This document shows positions 1-64,000 of a stretch of 64,000 bases of DNA, piece by piece. Source of the DNA: Bradyrhizobium sp. CB1015 (lineage in GTDB: Bacteria; Pseudomonadota; Alphaproteobacteria; Rhizobiales; Xanthobacteraceae). The stretch lies in contig NZ_CP104174.1 in the NCBI RefSeq assembly GCF_025200925.1, positions 4,836,001 through 4,900,000 of the forward strand, read 5' to 3'. Positions within the stretch are counted from its first letter, which is position 1. The number at the start of each line of letters is the position of its first letter. A program made the translations under genes and the position numbers. The notes under the pieces were generated by a model. It had not been told where the DNA came from. It ran no database searches and was given only the letters and a program-made list of their open reading frames with translations.

Positions 1-1188
1 AAACCGCCGCCCCAGATCGCGCTGAAGATCCGGCGCATTCTGGGCGGCAAGGCAGGCTGGAACGGCGTTGCCGTCCAGTTTGCCTTCGCGGCGATCCTGG
101 GCTGGATCGGCTACGAGATCGTCTCCAATGCGCGGGCCAATCTCGAGAACCAGCACATCGCCGCCGGCTTCGGTTTCCTCAGGAACAATGCCGGCTTCGA
201 CGTCAACCAGACCCTGATCTCCTATACCGGCTCGGACACGTTCCTGCGCGTGTTCGTGGTCGGGCTGTTGAATACGCTTGTGGTCTCCGTGGTGGGCATC
301 TTCTTCGCCACGGTGATCGGCTTCATCGTCGCGCTGTGCCGGCTGTCGCCCAATTGGCTGCTGTCGCGGGTCGGCGAGATCTATGTCGAGGTCATCCGCA
401 ACCTGCCGCTGCTGTTCCAGATCCTGTTCTGGTATCTGGCGGTGCTCGCGGCCTTGCCCAATCCGCGGCAGAGCATTTCCCTGCTCGGCATCGCCTTCAT
501 CAGCAATCGCGGTCTCGTCGTTCCGAGCCCGATCGGCCAGAGCGGTCTCGAGCCATTCCTGGCGGTGCTCGCGCTCGGCATCATCGCCTCGCTGGGGCTA
601 CGCTTCTACGCCAGGCGCGCGCTGTTTCAGCGCGGGCAGGTGATCCACATCTGGCCTTACGTGCTGGCCCTGCTGTTCGGGCTTCCGCTGGCCACGATGC
701 TGGTATTCGGTCTGCCCTTCACCTTCGAGCTGCCGCAGCTGAGGGGGTTCAACTTCGCCGGCGGCTCACGCATCATCCCGGAATTCGTGGCGCTGACGGT
801 GGCGCTGTCGACCTATACCGCCGCCTTCATTGCCGAGATCGTGCGCGCCGGCATCCTGTCCGTTCACAAGGGGCAGATGGAGGCGGGATCCTCGCTCGGC
901 CTCAGCCGCGGCGCCACGCTCCGTCTCATCGTCGTGCCGCAGGCCATGCGCGTCATCGTGCCGCCGCTGACCAACCAGTACCTCAATCTCACCAAGAACT
1001 CGTCGCTGGCGGTCGCGATCGGCTATCCTGACCTGGTGTCGGTGTTTGCCGGCACATCGCTGAGCCAGACCGGCCAGGCGATCGAGATCATCGCCATGAC
1101 GATGGGTGTTTATCTCCTTATCTCGCTCCTCACCAGCGCGATCATGAGCGTCTACGGTTGGCGCGTCAGCCGGAGTCTCGGCGCATGA
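1..1188 (+). CDS. aapQ: General L-amino acid ABC transporter permease AapQ (5' end outside window)
   Basis: This is an inner-membrane permease of the polar amino-acid ABC uptake family, forming a channel with AapM and driven by the ATPase AapP. The reading frame is open from the first base, so the true start lies upstream; 395 residues are visible. The translation shows several hydrophobic helices, and near the C-terminus the permease coupling motif (EAGSSLGLSRGATLRLIVVP), which docks on the ATPase. The long insertion between the first helix pair and the core is typical of AapQ and BztB proteins. The stop overlaps the aapM start in an ATGA, so translation is probably coupled. A periplasmic binding protein (aapJ) would be expected just upstream. 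The family is clear; the exact amino-acid range is inferred from Rhizobium Aap. Confidence 0.9.
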   Translation, partial: KPPPQIALKIRRILGGKAGWNGVAVQFAFAAILGWIGYEIVSNARANLENQHIAAGFGFLRNNAGFDVNQTLISYTGSDTFLRVFVVGLLNTLVVSVVGIFFATVIGFIVALCRLSPNWLLSRVGEIYVEVIRNLPLLFQILFWYLAVLAALPNPRQSISLLGIAFISNRGLVVPSPIGQSGLEPFLAVLALGIIASLGLRFYARRALFQRGQVIHIWPYVLALLFGLPLATMLVFGLPFTFELPQLRGFNFAGGSRIIPEFVALTVALSTYTAAFIAEIVRAGILSVHKGQMEAGSSLGLSRGATLRLIVVPQAMRVIVPPLTNQYLNLTKNSSLAVAIGYPDLVSVFAGTSLSQTGQAIEIIAMTMGVYLLISLLTSAIMSVYGWRVSRSLGA

Positions 1189-2705
1189 GCGATGTCATCT
1201 CATCCAGCTTCGTCCGCCAGGACCTGCTCGCCGAGCGTTCGGCGCCGGTGAAGACGACCGGATTCATCGGCCTGATGCGCACGCGTCTGTTCAACTCGCC
1301 GACCAACATCCTGCTGACGATCCTGGGCGCCTTGCTGCTCTGGTTCACCATCGTTCCCTCCGTCAAGTTCCTGATGGTCGACGCGGTCTGGAGCGGTAAG
1401 GACCGCGCCGCGTGCCTCGCCGAGAACGCCGGTTTTGCGGTCGGCGCCTGCTGGCCCTACATCCAGGCGAAGCTCCCGCAACTGATTTACGGCTTCTATC
1501 CGGAGGCCGAGCGCTGGCGGGTGAACCTGACGCTGTTGCTCGCAGCCGTCCTGCTGTTGCCGTTGCTCATTCCGCGGCTGCCGGCGAAGAGCCTGAATGC
1601 CGGCCTGTTCTTCGTCGCCTTTCCGGTGGTGGCCTTCTTCCTGCTGCACGGCGGCGGCATCAACGGCTTCGGGCTCAGCTGGACTGCCGGCCTGCTGCAA
1701 TTGTTCGATGAGAGCATTGTCGGTGCCGGACAGGCGCTGCTCACCTCGAGCAAGACCTCCGCGATCGCCCCGCTGCTCTGGGCGGTCGGGAGCCTCATCG
1801 TCCTGGTCGGCACGGTGATCCATTGGCTGATCTTTCCGCTCACCTGGCTGCGCGATTATATCCAGGGGGCAGGCCAGCCGGTCTGGGCGGATTTCGCCGT
1901 CACGGCCGCGATCGTCTGCCTGATCGCCTTCGTTCTCGGCGGCGGTGTTCGCACCGGCGGGCGGGCTCTGGCGTCGAGCATCGTCACCTTCGTTGCCATC
2001 GCCATCGTCATCAAGCTGATGGATCTCGACCACGGCGGATTGCCGGTCGTGACGACGAATCTGTGGGGCGGCCTCCTGGTGACACTGGTGGTGTCCGTCA
2101 CCGGCATCGTCACCTCGCTGCCGATCGGTATCGCGCTCGCGCTCGGCCGCCGCTCGACGATTCCCTTGATCCGGATCTTCTCGATCGCCTTCATCGAGTT
2201 CTGGCGCGGCGTGCCGCTGATCACCGTGCTGTTCTTCGCAACCTACATGCTGCCGCTGTTCCTGCCCGGCAATTTCACCGTCGATGGCCTGGTGCGTGCG
2301 CTGATCGGCATCGCGCTGTTCACCGGCGCCTATCAGGCCGAGAACGTCCGCGGCGGGCTCGCGGCGATCCCGCGTGGGCAGAGTGAGGCGGCCGCCGCCC
2401 TCGGGCTGTCCTGGTGGAAGACGACCTCGCTGATCGTGCTGCCGCAGGCGCTGCGGCACGTCATTCCGAACCTCGTCAACAGCTTCATCTCGCTGTTCAA
2501 GGACACCTCGCTGGTCTCGATCGTGGCGCTGTTCGATCTGCTCGGCTCGCTGCGCGCCTCGTTCGCGGATCCGAAATGGTCGACGCCGTCGACGGCGTTT
2601 ACCGGCTTCGCCTTCGCCGGGATCATCTATTTCATGTTCTGCTTTGGAATGTCGCGCTATTCGTTGTTCGTCGAGCGCCGCCTCAATGCCCACCGCCGCA
2701 ACTGA
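1185..2705 (+). CDS. aapM: General L-amino acid ABC transporter permease AapM
   Basis: Second permease of the Aap importer, 506 residues from the ATG at 1185 that overlaps the aapQ stop by four bases. An in-frame start further upstream at 1158 is less likely because it would run deeper into aapQ. The protein has a long N-terminal extension with about five hydrophobic segments before the conserved C-terminal permease domain (from about residue 300), which carries the coupling loop around [20 protein letters not shown]. This architecture, much longer than ordinary 220-residue amino-acid permeases, is diagnostic of AapM/BztC. It lies in one operon with aapQ and aapP and acts in the inner membrane in broad uptake of L-amino acids. 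Confidence 0.93.
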
Positions 2706-2716
2706 TCGAGGCCACC

Positions 2717-3454
2717 ATGTCCGACCCCATCGTCAAGATTTCCGGCCTGAACAAATGGTACGGCGAATTCCACGTCCTGCGCGACGTCGACCTTGCGGTG
2801 CAGAAGGGCGAGCGCATCGTGATCTGCGGCCCCTCGGGCTCGGGCAAGTCCACGCTGATCCGCTGCATCAACGCGCTGGAGGAATTCCAGGAGGGCGAGA
2901 TCGTCGTCGACGGCATCGAGCTCGGGCCGAACCTCAAGCACATCGACGCGGTCCGCCGTGAAGTCGGGATGGTGTTTCAAAGCTTCAATCTGTTCCCGCA
3001 TCTGACCGTGCTCGACAATTGCACGTTGGCGCCGATCTGGGTCCGCAACATCCCCAAGAAGGACGCCGAGGCGACCGCGATGAAGTTCCTGGAGCGGGTC
3101 AAGATCCCGCACCAGGCCAACAAGTTTCCGGGCCAGATGTCCGGCGGCCAGCAGCAGCGCGTCGCGATTGCCCGGGCCCTGACCATGAACCCGAAGGTGA
3201 TGCTGTTCGACGAGCCGACCTCGGCGCTCGACCCCGAAATGGTCAAGGAGGTGCTCGACACCATGGTCGACCTCGCCGAGGAAGGCATGACCATGCTGGT
3301 CGTTACCCACGAGATGGGCTTTGCCCGCGAGGTCGCCAATCGCGTCGTGTTCATGGACGCCGGGCAGATCATCGAGGCCAACACCCCGAACGAGTTCTTC
3401 GCCGCCCCGCAGCACGCCCGCACGAAGCTGTTCCTGAGCCAGATTCTGCGCTGA
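2717..3454 (+). CDS. aapP: General L-amino acid ABC transporter ATP-binding protein AapP
   Basis: Cytoplasmic ATPase of the Aap importer, 245 residues. The start is the ATG at 2717, 11 bases after the aapM stop; the open frame extends back into aapM but no family member is that long. Visible motifs are Walker A (GPSGSGKST, about residues 38-46), the Q-loop ([12 protein letters not shown]), the ABC signature (SGGQQQR), Walker B (VMLFDEP) and the H-loop (VVTHEMG). The sequence is typical of the GlnQ/AapP polar amino-acid family. It ends the operon; the next gene, cysK, is convergent, with 184 bases between the two stops. Confidence 0.95.
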
Positions 3455-3638
3455 GCCCCGTGGCCGGTGGCCTCGCCCCGCGGGCAATGTCGAAACCTAC
3501 ACGCGCAAGGTCGATGAGGGCTACCGCAAGTTCGGGCGCGACTATTGTGCCTCGGCCTCCGAAAGCGGGGAGGTCGCTTATAGCCGAACTGCGCAGAGCT
3601 TGTGGCGTGCGCCCTCGACCCGAGGACGCGCGTGACGA

Positions 3639-4673
3639 TCAGACGAACGGCGGCTTGATGTTGCTGCGCTTCTCCAGCCATTCCGGCACCGGCAGGTTCT
3701 TGGCGCGCATGAAGTCCGCGTTGAACAGCTTCGAGAGATAGCGGCTGCCGGAATCGCACAGCACGGTGACGATCGTCTTGCCGGGCCCGAGCTGCTTCGC
3801 AAGCCGCATCGCGCCGACGACATTGATGCCCGTCGAGCCGCCGAGGCACAGACCTTCGTGCTGGAGCAGCTCGTAGATCGCGCTGACGGCGTCAGTGTCG
3901 GGAATGAGATAGGCATCGTCGACCTTGGCGGTCTCGACGATCGCGGTGGCGCGGTTGAGGCCGATGCCTTCGGTGATCGAGCCGCCGGGCGTCGCCTTGG
4001 GATCGCCGGTCCTGAAATATTCGTACATGCCGGCGCCGTGCGGATCGGCGCAGGCGATGCGGAGGTTCTTGTTCTTCTCCTTCAGATAGCGGCTGACGCC
4101 GGCCAGCGTGCCGCCGCTGCCGACCGAGCAGACGAAGCCGTCGACCTTGCCGCCGGTCTGCTCCCAGATCTCTGGCCCCGTGGATTCGTAATGTGCCTTG
4201 GCGTTGTCGAGGTTGTTCCACTGATCGGCGAACAGCACGCCATTGGGCTCGGTCTTGCGCAGCTCGTCGGCGAGCCGCCGGCCGACATGCTGGTAGTTGT
4301 TGGAGTTGGCGTAGGGAAGGGCCGGCACCTCGATCAACTCGGCACCGCACAGCTTCAGAAAGTCCTTCTTCTCCTGGCTCTGCGTTTCCGGGATCACGAT
4401 CAGGGTGCGGTAACCGCGCGCGCTCGCAACAACGGCAAGGCCGATGCCGGTATTGCCGGCGGTCGCTTCCACCACGAGTCCGCCGGGCTTCAGCTCGCCG
4501 CGCTTCTCGGCCTCCAGAATCATCCATTTCCCGGCGCGGTCCTTCACCGACTGACCGGGATTCATGAACTCGGCCTTGCCGAGGATGGTGCAGCCGGTCA
4601 ATTCCGAAGCGCGCTTGAGCTTGATGAGGGGGGTGTTGCCGATGGCTTCGACAACGTCGTTGCGAATGGTCAT
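3639..4673 (-). CDS. cysK: Cysteine synthase A (O-acetylserine sulfhydrylase)
   Basis: PLP-dependent enzyme that forms L-cysteine from O-acetylserine and sulfide in the cytoplasm. The 344-residue product from the ATG at 4673 begins MTIRNDVVEAIGNTPLI, the standard start of the family; the open frame extends upstream but that part does not look like the family. The PLP lysine lies in NPGQSVKDRAGKWM, the substrate-binding loop is TAGNTGIGLAVV, and a phosphate-binding loop is GSGGTLAG. It is slightly longer than E. coli CysK, with a C-terminal extension ending KPPFV that I recall from Bradyrhizobium annotations of this enzyme. It stands alone, convergent with aapP. Cystathionine beta-synthase-like activity cannot be excluded from sequence. 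Confidence 0.9.
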   Translation of the reverse strand: MTIRNDVVEAIGNTPLIKLKRASELTGCTILGKAEFMNPGQSVKDRAGKWMILEAEKRGELKPGGLVVEATAGNTGIGLAVVASARGYRTLIVIPETQSQEKKDFLKLCGAELIEVPALPYANSNNYQHVGRRLADELRKTEPNGVLFADQWNNLDNAKAHYESTGPEIWEQTGGKVDGFVCSVGSGGTLAGVSRYLKEKNKNLRIACADPHGAGMYEYFRTGDPKATPGGSITEGIGLNRATAIVETAKVDDAYLIPDTDAVSAIYELLQHEGLCLGGSTGINVVGAMRLAKQLGPGKTIVTVLCDSGSRYLSKLFNADFMRAKNLPVPEWLEKRSNIKPPFV

Positions 4674-5112
4674 GTCGGGGGAAATCACTACCAAGGGGTT
4701 GATCGGCTTTGGCCCGAACCTAGTGCTTGGCAGGCCAAAGGGGAAGGCTTTTGCGCTGCGGCGAACCCGAGCGAAACGGCCCGCGGAAACAGTGATATGC
4801 TCGAGGCGAGACCGGCGATGATGCGGGCGGTCGCGGCGCGGGGATATCGGTAGGAGGAAACGGCCAAACCCCGGCCAGTGCACGAAACGATTGCGCTCCC
4901 GATGAGCGTCGTTGCGACCAATTCTTGCCACGGGCGAGACGGGTCGCCACAGCGCGCGTGGACTGCGGTTGGAAGGCCGAAGAGATATCGGCACCGGCGA
5001 GATTGACGGTGTTGTGCACTACCTAGAGGGTGCGACTGAGCTGAAGGCGCGTGGCGCGGTCGAAATGAAGAGCGAAGCCAAGGGCGTGGCCGCAATATCA
5101 CATGAAATCTTG

Positions 5113-5126
5113 GTAAGCTTGCTTAC
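5113..5126. promoter_or_regulatory. Inverted repeat GTAAGCTTGCTTAC, candidate TetR-type operator
   Basis: Perfect 6-base arms GTAAGC/GCTTAC with a two-base spacer, about 260 bases before the first gene of the RND efflux operon. Operators of this form (GTAAG-N4-CTTAC) are bound by several TetR-family regulators of multidrug pumps. No tetR gene is in the adjacent sequence, so the regulator would be encoded elsewhere. The function is inference. Confidence 0.4.
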
Positions 5127-5143
5127 GTTTCCTGATGTTTCGT

Positions 5144-5159
5144 AGTGAAAGAAGTCACT
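5144..5159. promoter_or_regulatory. Inverted repeat AGTGA-N6-TCACT, candidate regulator site
   Basis: Perfect 5-base arms separated by six bases, 17 bases downstream of the GTAAGC palindrome. The geometry is that of CRP/FNR-family sites (TGTGA-N6-TCACA) with the outer base changed. Two palindromes this close in a long intergenic region suggest a regulated promoter for the efflux operon. No promoter hexamers are convincing. Confidence 0.3.
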
Positions 5160-5384
5160 GCAAGACAGGCACTTTTAGTGTTTTCGTCAGTTCGCTCCCG
5201 GCTTGCTGGCTCGGCCATCTCGCAACTGCGGCACTGTCGCGCCGTTCCGCGCCCGGCTAGTATGGATCTCAGGTTCCGCAGAAAGCATCACCGCTGTGAA
5301 CGCGTTGTCCAAGGCCTCCCGACTGTCCCGCCGCGAATCGGTTAATCCGGCAGCGTTGCGGCGGTTTGATCTGCCCGGCGGGGG

Positions 5385-6869
5385 GTGGATGTGACACAGC
5401 AAGTTCCAGCGATCGCCTCGCGGCGGTCCTACGGTTCTGCATTCCGGATGCGGCCCGCGGCGCGATGGATTGCGGTGCTGTGCCTCGCCGCCGCCTCGGG
5501 GGCTTGCGTGCTGACCCAGGATCTTCCCGATCCCGCGCTCGACGTTCCCACGCATTACAAATACGCCGGCAAGGGCGACGCGCCGCCGTCGCTGGATTGG
5601 TGGCGTGGTTTCCGCTCTGCGGAGCTGACGCAGCTGATGGAGGAGGCGCAGACCGTCAACCTCGACATCGCGGCAGCCGTGGCGCGCATCGTCCAGGCCG
5701 ACGCCCAGGCGCGGCAGGCCGGCGCGGCGCTGCTGCCGAGCCTGTCGGGAGGCGGATCGGAAACCTATTCGCGCACCTCGGGCTCCTCGTCGTCCGGCCT
5801 TACCAATGGCGGGCGCGAGGTCGTCAATTATTCGGCCTCGCTGAGCGCGAGCTATCAGCTCGATTTCTGGGGCCAGAACCGCGATGCGCTGCAATCGGCG
5901 GAGGAGACGGCGAACGCCAACCGTTTCGATCGCGACACGGTCGCACTGACCACGCTCGCCGCCGTCGCCAACGCCTATTTCCAGGTGCTGGCCTCGCAGG
6001 ATCGCATCAGGACCTCTCAGCGCAACATCGCGAGCGCGCAGCGCATCCTCGATGCGGTCAGGGAGCGCCGCAAGGCCGGCACCGGCACCGATCTCGACGT
6101 CGCCCAGCAGGAGAGCGTGCTGGCGAACCAGAAGGCCCTGGTGCCGCCGCTGCGCCAGACGCTCGACCAGAACCTCAACGCGCTCGCCGTGCTGGTCTCG
6201 CGCCCGCCGGAGAGCGTGCGCGTGCTCGGCGGCTCCCTGGACCGGATCGCGATCCCGCGCGTGACGCCCGGCCTGCCGTCGGAGCTGCTGACGCAGCGGC
6301 CGGACATCCGCCGCCAGGAGGCGCAGCTCGCCTCGGCCACCGCCAACATCGGCAATGCCCGCGCGCAGTTCTTTCCCACCATCCAGCTCACCGGCAATGG
6401 CGGCTACCAGAGCGCGGCGCTGGTCTCGCTGTTCCAGCCGCATGCCGCCTTCTTCCAGCTCGTCGGCAGCGCGACGCAGCCGATCTTCGACGGCGGCAAG
6501 ATCCTCGGCAATTTCGAATATGCCAAGGCGCGGCAGGACGAGCTGCTGCAGACCTATCGCAAGACCATCGTCCAGGCCTTTGCCGACGTCGACAACGCGC
6601 TGTTCTCGATCAAGCAGACCACGATCAAGCTGCAATTGCAGCGCGACGTCGTCGCCGCCTCGCGCCGTGCCTTCGATCTCTCCGAGCAGCAATTGCGCGC
6701 CGGCACCGCCGACATCGTCACCGTGCTCAACACCCAACTGACCCTGTTCCAGGCGGAAGACGCGCTGTCGCAGGCCCAACTCGCGCGGCTTCTGGCCATC
6801 GTCAGCCTGTACCAGGCGCTCGGCGGCGGCTGGGAGCCGCGAATGGAGAAACCGGTCAATGCTCTTTAA
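5385..6869 (+). CDS. RND efflux outer-membrane lipoprotein (NodT/OprM family)
   Basis: Outer-membrane channel component of a tripartite RND efflux pump. The longest frame starts at the GTG at 5385 (494 residues). The ATG at 5448 would give MRPAARWIAVLCLAAASGAC, a textbook lipoprotein signal with lipobox ASGAC, and may be the true start. The mature protein contains two outer-membrane efflux repeats with the usual long helices, for example NLDIAAAVARIVQADAQARQ and QRPDIRRQEAQLASATANIG. It overlaps the adaptor gene by 11 bases, so the four efflux genes form one operon. The lipid-anchored type separates it from the TolC homologue at 29709. Confidence 0.9.
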   Translation: MDVTQQVPAIASRRSYGSAFRMRPAARWIAVLCLAAASGACVLTQDLPDPALDVPTHYKYAGKGDAPPSLDWWRGFRSAELTQLMEEAQTVNLDIAAAVARIVQADAQARQAGAALLPSLSGGGSETYSRTSGSSSSGLTNGGREVVNYSASLSASYQLDFWGQNRDALQSAEETANANRFDRDTVALTTLAAVANAYFQVLASQDRIRTSQRNIASAQRILDAVRERRKAGTGTDLDVAQQESVLANQKALVPPLRQTLDQNLNALAVLVSRPPESVRVLGGSLDRIAIPRVTPGLPSELLTQRPDIRRQEAQLASATANIGNARAQFFPTIQLTGNGGYQSAALVSLFQPHAAFFQLVGSATQPIFDGGKILGNFEYAKARQDELLQTYRKTIVQAFADVDNALFSIKQTTIKLQLQRDVVAASRRAFDLSEQQLRAGTADIVTVLNTQLTLFQAEDALSQAQLARLLAIVSLYQALGGGWEPRMEKPVNAL

Positions 6870-8250
6870 GCCGGACACCAAGCAGGGCGCGGGAGAGGGG
6901 ACGGCGAAGAGATCGCGCGGCCGCGGCTTCGTCATGACCCTGATCACGCTCGCGATCCTCGGCGGCCTCGGCTATGTCGGCTGGATCGCCATGCACCAGC
7001 AGCCGACGAACAACCGCAATCAGCGCCCCGATCTGCCGGTGCCGGTGTTGGCAGCGAGCCCGCGCATCCAGGACGTGCCGGTCTATCTCGACGGCGTCGG
7101 CGCGATCCGCGCGCTCAACACTGTGACCGTGCGCTCGCAGGTCGACGGCAAGCTGATCGCGGTCAACTTCACGGAAGGCCAGGACGTCAAGAAGGGCGAC
7201 GTGCTCGGCGAGATCGATCCGGCGATCTATCAGGCGCAGTACGATCAGGCGGTCGCCAAGAAGGCGCAGGATCAGGCCCAGCTCGCCAACCAGCGCATCG
7301 ACCTGACACGCTACGAGCAGCTCGCTGCCTCCAATGCCGGCTCCAAGCAGCAGGCCGACACCCAGCGCGCGCTCGTCGCGCAGACCGAGGCGCTGGTCAA
7401 GGCCGATCAGGCCGCGATCGACAACGCTGCGGCGACGCTGAGCTACACCAAGATCGTGGCGCCGATCTCGGGCCGCGCCGGCCTGCGCCAGGTCGACCAG
7501 GGCAACATCATTCACGCCTCCGACACCACCGGTCTCGTGGTGATCACGCAATTACAGCCGATCGCGGTGTGGTTCAGCCTGCCGCAGCAACAGATCATGC
7601 GGGTCAATGCGGCCGCGGCGAAGGGTCCGCTCGCGGTCGACGTGTTCGGCAATGACGGCATCACCGTGATCGATACCGGCAGGCTCGCCGGCATCGACAA
7701 CCAGGTCGACCAGACCACCGGTACGCTCAGGCTCAAGGCCGAATTCCCCAATGCCAATTACCAGCTCTGGCCCGGCCAGTTCGTCAATGTCCGCCTCAAG
7801 GTCGAGACCTTGACGCGGGCGCTGGTGGTGCCGACCTCTGCGGTGCAGCGCGGCCCGATCGGCACTTTCAGCTACGTCATCGGCGAGGACAACATCGTCT
7901 CGGCCAAGCCCGTGACGGTGACCCAGCAGAACGAGCATGATGCCGTGATCGCCAGCGGCCTGTCGGCGAGCGACAGGGTCGTCACCACGGGCTTTGCCAA
8001 TCTGTCCGACGGCTCCAAGGTGATCGTCGGCCGCGATGATCAAACCCCGTCGGCCGATCTCGCCCCGCGCAAACGCTCGCGCGCACCGGACGCTCAGAGG
8101 AAGGACGGCGCCAAGGAAGGCCAGAAGGACGGGCAGGGCAAGGACGGCGAGTTGCGCGCCAAGCGCAAGAGCAGCGAAGGCGACCAGAAGGGGCAGACAG
8201 GGCCGGCACCGGGGCCGGCGGCAGCGGAAAGTGGAGCCAAGCAGCCATGA
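6859..8250 (+). CDS. RND efflux periplasmic adaptor (membrane fusion protein, MdtA-like)
   Basis: Periplasmic adaptor linking the inner-membrane RND pumps to the outer-membrane channel, 463 residues. It starts at the ATG at 6859 inside the end of the preceding gene. A basic N-terminus and one hydrophobic anchor (residues about 25-45) precede the lipoyl-type half-motifs (TVRSQVDGKLIAVNFTEGQD; SYTKIVAPISGRAGLRQVDQ), a helical hairpin and the beta-barrel domain. The last 70 or so residues form a low-complexity, lysine-rich, glycine-rich tail (from about residue 391) that adaptors of this family normally lack or have much shorter. Gene order and the two pumps that follow match MdtABC. Substrates are unknown. 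Confidence 0.92.
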   Translation: MLFKPDTKQGAGEGTAKRSRGRGFVMTLITLAILGGLGYVGWIAMHQQPTNNRNQRPDLPVPVLAASPRIQDVPVYLDGVGAIRALNTVTVRSQVDGKLIAVNFTEGQDVKKGDVLGEIDPAIYQAQYDQAVAKKAQDQAQLANQRIDLTRYEQLAASNAGSKQQADTQRALVAQTEALVKADQAAIDNAAATLSYTKIVAPISGRAGLRQVDQGNIIHASDTTGLVVITQLQPIAVWFSLPQQQIMRVNAAAAKGPLAVDVFGNDGITVIDTGRLAGIDNQVDQTTGTLRLKAEFPNANYQLWPGQFVNVRLKVETLTRALVVPTSAVQRGPIGTFSYVIGEDNIVSAKPVTVTQQNEHDAVIASGLSASDRVVTTGFANLSDGSKVIVGRDDQTPSADLAPRKRSRAPDAQRKDGAKEGQKDGQGKDGELRAKRKSSEGDQKGQTGPAPGPAAAESGAKQP

Positions 8251-8286
8251 TCCGACAACGGCCGCTTGGAGCGGCAGGCATAATCC

Positions 8287-11200
8287 ATGGGTGTCTCTGA
8301 ACCCTTCATCCGCCGGCCGATCGCGACCTCGCTGCTCGGCGTTGCGCTTCTGATCGGCGGCCTGCTGGGCTATTTCGCGCTGCCGGTCTCGGCGCTGCCG
8401 CAGGTCGATTTCCCGACCGTGCAGGTGACGACGCAGCTGCCGGGCGCGAGTCCGGACGTGATCGCCTCGCTGATCACCGCGCCGCTGGAGCGGCAGCTCG
8501 GCCAGATCCCCTCGCTGTCGGCGATGAACTCGACGAGCTCGTTCGGCGTCAGCCAGATCTCGCTGCAGTTCGACCTCAACCGCGACATTGACGGGGCGAC
8601 GCAGGACGTGCAGGCCGCGATCAATGCCGCGGCCGGCGTGTTGCCGAAGACGCTGCCTTACCCGCCGACCTACGCCAAGGTGAATCCGGCGGATGCGCCG
8701 GTGATGACGCTGGCGCTGCGCTCGGACACGATCTCGCTGCGGGCAATGAGCGACATCGCCGACACCATTTTGGCGCAACGTTTGAGCCAGGTCTCCGGCG
8801 TCGGGCGCGTTTCCGTGCTGGGCGGGCTGAAGCCGGCCGTGCGCATCCAGGCCGATCTCGCGCGCCTTGCCGCCTACGGCATCGCGATGGAAGATCTCCG
8901 CACCGCGATCGCCAATGCCAACGTCTCGGGGCCGAAGGGCTCGCTCGACGGCGCGCAGCAATCCTACATCATCGCCGCCAACGACCAGATCGCCGTCGCC
9001 GAGGCCTACAAGCCCGTCATCATCGCCTACCGCAACGGCTCGCCGGTGACCATTGCCGACGTCGCCCAGATCGTCGATGGCCTCGAGAACGACCGCACCG
9101 GCGGCTGGTACCAGGGCACGCCGGCCGTCATCATCGACATCCAGCGCCAGCCCGGCGCCAACGTCATCGACGTCGTCAGCCAGATTCGCGCCGAAATTCC
9201 CAAGGTGCAGCGCGCGATCCCGGCTGGCGTGAACCTCACCATCGTGTCCGACCGCACCGTCACCATCCGCGCCTCGGTGCGCGACGTGCAGTTCACGCTG
9301 GTCCTCGCCGTCGTGCTGGTGACCCTGGTGGTGCTGTTGTTCCTGCGTTCGTTGCGCGCGACCGTGATCGCGGGCGTGGCACTGCCGCTGTCGCTGATCA
9401 CGAGCTTCGGCATCATGTATTTCGCCGAGTTCAGCCTCGACAATCTGTCGCTGATGGCGCTGACGATCGGCACCGGATTCGTCGTCGACGACGCCATCGT
9501 CATGATCGAGAACATCGTGCGCCACATGGAGAATGGCGACGGCGCGATGGAAGCCTCGCTCAAGGGCGCCAGCGAGATCGGCTTCACCGTGATCTCGCTG
9601 ACGGTCTCGCTGATCGCGGTGTTCATCCCGCTCCTGTTCATGTCGGGCCTGGTCGGGCGTATGTTCCGCGAGTTCGCGCTGACCCTGACCATCGCGGTCG
9701 TGACCTCGGCGGTGGTCTCGCTGACCCTGACGCCGATGATGTGCTCGCGGCTGCTCAAGCACGCGCACGAGGAGCTGGCCGTGCCGGGATTGGCCGCGAT
9801 CAGCCGCTTCATCGACCGTACGGTCCATGCCTATCACAGATCGCTATTGTGGGTCCTGGAGCGCCAGCGCGCCACGCTGGTCGTGACCTTCGCCACGCTG
9901 ATCGCGACCCTGGTGCTCTATGTCGTCGCGCCCAAGGGCTTCCTGCCGCTGCAGGACACGGCCTCGATCACGGCGGTGACGGAGGCGGGGCCCGATGTGT
10001 CGTTTGCGGAGATGAAGAAGCGGCAGGCCGAGGCGGCCGACGCCATCAGGGCCGACCCTGATGTGGTTGGCGTGGTCTCGGTGATCGGTGCGGGCTCCGT
10101 CAACCCGACCACCAATGTCGGCCGGCTCGTCATGAGCTTGCGGCCGCGCGGCGAGCGCCGCGACGATGTCGGCATGGTCGTGACCCGGCTGAAGCAGAGG
10201 GTCTCCGGCATCCCCGGCATGACCGTCTATTTCCAGCCGGTGCAGGACGTGCAGATATCGACCCAGTCGAGTCGCTCGCAATACCAGTACACGCTGACCG
10301 GCACCGATGCGACGCTGGTCTCCGAATGGGCGCGCAAGCTGGTCGCGGAGATGCGGCGCGATCCGCTGTTCCGCGACGTCTCCTCTGAGGCACAGGAGGG
10401 CGGCCTGCGGGCGCAGCTCGACGTCGACCGTACGCGGGCCGGCCAGCTCGGCGTGAGCCTGCAAGGAATCACCGACACGCTGAACGATGCCTTCGCCCAG
10501 CGGCAGATCTCAACCATCTACGGTCAGGCCAACCAGTACCGCGTGGTGCTGGAGGCGCTGCCGATGTACCAGCGCGATCCCTCGATCCTGTCGAAGCTCT
10601 ATCTGCCGGGCGCCGCGAGCGCCACCGCCGGGACGCCCAATGCCCAGGTGCCACTGTCGGCCGTGGCGACGCTGAAGCGGACCACGGCGCCGCTGGCGAT
10701 CTCGCACCAGGCGCAATTCCCGTCGGTGTCGCTCAGCTTCAACCTCGCGCCGGGCGCGGCCCTCGGCGATGCCGTCGAAGCCGTGAAGGTGATCGAGACC
10801 CGCATCGAAATGCCGGGCAGCATCGTCGGTATCTATGCCGGCGATGCCGCCGAGTTCGCCAAGGCGCTGGCCGGCCAGCCTTGGCTGCTGCTCGCCGCCG
10901 TGATCACGATCTACATCGTGTTAGGGGTGCTCTATGAGAGCTACATCCACCCGATCACGATCCTGTCGACGCTGCCCTCGGCCGGCGTCGGCGCCATCCT
11001 GGCGCTGATGTTGTGCGGACAGGACCTCTCGGTGATCGGCCTGATCGGCATCATCCTCTTGATGGGTATCGTCAAGAAGAACGCGATCATGATGATCGAC
11101 TTTGCGCTCGAGGCCGAGCGCGGGCAGGGCATGTCGCCCAATGAAGCGATCGTGCAGGCGTGTCTCTTGCGCTTCCGCCCGATCATGATGACGACGCTGG

Positions 11201-11436
11201 CGGCGCTGTTCGGGGCGCTGCCGCTGGCGATCGAGAGCGGCACCGGCGCCGAGCTGCGCTTCCCGCTCGGTATCTCCATCATCGGCGGCCTGCTGCTCAG
11301 CCAGCTACTGACACTTTACACGACGCCCGTGATCTATCTCGCGCTCGACCGCATCAACCGCCGTCTCGAGCGGGCGCTGCCGCCGGCCGAACCCGGCGGC
11401 CCGCCGGTCGCCGGCGCGACCGAGGGGATGCAGTGA
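8287..11436 (+). CDS. RND efflux pump, inner-membrane transporter (MdtB-like)
   Basis: Proton-driven HAE1/MdtB-type RND transporter, 1049 residues, the normal length. It begins MGVSEPFIRRPIATSLLGVA, the usual first helix, and has the duplicated 6+6 helix layout with two large periplasmic loops. The helix-4 region (TIGTGFVVDDAIVMIENIVRHMENG) contains the paired aspartates of the proton relay, and LIGIILLMGIVKKNAIMMID is the corresponding second-half helix with the conserved lysine. It begins 36 bases after the adaptor and its stop overlaps the start of the next pump by one base. Two different RND genes in tandem argue for a mixed trimer, as for E. coli MdtB2C. Confidence 0.94.
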   Translation: MGVSEPFIRRPIATSLLGVALLIGGLLGYFALPVSALPQVDFPTVQVTTQLPGASPDVIASLITAPLERQLGQIPSLSAMNSTSSFGVSQISLQFDLNRDIDGATQDVQAAINAAAGVLPKTLPYPPTYAKVNPADAPVMTLALRSDTISLRAMSDIADTILAQRLSQVSGVGRVSVLGGLKPAVRIQADLARLAAYGIAMEDLRTAIANANVSGPKGSLDGAQQSYIIAANDQIAVAEAYKPVIIAYRNGSPVTIADVAQIVDGLENDRTGGWYQGTPAVIIDIQRQPGANVIDVVSQIRAEIPKVQRAIPAGVNLTIVSDRTVTIRASVRDVQFTLVLAVVLVTLVVLLFLRSLRATVIAGVALPLSLITSFGIMYFAEFSLDNLSLMALTIGTGFVVDDAIVMIENIVRHMENGDGAMEASLKGASEIGFTVISLTVSLIAVFIPLLFMSGLVGRMFREFALTLTIAVVTSAVVSLTLTPMMCSRLLKHAHEELAVPGLAAISRFIDRTVHAYHRSLLWVLERQRATLVVTFATLIATLVLYVVAPKGFLPLQDTASITAVTEAGPDVSFAEMKKRQAEAADAIRADPDVVGVVSVIGAGSVNPTTNVGRLVMSLRPRGERRDDVGMVVTRLKQRVSGIPGMTVYFQPVQDVQISTQSSRSQYQYTLTGTDATLVSEWARKLVAEMRRDPLFRDVSSEAQEGGLRAQLDVDRTRAGQLGVSLQGITDTLNDAFAQRQISTIYGQANQYRVVLEALPMYQRDPSILSKLYLPGAASATAGTPNAQVPLSAVATLKRTTAPLAISHQAQFPSVSLSFNLAPGAALGDAVEAVKVIETRIEMPGSIVGIYAGDAAEFAKALAGQPWLLLAAVITIYIVLGVLYESYIHPITILSTLPSAGVGAILALMLCGQDLSVIGLIGIILLMGIVKKNAIMMIDFALEAERGQGMSPNEAIVQACLLRFRPIMMTTLAALFGALPLAIESGTGAELRFPLGISIIGGLLLSQLLTLYTTPVIYLALDRINRRLERALPPAEPGGPPVAGATEGMQ

Positions 11437-14400
11437 TGGCGTCGATCTCGGAGCCCTTCATCCGCCGTCCGGTCGCGACCACGCTGCTGTCGATCGGGCT
11501 GTTCCTGCTGGGTGTCGTCGCCTACGAGTTCCTGCCCGTCGCCTCGGTCCCGAACGTCGACTTCCCCTCCATCTTCGTCTCCGCCAGCCGGCCCGGCGCC
11601 GATCCGTCCGTGATGGCGGCGACGGTGGCTTCACCCTTGGAGCGGCGACTGGGGGAGATCGCCGGAATCAATCAAATCACCTCGACCTCGAGCCTCGGCA
11701 CGACCAGCATCCAGCTCCAGTTCGACATCGGCCGCAACATCGACAAGGCCGCGCGCGACGTGCAGGCGGCCATCAACGCCGCGATGGTCGACCTGCCGAG
11801 CGATTTGCCGACGCTGCCGCGTTTCCGCAAGGCGAACACGGCCGGCGCACCCATCTTCGTGCTGGCGTTGACCTCCAAGACGATCTCTCCGTCGGCGATC
11901 TACGACGTCGCCGATAGCGTTTTGGCGCAACGCATTTCGCAGGTGCCGGGCGTCGGCAACGTGTCGATCTCCGGCGCCGACCAGCCTGCCGTGCGCGTGC
12001 AGCTCAACCCGGTCGCGCTGTCCAATGCTGGAATCGCGACCGACGACGTGCGCACCGCGATCATCGGCGCCAACGCGCTCGGCCCCGTCGGCATCTTCGA
12101 AGGCGAGCGCCAGAGCGAGACGCTGTCGCTGAACAAGCAGATGCGCACGGCGAAGGAGTTCCGCGACATCGTCATCAAGAGCTCGGGCGGCAATTTCGTG
12201 CGGCTGTCCGATGTCGCCGATATCGAGGATTCCGTCCGCAACGTCCGCTCGATCGCCTGGTTCAACAAGCAACCGGCGGTTCTGATCCAGATCACCAAGC
12301 AGGGCGATGCCAACGTCATCGACACCGTTGATCGGGTCAAGGCGCTGATCCCCGAGCTGAAGCAGTGGATCCCCGCCGGTGTGGAGATCTCCACCCTGGT
12401 CGATCGGACCGGCACGATCCGCGCCAGCGTGCTGGATATGCAATGGACGCTGCTGGCGACGGCCGTCCTGGTGATGGTCGTCGTGTTCGTGTTCCTGCGC
12501 CGGCTGACGCCGACCATCGCGGCCGGCATCTCGGTGCCGCTGGCACTCGCCGGGACTTGCGCCGGCATGTGGGTCGCGGGCTTCTCCATCGACAATCTGT
12601 CGCTGATGGCGCTCGCCATCTCCGTCGGCTTCGTCGTCGACGATGCCATCGTCATGATCGAGAACATGTTCCGCAATCTCGAGCACGGCATGCCCCCGTT
12701 CCGGGCGGCGCAGGAGGGCGCCAAGCAGATCGGCTTCACCGTGGTCTCGATCAGCCTGTCGCTGATCGCGGCCTTCACGCCGCTGATCTTCATGGACGGT
12801 GTCGTCGGCCGGCTCCTGCGCGAATTCTCGCTGACGCTGACCTTCGCCATCCTGGTCTCGACGCTGGTGTCGCTGACGGTCACGCCGATGATCTGCGCCC
12901 ATTACATCCGGCAGACCACCTCCGGCACGGCAACGCTGTTCGACCGCATCATCGAAGGCGCGCTGTCGCGCACCATCGTGTTCTACGCCCGCAGCCTGCG
13001 CACCGTGCTGGAATTCCCGCTGCTGACGCTGCTGGTGTTCTTCGCCACCATCGCGCTCACGGTGACGCTCTACATCAAGGTCCCCAAAGGCTACTTCCCG
13101 ACCGACGATTCCGGCTTCATCATCGGCGCGACGCGCGCCTCGGCCGACATCTCGTTCCAGTCGATGCTCGGCCTGCAGCAGCGGCTCGCCGAGATCGTGA
13201 TGCAGGATCCGGCCGTGGCCGGCATCGGCTCGACCGTCGGCAGCGGCGGGGGCCCGGGGCCGGCGACCTCGAACCGCGGCACCATGTTCATCAGCCTGAA
13301 ACCGCCGGAGGAGCGCGCGCACGTGTCGACGCAGGTCGTGATCGACCGGCTCAGGCGCGCGTTGTATCCCGTGCCCGGCATCCGCCTCTTCATGTTCGCC
13401 GCCCAGGACGTGCGCGCCGGCGGGCGGCAGAGCGATTCCGACTACCAATATACGCTCACAAGCACCGATCTCGGCCTGTTGCAGACATGGGCGCCGATCG
13501 TGGCCAAGCGCATGGAGAGCGTGGAGGGCATCACCGACATCTCGAGCGATCGCGACCCCGGCGGACTGCAGCTGACGCTCTCCATCGACCGCCAGAAGGC
13601 GTCCGCGCTCGGCGTCCGGGTTCAAGACATCGACAACGCGCTGAACAACGCTTTCGCACAGCGGCAGATCTCCATCATCTATACCCAGCGCAACCAGTAC
13701 ATGACCGTGCTGGAGATCGACCCGAAGTTCCAGGTCGACCCCTCCAATCTCGATCGCATCTACGTCGCCGGAGCGGCAGATGCGCAGGTGCCGCTGTCGG
13801 CCGTGGTGCGCGCGAGCCGCGGGCTCGCTGCGCTCGCCGTCTATCATTCGCAGTCGTTCCCATCGACCACGGTGTCCTTCAACCTGATGCCGGACGTGCC
13901 GCTTCAGGCGGCGACTCAGAACATCCAGCGCGCGGTCGATGAGTTGCACATGCCGGAAGGCATTCGCGGCAGCTTCGACGGCAATGCCGGCGACTTCGCC
14001 AGGACCAGCGGCCGCCAGCCGCTCCTGATCCTCGGCGCGTTGGTCGCGATGTATATCGTGCTCGGGGTGCTCTACGAGAGCCTCGCCCATCCGCTCACGA
14101 TCATCTCGACGCTGCCCTCGGCCGGCTTAGGTGCGCTGCTGGCCTTGCAGCTCACCGACACCCCGCTGACGGTGATCGCCTTCGTCGGCATCATCCTCTT
14201 GATCGGCATCGTCAAGAAGAACGGCATCATGATGGTCGACTTCGCGCTCGACGCCGAGCGCCAGCGCGGCCTGTCCTCGGCCGAAGCGATCTTCGAGGCC
14301 TGCCAGGCGCGCTTCCGCCCGATCCTGATGACGACCATGGCGGCGCTGTTTGCCGGCATTCCGCTGGTGATCGCGACCGGCCCCGGCACGGAGTTGCGCC

Positions 14401-14540
14401 GTCCGCTCGGCATCACCATCATCGGCGGCCTGTTCGTCTCGCAGATCCTGACGCTGTACACGACGCCCGTGATCTACCTGCTGATCGACCGCATGCGGCG
14501 CCGCTCCGATCCGCATCCGCTGGCGGCACCGGCGGAATAG
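11436..14540 (+). CDS. RND efflux pump, second inner-membrane transporter (MdtC-like)
   Basis: Second RND subunit, 1034 residues from the ATG at 11436, which shares its first base with the stop of the previous gene; the frame is open further upstream but that part lies inside the preceding gene. It starts MASISEPFIRRPVATTLLSI and is clearly paralogous to the preceding pump. The relay segment is AISVFGVV-like: AISVGFVVDDAIVMIENMFR with both aspartates, and LIGIVKKNGIMMVDFALDAE in the second half. Both pumps keep the relay residues, so either could move protons. It ends the efflux operon; a DTW-domain gene follows after 36 bases and may be cotranscribed. Confidence 0.94.
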   Translation: MASISEPFIRRPVATTLLSIGLFLLGVVAYEFLPVASVPNVDFPSIFVSASRPGADPSVMAATVASPLERRLGEIAGINQITSTSSLGTTSIQLQFDIGRNIDKAARDVQAAINAAMVDLPSDLPTLPRFRKANTAGAPIFVLALTSKTISPSAIYDVADSVLAQRISQVPGVGNVSISGADQPAVRVQLNPVALSNAGIATDDVRTAIIGANALGPVGIFEGERQSETLSLNKQMRTAKEFRDIVIKSSGGNFVRLSDVADIEDSVRNVRSIAWFNKQPAVLIQITKQGDANVIDTVDRVKALIPELKQWIPAGVEISTLVDRTGTIRASVLDMQWTLLATAVLVMVVVFVFLRRLTPTIAAGISVPLALAGTCAGMWVAGFSIDNLSLMALAISVGFVVDDAIVMIENMFRNLEHGMPPFRAAQEGAKQIGFTVVSISLSLIAAFTPLIFMDGVVGRLLREFSLTLTFAILVSTLVSLTVTPMICAHYIRQTTSGTATLFDRIIEGALSRTIVFYARSLRTVLEFPLLTLLVFFATIALTVTLYIKVPKGYFPTDDSGFIIGATRASADISFQSMLGLQQRLAEIVMQDPAVAGIGSTVGSGGGPGPATSNRGTMFISLKPPEERAHVSTQVVIDRLRRALYPVPGIRLFMFAAQDVRAGGRQSDSDYQYTLTSTDLGLLQTWAPIVAKRMESVEGITDISSDRDPGGLQLTLSIDRQKASALGVRVQDIDNALNNAFAQRQISIIYTQRNQYMTVLEIDPKFQVDPSNLDRIYVAGAADAQVPLSAVVRASRGLAALAVYHSQSFPSTTVSFNLMPDVPLQAATQNIQRAVDELHMPEGIRGSFDGNAGDFARTSGRQPLLILGALVAMYIVLGVLYESLAHPLTIISTLPSAGLGALLALQLTDTPLTVIAFVGIILLIGIVKKNGIMMVDFALDAERQRGLSSAEAIFEACQARFRPILMTTMAALFAGIPLVIATGPGTELRRPLGITIIGGLFVSQILTLYTTPVIYLLIDRMRRRSDPHPLAAPAE

Positions 14541-14576
14541 GTTGTTGACGCGCCGCTTCAAGCGTATAGCGGCGCC

Positions 14577-15317
14577 ATGTCCAACCCGCCCGACACCGCC
14601 GCCGCGCCGGCTGAACCGACCCCCGAATGCCCGCACTGCCAGAAGCCGATGCCGCTCTGCATTTGCGACAGCGTCACGCCGATCGAGAACCGGCTCTCGC
14701 TCCTGATTCTCCAGCATCCGCAAGAGCAGGACAGGGCGCTCGGCACGGCGCGGCTGCTGGCGAGGCACTTCGCCGATGCCACGGTGCGGGTCGGCCTGTC
14801 CTGGCCGAGCCTGTCCAAGGCGCTGGGATGGCCGGTCGAGAATGCCTCGCACTGGGCCGTGCTCTATCTCGGCTCGGCACGCGCGGCCGATCTCGACGCC
14901 GAAGGCGAGATCGTCGCGCTCAATCGCAAGGGCGAGGTCGCGGAGAACCAGCGCGCGATCCTCGGCAAGCTCGAAGGCGTGGTGCTGCTCGACGGCACCT
15001 GGAGCCAGGCCAAGGCGCTGTGGTGGCGCAATCCCTGGATGCTGAAATGCCAGCGCGTGATCCTCAATCCGCAGAAGCCCTCGCGCTACGGACGCCTGCG
15101 CAAGGAGCCGCGCCGCGACGGTCTCTCGACCATCGAAGCGGCCGCGACGATCCTCGCCGGCCTCGAGCGACGTTCCGACATCGCCGAGACTCTGCATGCC
15201 AGTTTCGAACGGATGCTGGCGCGCTACCGCGAGGTCCAGGCCGAGATGCCGGAACTCGCACCCAAACCCGCGCCCAAGGACCGCCGGCGCGATTTCCGGC
15301 GCCGCAAGCGCGCCTGA
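14577..15317 (+). CDS. DTW-domain protein, probable tRNA-uridine aminocarboxypropyltransferase
   Basis: The 246-residue product belongs to the DTW-domain family; characterised members (TapT, DTWD1/2) transfer the aminocarboxypropyl group of S-adenosylmethionine to uridine in tRNA. The family signature appears as LLDGTWSQAKALWWRNPWML (about residues 139-158), with the variant DGTW, and an N-terminal cysteine cluster CPHCQKPMPLCIC can bind zinc. The start ATG at 14577 follows the efflux operon by 36 bases. The C-terminus is basic (KDRRRDFRRRKRA), fitting RNA binding. tRNA-Cys follows 85 bases downstream. The function is inferred from the family. Confidence 0.82.
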   Translation: MSNPPDTAAAPAEPTPECPHCQKPMPLCICDSVTPIENRLSLLILQHPQEQDRALGTARLLARHFADATVRVGLSWPSLSKALGWPVENASHWAVLYLGSARAADLDAEGEIVALNRKGEVAENQRAILGKLEGVVLLDGTWSQAKALWWRNPWMLKCQRVILNPQKPSRYGRLRKEPRRDGLSTIEAAATILAGLERRSDIAETLHASFERMLARYREVQAEMPELAPKPAPKDRRRDFRRRKRA

Positions 15318-15360
15318 CTTCGGCCGGACATTTCGCTGTGCTGCCAGCGGACCGGTGGGG

Positions 15361-15387
15361 TTGCCTAAGCCATTGATCCCCTATATT
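15361..15387 (+). promoter_or_regulatory. Candidate promoter of tRNA-Cys
   Basis: TTGCCT at 15361-15366 and TATATT at 15382-15387 are separated by 15 bases, and the tRNA begins 16 bases after the -10 hexamer. The spacing is slightly short for the housekeeping sigma factor, so this is tentative. Confidence 0.35.
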
Positions 15388-15402
15388 GGTCCGCCCTTAC
15401 GG

Positions 15403-15476
15403 GGCCACGTGGCGGAGTGGTTACGCAACGGTCTGCAAAACCGTGTACACCAGTTCAATTCTGGTCGTGGCCTCCA
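15403..15476 (+). tRNA. tRNA-Cys (anticodon GCA), CCA encoded
   Basis: The acceptor stem GGCCACG (15403-15409) pairs with CGTGGCC (15466-15472), followed by discriminator T and an encoded CCA. The anticodon stem ACGGT/ACCGT encloses the loop CTGCAAA, giving anticodon GCA. The T-arm reads CCAG-TTCAATT-CTGG. Discriminator U73 is the main identity element of tRNA-Cys, which agrees with the anticodon. Confidence 0.97.
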
Positions 15477-15627
15477 TCGCAACCTTCTGATTTTCAAGCG
15501 CAAATTCCCGTCGTCGCGAGTTCCGCCGATGCGGCCCGCCGCGCCTTGGTCACCGGGTTTTCCCGGGCTTGGCGGAAAGGTGTGATTCAGGCCCTCTGGC
15601 ATAGACTTCGCATCTGCGAAGCGATCC

Positions 15628-15804
15628 ATGTCCCATCAACCGAGCGCTGGAGAGCACGTGGGCGACGTCGTTCGATTTGTTCCAAAAGCCGAGCTGGAGC
15701 GGGCCCGCCTCATTGCCGAGGCGCGCGCGATCTATAACAGCATCTTCCCGCCGGTCGCATCCGAGCGGGCACCGCAGGACGGCGAGGAACGCGTCAAGAA
15801 TTGA
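15628..15804 (+). CDS. Small hypothetical protein (58 aa)
   Basis: An ATG frame of 58 residues (begins MSHQPSAGEHVGDVVRFVPK, ends EERVKN) running from 15628 to a TGA at 15802-15804. The middle (AELERARLIAEARAIYNSIF) would form an amphipathic helix and the ends are charged. Codon third positions are GC-rich as in the neighbouring genes, which supports coding. No signal peptide, membrane segment or known domain is visible. The ribosome site is weak. It sits alone between tRNA-Cys and a small gene on the other strand. Function unknown. Confidence 0.55.
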   Translation: MSHQPSAGEHVGDVVRFVPKAELERARLIAEARAIYNSIFPPVASERAPQDGEERVKN

Positions 15805-15850
15805 TCGCGGTTGCGCTGCGGGGCGCATCCGTTCACGGCAAAAGCCGGCC

Positions 15851-16048
15851 TCAGCAGGCCGCGTACCAGCCGTCGGGAAAGGGCAAGAGGGGCCAGGCGC
15901 CCTCGTTGTCATTTGCTGCTTTGGGCGTCACGTCGAAGCTCCACAAGGGGGGCACGAATTCCTCCACCGGCATGGGCGCGAAATCCTCAAAGACCATGGC
16001 GTCCCGGACAGCATCCAGCAGCAAATTGAATTCGGCTTCGCTCATCAC
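15851..16048 (-). CDS. Small hypothetical protein (65 aa)
   Basis: A 65-residue frame starting MMSEAEFNLLLDAVRDAMVF and ending PFPDGWYAAC. It is acidic, with a predicted N-terminal helix and a proline- and tryptophan-rich second half. The composition looks like a real protein rather than an antisense shadow, and no gene overlaps it on the other strand. Two adjacent ATG codons (16048 and 16045) could start it. It is convergent with the small gene at 15628. No domain is recognised. Confidence 0.6.
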   Translation of the reverse strand: MMSEAEFNLLLDAVRDAMVFEDFAPMPVEEFVPPLWSFDVTPKAANDNEGAWPLLPFPDGWYAAC

Positions 16049-16205
16049 ACCCTCGCAGAACGCGGATGGCGCAATGTCGCAAAGCCGGTTTGTTTCCGGA
16101 TTGACCCGATCGTTCGCATTTTAACGATGCGGCGATCGGGATCCGAATGGTAGCGATTCCTGAAAATCCCCGCGGGAACCCTACGTGCCGCCGCCTCGCG
16201 GCGAG

Positions 16206-16221
16206 TGTGAAAGAGATCACA
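16206..16221. promoter_or_regulatory. CRP-type palindrome TGTGA-N6-TCACA
   Basis: TGTGAAAGAGATCACA is a perfect match to the two conserved half-sites of CRP-family binding sites. It lies 85 bases before the start of the small secreted-protein gene at 16306, in a lower-GC stretch, so it is well placed as an activator site for that gene. Which CRP/FNR-family protein binds it cannot be told from sequence. Confidence 0.55.
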
Positions 16222-16305
16222 TACCCAGCGGTTTATTTCTCCTACCCGTTTGCACCACGCCGGCCAATGCAGGCCGGAGCGGCAGGGCAGAGCGGGAGAC
16301 TGGTC

Positions 16306-16566
16306 ATGAAGGCGAGGTTTTTGCGGTTTGCGGGCGTGAAAAGCCGGGCGCGGAGCGCCTCGACGGTCGGGCTCTTCCTGACGCTGTTTGCCTCCGCCGC
16401 CCAGGCACAGGGAACGGCGGAGCAGCGGCGGGCCTGTACCCCCGACGTCTACCGGCTCTGCGCCGGCGAGATCCCCAACGTCCGCGCCATCACCGCCTGC
16501 CTGCGCCGCAACCGCGCCAGCCTCAGCGAGGCCTGCCGATCCGTTTTCGACCAGGCGGGTGGCTGA
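16306..16566 (+). CDS. Small secreted cysteine-containing protein (86 aa)
   Basis: From the ATG at 16306 the product has a basic start, a hydrophobic stretch (TVGLFLTLFASAAQAQ) and a signal-peptidase site after AQA, so a periplasmic protein of about 50 residues is expected. The mature part contains four cysteines in the pattern C-x9-C-x11-C-x11-C (ACTPDVYRLCAGEIPNVRAI then ACLRRNRASLSEACRSVF), suggesting two disulfides. Similar short exported proteins are annotated as hypothetical in Bradyrhizobium. An in-frame start exists further upstream but would run through the CRP-like site, so it is rejected. The function is unknown; the promoter context suggests regulated expression. Confidence 0.75.
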   Translation: MKARFLRFAGVKSRARSASTVGLFLTLFASAAQAQGTAEQRRACTPDVYRLCAGEIPNVRAITACLRRNRASLSEACRSVFDQAGG

Positions 16567-16990
16567 ACGGCCCCGGTTGTGGGTTTGTGCGCAGCAAGTG
16601 CACCGCGCGGGATCGCGAATCCGCCACAGTCACCCTGTGGATATGCTGTGGATTTGCTGCGGATGCCGGACGTAGATGCTTCGATCCGGCGTCGTATCTT
16701 GGTCGGCAATCGTCATATCTTCGTCAAAATGAATTCACCGGATGATTCGCCGATCTGGCAGAGCGCTGCTGCGGCCGAGAGCATTTCGTTATCCCGAATT
16801 CGGAATCCCTCACTTGCGCCGGTTCGCGGTCCTCGAACAGTTTTTGTGCAACCGTTTGCCCAAATGCCGGGCGCGCTCCATCCAAATTTTTGTACGCCCG
16901 CGGACAAGCTTTTCACCGCTCACTCCCGCACGCTTCCTCCCGATCATAGGAGCATGGCAGACGCCATGACATTGCGGAGGAGCTGGCGAG
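16567..16990. other. 424-base intergenic region upstream of the amide-cluster transporter
   Basis: A long, relatively AT-rich stretch without a convincing gene; frames on both strands show neither consistent codon bias nor ribosome sites. It probably holds the promoter of the transporter-amidase cluster that starts at 16991. The only clear structure is the CATGGC palindrome listed separately, near its downstream end. Confidence 0.5.
16953..16968. promoter_or_regulatory. Inverted repeat CATGGC-AGAC-GCCATG before the binding-protein gene
   Basis: Perfect 6-base arms with a 4-base spacer, 22 bases before the start codon and just upstream of the ribosome site (GGAGGAG near 16976). It could be an operator, or a small hairpin in the mRNA leader. 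The AraC domain encoded in this cluster is one candidate binder, although AraC proteins usually use direct repeats. Confidence 0.3.
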
Positions 16991-17911
16991 ATGGAGAAAT
17001 CGATTTGGCCCCAGGCGCGGCGGGGAATGGCGCGCGCATCGTTGCCGCGGCGCAAGCTCATGCTCGGCGCCGCCATCACTTTCGGTCTCGTTCTCGCCGC
17101 ACCGCTGAGCGCGCAGGCCGCAGCTCCCGCCGCCTGCGCCGCGCTCCAGGAGAAATATCCGGACTGGAAGGGCAAGACGCTCGTCAACGCCATCAATCCG
17201 CACACGCCGGGCTATGAGACGATCGATCCCAAGGACCCCAGCAAGTATATCGGCTTCGATATCGATCTCGGCGAAGCGATCGGCGAGTGTCTCGGCTTCA
17301 AGCTGACCTACAAGCCCGTGGTGTTTGCAGCGCTCCTCACCACGCTCGCCGCCGGTCAGGCCGATATCGTCATCTCCGACATCTACGCCACCAAGGAGCG
17401 CGCCAAGGCGGCCGACTTCATCACCTATTCGAAAGTGTTCGATGGCGTGCTGGTCGCCAAGGGGAATCCAAAGGGCATCAACGGCATCAACATGTCGATG
17501 TGCGGCGCGGCTGCCGCCGAAAACACCGGCTATGTCGAGGTGCCCCTGATCCAGGCGCTGGCCGCGGAGTGCAAAAAGGCAGGCAAGCCGGAGCCGACCA
17601 TCCAGCTCTACGACAACAACGCCAATTGCATCCAGGCGATCCTCGCCGGCCGCGCCGACACCTATGTCAACGACGTCAACACCGTCGACAGCGCCGTGAA
17701 GGCCTATCCGGACAAGCTGGAGAAGGCGATCGCTGTCACGATCCCGTACTCGGTCGGCATCGCCGTTCCCAAGGACAAGCCGAAATTCCGTGACGCCGTG
17801 CTCGCTGCCCTGATCGAGGTGCAGAAGGCTGGCACGCACATGGAGCTCCTGAAGAAGCACGGGCTCGATGTGAACAACTTCAAGGAGCCGGACATTCTGA
17901 CGGCTGACTGA
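16991..17911 (+). CDS. Amino-acid-type ABC transporter substrate-binding protein
   Basis: Periplasmic solute-binding protein of family 3 (SBP_bac_3), 306 residues. The N-terminus carries a twin-arginine-like segment (LPRRKLMLGAAITFG) and a cleavage site near AQA, so export by Tat is possible. The mature part shows the family pattern KYIGFDIDLGEAIGECLGFK and a later hinge region (GRADTYVNDVNTVDSAVKAY). The start ATG at 16991 has a strong ribosome site (GGAGGAG). The stop shares a base with the start of the fused permease-ATPase gene, so they form one transporter operon. The ligand is unknown; the amidases downstream suggest an amide or amino-acid derivative. Confidence 0.88.
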   Translation: MEKSIWPQARRGMARASLPRRKLMLGAAITFGLVLAAPLSAQAAAPAACAALQEKYPDWKGKTLVNAINPHTPGYETIDPKDPSKYIGFDIDLGEAIGECLGFKLTYKPVVFAALLTTLAAGQADIVISDIYATKERAKAADFITYSKVFDGVLVAKGNPKGINGINMSMCGAAAAENTGYVEVPLIQALAAECKKAGKPEPTIQLYDNNANCIQAILAGRADTYVNDVNTVDSAVKAYPDKLEKAIAVTIPYSVGIAVPKDKPKFRDAVLAALIEVQKAGTHMELLKKHGLDVNNFKEPDILTAD

Positions 17912-19533
17912 TGTCGCTGTTCCTTCACTACCTGAGCATGCCGTATCTGCTCGAGGGCATCGAGCTCACCCTCGAGGTGACCGCCCTCGGGCTCGGCGGC
18001 GGGTTGATCCTCGGATTGATCCTCGCCGGCATGCAGCTCTCGCGCTTCTGGCCACTTGCGGCAATCGCCAGGGCCTATACCGTGATCTTCCGCGGCACGC
18101 CGCTGATCCTGCAAATGGTTTTCGCCTACGACGCGCTGCCGCATATCGGCATCAAGCTGCCGGCCGTGCTGGCGGCCGGCCTTGCGCTCGCCTGCAACGA
18201 GGCGCCATTCATTGCCGAGATGCTGCGCGCGGGCGTGCTTGGCGTCGACCGCGGTCAGCTGACTGCGGGGCAGGCGCTCGGCATGACGCCGTCAGTGCTG
18301 ATGCGCAGGGTCATCGCGCCACAGGCGATCCGCACCATGATCCCGGCCTTCGGCAACGAGGCCGTCAGCGCGCTGAAGAATTCATCTCTTGCCTCGGTCG
18401 TGGCGGTGCAGGAGCTAACCTTGCGGTCGACGCAACTGGCGTCATCAACCTTCGACTTCTTTTCGATCTTCTTTGCCTCGGGGCTGCTTTATCTCCTGCT
18501 GACCGCGACCATCAGCGCGATCCAGCTCTTCGTCGAATGGCTGCTCGATCTCGACCGGACCACGCGCCGCGAGCGCAAGCTCGCCGACTATCTGCCGTGG
18601 CGCCGTGTTGAACTCGCCGCCAAGCTCGACCTTGCCGATATGGCTGCCCCCGATTCCGAACCTGCACCGGCAGAGCTGGCCGATACGCCGCCACTCGTCC
18701 TGACCCGCGAGGAGCGCGCGCGTCGCGCGGCGACGATTGCGCGCAACAATGTCGCGGTCGAGGCCAAGGACCTCAGCAAGAGCTACGGCGCGCAAAAGGT
18801 GCTCGACGGCCTCGACTTGACCGTGCGTGTGGGCGAGGTGGTGGCGTTGCTCGGTCCCAGCGGCTCCGGCAAGAGCACGCTGCTTCGCTGCATCAACCAT
18901 CTCGAGAACTGGGACGCCGGCACCGTACGCGTCGGCGGCCGGCGGCTCGGCTTCGGCGAAAATGGCAAGCCATTGTCGCCGCGCGCCATCGCCAACGAGC
19001 GGGCGAGCGTCGGCGTCGGCATGGTGTTTCAGCAGTTCAACCTGTTTGCTCACCTCTCGGCGAAGGAGAACATCGCCGGGCCCCTGCGCTGGGTCCACGG
19101 CATGACCCGCATCGACGCCGACCGCCGCGCCACCGAGCTGCTCGACCGCGTCGGGCTGTCACACCGCGCCGATGCGCTGCCGCGACATCTCTCCGGCGGC
19201 CAGCAGCAGCGTGTTGCCATCGCCCGCGCGCTGGCGCCCAATCCGAGCGTGCTGCTGCTGGACGAGCCGACCTCGGCGCTGGATCCCGAGCTCGTCAATG
19301 AAGTGCTGGAGGTGATCCGCCGCCTCGCGATCGACGACGGCCTCACCATGATCATCTCGACGCACCAGATCCGCTTTGCCGATGAGGTCGCGGACCGTGT
19401 CGCTTTCCTGAGCGGCGGCACGATCATCGAGGAGGGGCCGGCGCACGAGGTGCTCTCCAATCCGCGCAATCCGCAGACGGCGCGTTTCCTCAGCGTAATG
19501 GAAGCGGACAAGGCTCCGGAGACGGTGCGATGA
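17911..19533 (+). CDS. Fused ABC permease and ATP-binding protein, amino-acid type
   Basis: One 540-residue polypeptide with a polar amino-acid permease at the N-terminus (about residues 1-220, coupling loop QLTAGQALGMTPSVLMRRVI) and a complete ATPase at the C-terminus (from about 285). The ATPase has Walker [11 protein letters not shown]-loop VFQQFNLFAHL, signature LSGGQQQR, Walker B VLLLDEP and switch histidine ISTHQIRFADE. Between them lies a charged linker of about 60 residues. Most relatives encode the two parts separately; fused versions occur in some rhizobia. A homodimer would supply the full transporter with two permeases and two ATPases. It is coupled to the binding-protein gene by a one-base overlap. 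Confidence 0.9.
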   Translation: MSLFLHYLSMPYLLEGIELTLEVTALGLGGGLILGLILAGMQLSRFWPLAAIARAYTVIFRGTPLILQMVFAYDALPHIGIKLPAVLAAGLALACNEAPFIAEMLRAGVLGVDRGQLTAGQALGMTPSVLMRRVIAPQAIRTMIPAFGNEAVSALKNSSLASVVAVQELTLRSTQLASSTFDFFSIFFASGLLYLLLTATISAIQLFVEWLLDLDRTTRRERKLADYLPWRRVELAAKLDLADMAAPDSEPAPAELADTPPLVLTREERARRAATIARNNVAVEAKDLSKSYGAQKVLDGLDLTVRVGEVVALLGPSGSGKSTLLRCINHLENWDAGTVRVGGRRLGFGENGKPLSPRAIANERASVGVGMVFQQFNLFAHLSAKENIAGPLRWVHGMTRIDADRRATELLDRVGLSHRADALPRHLSGGQQQRVAIARALAPNPSVLLLDEPTSALDPELVNEVLEVIRRLAIDDGLTMIISTHQIRFADEVADRVAFLSGGTIIEEGPAHEVLSNPRNPQTARFLSVMEADKAPETVR

Positions 19534-19576
19534 GCGCTCCCCCCACCATGTGCAAGATCCCCGAAGAGGTCACGTC

Positions 19577-20818
19577 ATGAAGCATGTCACGCTGCCGGTT
19601 TCGCCGCAGACCGTCCATTGGGGCTATTTCTCCAAGACAGTCACGCCGGCCCTGACGCTGCGCTCGGGAGACCGGGCCACGATCGAGACGCTGACCCATC
19701 ACGCCAACGACGATTACGAGCGCATGATTCAGGGCGATGCCGGTGCCGAAAGCGTGTTCCAGTGGACACGCGAGCACAAGGCGGTGGCGCGTCGCGGCTC
19801 GGGCCCGACGAAAGGCCCGTTCATCCGCGGCGCGGGCGAGGGGATCGGCGTGCACTTGCTCACCGGCCCCGTCGCGATCGAAGGTGCCGAGCCCGGCGAC
19901 ATTCTGGAGGTGCGCATCCTCGACGTCCGGCCGCGGCCGAGCTGCAGTGCCTGTCATGCCGGCCGCTGCTTCGGCTCCAATGTCGCGGCGAACTGGGGTT
20001 TTCACTATCACGACCTGATCGAGGAGCCGAAGCCGCGCGAGGTCGTCACCATCTTCGAGCTCGACACGTCCGGCGAGCCCTATGCAAAGGCCGTCTACAA
20101 TTACGTCTGGACGCCGCAGACCGATCCTGACGGCATCGTGCACCCGACCATCGACTATCCCGGGGTGCGCGTGGACCATGCCACCATCAGGAAGCGCGAG
20201 AACATCCTTCCCGGCGTGAAGGTGCCGGCGCGGCTGCATTTCGGCACCATGGGCCTTGCGCCCTCGGAAGCCGATTTCGTCAGCTCGATCCCGCCGAGCT
20301 ATACCGGCGGCAATATCGACGATTGGCGCATCGGCAAGGGCGCGCGGATGTTCTATCCGGTCGCGGTCCCCGGCGCCTATTTCTCGGTCGGAGATCCCCA
20401 CGCCGCGCAAGGCGACAGCGAGCTCGGCGGCACCGCAATCGAGACCTCGTTGACCGGCGATTTCGAATTCATCCTGCACAAGAAGGCCGACCTTGGCGGC
20501 ACCAGCCTCGAAGGCCTCGACCATCCCATGCTCGAGACCGATCATGCCTGGTCGTTCTACGGCTTCACCTATCCGAACTATCTTGCCGCGCTCGGCGCCG
20601 ACGCGCAAACCGAGATCGCCAATCACTCTAGTCTCGACCGTGCGATGCGCGATGCATTCAGGAAGCTCCGCCGGTTCCTGATGACGGTGCACGGCCTCAG
20701 CGAGGACGAGGCAATCTCGCTGATGTCGGTCGGCGCCGATTTCGGCGTGACTCAGGTGGTCGATGCCAATTGGGGCGTTCACGGCACGATCAGAAAGAGC
20801 ATGTTCCGATGCGACTGA
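19577..20818 (+). CDS. Acetamidase/formamidase family hydrolase
   Basis: Cytoplasmic amidohydrolase of the FmdA/AmdA family, which cleaves short amides to ammonia and the acid. From the ATG at 19577 it has 413 residues, the usual size; an upstream GTG (19550) is possible but has no better ribosome site (GAAGAGG precedes the ATG). Family blocks are visible: VHWGYFS near the N-terminus, GAGEGIGVHLLTGPVAI, an AHAGRC-like CHAGRCFGSNVAANWGFHYH, and GDPHAAQGDSELGGTAIE, the most conserved block, with His, Asp and Glu likely to hold a metal. It follows the transporter by 43 bases and is paralogous to the C-terminal half of the AraC fusion at 21093. The substrate is unknown. Confidence 0.88.
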   Translation: MKHVTLPVSPQTVHWGYFSKTVTPALTLRSGDRATIETLTHHANDDYERMIQGDAGAESVFQWTREHKAVARRGSGPTKGPFIRGAGEGIGVHLLTGPVAIEGAEPGDILEVRILDVRPRPSCSACHAGRCFGSNVAANWGFHYHDLIEEPKPREVVTIFELDTSGEPYAKAVYNYVWTPQTDPDGIVHPTIDYPGVRVDHATIRKRENILPGVKVPARLHFGTMGLAPSEADFVSSIPPSYTGGNIDDWRIGKGARMFYPVAVPGAYFSVGDPHAAQGDSELGGTAIETSLTGDFEFILHKKADLGGTSLEGLDHPMLETDHAWSFYGFTYPNYLAALGADAQTEIANHSSLDRAMRDAFRKLRRFLMTVHGLSEDEAISLMSVGADFGVTQVVDANWGVHGTIRKSMFRCD

Positions 20819-20827
20819 ATCTCTCAA

Positions 20828-20939
20828 CTTCGTCATTCCGGGGCGACGCAACGCGTCGAACCCGGAATCCATTTCACCACCGTCTTCAGCGCGCAATGGA
20901 TTCCGGGTTCGCGCTTGCGCGCGCCCCGGAATGACGAAG
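20828..20939. repeat. Palindromic intergenic repeat, family A (copy 1)
   Basis: The ends CTTCGTCATTCCGGGGCG and its reverse complement at 20922-20939 pair perfectly, and inner segments (CCCGGAATCCAT with ATGGATTCCGGG) pair again, giving a long hairpin. Copies with the same CGTCATTCCGG ends lie at 35218-35325. It occupies the gap between two amidase genes and would fold in the transcript, so it may weaken read-through. Confidence 0.8.
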
Positions 20940-21092
20940 AGGGCTCGCCGTACTCTAATACTTTGAGGAATCTTCCAGTTCCCGGATGAACACTTGACCA
21001 ACGCCCCCCCTTTGCGGCCCGTCGCAGCGACGGATGACCGCGTTCGTCTGGCACAGAGGTTGCTTCGATCGACCGCAATCTGGGTCGATCCG

Positions 21093-23423
21093 ATGAGCTT
21101 CCGGCCGTTCACGAGCGAGTCCTACGCGCAAGACGAGCGCCCCGAAGCCTGGCGGGACGTGCTGGCGGCGGTCGGCTTGCAGCCGGCAGGCAGCCATTCC
21201 TTCTTCGATGGGCACGCTATCGCCTCGCATCGCCAGACCGCCGGTGTTGCGCTGACACGCATGGCCGCGGGCGCGCAGAGCGTCGGTCCGCTCCCGCAGG
21301 CGAATGAAGACCTTCCGATCGCGCTGATGCCGGTCGAGGACGGCATGGTGCTGAAAACCGCCGGCGGACACCGCATCGTTCCCGTCGGTCATCTCGTGCT
21401 GCTGCCGCGCAGCGGGGACTGGAGCATCGTGTTCCAGCGGGACATGCGTGCCATCGTGCTGTCAGTCACCTCCGAGGCGCTGCACGGACGCCTTTCGGGT
21501 AGGCCGCGACTCGGCGAGCCCCGCGTCGTTCCGACCAGCGGCTTTGCCGAGGTGTTCTCGCGCCTGCTGGACGCGACCGCGCGCACCCTCGACACGTTGA
21601 GCGATGCCGAATGGAATTTGCTCGCGCAGTCGCTCGTCGATCTCCTCCTGACGCTGGCGCACCAGCTGGCGGCCTCGAGCCCCGATGCCGGATCGAGCGC
21701 GACGCAGGCTGCGCTGCTGCACCGGATCTGCCAGACCATCGAGCGCCGCCTCGACGATCCCGATCTGGTGCCGGCGCGCGTCGCCCAGGCTGAGGGGATC
21801 TCTGAGCGATACCTGCAAAAGTTGTTCGAAACGGTCGGCGACAATTTCACCCACTATGTTCGCGAGCGACGTCTCCAGCGCGCCTGGGCCGATCTGTCCA
21901 ATCCGACCGAGGCGCATCGCTCGATCTCGGAAATCGCCTACGCCTATGGCTTTGGTGACTCCGCACATTTCAGCCGCGCCTTCCGCCATCGCTTCGGCCT
22001 GCCGCCGCGGGAATTTCGCCAGCAGGAGGCGGAGCGAGCGACTGCACAGCCCGGCGTTGCCGGCCAGCGCGGCTGGCCGCAGGAGGCGCTGGCGCAATTG
22101 CGCGCACATCAGAGCGTGGAGGCCCGCAGCAGCATCGCTTGCGCCGGCGCCGGAGAGCCGACGACCACCGAACGCCGTCATCACCATCTCCCGGTCGAGG
22201 CCAGCCGCGTGCATTGGGGCTATTTCAGCCGCTCGCTGCCGCCGCAGATCGAGATCGCGTCGGGCGACACCATCACCATCGAGACGCTGACCCAGCACGC
22301 CTCCGACGATCCCGAGTTGATGATAACAGGCGATGCCGCCGCCGAAAGCGTATTCGGCTGGACGCGAAACAAGAAGAACGTCGACCGCCGCGGCGCAGGG
22401 CCCATGGATGCCAGCGTATTCGGCCGCGGCGCCGGCGAGGGGTTTGGCGTGCACATCTGCACGGGGCCTGTCGCGGTGAAGGACGCTCAGCCCGGCGATG
22501 TGCTGGAGGTGCGCATTCTCGACATCGTGCCGCGCGCGAGTCGCAATGCGAGCCATGCGGGCCGTGTGTTCGGCTCGTCGGTCGCAGCGTGGTGGGGCTA
22601 TCACTACAACGAGTTTCTCGGCGGTCCCAAGCCGCGCGAAGCCGTCACCATCTATGAGATCTTCGAAGACGCCGAGCTGCCGCACGCCCGCGCGCTCTAC
22701 TCCTATCGCTGGGAGCCGCAGACTGATCCCTTCGGCGTGGTGCACGCCACCTACGACTATCCCGGCGTTCCCGTCGCACCCGGTACGATCAAGCGCCGGC
22801 ACGCGGTGCTCGACGGCATCAAAATTCCCCTGCGTCCGCATTTCGGCGTCATCGCGCTGGCGCCGCGCGAGCTCGATTTCGTCGATTCCGTGCCGCCATC
22901 CTACTTCGGCGGCAATCTCGACAATTGGCGGCTGGGGAAGGGGGCAACAGTGTATCTTCCGGTCTCGGTCCCCGGCGCGCTGCTGTCGGTCGGCGATCCC
23001 CATGCCGCGCAGGGCGACGGCGAGCTCAGCGGCACCGCGATCGAATGCTCGATGACCGGCACCTTCGAGGTGATCCTGCACAAGAAGGCCGATCTTGCCG
23101 GCCGTCCCTTCGCCGATCTGTCTTATCCCCTGATCGAGACTGAGAGCGACTGGGTGCTGACCGGCTTCAGCCACCCCAACTATCTCGCGGAATTCGGCGC
23201 GCAGGGGCAGAGCGAGGTCTACGCAAAATCCTCGCTCGATCTCGCCATGAAGGACGCCTTCCGCAAGATGCGGCGCTTCCTGATGAACGTCAAAGGCCTC
23301 AGCGAGGACGAGGCGATCGCGTTGATGTCGGCGGCGGTCGATTTCGGCGTCACGCAAGTCGTCGACGGCAATTGGGGCGTGCACGCCATCCTCAGCAAGC
23401 GCCTGTTTCAGGACGCATCTTAA
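21093..23423 (+). CDS. AraC-family regulator fused to an acetamidase/formamidase domain
   Basis: One uninterrupted frame joins two proteins normally separate. From the ATG at 21093 (776 aa; a TTG at 20994 would add 33) residues about 1-200 resemble the sensor half of AraC-type regulators (SFRPFTSESYAQDERPEAWR; a cupin-like block around DGMVLKTAGGHRIVPVGHLV). Residues about 212-310 are a double helix-turn-helix with the family end ISEIAYAYGFGDSAHFSRAF and FRHRFGLPPREFR. A 50-residue linker leads to a full-length acetamidase/formamidase domain (about 366-776) with all blocks of the paralogue at 19577, including GDPHAAQGDGELSGTAIE. No start codon with a ribosome site is visible at the junction. 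A DNA-binding enzyme, or an enzyme-derived amide sensor controlling this cluster, are both possible. Confidence 0.88.
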   Translation: MSFRPFTSESYAQDERPEAWRDVLAAVGLQPAGSHSFFDGHAIASHRQTAGVALTRMAAGAQSVGPLPQANEDLPIALMPVEDGMVLKTAGGHRIVPVGHLVLLPRSGDWSIVFQRDMRAIVLSVTSEALHGRLSGRPRLGEPRVVPTSGFAEVFSRLLDATARTLDTLSDAEWNLLAQSLVDLLLTLAHQLAASSPDAGSSATQAALLHRICQTIERRLDDPDLVPARVAQAEGISERYLQKLFETVGDNFTHYVRERRLQRAWADLSNPTEAHRSISEIAYAYGFGDSAHFSRAFRHRFGLPPREFRQQEAERATAQPGVAGQRGWPQEALAQLRAHQSVEARSSIACAGAGEPTTTERRHHHLPVEASRVHWGYFSRSLPPQIEIASGDTITIETLTQHASDDPELMITGDAAAESVFGWTRNKKNVDRRGAGPMDASVFGRGAGEGFGVHICTGPVAVKDAQPGDVLEVRILDIVPRASRNASHAGRVFGSSVAAWWGYHYNEFLGGPKPREAVTIYEIFEDAELPHARALYSYRWEPQTDPFGVVHATYDYPGVPVAPGTIKRRHAVLDGIKIPLRPHFGVIALAPRELDFVDSVPPSYFGGNLDNWRLGKGATVYLPVSVPGALLSVGDPHAAQGDGELSGTAIECSMTGTFEVILHKKADLAGRPFADLSYPLIETESDWVLTGFSHPNYLAEFGAQGQSEVYAKSSLDLAMKDAFRKMRRFLMNVKGLSEDEAIALMSAAVDFGVTQVVDGNWGVHAILSKRLFQDAS

Positions 23424-23436
23424 CAAGGACATCCAA

Positions 23437-23820
23437 GTGAAATTCCACATGATCAGCGGCGGACCGAAGCCGGTCGCGCCCTTCAGCCACGCGGTGGAGA
23501 CCGATGGCTTCGTTTTCGTGACCGGCCAGATGCCCGATACGCCGCAGACGCCGGGCGTGCTGCCCGAGGGCATCGTCGCGCAGACGAAGGCCGTGATGGA
23601 GAATTTGAAGGTGGTTCTCGCGGGCCTCGATCTCGGCCTCGAGCACGTCGTGATGACGCGGATCTATCTCACACGCTTCAAGGAAGATTATGCGGCGATG
23701 AACGAGACCTATCGGACGTACTTTCCGCCGGATCGCCTGCCGGCCCGTACCTGCGTTGGCGTCACCGGGCTTGCCTATAATGCGCTGATCGAGATCGATC
23801 TGGTGTGCCGGAGGCCGTGA
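23437..23820 (+). CDS. RidA/YjgF/UK114 family deaminase
   Basis: A 127-residue RidA-family protein. Characterised members hydrolyse reactive enamines and imines such as 2-aminoacrylate, and related RutC-type members act in degradation pathways. The start is the GTG at 23437 behind AAGGACA. Family features visible are FSHAVETDGFVFVTGQMP, the helix QTKAVMENLKVVLAGLDLGL, and the active-site arginine in LPARTCVGVTGL followed by ALIEIDLVC. It starts 13 bases after the AraC-amidase fusion, so it belongs to the same unit and probably handles a product of the amidases. The exact substrate is unknown. Confidence 0.88.
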   Translation: MKFHMISGGPKPVAPFSHAVETDGFVFVTGQMPDTPQTPGVLPEGIVAQTKAVMENLKVVLAGLDLGLEHVVMTRIYLTRFKEDYAAMNETYRTYFPPDRLPARTCVGVTGLAYNALIEIDLVCRRP

Positions 23821-23923
23821 CGGCCCGCCTCGTTTCGTAGCGATGTGACAAGCAAAGCTCGGGCGAGATAGGCCGCGACGATGCGGACGTGTGTCTACGC
23901 ACACGTGTGAGCAAGGCTCATCA

Positions 23924-24055
23924 CCGTCATCCTGAGGTGCCGGAGCGAAGCGGAGGCCTCGAAGGGTGAACGGCCCGGCTGCATCTCGGCCGCTCATCCT
24001 TCGAGGCTCTCGATGGGGCGCATCGCGCCCCATCGCTCGCACCTCGGGATGACGG
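23924..24055. repeat. Palindromic intergenic repeat, family A-like (copy 3)
   Basis: The ends CCGTCATCC and GGATGACGG pair, with further complementary segments inside (GAGGTGC/GCACCTC; CTTCGAGG in opposite orientation; GGGGCGCATCGCGCCCC). It is a diverged relative of the CGTCATTCCGG repeats at 20828 and 35218. A separate small inverted repeat (ACGTGTG/CACACGT) lies just upstream at 23887-23906. The rest of the gap from 23821 to 24202 holds nothing else I recognise. Confidence 0.7.
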
Positions 24056-24202
24056 AAAGGAGTGGCGGCCGGCTGCCGAACGCTCCCCACATCTCAAATT
24101 GCAACCCGCGAGTGTAGGAAGTCTTGATCGGCCGTGATCTAGGAGTGATTGCACCGCCTTGAACGCGGGCCCGGGCCGTCGCGACTAACCGACAGAGTGC
24201 AG

Positions 24203-24262
24203 ATGGATCAGCGGAACGTGATCGAGCTTCCCCTTCCAAAAAGCACCAAAATGGTGCTTTAG
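24203..24262 (+). other. Possible 19-codon leader ORF ahead of the PspA fusion gene
   Basis: An ATG at 24203 opens a 19-residue frame (MDQRNVIELPLPKSTKMVL) whose TAG overlaps the GTG that begins the longest form of the downstream gene (24262). It runs through the hairpin at 24240-24260. The ribosome site is weak, so translation is uncertain. If translated, it could couple to or compete with the downstream start. Confidence 0.25.
24240..24260. promoter_or_regulatory. Inverted repeat AAAGCACCA-AAA-TGGTGCTTT upstream of the PspA fusion gene
   Basis: Perfect 9-base arms with a 3-base loop, ending 10 bases before the ATG at 24271 and overlapping the upstream GTG start. GTGCTTT is repeated once more directly after it. 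It could be an operator, or an mRNA hairpin that masks the ribosome site. It stands out because the surrounding sequence has no other dyad of this quality. Confidence 0.5.
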
Positions 24263-24270
24263 TGCTTTCC

Positions 24271-25425
24271 ATGAGCTCATCGCCCCGAAACGCGCCGTCC
24301 GCGCTGCGTTACAGGCTTGCCCCTGACCCGGCCGCCAAGGCCGCCATCGAGGCGACATTCCAGGCCTATGACCGCATGATGGAGATCCTCGACGAGGTGG
24401 CGCGGACTCACAATGTGGGTTCCAACGTGGTCCTGCTCCACGCCCATGCCTACGAGCCGATCCGCAAACAGACCGCGCTGCCCTCGCGGCTGGTGACGCT
24501 GGGCCTGCGCGACCGCACGGAGTACCGCGCCGCCCAGGGGCGCCGCCTGCCGCTCGACGACAAGCTCGCCAAGATCAAGGGGCCCGCCACCATTTCGATT
24601 GCGACCGTGCAAGGACGCTTCAGCGTGCCCTTCGACTACGCCGGCTATGCCGAGGGCTGGGGGCAGAGCGTGCCCGCGCGTCTCATCCGCACCGACGACG
24701 GTTTCGAAGTTCACTACGGCGTGACGCCGAACAGCCTGCCAGAGGAGGAGAACGCCATGGATACCATCGCTGCCGCTCCCGACAATTTCCTGTCCCGGGT
24801 CGGACGCCTGATCGCCGGGATCGCGTACGATGCGATCGAGCAGGCGGAAGGCAAGAACAAGCTGAAGGTGGTCGGCCAAGCCATCCGCGAGATCGAGCGC
24901 GCCGAGACCGAAGCGCGCGATGCGCTCGCCGCTGCGCGGGCCGAGGAATATCGTCTCAACGCGCGCCGCAGCGAGATCGAGCGGGCGATGACCGATCTTA
25001 CCGCCAAGATCGAGACCGCGGTCGCAGACGGGCGCGACGATCTCGCCCGCGCCGGCATCGCGCGGCAAATGGACCTCGAGGCGCAGTTCGAGGTGCTCTC
25101 CCGCGCCATCGACGAGAACAACGAGAAGATCGAGCGATGCGTGACATCGCTGCGCGCGGTGCTGTCGGCGCTGCAGGATGCCGAGCAGCGCCGCGCCGAT
25201 CTCGAAAAGAGCGAGGCACAGGCCAGCCCCCAGGCACCGACGTCGTCGCGGAAATCCGGCGGCACCTCCGCTGCCGCGAAGGCGCTGCGGGCGGGCAGGG
25301 CGGTGGCACGGACCACCGGCGTGCCGCCGGGAATTCCTTATTCGAGCGACATCGACGAGCTGAGCACGCTCCATCGCGACAAGGAAATCGCAGCGAGGCT
25401 GGCCCGGCTGAAGTCGGGCTCCTGA
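24271..25425 (+). CDS. PspA-like coiled-coil protein with an N-terminal TnpB-like module
   Basis: A 384-residue product from the ATG at 24271 (GTG at 24262 possible). Residues about 160-384 are a PspA/IM30-like membrane-stress protein: an amphipathic start (NFLSRVGRLIAGIAYDAIEQ) followed by long alpha-helical coiled coil (IREIERAETEARDALAAARA and onward) and a basic tail. Residues about 10-152 instead resemble the N-terminal wedge region of IS200/IS605 TnpB nucleases: LRYRLAPDPAAKAAIEATFQ, VLLHAHAYEPIRKQTALPSR, then ISIATVQGRFSVPFDYAGYA and ARLIRTDDGFEVHYGV. The RuvC aspartate motif that follows in TnpB is absent. An AGAGGAGGAG site before M163 could also start a 222-residue PspA alone. It begins the yqiJ-yqiK operon. 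Domain calls are by eye. Confidence 0.75.
   Translation: MSSSPRNAPSALRYRLAPDPAAKAAIEATFQAYDRMMEILDEVARTHNVGSNVVLLHAHAYEPIRKQTALPSRLVTLGLRDRTEYRAAQGRRLPLDDKLAKIKGPATISIATVQGRFSVPFDYAGYAEGWGQSVPARLIRTDDGFEVHYGVTPNSLPEEENAMDTIAAAPDNFLSRVGRLIAGIAYDAIEQAEGKNKLKVVGQAIREIERAETEARDALAAARAEEYRLNARRSEIERAMTDLTAKIETAVADGRDDLARAGIARQMDLEAQFEVLSRAIDENNEKIERCVTSLRAVLSALQDAEQRRADLEKSEAQASPQAPTSSRKSGGTSAAAKALRAGRAVARTTGVPPGIPYSSDIDELSTLHRDKEIAARLARLKSGS
24741..24750 (+). promoter_or_regulatory. Strong internal Shine-Dalgarno before codon 163 of the PspA fusion
   Basis: AGAGGAGGAG sits six bases before the ATG at 24757, near-ideal for initiation. A protein started there would have 222 residues and begin MDTIAAAPDNFLSRVGRLIA, matching the usual start and length of PspA. 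The codons also encode PEEEN, so chance cannot be excluded. Confidence 0.55.
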
Positions 25426-25435
25426 GTACCGTGTC

Positions 25436-26095
25436 ATGAGCGCTCTGCTCGAACACGTCATGGCGCCTGAGGTCAGGCCGTTCGCGATCGCGGCGGCCAT
25501 GATCGTCATCGTCGGCTCGGTCGAGGTGATCTCGATGCTGGTCGGGGCCTCCTTGAGCGAGATGCTCGGCACCAACATCGATTTCGCTCATCCCAGCGAC
25601 AACGGCGTGCTCAACGCCATCTCCTGGGTCAATGTCGGCGGCGTGCCGCTCTTGATCTTCCTGCTGCTGTTGCTCGGCGCCTTCTCCATCACCGGGTTCC
25701 TGATCCAGGACCTCGCGCGGATAGTTGCAGGCCCCTTGCCGGCGGCGGTCGCCTCGGTCGCGGCCGTCGCGGTCTCGGTTCCGCTGGTCCGCGCCGCCAG
25801 CCGGGCCATCGCGCGGGTCATTCCCAAGGACGAAAGCTACGTCGTCGGCTTGGGGGATCTCGTCGGCCGCATCGGGGAGGTCGTCGTCGGCCCGCTCGAC
25901 CAGGGGCCGCCCGGCCGCGTCAGCGTGGCCGACGTTCACGGCAACCGCCATTTCGTCTCGGCGGTCGCGGCGCCGTCATCGGGACCTTTGCCGCAGGGAA
26001 CCATGGTCCTCCTGGTCGACCGCGATGGCACCCGTTTCGTCGCGGTGAAGGCCGACGATGAACTCAAGCCGTCCAAGCCCACTCTAAGCAGTTAG
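25436..26095 (+). CDS. yqiJ: YqiJ-family inner-membrane protein
   Basis: The 219-residue product has an N-terminal helix pair, a further membrane segment (VNVGGVPLLIFLLLLLGAFS) and a helix from about residue 95 rich in alanine and valine, followed by a soluble C-terminal OB-fold-like domain (about 135-210; LVGRIGEVVVGPLDQGPPGR, GTMVLLVDRDGTRFVAVK). This matches the YqiJ family, related to NfeD, whose genes pair with flotillins. The gene starts 10 bases after the PspA fusion and 23 bases before the flotillin gene. The expected role is in membrane organisation together with YqiK; the molecular function is not known. Confidence 0.82.
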   Translation: MSALLEHVMAPEVRPFAIAAAMIVIVGSVEVISMLVGASLSEMLGTNIDFAHPSDNGVLNAISWVNVGGVPLLIFLLLLLGAFSITGFLIQDLARIVAGPLPAAVASVAAVAVSVPLVRAASRAIARVIPKDESYVVGLGDLVGRIGEVVVGPLDQGPPGRVSVADVHGNRHFVSAVAAPSSGPLPQGTMVLLVDRDGTRFVAVKADDELKPSKPTLSS

Positions 26096-26118
26096 CAAGT
26101 CCCACAGCGGAGAAAGCC

Positions 26119-27813
26119 ATGTTCGACATTGCAGTCCCGGCCGTGATCGGCGTCGCGCTGATCGTCGTCCTGGGGATCGTCTTCACCATTCTCTACAAGC
26201 GCGCCACCCGCGACGAGGCCTTCGTGCGCACCGGGCTTGGCGGCAAGAAGGTCGTGCTCGACGGCGGCGCCATGATCCTGCCGATCTTCCACTCCTACGC
26301 CAGCGTCAATCTGAAGACGCTGCGGCTCACCGTCGAGCGCAAGGAGCGGGAATCCCTCATCACCAAGGACCGCCTGCGCGTCGACATCGTTGCCGAGTTC
26401 TACGTCCGCGTCCGTCCCGACGAGGAGAGCATCGCGCTCGCGAGCCAGACGCTCGGCGCATTGACCAACGACGCCGAGGCGCTGCGCAACCAGGTCGAGG
26501 CGAAATTCGTCGACGGCCTGCGCTCGGTCGCAGCGACCATGACCATCCTGGAACTCCAGGAGAAGCGCTCGGATTTCGTCAAGCATGTGCAGTCCACGGT
26601 CGAGTCCGACGTCAAGTCGAACGGTCTCGAGCTGGAATCGGTGTCGCTGACCAAGCTCGACCAGACCGACGTCAAGTTCTTCAACCCAGAGAACTTCTTC
26701 GACGCCGAAGGCCTCACGCAGCTGAAGACCATCACCGAGACCCGTCGGCGCGACCGCAATGCCATCGTGCGCGACAACGAGGTGGCGATCGCGCAGAAGG
26801 ACCTCGAGGCGCGGCAGCAGACCCTGACCATCGAACGCACCAAGAAAGAGGCGGAGCTGTCGCAGGAGCGCGACATCGCAAACAAGACGGCGAGCACCCG
26901 CGCCGAGGTCGCAACCGCGACGCAGACAGCGCGCCTGACCGAGGAGAATGCCCGCATCGACACCGACAGGGCGGTTGCCGAGAAGGAGGCCGGCGCAAAG
27001 CAGGTCAAGGAAACCGCGGTGATCGAGTCGGATCTCGCGATCAACAAGCGCAAGACCGACGCCCAGCGCGAGATCCAGATCGCGACGCAGGAAAACGAGA
27101 TCCAGATCGCGGCGAAGAGCAAGCAGACCTCGGAGGCCGTCGCCGAGGCCAAGGCCGCCGAAGCGCTCGCCGTCTCGGCCGAAGAAAAGGTCGTGACTGC
27201 ACGCGCGGTCGAGGTCGCCGATCGCGCCCGTCTCACCCAGGTGCTCGCCGCACGGACCGAGGCCGAGCGCAAGTCGACCGAGCTGATCGTCGCGGCCGAA
27301 GCCGAGAAGAAAGCCTCGCTCGACCGTGCCGAGGCCGTCAAGACGCTGGCGACGGCGGAAGCCGAATCCAACAAGATCAAGGCGGTCGGCGTGCGCAACA
27401 TCGGCGAGGCGGAAGCTGCCGTCATCACCATGAAGAACGAGGCGCAGAACAAGCTCGGCAGCAACGTGATCGATTTCGAGATCGCCAAGAAGCGGATCGA
27501 GATCATGCCGTCGGCGCTGGCCGAAATGGTGAAGCCGATCGCGAACCTCAAGGACGTCCGCATCCTGCACACCGGCGGCGCGTTCGGCGGCAACGGCGCC
27601 GGCGCAGGCAATGTCGGCTTCGGTGAAGGCCTGGCCGGCGAGCTGCTCAAGGTGCATGCGCTGCGCCCGATGATCGACGAGATCCTGCGCCAGAGCGGTT
27701 TTGCGCCGGGCGACGATCCGGTGAAAGCGCTGGTCGGCGCCGTGACGGGAAAGAGCAACGGCGCGGCCGTGCCGGCGCCGGTGCCGGAGAAAACAAGCCC
27801 CGCCGAACTATGA
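26119..27813 (+). CDS. yqiK: Flotillin-like protein YqiK
   Basis: SPFH/band-7 flotillin of 564 residues. An N-terminal membrane anchor (VPAVIGVALIVVLGIVFTIL) is followed by the SPFH domain (about residues 45-220; GGAMILPIFHSYASVNLKTL, KDRLRVDIVAEFYVRVRPDE) and a very long alanine-, glutamate- and lysine-rich coiled coil (about 220-480). A glycine-rich stretch (GGAFGGNGAGAGN) precedes the C-terminus. In bacteria such proteins form membrane microdomain scaffolds. The gene is preceded by yqiJ as in E. coli, and here the unit also contains a PspA protein. Its stop overlaps the next small gene by four bases. Confidence 0.9.
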   Translation: MFDIAVPAVIGVALIVVLGIVFTILYKRATRDEAFVRTGLGGKKVVLDGGAMILPIFHSYASVNLKTLRLTVERKERESLITKDRLRVDIVAEFYVRVRPDEESIALASQTLGALTNDAEALRNQVEAKFVDGLRSVAATMTILELQEKRSDFVKHVQSTVESDVKSNGLELESVSLTKLDQTDVKFFNPENFFDAEGLTQLKTITETRRRDRNAIVRDNEVAIAQKDLEARQQTLTIERTKKEAELSQERDIANKTASTRAEVATATQTARLTEENARIDTDRAVAEKEAGAKQVKETAVIESDLAINKRKTDAQREIQIATQENEIQIAAKSKQTSEAVAEAKAAEALAVSAEEKVVTARAVEVADRARLTQVLAARTEAERKSTELIVAAEAEKKASLDRAEAVKTLATAEAESNKIKAVGVRNIGEAEAAVITMKNEAQNKLGSNVIDFEIAKKRIEIMPSALAEMVKPIANLKDVRILHTGGAFGGNGAGAGNVGFGEGLAGELLKVHALRPMIDEILRQSGFAPGDDPVKALVGAVTGKSNGAAVPAPVPEKTSPAEL

Positions 27814-28134
27814 ATGCCCGTTCGCTTGCGGCCGATGCCCGCAACGTCAGCGTCATCAACGAGACCCGCTATGCCATCAAGTTCCTCGGCTTCAACGCGC
27901 CGGATGATGGGCTGGACGAATGGGAGAACGAGCTCGACAAGGTGTTGCAGAACCAGGCCAGCAACTTATGTCGAGGTCGATGACGACGACGAAGGCTGCG
28001 TCTGGAGCATTCGCGTCGACTGGCAGAACAATCACGGGTCGGTGCTGTGGAGGAACGTCAATCTCTGCAAGTTCACCGCGCTCCGCCTGCGCTACGACCC
28101 CGGCACCAAGACCACCTCGTTCCTCGCGGAATAG
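27810..28134 (+). pseudogene. Small gene after yqiK, split by an apparent frameshift
   Basis: From the ATG at 27810, which overlaps the yqiK stop, the frame reads a plausible protein (MNARSLAADARNVSVINETR, then AIKFLGFNAPDDGLDEWENE and LDKVLQNQAS) but then stops at 27977 after nonsense. From about 27961 the +1 frame continues with plausible protein (TYVEVDDDDEGCVWSIRVDW, then a stretch ending TKTTSFLAE) to 28134. Joining the two gives a product of about 107 residues. One extra base around 27958-27964 accounts for it. The cause may be a real mutation, a sequencing error or, less likely, programmed shifting. The second half is rich in tryptophan and acidic residues. No family is recognised. Confidence 0.6.
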
Positions 28135-28211
28135 TCTTTGCTCGGCAGGGGCGGAGGAGAGGCCATCCAGGCCCCTCCTGGGCGCGTTGCGGATGATGGC
28201 GAATTCGTCCT

Positions 28212-28239
28212 TTGCAAGCGCAAGCGGCTTTGTTATACG
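28212..28239 (+). promoter_or_regulatory. Candidate promoter of tRNA-Asn
   Basis: TTGCAA (28212-28217) and TATACG (28234-28239) are 16 bases apart, and the tRNA begins 31 bases after the -10 hexamer. This is the best housekeeping-type promoter seen in the window. Confidence 0.5.
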
Positions 28240-28270
28240 CAGCCGCGCGCGAACGAATGGTTCGCCCTTT

Positions 28271-28345
28271 TCCTCGGTAGCTCAGCGGTAGAGCATCCGA
28301 CTGTTAATCGGATGGTCGCTGGTTCGAATCCAGCCCGGGGAGCCA
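28271..28345 (+). tRNA. tRNA-Asn (anticodon GTT), CCA encoded
   Basis: The acceptor TCCTCGG pairs with CCGGGGA (28335-28341, one G-T pair), followed by discriminator G and CCA. The anticodon stem CCGAC/ATCGG-type arm encloses CTGTTAA, giving anticodon GTT. D-loop GCTCAGCGGTAGAGC and T-arm CTGG-TTCGAAT-CCAG are standard. Confidence 0.97.
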
Positions 28346-28542
28346 AATTTTGCCTGGAACTCAATGGTTTGCGCTCGCATCCTCACGCGGTGCACGATCT
28401 GCTTTCCCTGATTTTTGAACATTCCAGCGCGGAATCGCGCTCAAACAGATGTGTGTCGGCGTCGTCCCGCCATTCGGACGGCGCCAAATCGACTCAATTC
28501 ACGTCGAGCGTGGATTCGCCGGACATTTCGGAGCTGATTCCC

Positions 28543-28722
28543 ATGCCAGACATCCAGGTCGACCGTTCGGATATGGCCCCCTCGATTCTGCCGGCCGGCA
28601 TTCCCGAGCTCAGCGACGATGAATGCCTCGCTTGTCTCGCGCGTGCAGTCGAGGCGCCGGATTCGGCGCGACTGGACGAGGTCGCCGCCCTGATCGGCCG
28701 CTTGGCGGTCGCCATCGAATAG
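28543..28722 (+). CDS. Possible small acidic protein (59 aa)
   Basis: An ATG at 28543 opens a 59-residue acidic frame (begins MPDIQVDRSDMAPSILPAGI, ends IGRLAVAIE) with a likely helical centre (LSDDECLACLARAVEAPDSA). The same frame is open further upstream, but that would run across tRNA-Asn. Codon bias is consistent with coding, but the ribosome site is poor and no family is recognised. It may be a real short gene or chance. Confidence 0.4.
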   Translation: MPDIQVDRSDMAPSILPAGIPELSDDECLACLARAVEAPDSARLDEVAALIGRLAVAIE

Positions 28723-28858
28723 GGCTGGTCGAGCCCCCATCAGGAGGGCTGCGGAGCGCGATGCGCATCGCCAACGGCCATGTTGCGTTTTGACCGGGCA
28801 TGCTCCAAAGATGCCGCGATTTTTCTCCGCGGCATCGTCCGCATTGCAGGGTCCGTAA

Positions 28859-29521
28859 ATGTCCGGTTTTTCGACCGCGCGCCAAAAAATGGTCGATGGC
28901 CAGGTGCGCACCAATGACGTCACCGACCGCCGTGTTCTCGATGCCATGCTCACGGTGCCGCGCGAGGCCTTTGTTCCGGCCGGCCGGCAGGCGCTGGCTT
29001 ATCTCGATCTCGACCTCGACGTGAGCGAAGGCACCGCCAAGCGGTTCCTGATCAAGCCGGCGCTGACCGGCAAGCTGCTCCAGGCCGCCGAGATCGGCGA
29101 GGGCGACAACGTGCTGGTCGTCGGCTGCGCCACCGGCTACCTCGCCGCACTGACCGCCAAGCTCGCGGGTCAGGTCACGGCGACCGAGTGCGATTCGGCT
29201 TTGGCCGCCAAGGCCAGGGACGCCTTCACCGCCCAGGGGCTAACCAATGTCGCCTGCAAGGCGGCGGCCTGTACCGAGGGGGATCCTTCTGCCGCCCCCT
29301 ATGATGTGATCGTCCTCAACGGGGCGGCCGAAGTGATGCCGGAAGCTCTGCTCGGGCAGCTGAAGGAGGGGGGGCGCCTGGTGGGGGTGTCGGCCGAATC
29401 GAGGCCGCCGCGCGCCACAATTGTGACCCGTACCCACGGCGAATTCGGCCATCGGACGCTGTTCGATGCCGCCGCGCCGGTCCTTCCCGGCCTGGAGCGG
29501 GCGGCTGCCTTTGTCTTCTGA
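28859..29521 (+). CDS. Protein-L-isoaspartate O-methyltransferase family protein
   Basis: S-adenosylmethionine-dependent methyltransferase of the PCMT family, 220 residues. The N-terminal block VDGQVRTNDVTDRRVLDAML and VPREAFVPAG is typical, and the SAM loop appears as VLVVGCATGYLAALTAKLAG. In true Pcm enzymes the loop reads GTGSGY and is preceded by a serine- or threonine-rich substrate segment; here it is GCATGY and the segment differs (LDVSEGTAKRFLIKPAL), so activity on isoaspartate is uncertain. A gene of this type regularly precedes tolC in alphaproteobacteria, as it does here. Confidence 0.82.
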   Translation: MSGFSTARQKMVDGQVRTNDVTDRRVLDAMLTVPREAFVPAGRQALAYLDLDLDVSEGTAKRFLIKPALTGKLLQAAEIGEGDNVLVVGCATGYLAALTAKLAGQVTATECDSALAAKARDAFTAQGLTNVACKAAACTEGDPSAAPYDVIVLNGAAEVMPEALLGQLKEGGRLVGVSAESRPPRATIVTRTHGEFGHRTLFDAAAPVLPGLERAAAFVF

Positions 29522-29708
29522 CGGCCCAAAAGCCGCCCCAAATCCCGTTCTGAATCAGAAGTGTGGCCGGGATGCTGCACGTGAAGAGTTTCCACTGAGA
29601 ACCACCCTCGGGTAGTTCCGTCGCGCTTGGTCGCGTCCTATGTTGCGGCGGGGCAGCGACTCCACTGTAGACGGTAACCCAGCTCGCGGGCACGAGCCGG
29701 GCGTTAGA

Positions 29709-31112
29709 ATGAACGGAATTTCAGGGATGCATGGGGTGAAGCTCTTCACCGGAGCTGCGGTTTCGGTCCTGTTGCTGGCGCTTGCCGGGCCGACGCCTGC
29801 CTTGGCGGAGACGATGGAAGGCGCGCTGGTGCGCGCCTATCAGGACAATCCGCAACTCAACGCACAGCGCGCCCAGGTGCGTGTGACCGACGAAAACGTG
29901 CCGCAAGCTTTGTCCGGATATCGCCCGCGCGTTTCGCTGAGTGCGAGCGCCGGCTATCAATATCAGGACACGCTGACCGCGCCGGGCGCAACGCCGATCA
30001 ACGGGACCACGGTCCCCCGCGCTGCCGCCCTGACCATTCAGCAGTCCCTGTACAACGGCAATATCACGGCCAACCGGGTTCGCAACGCCGAGCACCAGGT
30101 CTCGGGCGCGCGCGAGGGCCTGCGCAATCTGGAACAGAGCGTCCTGTTCCTGGCGGCGCAAACCTACATGGATTATCTGCGTGATTCGGCGACGGTCGAG
30201 GTCAACAAGAGCAACGTCCGCGTGCTCGAGCAGACGTTGAAGCAGACCCGCGACCGCTTCAATGTCGGCGAGGTCACCCGTACCGACGTGGCGCAATCGG
30301 AAGCGCAATTGGCTGCCGGCCGAACGCTGGAGCAGCAGGCCGAGGCCACGCTGACGTCGACGCGAGCAACCTACCGCCGCGTAATCGGCAACGAGCCTAG
30401 CAACCTCGCGCCCGGCTCGCCGGTGGATCGCTTGCTGCCGCCGACGCTAGCTAAGGCGGTCGAGCTCACGCTGACTGAAAATCCGACGGTGACGGCGGCG
30501 ATGTTCGGCATCGATGTCGCCTACATGACCGTGAAGATCAATGAGGGCGCGCTGCTGCCGACGGTCACGTTGCAGGCGACCGCCCAGCAGGCAAACGAAC
30601 AATCCTTGATTCAATACCGGGCATTCAACGCCAGTGCTGTCGCGCAAGCCACGTGGCAGCTCTATCAGGGCGGCACCGAATATTCGCTGATCCGACAATC
30701 CAAGGAGTCGCTGGCCCAGCAACGTCTCACGCTGGATCAGACTCGTGATCAGGCTCGCGCTGATACCGTATCTGCCTGGGGCCTGCTGCAATCGTCGAAA
30801 GCTCAGGTGGCGTCCGCACAAGCCCAGGTGACGGCATCCGAGATCGCGCTGAACGGTGTGCGCGAGGAGGCAAAAGCCGGCCAGCGCACCACGCTCGACG
30901 TCCTCAATGCACAGCAGGCCCTGGTCAACGCGCGCATCAATCTCGTCAACGCGCAGCACGATCGCGTTGTGAATTCCTACAGGGTGCTCAGTACCGTCGG
31001 CCGGCTGTCGCCCAAGGTGCTCGGCCTTGTGACAACGGTCTACGACCCCAGCGTTCACTACCATCAGGTCCGCGACAGCTGGGCAGGCGTTCGCACGCCT
31101 GACGGGCGCTGA
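29709..31112 (+). CDS. tolC: TolC-family outer-membrane channel protein
   Basis: Outer-membrane channel-tunnel protein serving type I secretion and multidrug efflux. From the ATG at 29709 (467 residues) a clear signal peptide (FTGAAVSVLLLALAGPTPALA) is cleaved before ETMEGALVRAYQDNPQLNAQ, the normal mature start. The frame is open to 29640 but that extension is not signal-like. Two repeat halves with long helices are visible (NVRVLEQTLKQTRDRFNVGE and TLDVLNAQQALVNARINLVN). It is not lipidated, unlike the efflux lipoprotein at 5385. It follows the PCMT-like gene. Confidence 0.9.
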   Translation: MNGISGMHGVKLFTGAAVSVLLLALAGPTPALAETMEGALVRAYQDNPQLNAQRAQVRVTDENVPQALSGYRPRVSLSASAGYQYQDTLTAPGATPINGTTVPRAAALTIQQSLYNGNITANRVRNAEHQVSGAREGLRNLEQSVLFLAAQTYMDYLRDSATVEVNKSNVRVLEQTLKQTRDRFNVGEVTRTDVAQSEAQLAAGRTLEQQAEATLTSTRATYRRVIGNEPSNLAPGSPVDRLLPPTLAKAVELTLTENPTVTAAMFGIDVAYMTVKINEGALLPTVTLQATAQQANEQSLIQYRAFNASAVAQATWQLYQGGTEYSLIRQSKESLAQQRLTLDQTRDQARADTVSAWGLLQSSKAQVASAQAQVTASEIALNGVREEAKAGQRTTLDVLNAQQALVNARINLVNAQHDRVVNSYRVLSTVGRLSPKVLGLVTTVYDPSVHYHQVRDSWAGVRTPDGR

Positions 31113-31416
31113 TTCCCGCAATCATCCGGTCGATCTCGCAACAGCCGAGGTCGACCGGTGCTTTGCTTGCAATCGTCAAATTCCCTGACATAGCCTTGCC
31201 AAGATGATGCGGGTCGATTCGCCCCCGCGTTGATGTCGTGTGCGTAACGCTTCAGTGCCGGGGGCAGGGGCACACCGCTGCACGTTGAGCCGTGATCTGG
31301 GGACAAGTCGGGCTGCGACGACGAAAATGACGGGCCTGTCGTTGCGGAACCGGCCAATCCTGCCGTGCTTGGTGTAAGACAACGCATGCGAGGGCGTTGA
31401 TGATGTGGAGTCGGAG
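31113..31416. other. 304-base intergenic region before popZ
   Basis: No gene, clear hairpin terminator or convincing promoter is recognised. The GTG at 31405 would extend popZ by four codons. The popZ promoter is expected here. Confidence 0.4.
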
Positions 31417-32196
31417 ATGACGCAGCCTGCAAAGGTCACAGAACCCTCCATGGAGGAGATTCTGGCCTCGATCCGGCGCATCATTGCCGACGATGAGGCA
31501 AAGCCCCCGCCGGCCGAGGCCGCCAAGCCCGAGAAGGCTGCGGTGCCCGCCGCGCCGGCGAAGCCGCAGGCGATGAACGACATTCCGCCATCCAAGGTCG
31601 CTCCGCCCAAACCCGCCGCCGAGAAGCCTGCTGCACCGCCGCCGGCCGCAAAGCCGGCGCCGCCACCTGCGCCCGCGCCCGCGGCGGACGCATCCAACAG
31701 CCAGGACGATATCGACGCCTTGCTGGCGGGTCTCGATGCGGCCACACCTGCGCCCGAGGTCCGCGCGCCAGAGCCAGAGCCAGAGCCAGAGCCCGAACCG
31801 GACGTGCTCGAACTGACCGACGACATGGCGATGGACCCGACGCCGCCTCCGCCGCCGCCGAGCTTCCGCAAGGTCGAGCCGCGCGACGATCTCGAATTCG
31901 CCGAACCGCCGCAGTCGCGGCCCGCTCCGCCACCGTCCTACGCGCCGGTGGACTTCGACGCGCCACCGCTGCCCCCGCAGCAGCCGATCCTGGCGCAATC
32001 GACGGTTTCCGCGGTCGAATCCGCCTTCAACTCCCTGGCCCATACGGTGCTCAGCAGCAATGCGCGGACGCTGGAGGACCTGGTCAAGGAGATGCTGCGG
32101 CCGATGCTGAAGTCCTGGCTCGACGACAACCTGCCGGGCCTCGTTGAACGCATCGTGAAGGCCGAAATCGAGCGGGTCTCGCGCGGCGGCCGCTGA
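31417..32196 (+). CDS. popZ: PopZ-like pole-organising protein (DUF2497)
   Basis: The 259-residue protein has the three-part PopZ layout: an N-terminal helix with the family signature SMEEILASIRRIIADDEAKP, a long proline- and acid-rich disordered middle, and a C-terminal helical oligomerisation region (SAVESAFNSLAHTVLSSNAR, LEDLVKEMLRPMLKSWLDDN). In Caulobacter, PopZ forms a polar matrix that anchors the chromosome and recruits partners. The ATG at 31417 is preferred over the GTG at 31405. It lies 140 bases upstream of valS, as in related Rhizobiales. An EPEPEPEPEP tract around residues 122-134 is a low-complexity repeat. Confidence 0.85.
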   Translation: MTQPAKVTEPSMEEILASIRRIIADDEAKPPPAEAAKPEKAAVPAAPAKPQAMNDIPPSKVAPPKPAAEKPAAPPPAAKPAPPPAPAPAADASNSQDDIDALLAGLDAATPAPEVRAPEPEPEPEPEPDVLELTDDMAMDPTPPPPPPSFRKVEPRDDLEFAEPPQSRPAPPPSYAPVDFDAPPLPPQQPILAQSTVSAVESAFNSLAHTVLSSNARTLEDLVKEMLRPMLKSWLDDNLPGLVERIVKAEIERVSRGGR

Positions 32197-32336
32197 GGGC
32201 GGCCGAAGGGCCCTCATAACGCCCGGCCTGGATGTCATATTCGGGCCCGGACCGGGCCGGAAAGCGCTGTTGCCGCCTCGTTGTCCCCTGACCTTTTCGT
32301 TGACTTGGCCGCCTCCCGCGGCTTTCTAGCAGCCCC

Positions 32337-35213
32337 ATGATCGAGAAAAATTACCAGCCCGCCGATATCGAAACCCGCATGTCCGTGGTGTGGGAGGACA
32401 GCCTTGCATTCAAGGCTGGCCGGCCCGACCGCCGTGATGCCGTGCCCTTCACCATCGTGATCCCGCCGCCGAACGTGACGGGCTCGCTGCACATGGGCCA
32501 CGCCCTCAACAACACGCTGCAGGACATCCTGTGCCGGTTCGAGCGCATGCGCGGCCGCGACGTGCTGTGGCAGCCCGGCACCGACCACGCCGGCATCGCC
32601 ACCCAGATGGTGGTCGAGCGGCAGTTGATGGAGCGCCAGCAGCCCGGGCGCCGCGAGATGGGCCGCGAGAAATTCCTGGAGCGGGTCTGGCAGTGGAAGG
32701 CCGAGAGCGGCGACACCATCATCAACCAGCTCAAGCGGCTCGGTGCATCGTGCGACTGGTCGCGCGAGCGCTTCACCATGGACGAGGGCCTGTCGAAGGC
32801 CGTCGTCAAGGTGTTCGTCGAGCTGCACCGCGAGGGCCTGATCTACAAGGACAAGCGGCTGGTGAATTGGGACACCAAGCTGCTCACTGCGATTTCGGAT
32901 CTCGAGGTACAGCAGACCGAGGTCAAGGGCAGCCTCTGGTATCTGCGCTATCCGATCGAGGGCAAGACCTTCAGCCCCGAGGATCCTTCGAGCTTCATCG
33001 TCGTCGCCACCACGCGCCCCGAGACCATGCTCGGCGACACCGGCGTGGCCGTGCATCCGGAGGACGAGCGCTATCAGAAGCTGATCGGCAAGAACGTCGT
33101 CCTGCCGCTGGTCGGCCGCAAGATCCAGATCGTCGCCGACGAGTATTCCGATCCTGAGAAGGGATCGGGCGCCGTGAAGGTGACGCCGGCGCATGACTTC
33201 AACGATTTCGAGGTCGGCAATCGCCACGGCCTGCGCCGGATCAGCGTGCTCGACAGGGAAGGGTGTCTCGATCTCCTCGACAACGAGGACTATCTGCGCG
33301 ACCTGCCCGAAGGCGCCGCGCAATTCGCCGAGGAGTTCCACCAGGTCGACCGCTTCGCTGCGCGCAAGCGCATCGTCGAGCGGCTGGAATCGTTCGGCTT
33401 CGTCGAGCGTATCGAGCCGCACACCCACATGGTGCCGCACGGCGACCGCTCTGGCAGCGTGATCGAGCCCTACCTGACCGACCAGTGGTATGTCGATGCC
33501 AAGACGCTGGCGAGACCTGCGATCGCGGCGGTGCGTTCGGGCGAAACGACGTTCGTGCCGAAAAATTGGGAAAAGACCTATTTCGACTGGATGGAGAACA
33601 TCCAGCCCTGGTGCATCTCGCGCCAGCTCTGGTGGGGCCATCAGATCCCCGCCTGGTACGGGCCTGACGGCAAGGTGTTCGTCGCCGAGACCGAGGAGGA
33701 GGCCGTCAGCCACGCGCTCGGCTATTACGTCGAGCAGGAGGTCATCACGCCCGAGCAGGGCCGCGAGATGGCGCTCGACCGCAACAAGCGCGAAGGCTTC
33801 ATCACGCGCGACGAGGACGTGCTCGACACCTGGTTCTCCTCGGCGCTGTGGCCGTTCTCGACGCTCGGCTGGCCCGACGACACGCCCGAGGTGCAGCGCT
33901 ATTACCCGACCAATGCGCTGGTGACCGGCTTCGACATCATCTTCTTCTGGGTCGCCCGCATGATGATGATGGGCCTGCACTTCATGAAGGAGGTGCCGTT
34001 CTCGACCGTCTACATCCACGCCCTCGTCCGCGACGAGAAGGGCGCCAAGATGTCGAAGTCGAAGGGCAACGTCATCGACCCCCTCAACCTGATCGACGAA
34101 TACGGCGCGGACGCGCTGCGCTTCACGCTGGCCGCGATGGCAGCGCAGGGGCGCGACATCAAGCTCGCCACCAGCCGCGTTGAGGGCTACCGCAATTTCG
34201 CAACCAAGCTCTGGAACGCGTGCCGGTTCGCGGAGATGAACCACTGCGCCCTGCCGGAAGGCTTCGAGCCGGCGGAGGCGAAGGAGACGCTGAACCGCTG
34301 GATCGCGCATGAGACCGCCCACACCGCGCGCGAGGTGACCGAGGCGATCGAGGCCTATCGCTTCAACGATGCCGCCGGCAGCATCTACCGCTTCGTCTGG
34401 AACGTCTATTGCGACTGGTATGTCGAGCTCGCCAAGCCCGTGCTGCTCGGTCCGGACAGCCCCGCCAAGGACGAAACCCGAGCCATGGTCGCCTGGGCGC
34501 GAGACGAGATCCTGAAGCTGCTGCATCCCTTCATGCCCTTCATTACCGAAGAGCTGTGGGAGGTCACGGCCAAGCGCGTCGGCTTGCTCGCGCTGGCGCC
34601 GTGGCCGCTGAAGCCCGCCGAGCCGACGCCGGAGCAACTCGCAATGCTCGCGGCGACCACAGGGCCGACCGATGCGCTCGTCTCGCCGACCTGGGTGCTG
34701 CCGATCTTCGATCATGCCGACTTCACCGATCCGGCTGCCGAGGCCGAGATCGGCTGGGTCATCGACCTCGTCACGCAGATCCGCTCGGTGCGTGCCGAGA
34801 TGAACATCGCGCCGGCAACGCTGACGGCGCTGGTGCTCGCAGGCGCCTCCGCCGAAACGAAGGAGCGTGCGCCGCGCTGGACTGACGTCATCAAGCGCAT
34901 GGCACGGCTGTCGGACATTTCCTTCGCCGACCGCGCGCCTGACGGCGCGGTCCAGCTGCTGGTGCGCGGTGAGGTCGCCGCGCTGCCGCTCAAGGGCGTG
35001 ATCGACGTCGCCGCCGAGCGCACGCGGCTCGACAAGGAGATCGCCAAGGCCGACGCCGACATCAAGCGCGCGGAGTCCAAGCTGGCGAACGAAAAGTTCG
35101 TCGCCAACGCGGCCGAGGAGGTCGTCGAGGAGGAGCGCGAAAAGCGCGAGGCGGCACTGGCGCGCAAGGCCAAGCTGCTGGAGGCGCTGGAGCGGCTGAA
35201 GCAGGCGTCGTGA
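32337..35213 (+). CDS. valS: Valyl-tRNA synthetase
   Basis: Class I aminoacyl-tRNA synthetase charging tRNA-Val, 958 residues, the normal size. The HIGH motif appears as HMGHALNNTL (about residues 44-53), the editing domain contains TTRPETMLGDTGVAVHPED, and the KMSKS loop is GAKMSKSKGN. The anticodon-binding region and the C-terminal coiled coil (AERTRLDKEIAKADADIKRA) are present. It starts at the ATG at 32337. A palindromic repeat lies directly after the stop, between this gene and the convergent glycosylase gene. Confidence 0.97.
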   Translation: MIEKNYQPADIETRMSVVWEDSLAFKAGRPDRRDAVPFTIVIPPPNVTGSLHMGHALNNTLQDILCRFERMRGRDVLWQPGTDHAGIATQMVVERQLMERQQPGRREMGREKFLERVWQWKAESGDTIINQLKRLGASCDWSRERFTMDEGLSKAVVKVFVELHREGLIYKDKRLVNWDTKLLTAISDLEVQQTEVKGSLWYLRYPIEGKTFSPEDPSSFIVVATTRPETMLGDTGVAVHPEDERYQKLIGKNVVLPLVGRKIQIVADEYSDPEKGSGAVKVTPAHDFNDFEVGNRHGLRRISVLDREGCLDLLDNEDYLRDLPEGAAQFAEEFHQVDRFAARKRIVERLESFGFVERIEPHTHMVPHGDRSGSVIEPYLTDQWYVDAKTLARPAIAAVRSGETTFVPKNWEKTYFDWMENIQPWCISRQLWWGHQIPAWYGPDGKVFVAETEEEAVSHALGYYVEQEVITPEQGREMALDRNKREGFITRDEDVLDTWFSSALWPFSTLGWPDDTPEVQRYYPTNALVTGFDIIFFWVARMMMMGLHFMKEVPFSTVYIHALVRDEKGAKMSKSKGNVIDPLNLIDEYGADALRFTLAAMAAQGRDIKLATSRVEGYRNFATKLWNACRFAEMNHCALPEGFEPAEAKETLNRWIAHETAHTAREVTEAIEAYRFNDAAGSIYRFVWNVYCDWYVELAKPVLLGPDSPAKDETRAMVAWARDEILKLLHPFMPFITEELWEVTAKRVGLLALAPWPLKPAEPTPEQLAMLAATTGPTDALVSPTWVLPIFDHADFTDPAAEAEIGWVIDLVTQIRSVRAEMNIAPATLTALVLAGASAETKERAPRWTDVIKRMARLSDISFADRAPDGAVQLLVRGEVAALPLKGVIDVAAERTRLDKEIAKADADIKRAESKLANEKFVANAAEEVVEEEREKREAALARKAKLLEALERLKQAS

Positions 35214-35217
35214 TCTC

Positions 35218-35325
35218 ATCGTCATTCCGGAGCGATGCGCAGCATCGAATCCGGAATCTCGAGATTCCCCGGTGCGCAATTGCGCACCTGAGGTCTGGTC
35301 CTTCGGACCATCCCGGAATGACGAT
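35218..35325. repeat. Palindromic intergenic repeat, family A (copy 2)
   Basis: The ends ATCGTCATTCCGG and CCGGAATGACGAT pair, with inner hairpins (GGTGCGCAATTGCGCACC; GGTCTGGTCCTTCGGACC-like). It fills the gap between the convergent valS and glycosylase genes almost exactly: it starts 5 bases after one stop and ends at the other. It may act as a bidirectional terminator. Confidence 0.8.
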
Positions 35326-35927
35326 CATCTCGGGAACGGCTTGCTCAGAAACTTCGAGCCCCTGAGGCCGTAGCGCCAAGGCAGCTCCACCGCCTTGGTG
35401 ATGCCGATGCGGATGCCGGTTGCGACCTCGATCTCCTCCGTCCGCGCATGCAGCGCGATCGGGGGCCGGTCCAGCGGCAGGGCGTTGTGCGCAATGGTGA
35501 TGCCGAGCGCCTCGGTCAGCTTGCCCGGGCCTGAGCACAGCGCATGCACGTCCTGCAGATGCCTGCGGCGGCGCATCGCAGCCAGGCCATGCGTCGGTTC
35601 CAGGGCACGGATCAGCACGGCGCTGGCCGAGCCTTCCTCCTCGCAGACGAAGTTCACGCACCAGTGGATGCCGTAGGAGCGGTAGACATAGGCAAAGCCA
35701 GGCGGGCCGAACATCACCTGGTTCCGCGGCGTCTGGCCATTGTAGGAGTGCGCGGCCGGGTCGGTATGGTGATAGGCCTCGACCTCGACGATGATGCCGC
35801 CGACGCCGTCGACCAGCATGGTGGCACCGATCAGGTCGGGTGCGACCTCGTGCACGCTGCGGCCGAAAAAGGCGCGCTTCAGAGGATTGCCGAGCCGCGG
35901 TGGTGAAGTCTTCGAGATTGGAGCCAT
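35325..35927 (-). CDS. 3-methyladenine DNA glycosylase (AAG/MPG family)
   Basis: Base-excision-repair enzyme that removes alkylated purines; 200 residues, the usual bacterial length. Family blocks are visible: [20 protein letters not shown], the catalytic-base region [40 protein letters not shown] with the intercalating tyrosine region, and [11 protein letters not shown]. The start ATG at 35927 is the first in frame. It is divergent from lipA, with 130 bases between, and convergent with valS across the repeat. Confidence 0.92.
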
Positions 35928-36057
35928 TCGAGGAGAGAATCGCCTGAGAACAGAGCAGGATATTGCCCATATCTGCCATGTTCCCTGAAGCGGTGCGAGC
36001 CGGGTTGCGATGCCGGGCCAGACCGACTAGGTAGGACCTGAACAGACCGGACACCCC

Positions 36058-37014
36058 ATGGTCGTTATTGTCGATACCATCTCGAACCCGCTGCGCCCGC
36101 GCCACCCCGAAAAGGTGAACCGCCCCGATTCCGCTTCGCCGCCGAAGCCGGACTGGATCCGCGTGCGCGCGCCCAACACCCGCGGCTATGCCGACACCCG
36201 CAACATCGTGCGCTCGAACGGCCTGCACACGGTGTGCGAGGAGGCGGGCTGCCCGAACATCGGCGAGTGCTGGGACAAGAAGCACGCGACCTTCATGATC
36301 ATGGGTGACACCTGCACCCGGGCCTGCGCTTTCTGCAACGTCAAGACCGGCCTGCCGAATGCGCTGGACGCGGCCGAGCCGCAGAACGTTGCCGAGGCCG
36401 TGGCCAAGCTCGGCCTTGCCCACGTCGTCATCACCTCGGTCGACCGTGACGACCTCGCTGATGGCGGCGCCGAGCACTTTGCCCAGACCATCCGCGCCAT
36501 CCGCGCCGCATGCCCCTCGACCACGATCGAGATCCTGACGCCCGACTTCCTGCGCAAGGAGGGCGCACTCGAAATCGTCGTCGCGGCGAAGCCGGACGTG
36601 TTCAACCACAATCTCGAGACCGTGCCCTCGCGCTATCTCACGGTGCGGCCCGGTGCGCGCTATTTCCACTCGATCCGGCTGCTGCAGCGAGTCAAGGAGC
36701 TCGATCCCACCATCTTCACCAAGTCCGGCATCATGGTCGGCCTCGGCGAGGAGCGCCATGAGGTGCAGCAGGTGATGGACGATCTGCGCTCGGCCGACGT
36801 CGACTTCCTGACCATCGGGCAATATTTGCAACCGACCCGCAAGCATCACGCGGTGATGCGCTACGTGCCGCCGGACGAGTTCTCGTCCTACGAAAAGATC
36901 GCCTACACCAAGGGCTTCCTGATGGTGTCGGCAAGCCCGCTCACCCGCTCGTCGCATCATGCCGGCGAGGATTTCGCGAGACTGAAGGCTGCGCGGGCAG
37001 CTCACGCCCGCTGA
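36058..37014 (+). CDS. lipA: Lipoyl synthase
   Basis: Radical-SAM enzyme that inserts two sulfurs into octanoyl groups on lipoate-dependent complexes; 318 residues. The auxiliary cluster cysteines lie in [12 protein letters not shown] and the radical-SAM motif is CTRACAFC, seen in [17 protein letters not shown]. The C-terminal serine ligand region is [10 protein letters not shown]. The start ATG at 36058 fits family alignments. The next gene begins 7 bases after its stop, giving the common lipA plus COQ10-like pair. Confidence 0.97.
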
Positions 37015-37020
37015 CGTACC

Positions 37021-37491
37021 ATGCATCGAGTTTCGAGCAAGCACCGTGTCAACCACAGCGCGTCCGAGATGTTTGATCTGGTCGCCGATGTCGAGCGCTA
37101 CCCGGAATTCGTGCCGCTGTGCAGCGCGCTGAAGGTGCGGCAGCGCATGGCGAAACCCGACGGCACCGAGGTGCTGGTCGCCGACATGACGGTGTCGTTC
37201 AAGCTGGTCAAGGAATCCTTCACCAGCCGGGTGACGCTCGACCGCGCCAATCTGAAAATCCTGGTCGAATATCTGCAAGGTCCGTTCAGGAATCTGGAAA
37301 ACCGTTGGACGTTCGAGCCCAAGGGCGAGGGCGTGTGCGACGTCGGCTTCTTCCTCGCCTACGAATTCAAGAGCCGCATGCTGGCGATGCTGATGGGCTC
37401 GATGTTCGACGCCGCCTTCGCGCGGTTCTCCACCGCATTCGAGAAGCGGGCAGACGCGATCTACGGTCGGCCGAAGCTGGCGTCGACTTAG
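37021..37491 (+). CDS. RatA/COQ10-type START-domain protein
   Basis: A 156-residue single-domain polyketide-cyclase/START protein. It opens MHRVSSKHRVNHSASEMFDL and VADVERYPEFVPLCSALKVR, the hallmark of the COQ10/RatA family. Mitochondrial COQ10 binds ubiquinone; E. coli RatA has been described as a ribosome-association toxin. In alphaproteobacteria the gene follows lipA, which favours the quinone role, but this is inference. It begins 7 bases after lipA and is likely cotranscribed. Confidence 0.85.
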   Translation: MHRVSSKHRVNHSASEMFDLVADVERYPEFVPLCSALKVRQRMAKPDGTEVLVADMTVSFKLVKESFTSRVTLDRANLKILVEYLQGPFRNLENRWTFEPKGEGVCDVGFFLAYEFKSRMLAMLMGSMFDAAFARFSTAFEKRADAIYGRPKLAST

Positions 37492-37497
37492 GTAACT

Positions 37498-37639
37498 CTC
37501 ATGTCCCGGACACGCTGCAACGCCCTTAGCGTTGCTGCGCAGAGCCGGGACCCATAGCGACAGCCTCCTCACTCGATAGATGGGCCCCGGCTCTGCAGCG
37601 CACCGCTGAAGGAGCGCTGTGCTGCGTCCGGGGCACGAG
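37498..37639. repeat. Palindromic intergenic repeat, family B (copy 1)
   Basis: The ends CTCATGTCCCGGACACGCTG and the complementary CGTCCGGGGCACGAG pair imperfectly, and GCAGAGCCGGGACCCAT pairs with TGGGCCCCGGCTCTGC inside. The same modules recur at 59965-60105. It separates the lipA unit from the convergent cytochrome operon. Confidence 0.75.
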
Positions 37640-37648
37640 CCTCCGAGG

Positions 37649-38464
37649 TCAATCCACCGCCTTCACCACATCAGGCGGCTGCGAGGCGTAATACGCCGCC
37701 GCCTGCTCGATCTCTTGTGGCGTCATGGCCCGCGCGATGTTGCGCATCTGCTGACTGATGTCGTTGCGGCGCTCGCCGGACGCGAAGGCCTCGAGCTGCG
37801 CCTTCATATACGCCTCGGATTGTCCTTCCAGCCACGGGCTGCCGGTCTTGTTGTCGAGGCTGCCATGGCAGGAGCCGCAGGGCGCGATCCCGCGCATCGG
37901 TGCGCCGTAGATGACGATGTTGGGCTTCGGCACTTGCGGCGTCGGATGATAGGCCGGCAGCCGCGGCAAATAGGCGTAATAGCTCGAGAGATCGGCGATT
38001 TCCTGGTCGGTCAGGTTGACCGCAAAAGGCGACATCACGGCATTGCTGCGTGCGCCCGAGCGAAAGTCGTGCAGCTCCTTGTAGATCACGGCGGCATACT
38101 GCCCGGCGAGGTTGGGGGAGTCCGCGCGGCTGATGCCGGTGGGGCCGTGGCAGATGGCGCAACGCTGTGCCAGCGTCGCGCCGCGGCCGATCGCCTCCTG
38201 GCTCGATCGTGACAGCGTGCTCGACGTCAGCACGACCTCGGACAGGCGCCTGGCCTGCTCCGGCGCCGCCATGGTCGCCGCGCGCTGTGGCAGGCCGGCG
38301 GCGCTACAGATCGCATCCCAGACATTGGCGAACTGGACCCAGGGTTGCGCGAACGGCAGCACGATGAAGCCGCCGATCGCGGTCAGGATGAGGATCGCGG
38401 CAGTGACGCCGACAGCCGTCGTAAAATGCCGGTTACGGAAGCTGAAGAGGTCGCGCGCGCTCAT
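37649..38464 (-). CDS. Membrane-anchored dihaem cytochrome c (c4-like)
   Basis: Last gene of the oxidase operon; 271 residues from the ATG at 38464, which overlaps the stop of the oxidase subunit I gene. One N-terminal membrane helix (TTAVGVTAAILILTAIGGFI) anchors two cytochrome c domains with haem motifs CAICH and CGSCH, each with a later methionine candidate. The order and spacing resemble cytochrome c4 electron donors. It probably passes electrons to subunit II of the oxidase in the periplasm. The frame is open further upstream but that lies inside the subunit I gene. Confidence 0.85.
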   Translation of the reverse strand: MSARDLFSFRNRHFTTAVGVTAAILILTAIGGFIVLPFAQPWVQFANVWDAICSAAGLPQRAATMAAPEQARRLSEVVLTSSTLSRSSQEAIGRGATLAQRCAICHGPTGISRADSPNLAGQYAAVIYKELHDFRSGARSNAVMSPFAVNLTDQEIADLSSYYAYLPRLPAYHPTPQVPKPNIVIYGAPMRGIAPCGSCHGSLDNKTGSPWLEGQSEAYMKAQLEAFASGERRNDISQQMRNIARAMTPQEIEQAAAYYASQPPDVVKAVD

Positions 38465-40086
38465 CACTGCGCTCCCACATAGACGGCCGGCACCGAGGTG
38501 CCTTCGTTCAGCGCCAGCGTCAGGATCGGGTAGCCGTAATTGGTGAGGGTGAGCGCGATCATCAGCCCGACCCACAGTGCGTAAGTGTTGAGCGCGACCG
38601 GCACGGTCGCCGGCTGGTGCACGGCGAGCGCAAACCGATAGGGGCCGGCGTCAGCCTGCGGTGCGCGCATGCCGCGCGCGAGAATGACCAGGAACAGAAC
38701 GCCCGAGGCCAACAGGATGAAGCCACCGATCGCCGAAAGGGTGACGGAGAGCGCCTGCGGCGCGATCGCGGGATCGCCGAAGTCGAAATAGGCCATGCGG
38801 CGCGGCATGCCCAGAATGCCGACCCAGTGCCACGGGAAGGTGGTGACGATCATGCCGATGAACCACAGCCAGAGCTGGCTGCGGATCAGGCGGAGGTCGA
38901 TCAGCTCGCGGCCGGTCAGATGCGGCCACAGATCATAGGCGATCGCGAAATACATGATCACGATGGCGCCGCCGAAGATCAGGTGGAAATGTCCGGTGAT
39001 CCACTGCGTGTTGTGGATCGACGCATCGAGCTGGTAGCTCATGTTGATCAGGCCGCCGGCGCCGCCGAAGCCGAGCATGACGAACGAGAAGGCCAGCGCC
39101 AGCATCATCGGATTGTCCCAGGGCAGCGTCCTGATCCAGCCGAACAGGCCGCGCCCGCCGCGCAGCCGCGCTGCGATCTCGACCGAGGCGCAGATCGTGA
39201 ATACGGTCAGCAGCGTCGGCAACGCAACCAGCGCCGTGAAGGCCGAATGGATGAACTTGAAGCCGGCGCCGACCTGCGGATCGGCAAAGGTGTGGTGCAT
39301 GCCGATCGGCATCGCGACCACCAGGAACAGGATGAAGGAGATTCGCGCCATGGTGTCGGAGTAGACCCGCCCGCCGATCGCGCGCGGCACGATGGTGTAA
39401 TAGGCGATGTAGGTCGGCATCAGCCAGAAATAGACGATGGCATGCAGCGTCCAGGAGAAGAACACGCGCGCCAAGCCGGCATCGATCGTGGTCTTCAGGC
39501 CCGCCGCGACCGGAATGATCTGGAGCAATAGCTCGAGCGCGGCGCCGACCGCGGTCCAGGCCCATAAATAGGAGCCTGCGACATTGGCGAACATGGCGAG
39601 CGGCACCGGCGCGCCGGGATGGGCCTTGCGCCAGACGCGCAAGTTGATCGACATCAGCGCGACCCACACCCACGAGCCGACCACGACCAGCACGACGCCG
39701 AGATAGTAGAAGACATTGCCGATCAGCGGCGGATAGAAGGTGTAGAGCACCGAGGCACGGCCGAGCGCGATCGGGATCACCGCCATGATGCTGCCTGCGA
39801 CGATCAGCCAGAACCCTGTCCAGGCCCAGCGCACGCCGACCAGGCGCTGCTCCAGCGCGGACTCAGCTATGGCATAGCCAAAACCCATCGCGACCAGGGT
39901 CGGGAAGACGTAGCCCATCACCGTGCCGTGGGCGGTCAGCGAGCGGTAGTACAGTTCGGGGTTGGACAGCCAGGTGCCGATCGGGCTGCGGATGAACATC
40001 TGCCAGGCGCCGAGCGTGAGCGCGATGCCGAACACGGCGAAGGCGAGCCAGAAATGGGCGAGGATGAGCTTCCTATTGGCCAACAC
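38464..40086 (-). CDS. B-family (ba3-like) haem-copper oxidase subunit I
   Basis: Catalytic subunit of a terminal oxidase, 540 residues with about 13-14 membrane helices. Haem ligands are visible in SLTAHGTVMGYVFPT and in QWITGHFHLIFGGA; the copper-B site is FSWTLHAIVYFW, keeping the histidine-tyrosine pair (H-x3-Y) needed for oxygen reduction, and GMHHTFADP supplies the paired histidines. The absence of the A-family proton-channel motifs and the overall pattern fit the Thermus ba3 (CbaA) group rather than cbb3. It overlaps subunit II by 14 bases. A nitric oxide reductase is less likely because subunit II carries a copper-A site. Confidence 0.88.
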   Translation of the reverse strand: MLANRKLILAHFWLAFAVFGIALTLGAWQMFIRSPIGTWLSNPELYYRSLTAHGTVMGYVFPTLVAMGFGYAIAESALEQRLVGVRWAWTGFWLIVAGSIMAVIPIALGRASVLYTFYPPLIGNVFYYLGVVLVVVGSWVWVALMSINLRVWRKAHPGAPVPLAMFANVAGSYLWAWTAVGAALELLLQIIPVAAGLKTTIDAGLARVFFSWTLHAIVYFWLMPTYIAYYTIVPRAIGGRVYSDTMARISFILFLVVAMPIGMHHTFADPQVGAGFKFIHSAFTALVALPTLLTVFTICASVEIAARLRGGRGLFGWIRTLPWDNPMMLALAFSFVMLGFGGAGGLINMSYQLDASIHNTQWITGHFHLIFGGAIVIMYFAIAYDLWPHLTGRELIDLRLIRSQLWLWFIGMIVTTFPWHWVGILGMPRRMAYFDFGDPAIAPQALSVTLSAIGGFILLASGVLFLVILARGMRAPQADAGPYRFALAVHQPATVPVALNTYALWVGLMIALTLTNYGYPILTLALNEGTSVPAVYVGAQ

Positions 40087-40639
40087 AGCTCAGCCTCCCG
40101 CCACCCTTCGCGCGATCCGCGAATTCGCTCTTGTCGATCACCTTGACCTTGCCCCACATGCCTTCGTGGCCGAAGGAGCAAAACTCCTGGCAGGGCATCA
40201 GATAGTCGCCGGTCTTCGCGAAGCGCATGAGCTGCTCGGAGATGTAGCCCGGCACCAACATGGTGTTGACGTTGGTGCCCTGGATCAGGATGCCGTGCAC
40301 GACGTCGGCGCTGGTGGCACGCAGCGTGATTGGCGTGTCCGCCGGCACCAGGATGCAGGCCGGTGTGAAGGAATATTGCTGGCCGATCGCGCGCACGGTC
40401 ACATTGCCGTTGGCCTCGAGCACGCTGCCGAGATTGCTTTCGACGAATTCGCCTGAGAGATGCAGCCGGGACGGATCGGTGGTCTCGACGCGCGGCTGCG
40501 GCATGGTCGCACGATGGATTCCGGCGAATGCCGCCAGCAGTGCCATCATCACGATGATGATCACGGCAATGGTCGTCCAGCGCCGCTCGACGCGGGCCGC
40601 GACTTCGGCGCTGTTATGATGCGTTTCCTCTGCGCTCAT
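40073..40639 (-). CDS. B-family (ba3-like) oxidase subunit II with copper-A site
   Basis: Periplasmic electron-entry subunit, 188 residues from the ATG at 40639. One N-terminal helix (TTIAVIIIVMMALLAAFAGI) is followed by a cupredoxin domain with the copper-A ligands: histidine in ADVVHGILI and CQEFCSFGHEGMWG, which gives two cysteines, glutamate, histidine and methionine. Subunits II of this family have one helix rather than two, as in Thermus CbaB. The start overlaps the stop of the 58-residue gene upstream in an ATGA; an upstream start at 40687 would bury it in that gene. Confidence 0.9.
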   Translation of the reverse strand: MSAEETHHNSAEVAARVERRWTTIAVIIIVMMALLAAFAGIHRATMPQPRVETTDPSRLHLSGEFVESNLGSVLEANGNVTVRAIGQQYSFTPACILVPADTPITLRATSADVVHGILIQGTNVNTMLVPGYISEQLMRFAKTGDYLMPCQEFCSFGHEGMWGKVKVIDKSEFADRAKGGGRLSCVGQ

Positions 40640-40812
40640 TGCAGCGGTCCGCGCGGCAGGAAGACGAACAGGTAGAAGGCAAACCACATCGCGACAACGC
40701 AGGCCGTGGCGATGCCCGCAAGCAAGATCGCCCCGGACGGGCCTTGCGCGACGACCTCGTCGACCGCCTGGTCGGCGGCGGCTGGGCTGGTCGGCGGGTC
40801 GGAATTGATCAT
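40636..40812 (-). CDS. Small one-helix oxidase subunit (58 aa)
   Basis: Between the cytochrome gene and subunit II lies a 58-residue frame starting MINSDPPTSPAAADQAVDEV, with one strong membrane helix (AILLAGIATACVVAMWFAFY LFVFL, residues about 30-53) and the end PRGPLQ. Its stop overlaps the subunit II start in an ATGA, and its own start follows the upstream gene by 17 bases, so it is embedded in the operon. The ba3 oxidase of Thermus has a comparable single-helix subunit (IIa, CbaD). The role is inferred from position and topology. Confidence 0.75.
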   Translation of the reverse strand: MINSDPPTSPAAADQAVDEVVAQGPSGAILLAGIATACVVAMWFAFYLFVFLPRGPLQ

Positions 40813-40828
40813 GACGGATCTCTGGGGC

Positions 40829-42082
40829 TCAGTTCAGCGGTGCGGAGCGCAGCTCGTTGGCCTCGCGCGCCGACACCGGCGTGCCGCGATTGCCCCAGGC
40901 GGTGCGGATGTAAGAGACGACGGCAGCGATCTCGTTGTCGGACAAAAGCCCCGCAAACGGCGGCATGCCGTAGGGCGTCGGGTTGCCCTTGGTGCCTGGC
41001 GGATAGCCGCCATTGAGCACCATGCGGATCGGATTGACCGCCGACTGCATCTCGATCGACTGGTTGTTGGCGAGCGGCGGCCAGTGCGGCGGCTTGCCTT
41101 CGCCCTGCGCGCCGTGACAGCTCGCGCAGTGCTTGTCGTAAACGGTCTTGCCGAGGCTGATCAGCAGGCTGCTTTCGCTGGTCGGCAGCGTCGAGCTTGC
41201 CGGCGGCGGCGGCGAGGGCTCCGCAATGCTCTTGAGGTACACCGCCATTGCCCTGGTGTCCTCATCGTTCAGATATTGCAGGCTGTTGTGCACGACCTCG
41301 GCCATCGGGCCGTAGACGACGCCGCGCATGGAGACGCCGGTCTGGAGCAGGTCGGTGATGTCCTTGATGCTCCAGTCGCCGAGCCCCGCCTCGCGATTTG
41401 AGGTGAGGGACGGCGCGTACCAGTTCTGCATGGGGATCAGGCCGCCCTTGAACGCTTCCGATTGCGAGGTACCGCCGAGCGCGTTGATCGGCGAATGGCA
41501 CATGCCGCAATGGCCGAGGCCCTCGACGAGGTAGGCGCCGCGATTCCATTCCGCGGATTTGGTCGGGTCCGGCTTGAACTCGCCCTCCGAGAAATACAGC
41601 GTGCGCCAGCCGAGGATCAGCTGGCGGTTGGAATAGGGGAAGCGGAGATCGTGCTCACGATTGCGCTGGCTCACGGCCGGGATTGACTTCAGATAGGCAA
41701 AGATCGCGTCAGTATCGGCGCGCGTGACCTTGGTGTAGGATGCGAACGGCATGGCCGGATACATCAAGCCGCCGTCCGGAAAGCGGCCATAGTGCATCGC
41801 CTTGTAGAAGTCTTCGGCCGTCCATTTGCCGATCCCAGTGTCGCGGTCCGGCGTGATATTGGACGAATACAAAGTGCCGAAAGGGGTCGGCATGGCGCGT
41901 CCGCCGGCGAAGGTGCGTCCCTCGGGTGCCGTGTGGCAGGCAATGCAGTCGCCGGCGCGCGCCAGATATTCGCCGCGTGCAACCAGGCTATCGCGGTCGG
42001 AGCCAGACTTCGGCTGCGCCCCTGCGGACGAGCCGGCCAAGAGCAACAGCCACAGGGCAAGGATTGGTGAACACGATCGCAA
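40829..42082 (-). CDS. Trihaem cytochrome c (alcohol-dehydrogenase-subunit type)
   Basis: Periplasmic or membrane-attached cytochrome c with three haem motifs: CIACH, CGMCH and CASCH. Domain 1 has the pattern seen in cytochrome subunits of alcohol and gluconate dehydrogenases (LVARGEYLARAGDCIACHTA; GTLYSSNITPDRDTGIGKWT; MPFASYTKVTRADTDAIFAY). The start chosen is a TTG at 42082 behind GAGGAG, giving a perfect signal peptide (MRSCSPILALWLLLLAGSSAGAQ is cut after AGA). An ATG at 42130 would overlap the upstream gene by 38 bases. No dehydrogenase catalytic subunit is adjacent, so it may instead feed the oxidase encoded downstream. Confidence 0.85.
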   Translation of the reverse strand: MRSCSPILALWLLLLAGSSAGAQPKSGSDRDSLVARGEYLARAGDCIACHTAPEGRTFAGGRAMPTPFGTLYSSNITPDRDTGIGKWTAEDFYKAMHYGRFPDGGLMYPAMPFASYTKVTRADTDAIFAYLKSIPAVSQRNREHDLRFPYSNRQLILGWRTLYFSEGEFKPDPTKSAEWNRGAYLVEGLGHCGMCHSPINALGGTSQSEAFKGGLIPMQNWYAPSLTSNREAGLGDWSIKDITDLLQTGVSMRGVVYGPMAEVVHNSLQYLNDEDTRAMAVYLKSIAEPSPPPPASSTLPTSESSLLISLGKTVYDKHCASCHGAQGEGKPPHWPPLANNQSIEMQSAVNPIRMVLNGGYPPGTKGNPTPYGMPPFAGLLSDNEIAAVVSYIRTAWGNRGTPVSAREANELRSAPLN

Positions 42083-42092
42083 TTCCGTCTCC

Positions 42093-42800
42093 TCAATCCG
42101 GTTCACTGCCGCAGGCGAACGGCAGCACATACGTGCCCTTCGGCGCCGGCGCGATGTTCACAGGGGCCGGGCGGCTCGCGAGCCACGCTGCCACCGCCGT
42201 CACGTCCTCCTCGGTGAGCCGGGCCGCGACCTGCTGCATGCAGTCCGGCGCTTTCGCGGTTCGCGTGCCATAGCGCCACGCACCCAATTGTGCGCTGATG
42301 TAGGCCGGGCGCAGTCCGAGCAGGCCCGGAATTCCGGGCTCCATGCCGGTCAGGGCCGGGCCGTGGCAGCTTCCGCACGCCGGAATCTGGCGTTGCGGAT
42401 CGCCGCGCGTCACCAGCGACTGGCCGTGCTGCAGCACCTCCTTGCTTGCATCGCTTGCCGTGACCGGCGGCAGAGGCGGGTGCTGATCCGCAAAATAGTC
42501 AGCCATCTGCTGCAGGTACGGATCGGGCAGGAATTCCAGCAGATAGTTCATCGGCGGATATTTTCGCCGGCCATTCTTGAAGGCGAGAAGCTGGTTGTAG
42601 AGATAGCCGGCCGGCTTGCCCGCAAGCCGCGGGAAATAGACGTCGTTGGTGCCTTCGCCTTGATTGCCGTGACAGGGCGTGCAGGCTTCGACCCGCGCCG
42701 CCATCGTGTCCGGCGGCTGATTGGCGGTTTGTGCGGCCGCACCATCAAACGCGGCCAAGGTGGCAATGGCGATGGCCAGAGCAGTGGTGCGAGCGAACAC
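42093..42800 (-). CDS. Dihaem cytochrome c (c4-like), first gene of the oxidase operon
   Basis: Secreted cytochrome with two CxxCH motifs (CTPCH, CGSCH) in two similar domains, each followed by MNYLLEF or MQQV-type methionine candidates. The start is set at the GTG at 42800, nine bases after GGAGG; the product then begins with a good signal peptide (FARTTALAIAIATLAAFDGAAAQ in part). A longer frame to 42926 lacks signal character. The six genes from here to 37649 are nearly contiguous on the minus strand and look like one transcript for a cytochrome c oxidase with its own donors. Confidence 0.85.
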   Translation of the reverse strand: MFARTTALAIAIATLAAFDGAAAQTANQPPDTMAARVEACTPCHGNQGEGTNDVYFPRLAGKPAGYLYNQLLAFKNGRRKYPPMNYLLEFLPDPYLQQMADYFADQHPPLPPVTASDASKEVLQHGQSLVTRGDPQRQIPACGSCHGPALTGMEPGIPGLLGLRPAYISAQLGAWRYGTRTAKAPDCMQQVAARLTEEDVTAVAAWLASRPAPVNIAPAPKGTYVLPFACGSEPD

Positions 42801-42857
42801 TCTCGTCACCCTCCAAAAAGCAGGATCGGTTGATTCCGGATCACAACGTAGCGGTGC

Positions 42858-42885
42858 ATTATTGCGACAATATGCTCCTGCGCAA
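42858..42885 (-). promoter_or_regulatory. Candidate promoter of the cytochrome oxidase operon
   Basis: On the minus strand TTGCGC (42885-42880) and AATAAT (42863-42858) are 16 bases apart, about 58 bases before the operon start at 42800. Nearby, TTGATTCCGGATCA (42830-42843) resembles an FNR/FixK site but has a five-base instead of four-base spacer. Confidence 0.35.
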
Positions 42886-42959
42886 GTTCGGGTACGCGTG
42901 ACGACGTTTGGTCGCGGCCTTCGCATCTGCGGTCCCGATCAGATTCGACAAAACGTGCG

Positions 42960-43500
42960 TGATTTTTGAAAATTGGACATAACGCTGCGCTCTCGCGACA
43001 GTTCCTGTCCGAGTTTGCTTCGTTTCATCATCCCTCCTGACGTCAGAGGGCGCAGGGAAGACCGGGTGCCGGCCGGGCACCCACGGTCCACTGTGCGAAG
43101 GCTTGCGCTACAAGAATCTGCACAGCGGCATACAGGTGAAGCCCAACACGCGGCCTTCCCTGCGCAGTGGTTTGACGGCTTATGCCGAGCTCTCCCCGGG
43201 GAGCGATGCACTATTGCCCCCGTCGCCTCGCGGATCGCTGACATGAGCCCCCGGTCGGGCAGCACACATCACCGCAAGACTTGACGCACAGACCCCGGGC
43301 GTCAGGACGACACGGTTTTGCCGTACGCTGATAGCATCGGTCGTGTGCGCGAAGGCTTGTCGCTCACGGTTTCCCGCCCTGCGATGTCTGTCGCGCCGGT
43401 GCTGCCAGCGTCCACCACAACTCATCCCGCGTTCGTGACGATCGCGATACGCCCCTCTGACCGGGATGAGGTGGCGTGACAATGCGCAAAATCAGAACTT
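42960..43500. repeat. Non-coding segment resembling a dispersed Bradyrhizobiaceae intergenic repeat
   Basis: No real gene is seen, but spurious translations here contain phrases (HRSPGRARHKPSNHCAGKA; ISVRQNRVVLTPGVCASS) that I recall from many falsely annotated ORFs in Bradyrhizobium-type genomes. That suggests a multi-copy intergenic sequence. This is from memory and inference. The segment runs almost to the left end of the insertion sequence at 43553. Confidence 0.35.
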
Positions 43501-43552
43501 CTGTAAAGGCGAATATTTTCGACTGGGGCGATTGACCCGCCACTTGGGTGTT

Positions 43553-45259
43553 TTGCCCGACGAGGCTGGGCAAGAACGTCGTTTTTTGAGAGTTGATGTA
43601 GGATTCGTCTTATGGCGAATCGCACATTCAAGACCGGCGAGAGCCGGGAGCAACCCAGTCTTCTGCCTGCGCGGATTGAGGACTATGTCGGGCCGGACAA
43701 TCCGGTGCGGGCAATCGAGAGCTTCGTTTGCGCGCTCGACCTTGCAAAGCTTGGTTTCGGCCACGCGGATCGTGGCGCGGAAGAAGTCGGGCAGCCGCCG
43801 TATGATCCTGCCGATCTGCTGAAGCTCTATCTTTACGGCTACATCAACCAGGTCAGGTCGTCGCGACGGCTAGAGCGGGAATCTGGCCGCAATCTGGAGC
43901 TGATCTGGCTGCTGAAGGGACTGAAGCCGGGTTATCGGACGATTGCCAACTTCCGCAAGGAGAACTGGAAGGCGCTGAAGGCCGCGAACCGCAGCTTCGT
44001 GCTGCTGGCTCGGGAGCTTGGGCTTGTGGGCGGCACGATCGTAGCGATTGATGGTTCCCTGTTCCACGGCGACGCCAGCAAGGCTTCCATCTTTACGCGC
44101 AAGCGGCTTGGCGAGCAGATCGCGAGGCTGGACCAGGAGATCGAGGCTTACCGCAAGTCTGTTGAAGACAATGATGCGGCAGAGGTCAAGAAGCCGGGGA
44201 AGGATCGCGCGGACGGTGATGGTCGAGGAGATGGCGGTGATATCGCTGCGAAGGTCGCGGCGCTGATGGCGAAGCGTTCACGTGCCGAGGCCGATCTGGC
44301 TCGGCTGGAAGAGAGTGGCGAGACGCAAATGTCGCTGACGGATCCGGACGCCCGGCTTCTGGTCAAGAATGGTCAGGGCATTGCAGGCTACAATGTGCAG
44401 ACCGCGGTTGATGACAAGCACAAGCTCATTGTCGCGAGTGAGGTAGTCAACGACAGCAGTGATGTTCGACAGCTCTCTGCGATGGCCAAGGCGGCCAAAA
44501 AGGCTCTTGGAGCCGAGACACTGCAGGCGCTGGCCGATGAGGGCTATTACAGCAGTGTCGAACTGAAGGCCTGCGAGGACGAGGGTATCATTGCCTATGT
44601 ACCGCTGCCCGAAGGTAGCGCGCGGCTCGAGAAGCAAGGCCGCTTTGCGCTCAAGGACTTCAACTATGATGGTGCAACCGACACCTACCGTTGTCCTGCG
44701 GGCCAGCCGCTGCATCCGTTCAAGAGCAGGCAAAAGAACACCAGCGGCCGCATTGAGATCCGTTACGCGGCCCGTGTAGCAATCTGCAGGAGCTGCCCGC
44801 TCAAGGTCCGCTGTCTCTCACCGACCACCACCTACCGGACCATTGGTCGCTGGGAGCATGAAGATGTTCTCGAACGCCACCGCGCACGGATGCAGGGTGC
44901 GGGCGAGCTGATGCGTCGTCGTTCGGGGATTGTCGAGCATCCGTTTGGCACGCTCAAATGCCGTGCCGGCTATCGTCATTTCCTGGTCCGCGGCTTCGAC
45001 AAGGTCCGCGGCGAATGGAGCCTGATGGCGCTCTGCTACAATTTCACCCGTGCGCTCAACATCCTTGGATTTGACGGGTTTCTGGCTGCCCTCGCAAAGA
45101 GGCTTGCTGTTTGCCAATGTATCTTCGCAGCCCTCCTCCAGCACATCCTGGTTGCTCCAGAGCCTCTCTGGACCAATATCCGACCGCCGCTCCAAATCGG
45201 CCGCTTCGTTCCGGCATGAGCCCGCCAACGACCAATTCTTGCCCAGCCTCGACGGGCAA
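43553..45259 (+). mobile_element. IS1182-family insertion sequence
   Basis: A complete-looking element of about 1.7 kb with one transposase gene. The left inverted repeat (43553-43576) and right inverted repeat (45236-45259) are 24 bases long and match at 23 positions, sharing CGAGGCTGGGCAAGAA. No target duplication is evident at the immediate edges (left TGTT, right CACA), so the true ends may be a few bases further out or the copy may be old. It is inserted in non-coding sequence between the oxidase operon and mscS. Confidence 0.85.
43612..45219 (+). CDS. IS1182-family DDE transposase
   Basis: A 535-residue transposase, intact. The N-terminal DUF772-like domain reads PSLLPARIEDYVGPDNPVRA and PYDPADLLKLYLYGYINQVR. 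Catalytic residues of the split DDE core are likely the aspartate in VGGTIVAIDGSLFHG, the aspartate in ALADEGYYSS and the glutamate in RRSGIVEHPFGTLK. A cysteine pair region (VAICRSCPLKVRC) lies before the last motif. The start ATG at 43612 is 35 bases inside the left inverted repeat. The coding frame is undamaged, so the element may be active. Confidence 0.93.
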   Translation: MANRTFKTGESREQPSLLPARIEDYVGPDNPVRAIESFVCALDLAKLGFGHADRGAEEVGQPPYDPADLLKLYLYGYINQVRSSRRLERESGRNLELIWLLKGLKPGYRTIANFRKENWKALKAANRSFVLLARELGLVGGTIVAIDGSLFHGDASKASIFTRKRLGEQIARLDQEIEAYRKSVEDNDAAEVKKPGKDRADGDGRGDGGDIAAKVAALMAKRSRAEADLARLEESGETQMSLTDPDARLLVKNGQGIAGYNVQTAVDDKHKLIVASEVVNDSSDVRQLSAMAKAAKKALGAETLQALADEGYYSSVELKACEDEGIIAYVPLPEGSARLEKQGRFALKDFNYDGATDTYRCPAGQPLHPFKSRQKNTSGRIEIRYAARVAICRSCPLKVRCLSPTTTYRTIGRWEHEDVLERHRARMQGAGELMRRRSGIVEHPFGTLKCRAGYRHFLVRGFDKVRGEWSLMALCYNFTRALNILGFDGFLAALAKRLAVCQCIFAALLQHILVAPEPLWTNIRPPLQIGRFVPA

Positions 45260-45270
45260 CACAAGAGCTC

Positions 45271-45305
45271 GTAGCCTGGATCGAGCGTAGCGCAATCCGG
45301 GCTAC
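45271..45305. repeat. Short palindrome GTAGCC...GGCTAC, family C partial copy
   Basis: A short relative of the family C repeats at 46193 and 58184, with GAGCGTAGCGCAATCCGGG shared. It begins 12 bases after the insertion sequence and is followed by GGGATTTTCGTTT, so it may also act as a terminator for the transposase. Confidence 0.55.
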
Positions 45306-45384
45306 GGGATTTTCGTTTGTGCAATCCACGGGATCATTTCGCATCGCGATGCGTTCTCAACGGATTCTGCGGGTTGGAGCCGCC

Positions 45385-46164
45385 ATGACCATCAATTTCG
45401 ATACGCTGAAAGCTTCGCTTGTCCTGTACGGCCTGAACGCGATCTACGCGATCCTGCTGCTCGCGGTCGGCTGGTATCTGTCCGGCGCGATGCAGCGCTT
45501 CGTCACGCGCGTCCTCAGCGTCACGCACCGCGTCGACCCGCTGGTAACGCTGTTCGTGGGCAGCCTTGCGCGCTATGGCGTGCTCGCGGTCGTCGGCATC
45601 GCCGTGCTGCAGCTCTTCGGCATCCAGACGGCGAGCCTCGTCGCCGTGCTGGGCGCGACCTCGCTCGCCATAGGGCTGGCGCTGCAGGGCACGCTGTCCA
45701 ATCTCGCAGCCGGCGTGATGCTGCTCTTGTTCCGGCCGTTTCACATCGGCGACGATGTCGAAGTCGCCGGCAAGGCGGGCAAGGTGAGGTCGCTGTCCCT
45801 GTTCATGACCGAGCTGGTCGCGCCCGACAACACGCAGATCCTGTTGCCGAATGGACAGGTGTGGGGCGCGGCCATCATCAACCACAGCGCCTATCCCGGC
45901 ACGGGCGAGGTCAAGGTCGCGTTTCCGGTCCCGGCTGGCGCCGCAAATACGCTGGCCGACCGGATACTCAAGGAATTGCGCAATGACTCCCGCATCGACG
46001 ATCACGCAGCGCCTGCCGTCTCCGTTACCAAAGTCCTCGATGTCGCCAATCCCGCGGCACCGATCCTGGAATTGACGGTCAGCGCGAAGGCGAAGCCGTC
46101 TGAAGCCGACGCGGTCAAGCAGTGCGTGCTCGATCATGCGAGCGCGCTGCTTGCGGCGGCGTGA
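45385..46164 (+). CDS. mscS: Small-conductance mechanosensitive channel (MscS family)
   Basis: Inner-membrane channel that opens under osmotic downshock; 259 residues from the ATG at 45385 behind GGTTGGAG. Three membrane helices are visible, the third being the pore helix TSLAIGLALQGTLSNLAAGV with the glycine/alanine packing typical of MscS, followed by MLLLFRPFHIGDDVEV and the cytoplasmic beta domain (MTELVAPDNTQILLPNGQVW). Length is close to the E. coli protein (286). The frame is open upstream to 45319, but that part lacks membrane character. Confidence 0.92.
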   Translation: MTINFDTLKASLVLYGLNAIYAILLLAVGWYLSGAMQRFVTRVLSVTHRVDPLVTLFVGSLARYGVLAVVGIAVLQLFGIQTASLVAVLGATSLAIGLALQGTLSNLAAGVMLLLFRPFHIGDDVEVAGKAGKVRSLSLFMTELVAPDNTQILLPNGQVWGAAIINHSAYPGTGEVKVAFPVPAGAANTLADRILKELRNDSRIDDHAAPAVSVTKVLDVANPAAPILELTVSAKAKPSEADAVKQCVLDHASALLAAA

Positions 46165-46192
46165 AGCGGTCCATCAGCTTAGGCGGTCTGGC

Positions 46193-46270
46193 AGCCCGGA
46201 TGGAGCGCAGCGTAACCGGGATTTGCATCGCGCACATGGGTCCCGGATTGCGCTGCGCTCCATCCGGGCT
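46193..46270. repeat. Palindromic intergenic repeat, family C (copy 1)
   Basis: AGCCCGGATGGAGCGCAGCG at the left pairs with CGCTGCGCTCCATCCGGGCT at the right, with loop-side AACCGGGAT and TCCCGGATT also complementary. It sits between the convergent mscS and cinA-like genes, and a close copy is at 58184-58266. Confidence 0.8.
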
Positions 46271-46278
46271 ACGTCGCC

Positions 46279-46887
46279 TCATCCCCGCGGCGGACGCGGC
46301 GGCCTGCGCTTCACCACATGCCGGCGCGGCGAGCGGGTGACGCGCGGCCGGAGGCGGCTTGCCGCGGCACGCTGCGGCTTGGTCGCGACTTGCGGGCCGC
46401 GGGCCAGATCCATCAGCATGCGCAGCGCCTCGACGACCGAGCGGGCGCGCACCGCGCTGCGGCCGATGGCGCCGAAGCGGTGCTCGCGGTGGATGATGCG
46501 GCCGTCGCGGGCGGCGGCGGCGAAATGCACGAGACCGACCGGCTTGCCGGGCGTGGCGCCGCCGGGTCCGGCGATGCCGGTGATGGCGACGGCGAGATCG
46601 ACATCGGCGCGCTCCAGCGCACCGATTGCCATTGCGGTCGCGGTTTCCTTGCTGACGGCGCCAAAATTGGCGAGCGTGCTCGCCTCGACGCCGAGCATCG
46701 CGCGCTTTGCCTCATTTGAATAGGTGACGAAGCCGCGGTCGATGACGTCGGACGAGCCGGGAATGTCGGTCAGTGCGCCCGCAACGAGGCCGCCGGTGCA
46801 GGATTCGGCGGTTGCGATCGTCAGCTTGCGCATCCGGCACAGATCCAGCAGCGAGCGGGAGAGGGCGCGTGCGTCGCTGCCGCCCAT
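46279..46887 (-). CDS. CinA-family nicotinamide-nucleotide amidohydrolase (PncC-like)
   Basis: A single CinA C-terminal domain (about residues 10-160 of 202), which in characterised PncC enzymes deamidates nicotinamide mononucleotide to recycle NAD. The family start LTIATAESCTGGLVAGALTD is clear, with ITGIAGPGGATPGKPVGLVH as the second block. After the domain comes an arginine-rich tail of about 40 residues (RAAASRLRPRVTRSPRRHVV) not usual in the family. It starts at the ATG at 46887, three bases after ispDF, so the two are cotranscribed; this pairing is common in alphaproteobacteria. Confidence 0.88.
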   Translation of the reverse strand: MGGSDARALSRSLLDLCRMRKLTIATAESCTGGLVAGALTDIPGSSDVIDRGFVTYSNEAKRAMLGVEASTLANFGAVSKETATAMAIGALERADVDLAVAITGIAGPGGATPGKPVGLVHFAAAARDGRIIHREHRFGAIGRSAVRARSVVEALRMLMDLARGPQVATKPQRAAASRLRPRVTRSPRRHVVKRRPPRPPRG

Positions 46888-46890
46888 GGC

Positions 46891-48072
46891 CTAGACGCCC
46901 CAGGGAAGGCGGATGGTGGCGCTCGCGGTGGCCGCGATGCCTTCCTCGCGGCCGGTGAAGCCGAGCCGCTCGCTTGTGGTCGCCTTCACCGCCACGCGCG
47001 AGATGTCGACGCCGGAGATCTCGGCAATGCGCGCCCGCATGGTGTCGCGCAAGGGACCGATCTTCGGCCGCTCGCAGATCAGCGTGACCTCGAGATTGGC
47101 GACGCGGCCGCCGCGCGCCGTGACGCGCTCGATGGCATATTTCAGGAACTGGTCGGAGGAGGCGCCCTTCCACTTCGCATCGCTCGGCGGAAAGTGCGAG
47201 CCGATGTCGCCGTCGGCGAGCGCGCCGAGAATGGCGTCGACCAGCGCATGCAGGCCGACGTCGCCATCGGAATGAGCCAGGAAGCCCTTCGTGTGCGACA
47301 CGCGCACGCCGCAGATCATGACGTGGTCGCCTTCGCCGAAGGCATGGACGTCGTAGCCGGTGCCGGTCCTGATGTCGCCGAGCTGGGCGGCCAGGCGCGC
47401 TTCCTCGCGCACGAAATCCTCGGGAGTGGTGAGCTTCATGTTGGCAACATCGCCTTCAAAGGTTGCGACCGTCAATCCCGCCCATTCGGCAATCGCGGCA
47501 TCGTCGGTGAAATCCGAGCGTCCATCCTTTGCCGCGCGACGATGCGCCTCGAGGATGACGTCGAAACGAAAGGATTGCGGCGTCTGTGCGATTCGCAAGG
47601 AAGCGCGGTCCGGCGTGGCCTCGACGTTGCCGCTTTCGCCGGTGACCTTGATGGTGTCGGTGACGGGAATGGTGGGGATCGCAGCACCAGTGCGGCTCGC
47701 CGCCTCGATTGCGCGCGAGATCACGCCTTCCGAGACGAAGGGACGCGCGGCGTCGTGGATCAGCACGATGTCCGGCTTGTGCTTGGCCAGCGCTTCGAGG
47801 CCGGCGAGCACCGAAGCCTGCCGGGTCGCGCCGCCATTGGTGGGCGGCTCGTGCCTGAGCCCTGCGACCGCTGCCGTGAACATGGCGCTGTCGTCGGGGT
47901 TCACCACCGGCTGCACCGCGAACACGTCGGCGTGGCGGCTGAAGGCCTCCATGGCGCGGTGGATCACGGGCACGCCGCCGATCTCGCGATATTGCTTCGG
48001 CCCGCCGGCGCCGGCGCGCAATCCGCGCCCGGCTGCGACGAGGACGACCGCGGTGCGCTGTGATTTCGCCAT
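46891..48072 (-). CDS. ispDF: Bifunctional IspDF (MEP cytidylyltransferase / MECDP synthase)
   Basis: Fused enzyme for steps three and five of the MEP isoprenoid pathway; 393 residues from the ATG at 48072 (48096 possible). IspD occupies about residues 1-225 with [36 protein letters not shown] and [10 protein letters not shown]. IspF occupies about 230-393 with the zinc-site block [33 protein letters not shown] and [18 protein letters not shown]. The fusion is characteristic of many alphaproteobacteria. It is divergent from dusB. Confidence 0.96.
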
Positions 48073-48240
48073 AGGACTCAAATACTCGGTTGCCAATGAA
48101 AGAGCAGGGGGTGATTTGCCGGCATGCCTCTAGCACGGCAGGCCCGCAAAAAAAGGGGGTTTCCCCGGATTGTGGGAAACAGCATTTTGCTGCACTGCAC
48201 TTGAAAGATCTGCAGAACTGTCTAAACTGTAGGCATGACG

Positions 48241-48270
48241 CTTGACTGCACAAGAATTGTGCGCAAGATA
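48241..48270 (+). promoter_or_regulatory. Candidate promoter with embedded operator for dusB-ntrBC
   Basis: CTTGAC, the alphaproteobacterial -35 sequence, lies at 48241-48246, with a weak -10 (AAGATA, 48265-48270) 17-18 bases further on. The spacer contains the perfect dyad GCACAA-GAA-TTGTGC (48248-48262). A protein bound there would block RNA polymerase. The gene start is at 48318. Confidence 0.45.
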
Positions 48271-48317
48271 GATCATGGCAGGCGCGATGAGGCCCTGCCC
48301 AGTCAACGAGACCCCCC

Positions 48318-49352
48318 GTGACCGGCTCGGCAGTATCAGGCTCTAAGCCGTTGAAAATAGGCGATATTGAAGTCGCCGCCCCGGTCTTCCTGGCACCGAT
48401 GTCGGGTGTGACTGACTCGCCCGTCCGCCGGCTGGCCGCCGAGCTTGGGGCCGGTCTCGTCGTGTCTGAAATGACCGCCAGCGATGAACTCGCCAATGGC
48501 CACAGGATGTCCCGGTTGCGCTGCGAAGCCACCGGCATCGGTCCGCACGTGGTCCAGCTGGCCGGCTGCGAGACGCACTGGATGGCCGAAGGCGCCCGGA
48601 TCGCCGAAGCGGAAGGCGCCGATATCATCGACATCAACATGGGCTGTCCCGCCCGCCACGTGACCGGCGGCCAGTCCGGCTCGGCCTTGATGCGCGACCT
48701 CGACCATGCCGTCAGCCTGATCGAGGCGACGATCGCGGCGGTGAAGGTGCCGGTGACGCTGAAGATGCGCCTCGGCTGGGACGACCGCAGCCGCAACGCG
48801 CCGGAGCTGGCGCGGCGCGCGGAGGCCGCCGGGGTCAAGCTCGTCACGGTGCACGGCCGCACCCGCTGCCAGTTCTACAAGGGCGAGGCCGATTGGGATG
48901 CGATCCGCGCCGTGCGCGAGGCCATCTCCATTCCGCTCGTCGTCAACGGCGACATCACCTCCTACGAGAAGGCGCTTGCGGCGCTCGATGCCTCCGGCGC
49001 CGATGCCGTGATGATCGGCCGCGGCGCGCAGGGCCAGCCCTGGCTGCCGGGCCAGATCGGCCGCCGCCTGAAAGGCGGGGCCGAGGAAGCCGCGCCCTCG
49101 CTCGAAAGGCAGCTGCATTATGTCCGCACGCTCTATGACGGCGTTTGTGCGCTCTATGGTCTGCGCATCGGGCTGAGGCATGCCCGCAAGCATCTGGGCT
49201 GGGCGCTTGACGTCGCAGCGCAGGCGAGCCGTGCGCCGGCCGAGAAGCTGAAATCCTGGCGGCAGAAGATTCTGGTGTCGGAGGATCCGCGCCTCGTTCA
49301 CGATTCACTGCAACACGCCTTCGACGACTTCGCATGGAGCGCTGCTGCATGA
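48318..49352 (+). CDS. dusB: tRNA-dihydrouridine synthase B
   Basis: FMN-dependent enzyme that reduces specific uridines in tRNA; 344 residues from a GTG at 48318. Family blocks: [40 protein letters not shown] with the catalytic cysteine, [20 protein letters not shown] and [20 protein letters not shown]. In alphaproteobacteria dusB (formerly nifR3) is the first gene of the ntrBC operon; here its stop overlaps the ntrB start in an ATGA. Confidence 0.95.
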
Positions 49353-50524
49353 GCTCAGCCGCTGAACATCGTCGGCCGCTTCAGTCCGACAGCGACGCCA
49401 TCCTGGATGCCTTGCCCAACCCCGTGCTCATGATCGGGCCGGACGGCAAGATCGTCGCCGCCAACATCGCCACCGAAGCCTTCTTCGAGATCTCGACGCA
49501 ATTCCTGAAGCGGCAGTCGTTGAAGGAGCTGGTGCCGTTCGGAAGCCCCTTGCTGGCGCTGATCGACCAGGTGCGCTCGTCGAACTCGCCGGTCAACGAA
49601 TATAAGGTCGATCTCGGCACGCCGCGCATGGGCGGCGACCGCCAGGTCGATCTGCATGTCGCGCCGCTCACCGAGCGGCCCGGCCACATCGTGGTGATGC
49701 TGCAGGAGCGCACCATCGCCGACAAGATGGACCGGCAGCTCACCCACCGCAGCGCTGCGCGCTCGGTGATAGCGCTAGCAGCCATGCTCGCGCACGAAAT
49801 CAAGAATCCGCTCTCGGGCATTCGCGGCGCCGCACAGCTGCTGGAGCAGCAGGCCTCGTCCGAGGACCGCATGCTGACGCGGCTGATCTGCGACGAGGCC
49901 GACCGCATCGTGACGCTGGTCGATCGCATGGAGGTGTTCGGCGACGAGCGTCCTGTGGTGCGCGGCCCGGTCAACATCCATTCGGTGCTCGATCACGTGA
50001 AGCGGCTGGCGCAGTCGGGCTTTGCCCGCAACATCCGCTTCATCGAGGACTACGATCCCTCGCTGCCGCCGGTGCTGGCGAACCAGGACCAGCTGATCCA
50101 GGTGTTCCTCAATCTCGTGAAGAACGCCGCCGAAGCGCTGATCGACGTGCCCGACTCGGAAATCCAGCTCACCACCGCGTTCCGCCCCGGCGTGCGCCTG
50201 TCAGTCCCTGGTCAAAAATCCCGGGTATCCCTTCCGCTCGAATTCTGCGTGAAGGACAACGGACCCGGCGTGCCCGACGATCTTCTGCCCAACCTGTTCG
50301 ACCCCTTCGTGACCACCAAGCAGACCGGCTCGGGTCTCGGCCTTGCGCTGGTCGCCAAGATCGTCGGCGATCACGGGGGCATCATCGAATGCGAATCTCA
50401 GCCGCGCAAGACCACCTTCCGCGTGCTGATGCCGATGTATTCCACATCGGTGAAACACGCCGATCAAAGCAGTCGCGACGGCTCTGCCGGGAAGTCGTCG
50501 CCTGCGTCACAGGGGGCAAAATGA
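49349..50524 (+). CDS. ntrB: Nitrogen regulation sensor kinase NtrB
   Basis: Cytoplasmic histidine kinase/phosphatase that controls NtrC in response to PII; 391 residues from the ATG at 49349. It has an N-terminal PAS domain ([20 protein letters not shown]), the phospho-acceptor helix [20 protein letters not shown] with His in HEIKNP, and the ATP-binding domain with [17 protein letters not shown] and [12 protein letters not shown]. No membrane segment is present, as expected. Translation is coupled to dusB, and ntrC starts 9 bases after its stop. Confidence 0.95.
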
Positions 50525-50533
50525 GGATTAACA

Positions 50534-51976
<1,443 letters not shown>

Positions 51977-52145
51977 TCTCTCCAAGCGCCCGGTGGCTCA
52001 GCTCCCCCTACCAAGGCAGAGCTGAGCCTGTCCGGATCGCGCTGGCCGTTGTGGCTGACGCGGTGAGCAGAAGTCCGCGCTGGGCCCAAATGTTCCGCTC
52101 GTCCTTTCAAATTGGTCGTTCGGCCCCGACGCGGCGGCATCACAT

Positions 52146-52292
52146 CTACCTGACCAGCCGGCCGGATGCCGGCATCACGCTGGCGATATTCACCGGGGCC
52201 GGCTGAAGGGCGAGGCCGTTGACCAGGAGGTCGGCGGCCACGATCAGCAGCAGAACGGCCGAAACCATCGTCGCGAGACAGATCCTATCCAT
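52146..52292 (-). CDS. Possible 48-residue membrane peptide between ntrC and ntrY
   Basis: A short minus-strand frame, MDRICLATMVSAVLLLIVAA followed by DLLVNGLALQPAPVNIASVM, gives one membrane helix and a short tail. It lies antisense in the 493-base gap between ntrC and ntrY, where no other gene is seen. The ribosome site is weak (no clear GGAG). The sequence looks protein-like, but it could be chance. The rest of the gap (51977-52145 and 52293-52469) shows nothing else I recognise. Confidence 0.4.
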   Translation of the reverse strand: MDRICLATMVSAVLLLIVAADLLVNGLALQPAPVNIASVMPASGRLVR

Positions 52293-52469
52293 GCGGATCA
52301 AGCCGGAATGGCGGGAATCCGTTCCCGCCTCTCCGGCATGTGCCTGTGGATTGCGCGGGTCCGCTGCGGCCGACACGCCGCGGAATTGTCGCAATTCGGC
52401 AACAATGTGGTACGAATACATCAGTATCCGCGCGTCCGCGGACCCGTTTTCAGCACCGCCATTGCCGGA

Positions 52470-54890
52470 ATGACCAGCGCAGATACCTCGGCCGCACACT
52501 TTGACACGGCCCCAGCGGAAGAGCCCCGGCGTTGGTCGGTGCGACGCTGGCTGGCACCCTTTGCCGTGGCGCTGGCGCTGCTGTCGGCCTTCCTGACCTT
52601 CCTGGTCCTGACGGGTCTGAGCACGATCGAGCCGACGCCCGGGGTGGTCCGCACATTCTATCTGATCAATGCCGCCACGATCCTGCTGCTGGTCGGGATC
52701 ATCATCCGGGAACTCTGGCAGCTGATCCTGGCGCGGCGGCGGGGCAGGGCGGCGGCGCGTCTTCACGTCCAGATCGTCAGCCTGTTCTCGATCGTCGCGG
52801 TGCTGCCGGCGGTGCTGGTCGCCGTCGTCGCCAACGTCACCATCGAGCGCGGCCTCGACCGGCTGTTCTCCGGGCCGACCAAGGAGGTGATCCAGAACTC
52901 GCTGACGATCGCGCGGGCCTACATGCAGGACCATGCGCAACTGATCCGCGGCGACATTCTCGGCATGGCCAACGACATCGCCCATGCCCGGCCGCTGTAC
53001 GACCAGGATCGCCGCTCGTTTCGCGAGATGCTGACGGCGAGCGCCGCGTCCCGCAACCTGCCGGGCGCGATGATCATCGACAAGAACACCAACATTCTGG
53101 AATCCGCCGACACCGGCATGCGGCTCGCTTATTCGCCGCCGGCGCCGGACTTTCTCAGCAACGTCAACGAGAACGAGCCCGAGATCGCGGTGCTCCCCGA
53201 TGCGAGCTTCGTCGCGGCGGTGATCCGCCTGCGTGCCTTCAACGACACCTTCCTCTATGTCGCCCGTCCACTTGATCCGAACGTCGTCAATCAGCTCAAG
53301 CAGACCGAGGTCAGCGTCGCCGAATACGCCCAGATCGAATCGCGTCGGCTCGGTATCCAGGTCGCCTTCGCGCTGATGTTCGCGGTGATCGCGCTGACCA
53401 TCCTGATGGCCTCGGTGCTGATCGGCCTCAACTTCGCCAACTCGCTGGTCTCGCCGATCCGGCGGCTGATGAATGCGGCCCACACGGTTTCGACCGGCGA
53501 CCTGCACGTTCAGGTGCCCGTGCATCAGTCGGAAGGCGACCTGGCGCAGCTGGGTGAGACCTTCAACAAGATGACGCAGGAATTGCGCAGCCAGCGCGAC
53601 GAGCTCGTGAGCGCCAGCGACCTCATCGACAGTCGCCGCCGCTTCATCGAAGCGGTGCTGTCATCGGCGAGCGCCGGCATCATCGGCGTCGACGCGTCCG
53701 GCAGCGTCGGCATCCTCAATCGCTCCGCCGAGAAGCTGATCGGGCACTCCGAAGCCGAGACGCTCGGCCATCCGCTCTCCGACGTGCTGCCCGAGCTCGA
53801 CGAGATGATGAAGACCGCGCGGGAAGGGACCCAGCGCCTGGTGCAGGGCCAGATCACGATCACCCGCGACGGCACCGAGCGCAACCTGTCGGTCCGCGTC
53901 AGCGCCGAGAAGAACCAGCCGCACGACAGCTACATCATCACGCTCGACGACATCACCGAGCTGGTCTCGGCCCAGCGCACCTCGGCCTGGGGCGACGTGG
54001 CGCGCCGCATCGCGCACGAGATCAAGAACCCGCTGACCCCGATTCAGCTCTCGGCCGAGCGCATCCGCCGCAAGTTCGGCAAGACCATCACCGAGGACAA
54101 GGACAAGCAGATCTTCGACCAGTGCACTGACACCATCGTGCGCCAGGTCGACGACATCAGGCGCATGGTCGACGAGTTCTCGCGCTTTGCGCGGATGCCC
54201 AAGCCCGTGATGGAGGGTGAGGACGTCGCCGACACCGTGCGCCAAGCGGTGTTCCTGATGAAGGTCGCCCATCCCGAGATCGACATCGAGGCCGAGTTCA
54301 AGCAGGATCCGCTGCGAGCCCAGTTCGACCGGCGCCTGATCTCGCAGGCGGTCACCAACATCGTCAAGAACGCCACCGAGGCGATCGAGCAGGTCCCGCC
54401 CGAGGAGCTTGGCAAAGACGGTGGAAAGGGCCGTATCGACGTCGTCGTGTCGCGCGAGGGCGACGACGTGCTGATCGACGTCATCGACAACGGCATCGGC
54501 CTGCCCAAGGTCGCGCGATCGCGCCTGCTCGAGCCGTACGTCACCACGCGCGCCAAGGGCACCGGGCTCGGGCTCGCCATCGTCGGCCGCGTGCTGGAAG
54601 ACCACGGCGGGCGGATCGAGCTGAAGGATGCCTCCGACTTCCGTGCAGGCCAGCGCGGCGCCTGGATGCGCATGCGCTTTGCCGTATCAGGGCAACCTGC
54701 GAAGTCCGCGACAACGGAGCATGTGCCGGCGGCAAACGCCGCGACCGAGACGAGCTCCAAGCCCGACATCACGCAAACGGTGAGGGAATCCGTCGAGAAC
54801 CGGGAAACAAAAGAGCCGGCCGCCGGAACCAAAGAGCCGGCTGAAAAGACCAATGATTCAACCAAAATCGAAGCCTCAACAGGCAGCTGA
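52470..54890 (+). CDS. ntrY: Nitrogen/redox sensor kinase NtrY
   Basis: Membrane histidine kinase partner of NtrX, 806 residues from the ATG at 52470; the frame is open to 52308, but that part lacks signal or family character. Three helices are grouped near the N-terminus, followed by a periplasmic region (IERGLDRLFSGPTKEVIQNS), a further helix, a HAMP domain (NSLVSPIRRLMNAAHTVSTG), a PAS domain (SAGIIGVDASGSVGILNRSA), the His helix [20 protein letters not shown] and the ATPase domain (NIVKNATEAI, DNGIGLP, GTGLGLAIVGR). A lysine/glutamate/threonine-rich tail of about 60 residues follows. ntrX starts 17 bases downstream. Confidence 0.94.
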   Translation: MTSADTSAAHFDTAPAEEPRRWSVRRWLAPFAVALALLSAFLTFLVLTGLSTIEPTPGVVRTFYLINAATILLLVGIIIRELWQLILARRRGRAAARLHVQIVSLFSIVAVLPAVLVAVVANVTIERGLDRLFSGPTKEVIQNSLTIARAYMQDHAQLIRGDILGMANDIAHARPLYDQDRRSFREMLTASAASRNLPGAMIIDKNTNILESADTGMRLAYSPPAPDFLSNVNENEPEIAVLPDASFVAAVIRLRAFNDTFLYVARPLDPNVVNQLKQTEVSVAEYAQIESRRLGIQVAFALMFAVIALTILMASVLIGLNFANSLVSPIRRLMNAAHTVSTGDLHVQVPVHQSEGDLAQLGETFNKMTQELRSQRDELVSASDLIDSRRRFIEAVLSSASAGIIGVDASGSVGILNRSAEKLIGHSEAETLGHPLSDVLPELDEMMKTAREGTQRLVQGQITITRDGTERNLSVRVSAEKNQPHDSYIITLDDITELVSAQRTSAWGDVARRIAHEIKNPLTPIQLSAERIRRKFGKTITEDKDKQIFDQCTDTIVRQVDDIRRMVDEFSRFARMPKPVMEGEDVADTVRQAVFLMKVAHPEIDIEAEFKQDPLRAQFDRRLISQAVTNIVKNATEAIEQVPPEELGKDGGKGRIDVVVSREGDDVLIDVIDNGIGLPKVARSRLLEPYVTTRAKGTGLGLAIVGRVLEDHGGRIELKDASDFRAGQRGAWMRMRFAVSGQPAKSATTEHVPAANAATETSSKPDITQTVRESVENRETKEPAAGTKEPAEKTNDSTKIEASTGS

Positions 54891-54907
54891 CAACACAGGC
54901 GCGATCC

Positions 54908-56278
54908 ATGGCAAGTGAAATTCTGATTGTCGATGATGAGGCCGATATTCGGGATCTCGTTGCGGGCATTCTCGAAGACGAGGGATTCGTCACCAGGACC
55001 GCACGTGACAGCGACACCGCGCTCGCCGAGATCGCCAATCGTCGGCCGCATCTGGTGTTTCTCGACATCTGGCTGCAAGGCTCCAAGCTCGACGGCCTGC
55101 AGCTCCTGGAGCAGGTCAAGAAGGACAATGCCGATCTGCCGGTCGTGATGATCTCCGGCCACGGCAACATCGAGACCGCGGTCGCCGCGATCAAGCGCGG
55201 CGCCTACGATTTCATCGAGAAGCCGTTCAAGGCCGACCGCCTCATCCTGGTCGCGACCAGAGCGCTGGAGAACTCGCGGCTCAAGCGCGAGGTCAAGGAG
55301 CTGAAGCAGCTCGCGCCGAGCGCCAGCCAGCTGGTCGGCCGCTCGCCCAGCATGAACCAGCTGCGCCAGACCATCGAGCGCGCGGCCAAGGCCAACAGCC
55401 GCATCCTGATCGTCGGCCCCGCCGGCGCCGGCAAGGAGCTGACCGCGCGCACGCTGCATGCCGCCTCGGGCCGCGCCGACGGTCCCTTCGTCGTCATCAA
55501 CGCCGCCGCGATCACGCCCGAGCGGATGGAGCACGAGCTGTTCGGCGTCGAGCAGTCCAATGGCGAGCAGCCGCGCAAGCCCGGCGCGCTCGAAGAAGCG
55601 CATGGCGGCACGCTGTTCATCGACGAGATCGCGGACATGCCGCGCGAGACCCAGAACAAGATCCTGCGCGTGCTGGTGGAGCAGTCGTTCCAGCGCGTCG
55701 GCGGCACCGCCAAGGTGCAGGTCGACGTGCGCATCATCTCATCGACTGCCCGCAATCTCGAAGAGGAGATCGCGGCCGGCCGCTTCCGCGAGGACCTCTA
55801 CCACCGGCTTTCGGTGGTGCCGATCCGCGTGCCCGCACTGTCGGAGCGGCGCGAGGACATTCCGGAATTGATCGATTATTTCATGGAGCAGATCTCGGCC
55901 GGCAGCGGCCTGCCCAAGCGGCAGATTGGTCAGGACGCGATGGCGGTGCTGCAGTCGCATGTCTGGCCCGGCAATGTGCGTCAGCTCCGCAACAACGTTG
56001 AAAGAGTCATGATTCTGGCCGCCGGCGGGCCGGAGGTCATCATCACCGCCGACATGCTGCCGCAAGACGTCGGCTCGATGGTGCCGGCGATGCCGACCAG
56101 CAACAATGGCGAGCACATCATGGGCCTGCCGCTGCGCGAAGCACGCGAAGTGTTCGAGCGCGACTATTTGATTGCACAGATCAGCCGTTTCTCAGGAAAT
56201 ATTTCTCGAACGGCCGAGTTCGTTGGCATGGAACGTTCGGCCTTGCACCGGAAGTTGAAAGCGCTCGGCGTCGGCTGA
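54908..56278 (+). CDS. ntrX: Nitrogen regulation response regulator NtrX (no GAFTGA loop)
   Basis: NtrC-family regulator of 456 residues. The receiver domain has its aspartate in LVFLDIWLQGSKLDG. The AAA+ domain keeps Walker A (GPAGAGKE) and Walker B (LFIDEIADMP), but where NtrC has HERGAFTGA, NtrX reads VEQSNGEQPRKPGA, so the loop that contacts sigma-54 is missing. The C-terminal helix-turn-helix is GNISRTAEFVGMERSALHRK. Lack of the loop is known for alphaproteobacterial NtrX and implies action independent of sigma-54, for example as a repressor or on sigma-70 promoters. It is in one operon with ntrY; hfq follows after 249 bases. Confidence 0.95.
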   Translation: MASEILIVDDEADIRDLVAGILEDEGFVTRTARDSDTALAEIANRRPHLVFLDIWLQGSKLDGLQLLEQVKKDNADLPVVMISGHGNIETAVAAIKRGAYDFIEKPFKADRLILVATRALENSRLKREVKELKQLAPSASQLVGRSPSMNQLRQTIERAAKANSRILIVGPAGAGKELTARTLHAASGRADGPFVVINAAAITPERMEHELFGVEQSNGEQPRKPGALEEAHGGTLFIDEIADMPRETQNKILRVLVEQSFQRVGGTAKVQVDVRIISSTARNLEEEIAAGRFREDLYHRLSVVPIRVPALSERREDIPELIDYFMEQISAGSGLPKRQIGQDAMAVLQSHVWPGNVRQLRNNVERVMILAAGGPEVIITADMLPQDVGSMVPAMPTSNNGEHIMGLPLREAREVFERDYLIAQISRFSGNISRTAEFVGMERSALHRKLKALGVG

Positions 56279-56437
56279 TGCTGCGACGCTGCGGCGGCAT
56301 CTCGGAAATAGGCGAAGAAAATCATCGATTTCCGTAATTTTTCGGGGCAATAGGGCGGGGCCTGCCGCTTGAAGCGGCTTGCCTAATATCCCGACCTGTC
56401 CTCTAATCGAACCGCTGTTCCTTCCGAGGGGGATCTC

Positions 56438-56500
56438 ATGAAGGACGGCAACCGGAGGAGGCCCCGAACTCCACAAAGAGGGCCGCATCCGGCGCAATAA
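56438..56500 (+). other. Possible 20-codon leader ORF upstream of hfq
   Basis: GAGGGGG five bases before the ATG at 56438 opens a 20-residue, strongly basic frame (MKDGNRRRPRTPQRGPHPAQ) that ends 27 bases before hfq. The good ribosome site makes translation plausible, and it could tune hfq expression. Conservation would be needed to accept it. A small hairpin (GCCGCT/AGCGGC, near 56369) lies upstream. Confidence 0.35.
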
Positions 56501-56527
56501 AAAGAAACTCAAAGCGAGAAAAAAACA

Positions 56528-56776
56528 ATGGCGGCAGACCGCGCACAAAACCTACAGGACACCTTCCTTAATCACGTTCGCAAAACCAAGACGCCACTGA
56601 CGATCTTTCTGGTCAACGGAGTGAAGCTCCAGGGCATCGTGACCTGGTTCGACAATTTCTGTTTGCTGCTTCGGCGCGACGGTCATTCGCAGCTCGTCTA
56701 CAAGCATGCGATCTCGACCATCATGCCGGGCGCTCCGATTCAGCTGTTCGAAGGCGGCGAGGACCAGCCGGCTTGA
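56528..56776 (+). CDS. hfq: RNA chaperone Hfq
   Basis: Sm-like hexameric RNA chaperone that pairs small RNAs with mRNAs; 82 residues, typical of Rhizobiales. Sm1 is [20 protein letters not shown] with the conserved glutamine/asparagine pattern, and Sm2 is [12 protein letters not shown], containing the YKHA proximal-site motif. The start ATG at 56528 follows an A-rich stretch (GCGAGAAAAAAAC). The order hfq-hflX downstream of ntrYX is typical of alphaproteobacteria. Confidence 0.97.
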
Positions 56777-56787
56777 GAGTGATCTGA

Positions 56788-58170
56788 TTGGAACCCCGGA
56801 ATTTCGACGGGGATGCCGACCGCCCGCGGTCGGCAGGGGCTACGCAGACGGGGCGGGTGCTTGTCATCGGCCCCTACTTGCGCGTGCGCGCGGGCAGTGC
56901 CGACGCGCAATCGGAGTCCCATGCCTTGCGAGATACCGAGGCCCGGCTTGATGAAGCCGTCGGCCTCGCGCGTGCGATCGATCTCGTCATTGCCGACGCC
57001 ATCGTCGCTCCGGTCAGCCAGATCCGTCCTGCGACCTATATCGGCAAGGGCAAGGTCGAGGAGATCGCCGGGCTGATCAAGACCCTCGAGGTCGAGCTCG
57101 TGGTGATGGATTGCGCATTGTCGCCGATCCAGCAACGCAACCTCGAGAAGGAATGGCACGCCAAGGTGCTCGACCGCACCGGGCTCATTCTCGAAATCTT
57201 CGGCCGCCGCGCCAAGACCAGGGAAGGCTCGCTGCAGGTCGAGCTTGCGCATCTCAACTACCAGCGCTCGCGCCTGGTGCGCTCCTGGACCCATCTCGAA
57301 CGCCAGCGAGGCGGTTTCGGCTTCATGGGTGGTCCCGGCGAGACCCAGATCGAGGCCGACCGCCGCCTGATCCAGGAGCGCATCTCCAAGCTGGAGAGCG
57401 AGCTGAAAAAGGTGCAGGCGACGCGGCGCCTGCATCGCGCCGGCCGTCAACGCGTGCCGTATCGTGTCGTCGCGCTGGTCGGTTACACCAATGCCGGCAA
57501 GTCGACGCTGTTCAATCGCCTGACCCGCGCCGACGTGCAGGCGGCCGACATGCTGTTCGCGACGCTCGATCCCACCTTGCGGGCGCTCAACCTGCCGCAT
57601 GGCGGCAAGGCGATGCTGTCGGACACCGTCGGCTTCATCTCCAACCTGCCGACGCAGCTCGTCGCCGCCTTCCGCGCCACGCTGGAGGAGGTGCTGGAGG
57701 CCGACGTCATCCTGCATGTCCGCGACATCTCGCATGAAGACGCCGAGGCGCAGCAGAGCGACGTCGACGCGGTGCTGCGCCAGCTCGGCATCAACCCGGA
57801 CGATTCCGGCCGCATCATCGAGGTCTGGAACAAGATCGACCGCTTCGACCCCGAGCAACGCGAAGAGCTGCTCAACATCGCCGCGCGCAGGCCGGAGGAT
57901 CATCCGGCGATGCTGGTCTCAGCGGTGTCGGGCGAGGGCATCGATGCTCTGCTCGCCGCGATCGAGCAACGCCTGGCTGCCAAGCGCACCACGCTCGATC
58001 TCTCCATCGACGCCGCCGACGGCGCCGGCATCAGCTGGCTGCACCGCAATGCCGAGGTGCTGTCGAAGGAGCTGCACGACGGCCGCTTCGACATGACCGT
58101 GCGGGTGGACGAGACCAAGCGGGATATCGTGGTGAACAGGTTCGACGCCGTGCCGCATCTATCCGCGTAA
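56788..58170 (+). CDS. hflX: GTPase HflX
   Basis: Ribosome-associated GTPase that splits stalled or heat-damaged 70S ribosomes; 460 residues from a TTG at 56788, 11 bases after hfq. The N-terminal glycine-rich HflX domain is visible (RPATYIGKGKVEEIAGLIKT; GPGETQIEADRRLIQERISK), followed by the G domain: G1 GYTNAGKST, G3 DTVGFISNLP and G4 NKID. A short C-terminal domain ends RFDAVPHLSA. It lies in an operon with hfq. A family C repeat begins 14 bases after its stop. Confidence 0.95.
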   Translation: MEPRNFDGDADRPRSAGATQTGRVLVIGPYLRVRAGSADAQSESHALRDTEARLDEAVGLARAIDLVIADAIVAPVSQIRPATYIGKGKVEEIAGLIKTLEVELVVMDCALSPIQQRNLEKEWHAKVLDRTGLILEIFGRRAKTREGSLQVELAHLNYQRSRLVRSWTHLERQRGGFGFMGGPGETQIEADRRLIQERISKLESELKKVQATRRLHRAGRQRVPYRVVALVGYTNAGKSTLFNRLTRADVQAADMLFATLDPTLRALNLPHGGKAMLSDTVGFISNLPTQLVAAFRATLEEVLEADVILHVRDISHEDAEAQQSDVDAVLRQLGINPDDSGRIIEVWNKIDRFDPEQREELLNIAARRPEDHPAMLVSAVSGEGIDALLAAIEQRLAAKRTTLDLSIDAADGAGISWLHRNAEVLSKELHDGRFDMTVRVDETKRDIVVNRFDAVPHLSA

Positions 58171-58183
58171 GCCGGTGCTACTT

Positions 58184-58266
58184 CGTAGCCCGGATGGAGC
58201 GTAGCGAAATCCGGGATGTCACAGTGCCAAGCGCCCCGGATTGCGCTGCGCTCCATCCGGGTTACG
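58184..58266. repeat. Palindromic intergenic repeat, family C (copy 2)
   Basis: CGTAGCCCGGATGGAGCG at the left pairs with CGCTCCATCCGGGTTACG at the right. It closely matches the copy at 46193-46270. It lies between the convergent hflX and mazG genes; its right end overlaps the last codons of mazG, and the mazG stop TAA is inside it. Confidence 0.8.
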
Positions 58267-59104
58267 AGCTTCGGGCTTGTTGGGCCGGCTCCTCATCCTT
58301 CGCCGCATTCCACAGCGCGTCCATCTCCGCCAGCGAGGCCTGCTCGAGCATGCGGCCCTGGGCCTCCAGCGCCCGCTCGATATAGGCGAAGCGCCGCTCG
58401 AATTTGGCGTTGGTCGCGCGCAGTGCAGCTTCCGGATCGGCGTCGACGTGGCGGACGAGATTGACGAGGGCGAACATCAGGTCGCCGGTCTCTTCCGCAA
58501 TCTCTTGCTTGTCGTTGCGGTCGAGTGCCGCCTCGATCTCGTCGACCTCTTCCCGGATCTTTTGCAGGACCGCGCGCGGGTCGTTCCAGTCGAAGCCGAC
58601 GGTGGAGGCCTTGCGCTGCAGCTCCATCGCGCGGGTCAAAGCGGGCTGGCCGGCCTTCACGCCCGACAGCAGCGATTTGTGCGAGGGCGTCGCCTCCGGC
58701 GGCCGGCGTGCGGCGCGCTCGGCCTTCTCCTCGGCCTTGATGCGGTCCCAGACTTCCTTGACGTGGGAGGGGGCGAGATTGCCGTCCTTGTCGGCGAAGA
58801 CGTGGGGATGACGGCGGATCATCTTGCGGGTGATGGCCTCGACCACGTCACCAAAATCGAACGCGTTCTGCTCCGAGGCCATCTGCGCGTGGAACACGAC
58901 CTGGAGCAGGAGGTCGCCGAGCTCCTCTCTGAGATCGTCGAGATCGCCGCGGGTGATGGCGTCGACCACCTCATAGGCTTCCTCGATCGTGTAGGGCGCA
59001 ATCGTCGCAAAGTCCTGCTCGAGGTCCCAGGGGCAGCCGGTCACCGGGGTGCGCAGCGCCGCCATGATCTCGATCAGGCGGGAGATATCGCGGGAAGGGG
59101 TCAT
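58262..59104 (-). CDS. mazG: Nucleoside triphosphate pyrophosphohydrolase MazG
   Basis: Housekeeping enzyme that hydrolyses (d)NTPs to NMPs; 280 residues from the ATG at 59104. Two MazG repeats are visible: the first with [20 protein letters not shown] and [20 protein letters not shown], the second with [20 protein letters not shown] and [17 protein letters not shown], giving the metal-binding EExxE and ExxD pairs. The first frame extends upstream but without family character. The last residues (QQARSS) and the stop are encoded by the adjoining palindromic repeat. Divergent from queC, with 127 bases between. Confidence 0.94.
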
Positions 59105-59231
59105 TGCAGGGCAGTCTCCTGGGGTCCAGAGCCTTATGCCAAAAGCGGGCCGCCGATCCCAGCGCAAGGCGGCGGAACAGGCCGATTTCCACCGATTGGC
59201 GGGCAAGTCGCGCGATGCTAAAGCGCGGGCC

Positions 59232-59945
59232 ATGAGTGATGCATTTTCCTCCGAAACCGCGCTGGTGCTGTTCTCCGGCGGCCAGGATTCCACCACCTGC
59301 CTTGCCTGGGCGCTGAGCCGCTTCGCCCGTGTGGAGACGCTGGGGTTCGAGTACGGCCAGCGCCACGCCATCGAGCTGGCCTGCCGCGACTGCCTGCTCG
59401 ACGGCATCAAGGGCCTGCGCGCCGATTGGGCCGCAAAGCTCGGCGAGAGCCACACGCTGTCGATCCCGACGCTTGCCGCCGTCTCCGAGACGGCGCTGAC
59501 CCGCGACGTCGCAATCGCGATGGGGGCGGACGGTCTGCCCAACACCTTCGTGCCGGGTCGCAACCTCGTGTTCCTCACCTTCGCCGCGGCCCTGGCCTAT
59601 CGGCGCGGCATCAGCCACATCGTCGGCGGCATGTGCGAGACCGACTATTCCGGCTATCCCGATTGCCGCGACGAGACCATCCGCGCCATGCAGTCTGCGC
59701 TCTCGCTCGGCATGGCCAACCAGTTCGAGCTGCACACGCCACTGATGTGGATCGACAAGGCCGCGACCTGGAAGCTGGCGCACGATCTCGGCGGCGAGGG
59801 GCTCGTCGACCTCATCCGTGAGCAATCTCACACCTGCTATCTCGGCGAACGCGGCGCGCGGCATGAATGGGGCTATGGCTGCGGTGAGTGCCCGGCGTGC
59901 AGTTTGCGGGCGAAGGGGTGGAACGAGTACGTGGCGGGGCGGTAG
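59232..59945 (+). CDS. queC: 7-cyano-7-deazaguanine synthase QueC
   Basis: ATP-dependent enzyme making preQ0 from 7-carboxy-7-deazaguanine in queuosine synthesis; 237 residues from the ATG at 59232. The PP-loop is [20 protein letters not shown], the central block is [20 protein letters not shown], and the zinc site is [17 protein letters not shown] together with the upstream HTCYLG cysteine. The open frame reaches upstream to 59049, across the start of mazG, and that part is rejected. A family B repeat follows the gene. Confidence 0.95.
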
Positions 59946-59964
59946 GCGCGCCGTGCTCCCTCTT

Positions 59965-60105
59965 TCGTGCCCCGGGCGCAGCGCAGCGCTTCTTCAGCGA
60001 TGCGCTGCAGAGCCGGGCCCCATATTTCCGTATCGTATCATATCGCCGTCTGGGTCCCGGCTCTGCGCCGCAACGAATACGCGTTGCAGCTTGTCCGGGA
60101 CACGA
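59965..60105. repeat. Palindromic intergenic repeat, family B (copy 2)
   Basis: TCGTGCCCCGGGCGCAGCGC at the left pairs roughly with GTCCGGGACACGA at the right, and GCAGAGCCGGGCCCCA pairs with TGGGTCCCGGCTCTGC. The same modules make up the copy at 37498-37639. It separates queC from the convergent nitrile hydratase operon. Confidence 0.75.
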
Positions 60106-60131
60106 GCTTCGCAATGACGAGCGTAAACGCG

Positions 60132-60509
60132 CTAGCCAAAATCCTCCGGCCGCAGCTCGATCGGCTTGCCGTGTGGCGTGCGATCCGCGGCGTGGTCCCA
60201 GGCGTCGCGATAGCGGTGCAGCGTCTCCATCGAGGCGACGCCCTTGCGCGCCACGAGGCCTTCCAGCGTGGCGAGCCAGTGCAGATAGTAGGTCTCGCCG
60301 CTGTCAGGGTCGCCGGCGGCCTGGGCGCGCTTGATCTCGTCCGCGAGTGCGGCGGCCCATTCCGGCCAGGTGAATACGCCCCGCTCGTGCAGGCTCAAGG
60401 CCATCGCAAACGCATGCGCCTCCCAGGGCGCGCGGAACACCGGGCCGTCGTCGTCGCGCGGAATGCTCGGGATCGCCGCCGTTGCCGCGGCCGTAAGTGC
60501 GCTGCTCAT
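60132..60509 (-). CDS. Nitrile hydratase accessory protein
   Basis: Small protein (125 residues) encoded directly after the nitrile hydratase subunits; its start overlaps the beta-subunit stop in an ATGA. It reads VFRAPWEAHAFAMALSLHER, then FTWPEWAAALADEIKRAQAA and YYLHWLATLEGLVARKGV, which resembles the N-terminal half of nitrile hydratase beta subunits. Such beta-like accessory proteins act as chaperones that help load the metal into the alpha subunit. The role in cobalt insertion is inferred from this family and context. Confidence 0.85.
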   Translation of the reverse strand: MSSALTAAATAAIPSIPRDDDGPVFRAPWEAHAFAMALSLHERGVFTWPEWAAALADEIKRAQAAGDPDSGETYYLHWLATLEGLVARKGVASMETLHRYRDAWDHAADRTPHGKPIELRPEDFG

Positions 60510-61168
60510 CACGCCGGGTCCAGATAGGGCTCGAACGCGTCGATCGAGACTTTCAACGTGGGATCGCCGTCCTCGCCCCAGAGATCGCGGCCTTCGAATA
60601 CGACGGTGTAGAGCCATTGCGGGTTCTCGCCGCGCTCCATCGCCGCCGTGTCCGGAAACACGTGGCAGCCGTGGTTCAGCTCGACCACGCCGACATGGCC
60701 GCGCACATAGCGCGGCAGCCGCGTGTGTGTGGCAGGGTGAATATTCCTGGCGCGGACGCGATCGCCGATCTTGAATTTCGCCGGAGCCGGAGCAGGGCGG
60801 TCGAACTTGCCGCGCACCATCACGCGCTCGACATTGGCGCGGTCGAACTTGCCGTGCTTGAGCGCCTTTGCAGGCTGCATCGCATGGCCGGCAGCGACTT
60901 CCTCGCGGGTGAGATAGCCCTTGTCGATCAGCATCTCCTCGAGCCCGAGGAACCATTTCTTGTAATAGGAGCTCGACAGGTACACATGCGGCGGCAAGGT
61001 CTCGCGATAGAAGCGCGAGGTGTCGATGTTGAAGGCGCCGGCCGCGCCCATCGCGCGCACCATGGCCAGCACGCGCGACTCCCATTCCTCGTGAAACATC
61101 GGCTCGTTCGGCTCGGGCTCGACCTTGCCGAACCCGTCCATGCCGCCCATGTCGTGCACGCCGTTCAC
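60509..61168 (-). CDS. nthB: Nitrile hydratase subunit beta
   Basis: Second subunit of nitrile hydratase, which hydrates nitriles to amides. It has 219 residues from a GTG at 61168 that overlaps the alpha-subunit stop by four bases. The family start [20 protein letters not shown] is unmistakable (GTG read as Met), followed by [20 protein letters not shown] and the C-terminal SH3-like barrel ([40 protein letters not shown]). Alpha-then-beta order is usual for cobalt-type enzymes in Rhizobiales, though many cobalt enzymes have beta first. Confidence 0.93.
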
Positions 61169-61800
61169 GACGGTGCTCCCGGCGTCCTGGGGAAACCAGT
61201 GCCGATCATGGAGTCGCGCGTCACGAGCTCGGCGAGCTGCTCCTCGCTCCAGCCTTCCGTGCCCGCGGGGCGCATCGGCAGCACCAGGAAGCGCGTCTCG
61301 GCGGTGGAATCCCACACCCGGATCTCCGTATCCTTGGGGACCGCGACGCCGAAATCGGCGAGCACGCCGCGCGGGTCCTTCACCGCGCGGGAGCGGTAGG
61401 GCGCGGCCTTGTACCAGACCGGCGGCAGCCCGAGCATTTCCCAGGGATAGCAGGAGCACAGCGTGCACACGACCATGTTGTGCCGCTCGGGCGTGTTCTC
61501 GACGACGACGAGATGATCGCCGACCCGGCTGACATGGCCGAGCGTGCCGATGGCCTTGGAGCCATCCTCCAGCAGCGCCGTCTTGAACGCCGGATCGGTC
61601 CAGGCCTTGGCGACAACGCGCGCACCATTGTGCGGGCCGATCTTGGTCTCATAGGCCTGGATGATGGCATCGAGCGCAGCCGGCTCGACATAGCCCTTTT
61701 CGGTCAGGATCGTCTCGAGCGCACGCACGCGCAGCTCGGTCTCGGACAGCTCGGAATGGTCGTGATCGTGGTGATGATGGTGGTCGTGATCGTGGCTCAT
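61165..61800 (-). CDS. nthA: Nitrile hydratase subunit alpha, cobalt type
   Basis: Metal-bearing subunit, 211 residues from the ATG at 61800. The metal site is [10 protein letters not shown] (cysteines in residues 112-117); threonine in CTLCSC marks the cobalt type, while iron enzymes have serine. The first 16 residues form a histidine/aspartate-rich tail (eight of residues 3-15 are His), which could bind cobalt before insertion. The block [20 protein letters not shown] and [18 protein letters not shown] are standard. First gene of a three-gene operon; the product amides could feed amidases such as those at 19577 and 21093, though this link is speculative. Confidence 0.94.
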
Positions 61801-62029
61801 GGCGGCAAAGATAGGCGCAAGGGTCCGTTTCTGTCGAGCGTTCGTTGCAGCGCAATCCGGCCACGTCTTCGTGACGCTGGTGTGCGTTGACATTGCCGCC
61901 GGCAACCTGGCGAAGCCATCCCAAAAGATGGTCCGGACGGCCATTGATTGAACCGAGGACAATCCGTATACGCGGCGCAGAGACAAAAGGGCTCGGTCAG
62001 CTTGGCCGGACCGACGCGACGACAATCGA

Positions 62030-62274
62030 GGAATCCATTATTTCTTCTCGAGCATCCCCTCGCATGCCGCCGCTGTGCTGCCGGTGGTGCTCGCGGTCGG
62101 CTCGGGCATCGCCGACCTGCCGGTCACGACCCTTGCCATGCTCTGCATGTATTCGCTCGGCCTGATGGGCGTGATCTCGCCTTACGCGACGGGACCCGCG
62201 CGATCTATTTCGGCAGCGGCTATAATTTCGCGGGGCTCCTGCTGATCGTGCTGCCCGGGCTGATGGTCAACTGA
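62030..62274 (+). pseudogene. Remnant of a DASS-family anion/sodium symporter
   Basis: One frame from 62030 reads [20 protein letters not shown], then LAMLCMYSLGLMGVISPYAT and GPA, the conserved region of divalent-anion:sodium symporters (CitT/DASS family), which ends in PYATGP-x-IYYGSGY. At about 62195 the frame breaks; the next frame continues AIYFGSGYNFAGLLLIVLPG and stops at 62274. Only about 80 codons near the C-terminus remain and there is no start, so this is a decayed fragment. It lies between the nitrile hydratase operon and metN. The rest of 61801-62511 shows nothing else I recognise; no SAM riboswitch was seen. Confidence 0.65.
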
Positions 62275-62511
62275 GCCAGTCTGGACGCTGATTCCCGTTG
62301 GCGGAGGAATATTCTGCTCCTGGGAGGGATTGGGAAATCTTCGTCCAACTCCCGCCAAATATCTGAAATTGCAAGAAAGACCGGAAAAGGCGATGGTGCG
62401 TGCTGCGGTGCAGCGCGTTCGTCCCGGATCCTCACCGTCTCTCTTCCCCATCGACCTGGTTCCCGAGCGCGCACCCGGGAACGCGACTATTGTGCATGAA
62501 GGCCGCCTCCC

Positions 62512-63636
62512 ATGAATGCCCACCAATCGCTCGCGATCGGACGACCGATCGAAACGCTTGAAGCGATTTCACCCGCGCCGGCCGAGCCGGATGCGATGGT
62601 CCGTTTCGCCGGCATCTCCAAGACCTACCCGGCCTATCGCGGCAAGCCCGGCGTCAACGCGCTGCAGGACATCGACTTCGCCATTCGGCGCGGCTCCATC
62701 ACTGGCGTGATCGGCCGCTCCGGCGCCGGCAAATCGAGCCTGGTTCGGCTCATCAACGGGCTGGAGAAGCCGACCACAGGCCGCGTGATCGTGGACAACA
62801 GCGATATCTCCGCGCTCGCCGGCCGCGAGCTGCGGCTGGCGCAGCGCTCGATCGGCATGATCTTCCAGCACTTCAACCTGCTGTCCTCGCGCACCGCGGC
62901 CGACAACATCGCGCTGCCGCTGGAGATCGCCGGCTGGGCCAAGGCCGACATCAAGGCTCGCGTCGCCGAGCTGCTCGCACTGGTCGGCATCGCCGACAAG
63001 CACGATCGTTATCCCTCCGAACTGTCCGGCGGCCAGAAGCAGCGCGTCGGCATCGCCCGCGCGCTGGCGACGCGGCCGAGCGTGCTGCTGTCGGATGAGG
63101 CGACCTCGGCCCTCGATCCGCAGACCACGCGCGCGATCCTCGATCTGCTTGCGAGCATCAACCGCGAACTCGGCGTGACCATCGTGCTGATCACGCATGA
63201 GATGTCCGTGGTGCGCCAGCTCGCCAAGGAGGTGGTGGTGCTCGATGCAGGCCGCGTCGTCGAGAGCGGCCACGTCGCCGACATCTTCACGCATCCAAGA
63301 CATCCGATCACGCAGTCCTTCCTGGCCGAGGTGATCGGCGACAGCCTGCCGGTGTCGCTGGCGAGCCGGATCGTTGCGGAGCGGCCTGCCGGCGGGCAGG
63401 CCGTGATCCGGGTCCAGGTGCGCGGGGCAGGGGCCGGCGACACCGTGGTGGCCCGGCTTGCGCGCGAGCTTGGGCTCGACGTCGCGCTGCTGTCGGCGCG
63501 CATCGACGAGATCGGCGGCCAGCATGTTGGCTCGCTCACGCTCGGTATTCCCGGCGGCGAGGACGCGGTGACGCGAACGCTCGGCTGGCTCTCTCAATAT
63601 CAATTCTCGGCGGAGCGTCTCGGCTATGTCGCCTGA
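62512..63636 (+). CDS. metN: D/L-methionine ABC transporter ATP-binding protein MetN
   Basis: ATPase of the MetNIQ methionine importer, 374 residues from the ATG at 62512. Walker A is GRSGAGKSS, the Q-loop is IFQHFNLLSSRT, the signature LSGGQKQR, Walker B VLLSDEATSALDP and the H-loop ITHEMSVVRQL. The C-terminal 90 or so residues are the NIL regulatory domain (VIRVQVRGAGAGDTVVARLA; QHVGSLTLGIPGGEDAV), which binds methionine and inhibits transport. The N-terminal 27 residues are an extra tail. metI overlaps its end by 11 bases. Confidence 0.94.
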   Translation: MNAHQSLAIGRPIETLEAISPAPAEPDAMVRFAGISKTYPAYRGKPGVNALQDIDFAIRRGSITGVIGRSGAGKSSLVRLINGLEKPTTGRVIVDNSDISALAGRELRLAQRSIGMIFQHFNLLSSRTAADNIALPLEIAGWAKADIKARVAELLALVGIADKHDRYPSELSGGQKQRVGIARALATRPSVLLSDEATSALDPQTTRAILDLLASINRELGVTIVLITHEMSVVRQLAKEVVVLDAGRVVESGHVADIFTHPRHPITQSFLAEVIGDSLPVSLASRIVAERPAGGQAVIRVQVRGAGAGDTVVARLARELGLDVALLSARIDEIGGQHVGSLTLGIPGGEDAVTRTLGWLSQYQFSAERLGYVA

Positions 63637-64000
63637 ACTCATCAACCTGATCGTCCAGGCCACGGGCGAGAGCCTGTACATGGTCGGCATCGCAGCGCTG
63701 CTCGGCACCGCCTTCGGCCTGCCGCTCGGCGTCTTCCTGGCCACCAGCCGCAAAGGCGAGCTGTTCGCGGCGCCCATCGTCAATCGCGTGCTCGGCATCG
63801 TCGTCAACGCGACGCGCTCGACGCCGTTCATCATCCTGGTCGTCGCCATCATCCCGTTCACGCGCCTCGTTGCCGGCACCTCGATCGGCTCGACCGCGGC
63901 GATCGTGCCGCTGACGATCGCCTCGACGCCGTTCATCGCGCGCCTCGTCGAAGCTGCGATCCGCGAGGTCGACGGCGGCCTGATCGAGACTGCGTCCTCG
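63626..64000 (+). CDS. metI: D/L-methionine ABC transporter permease MetI (3' end outside window)
   Basis: Permease of the methionine importer; the frame starts at the ATG at 63626, overlapping metN by 11 bases, and runs off the window after 125 codons. It begins MSPELINLIVQATGESLYMV and shows MetI blocks: ALLGTAFGLPLGVFLATSRK, NATRSTPFIILVVAIIPFTR and IASTPFIARLVEAAIREVDG, the latter starting the coupling loop. A metQ binding-protein gene is expected next. Confidence 0.93.
   Translation, partial: MSPELINLIVQATGESLYMVGIAALLGTAFGLPLGVFLATSRKGELFAAPIVNRVLGIVVNATRSTPFIILVVAIIPFTRLVAGTSIGSTAAIVPLTIASTPFIARLVEAAIREVDGGLIETASS

Follow-up and report, generated by a model that had tools for sequence, protein, structure and literature searches.

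A probable guide-free DNA-binding domain derived from TnpB and joined to PspA in a membrane-stress operon of Bradyrhizobium

Introduction

PspA is an ESCRT-III-like membrane-stress protein. In Escherichia coli, it links membrane stress to the transcription of its own operon (PMC2763126), with the regulator PspF being a separate protein that carries a helix-turn-helix of the Fis type (PMC11237479), and in Bacillus subtilis recruitment of PspA to the membrane depends on the SPFH protein YdjI (PMC8581546). Operons hosting PspA beside YqiJ and a flotillin are already known as well, with a CesT/Tir partner domain located upstream of PspA or joined to it (PMC11237479). The main text of that paper lists tandem PspA, NlpC/P60, and PspAA as PspA fusions and contains no word starting with “orfb” or “transpos”.

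In the TnpB nuclease of ISDra2, the residues K76, F77, and Q80 contact the TAM (PMC10097598). Nuclease-dead TnpBs acting as RNA-guided repressors (TldR) are likewise known, combining an inactivated RuvC with a guide RNA (PMC13418256). In the sources considered here, the known new uses of TnpB, namely Cas12 and TldR, keep the RuvC-side lobe together with the RNA guide. Within the open-licence literature, our searches revealed neither a fusion of a TnpB lobe to PspA nor a guide-free use of such a lobe, in line with an earlier sequence-only reading of the locus reported here, which had known of none.

This locus of Bradyrhizobium sp. CB1015 (RefSeq assembly GCF_025200925.1, contig NZ_CP104174.1) lies in a window, i.e., the whole stretch of DNA analyzed, of 64,000 nucleotides (contig positions 4,836,001 to 4,900,000), to which all coordinates refer. 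It resembles TldR in hosting a TnpB derivative that, as we propose, serves host transcription control, and E. coli Psp in the proposed coupling of PspA to the transcription of its own operon. It differs from TldR in that RuvC is absent and the putative site is a fixed palindrome, and from E. coli in that the DNA-binding part would share one chain with PspA and act near a sigma-70-like promoter. With the CesT/Tir operons it has PspA next to YqiJ and flotillin in common, whereas its partner domain, joined to PspA, is a TnpB lobe. Two features described below, an internal start at the junction and an upstream dyad, are new beyond the sequence-only reading.

Results and Discussion

The fusion gene and its operon

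The fusion ORF starts with ATG at 24271 and its stop codon ends at 25425 on the forward strand, encoding 384 aa; a GTG at 24262 is located in-frame upstream of this ATG. It is composed of an N-terminal module (residues 1-162, 24271..24756, +) and a PspA/IM30 part (residues 163-384, 24757..25425, +) that has a start codon of its own (ATG 24757-24759). Residues 174-337 match PspA_IM30 (2e-11, 44.4 bits), exceeding the curated cut-off of 33.9, and the C-terminal part shows the coiled-coil hairpin fold of PspA. With 36.1 bits versus a cut-off of 242.95, the fusion protein does not reach the NCBIfam equivalog phageshock_pspA (TIGR02977); its C-terminal part is a member of the PspA family and not an E. 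coli-type equivalog. Another PspA-family match in the same genome (8.41-Mb chromosome), a 240-aa frame (G000:C1:1829846), lies away from the fusion. Downstream, Pfam assigns a YqiJ-type membrane protein (25436..26095, +; PF21001 8.5e-19, PF07290 2.8e-10) and a flotillin/YqiK (SPFH) protein (26119..27813, +; PF15975 4.4e-30, PF01145 1.2e-15), so that the gene heads a YqiJ-flotillin operon, as had been proposed. A tRNA gene (28271-28342, +; Rfam tRNA, 3.7e-15) follows shortly 3' of the flotillin gene.

Descent of the N-terminal module from TnpB

The N-terminal module scored above the cut-off of no family in Pfam, NCBIfam, or PHROGs, a PDB sequence search yielded no TnpB, and Foldseek returned no match at E <= 0.001. 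HTH_OrfB_IS605 stayed below threshold and appears in four of 16 relatives. When the entire fusion protein served as query of a structure search, its coiled coil occupied the list, leaving TnpB at row 50 only. A likeness to N-formylglutamate amidohydrolase was dismissed as being below cut-off (0.069) and present in just two of 16 members. A profile of 17 modules (HMM, hhalign) was compared with a target set of 102 ORFs of at least 150 aa, originating from 30 loci fetched by a TnpB family model. From these, it picked out a single TnpB of Mariprofundus ferrinatatus (L132; 30.8 bits, E 1.2e-9; runner-up 0.91), which belongs to an IS605 element with an adjoining TnpA gene. An alignment of this TnpB type, built from the 109 proteins of 360-400 aa among 120 relatives listed, was split into a wedge and a RuvC half. 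Using hhalign, the module matched the wedge half with a probability of 97.4% (E 1.4e-11, 141 columns, 27% identity) and did not match the RuvC half (0.2%); the best of 100 column-shuffled wedge alignments reached 3.4%, the reversed alignment 0.3%, and the L132 TnpB taken alone 93.3%.

Structure comparison against the PDB points in the same direction, with rows 1-47 of 50 showing a WED barrel with an inserted REC. In the predicted model, the REC helices (residues 20-87) are inserted after WED strand 1 (residues 10-16) and precede the WED barrel (residues 92-151), as in TnpB. The match thereby covers both WED, as first strand and barrel, and REC, as inserted helices, and it ends where RuvC would start. 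The RuvC nuclease domain with its D-E-D site and the zinc finger are absent from the fusion, the chain running on as PspA instead. We identify the N-terminal ~160 residues as a WED+REC lobe that was retained when a TnpB nuclease lost its RuvC/zinc-finger lobe. The module has the fold of TnpB (ISDra2, M. ferrinatatus) and is colinear with it over 141 columns. The sequence-only reading had seen a wedge-like N-terminus whose likeness to TnpB stops at the start of RuvC, and it is borne out on both points: profile comparison and predicted structure each lead to TnpB and neither to an unrelated PspA-associated domain.

Unlike TnpB, the module lacks the RuvC/zinc-finger lobe, resides in a host operon, either fused to PspA or alone, with no TnpA seen therein, and is near-neutral. 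Its net charge ranges from -7 to +5 within the 17 modules (-3 to +6 in a looser set of 61), as compared with a mean of +11 (6 to 20) for the 109 TnpB wedge halves, which speaks against DNA binding. This is one of two arguments for a different explanation, according to which the lobe has lost nucleic-acid binding and serves PspA as a module for protein interaction or assembly, the upstream dyad being the site of an unrelated, unlinked regulator. The other is the existence elsewhere of CesT/Tir-PspA dyads with flotillin and YqiJ genes (PMC11237479). We regard this explanation as unlikely for two reasons given below: the DNA dyad accompanies the module even where PspA is missing, and it covaries with residue 73, which an unrelated regulator does not predict.

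Distribution of the fusion and its variants

A search for relatives gave 227 proteins at E <= 0.001; among the 120 listed, the fused proteins are, where a name is given, mostly called “PspA/IM30 family protein” or “phage shock protein A” and in some cases “hypothetical protein”. The fusion is present in 21 of 60 related genomes, and a survey of GTDB representatives confirmed 190 fusion loci, the best 80 of which were retained. It reaches other families and orders of Alphaproteobacteria beyond Bradyrhizobium. Within the genus, 20 of 36 genomes (own genome included) have a module match, and at least one of the remainder (G033) has a truncated copy, rendering the distribution patchy. At broader taxonomic scale, module matches were detected in 9 of 299 genomes on phylum level (E <= 0.01, one weak match dropped), in 7 of 385 on class level (one dropped), and in 25 of 397 on order level; around chosen relatives, the numbers were 4 of 5, 4 of 17, and 8 of 76. 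One of the order-level matches (G1026/L233), spanning 39 columns in a 75-aa frame, was left out of the counts. The same holds for G185/L109 (E 0.0055, internal stop) and G075/L148 (chemoreceptor-like by eye), both taken as chance. The copy in G033 (L196) is the same fusion cut by the contig end and was placed outside the fusion counts and inside the 39 “others” among the related genomes.

YqiJ and YqiK genes accompany the fusion in the same orientation in all 84 loci tested (the best 80 of the 190 GTDB loci and L204-L207), and with these two as neighbors no TnpA gene was seen in the fusion operon. Distant lineages, with identities of 30-100% and invariant residues, likewise keep the frame open, and since the fusion recurs in many assemblies, an assembly or gene-call artefact was dismissed. 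The gene is found in many genomes rather than in one strain. It is intact and very probably not transposon debris, in accordance with the sequence-only reading, and the conservation of fusion and yqiJ-yqiK context, for which that reading had suggested a check, is borne out, for the context in each of the loci tested.

In 140 of the 141 loci analyzed, PspA continues from the module. The sole exception (L237 in G1049) consists of the module alone and ends just before YqiJ. A search for its short relatives gave 61 proteins (P0242-P0302) of 91-273 aa with no listed Pfam domains, two of them from Dongia and all that have a name being called “hypothetical protein”; as the search admits 0.55-1.75 times the query length, which places fused proteins outside it, some of the 61 may be fragments. 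The four relatives inspected (P0242, P0257, P0268, and P0282) have similar C-termini and no PspA.

Several related loci deviate in composition. A record titled Frankia sp. RB7 (JAUEPE010000003.1) contains a fusion 93% identical to that of Bradyrhizobium; it may be mislabelled, mixed, or the result of recent transfer. Two genomes (L195 in G003 and L183 in G020) host another type of YqiJ-flotillin pair adjoined by an NRAMP/MntH-like gene (by eye) and not by PspA. In G059 (L179), the PspA-YqiJ-flotillin operon lacks the TnpB lobe, and its plain PspA is preceded by an ORF that is ribbon-helix-helix-like by eye and without a match in Pfam.

A dyad in front of the module

Ten bases 5' of the long-form ATG lies the dyad AAAGCAC-CAAAATG-GTGCTTT (24240..24260, +), a putative operator. 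The pattern AAGCAC-N4..9-GTGCTTTA has a single match in the whole genome, which is the dyad before the fusion. Among the 60 related genomes, it is present in 21 of 21 bearing the module, always just before it, and in one of the 39 others; it is missing in all four YqiJ genomes of this set without a module match, i.e., the truncated fusion copy (G033), the plain PspA operon (G059), and the two YqiJ-flotillin pairs (G003, G020). A dyad of 7-7-7 architecture scoring at least 13 of 16 was detected upstream in 141 of 141 loci, compared with one of 2,820 shuffled upstream regions and five of 5,000 random window stretches, the latter all having a score of 15, as would be expected if they overlap the true site. 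A dyad also precedes the module of L237, which stands alone. Because of this locus, and because the pattern is missing in G059, G003, and G020, the dyad is tied to the module and not to PspA.

Counting from 8 bases after the dyad, the first ATG or GTG follows it at a distance of 9-12 bases in 137 of 141 loci, with L147 and L245 as clear exceptions. L147 has an imperfect dyad at a large distance from the start. In L245 (G1077), it is found 2 bases 5' of the start codon with an extra GGTGCTTT half-site before it, the operator there being perhaps shifted or doubled. A promoter scan of two loci (L223, L242) placed the dyad in the spacer of TTGAAA-17-TATAGT, with ~7 bases from the latter hexamer to the ATG, so that the mRNA of the long form may be leaderless. 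In the window, the scan yielded no consensus promoter at the fusion gene's own dyad; by position, L223 and L242 suggest a weak -10-like TTTAGT (24258..24263, +), 7 bases 5' of the ATG. The putative operator is located in the gene's own promoter region and tied to the gene. The deviating dyads of L147 and L245 and the missing consensus promoter in the window count against our overall reading.

MerR-type activators bind between two promoter hexamers. The arrangement in L223 and L242 could accordingly be taken to mean that the module binds the dyad and activates the promoter instead of repressing it. We consider this quite improbable, as the hexamer spacing in the two loci scanned is an ordinary 17, for which no remodelling seems to be needed, and as a dyad beside the start codon, as in L245, suits repression.

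Covariation of residue 73 with the dyad

The REC helix residues S72-R73-L74-V75-T76 (24484..24498, +; R73 codon 24487-24489) were aligned to K76-F77-A78-L79-Q80 of ISDra2, the step from L132-type TnpB to ISDra2 being made by eye and ungapped. Within the ISDra2 stretch VDKFALQN, this pairs S72 with K76, R73 with F77, and T76 with Q80, placing residue 73 within the TAM-reading helix of TnpB. Its counterpart in L132-type TnpB is a Gln (in 83 of 120 listed, 37 lying outside the pattern used), and the L237-type stand-alone modules have Arg73 in 54 of 61 cases (the other seven again outside the pattern used).

With the half-site written as AAA-N-X-A-Y, X denotes its fifth base. In the 125 loci with Arg73, both halves have C at X (111) or one has C and the other T (14), the latter counting against a strict residue rule; in the 16 loci with Gln73, X is G/G (10), T/T (5), or G/T (1). 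Since a gene can appear more than once among these 141 loci, under different locus ids, they were reduced to 36 lineages of <90% identity (24 Arg73, 12 Gln73), in which residue 73 separates C dyads from G/T dyads without error. No other column does so among the 327 variable ones (366 whole-protein columns tested), the next best making one error. On a tree built without residue 73, three changes were found, at least two of them on well supported branches, with residue and dyad being concordant each time; the switch pairs are too few for a sign test to become significant. Grouping all Gln73 lineages in one clade is rejected (p-AU 2.9e-49), L221 (Gln73/GGAC) nesting among Arg73 lineages, and the placement next to the Gln73 group of L237 and L245, both Arg73/GCAC, is less firm (p-AU 0.059). 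Overall, there are two to three independent switches of residue and dyad, only two of them firm, and residue 73 covaries with the putative operator as a specificity residue would. The earlier proposal that the module binds nucleic acid gains from this covariation and loses from the net charge near 0 versus about +11 in TnpB.

A residue changing in step with a dyad in the promoter region suggests a gene switch that works without an RNA guide. The descent from TnpB and the precedent of nuclease-dead TnpBs as RNA-guided repressors (PMC13418256) would also be compatible with a TldR-like repressor, in which the module has kept its binding of a guide or scaffold RNA. However, RuvC, which in ISDra2 holds the guide RNA jointly with WED (PMC10097598), is absent here, and Rfam, covering described RNAs at E up to 1, gave solely the above tRNA gene near the operon. 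A fixed palindrome and a residue code moreover suit reading by protein, leaving an RNA-guided mode very improbable.

An internal start at the junction

A Shine-Dalgarno-like AGGAGG (24743..24748, +) precedes the internal ATG by 8 bases. The corresponding Met163 is the residue after the linker, and a Met is found near the junction in 140 of 140 fused loci; before it, the Shine-Dalgarno match comprises at least five bases in 135, four in two, and three in three of them. Counting distinct junctions, 37 of 42 have a match of at least five bases, versus 104 of 2,315 control in-frame ATG/GTG/TTG codons of the same genes; this comparison somewhat favors the junctions, for which the best Met within the 24 residues before PspA was taken, the controls comprising every codon. 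A smaller count (27 of 27 versus 15 of 468) is superseded by this fuller set, which includes five weak junctions. The residues at the junction vary (EEENAM, PEEKTM, QKEQTM, EGEHTM), the start signal being kept. The combination of Shine-Dalgarno and start codon suggests that a free PspA of 222 aa is probably also made from the same mRNA.

An in-frame junction with a full start signal could also have arisen from accidental joining of two genes, the upstream part being a functionless, decaying transposon remnant. We attach hardly any credence to this, given the frame that is open with invariant residues across distant lineages, the retention of operon and dyad, and the occurrence of the module alone.

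Proposed mechanism and its implications

In summary of these lines of evidence, we favor, as rather probable, the reading of a guide-free DNA-binding domain derived from TnpB that would autoregulate a membrane-stress operon. We infer the following course for DNA binding, dimerization, repression as opposed to activation, release under stress, and the short product. The WED+REC lobe would bind AAAGCAC-N7-GTGCTTT of its own operon, probably as a dimer, in which REC residue 73 would read base 5 of both half-sites, and the long protein would thereby repress its own promoter. On a stressed membrane, the PspA part would assemble with YqiJ and the flotillin YqiK and pull the DNA-binding part off, the withdrawal of which would turn the operon on, and the internal start would supply free PspA as effector. 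By analogy to YdjI of B. subtilis, it is plausible that the long form leaves the DNA in a flotillin-dependent manner.

In a wider sense, the chances appear about even that the TAM-reading WED+REC lobe, devoid of nuclease and guide RNA, constitutes a new class of transcription factors reading a fixed palindrome by protein only, with residue 73 determining the base, alone or fused to PspA. It would then form a direct stress switch between DNA and membrane, with one mRNA giving rise to a DNA-bound sensor and, through the internal start, a free effector. If so, the DNA-reading lobe alone could turn into a conventional sequence-specific regulator, bearing on the evolution and reuse of TAM and PAM reading. 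It would follow a simple residue-to-base rule (Arg73 for C, Gln73 for G or T), and envelope stress research would gain a PspA system with a built-in DNA-binding part.

An additional observation concerns a second unusual gene of the window. The 809-aa ORF at 20994-23423 (+) joins an AraC-type regulator (AraC_binding_2, HTH_18) to an acetamidase/formamidase (FmdA_AmdA), being by its domain content an enzyme-regulator fusion, and a separate acetamidase/formamidase gene is located beside it (19550-20818, +).
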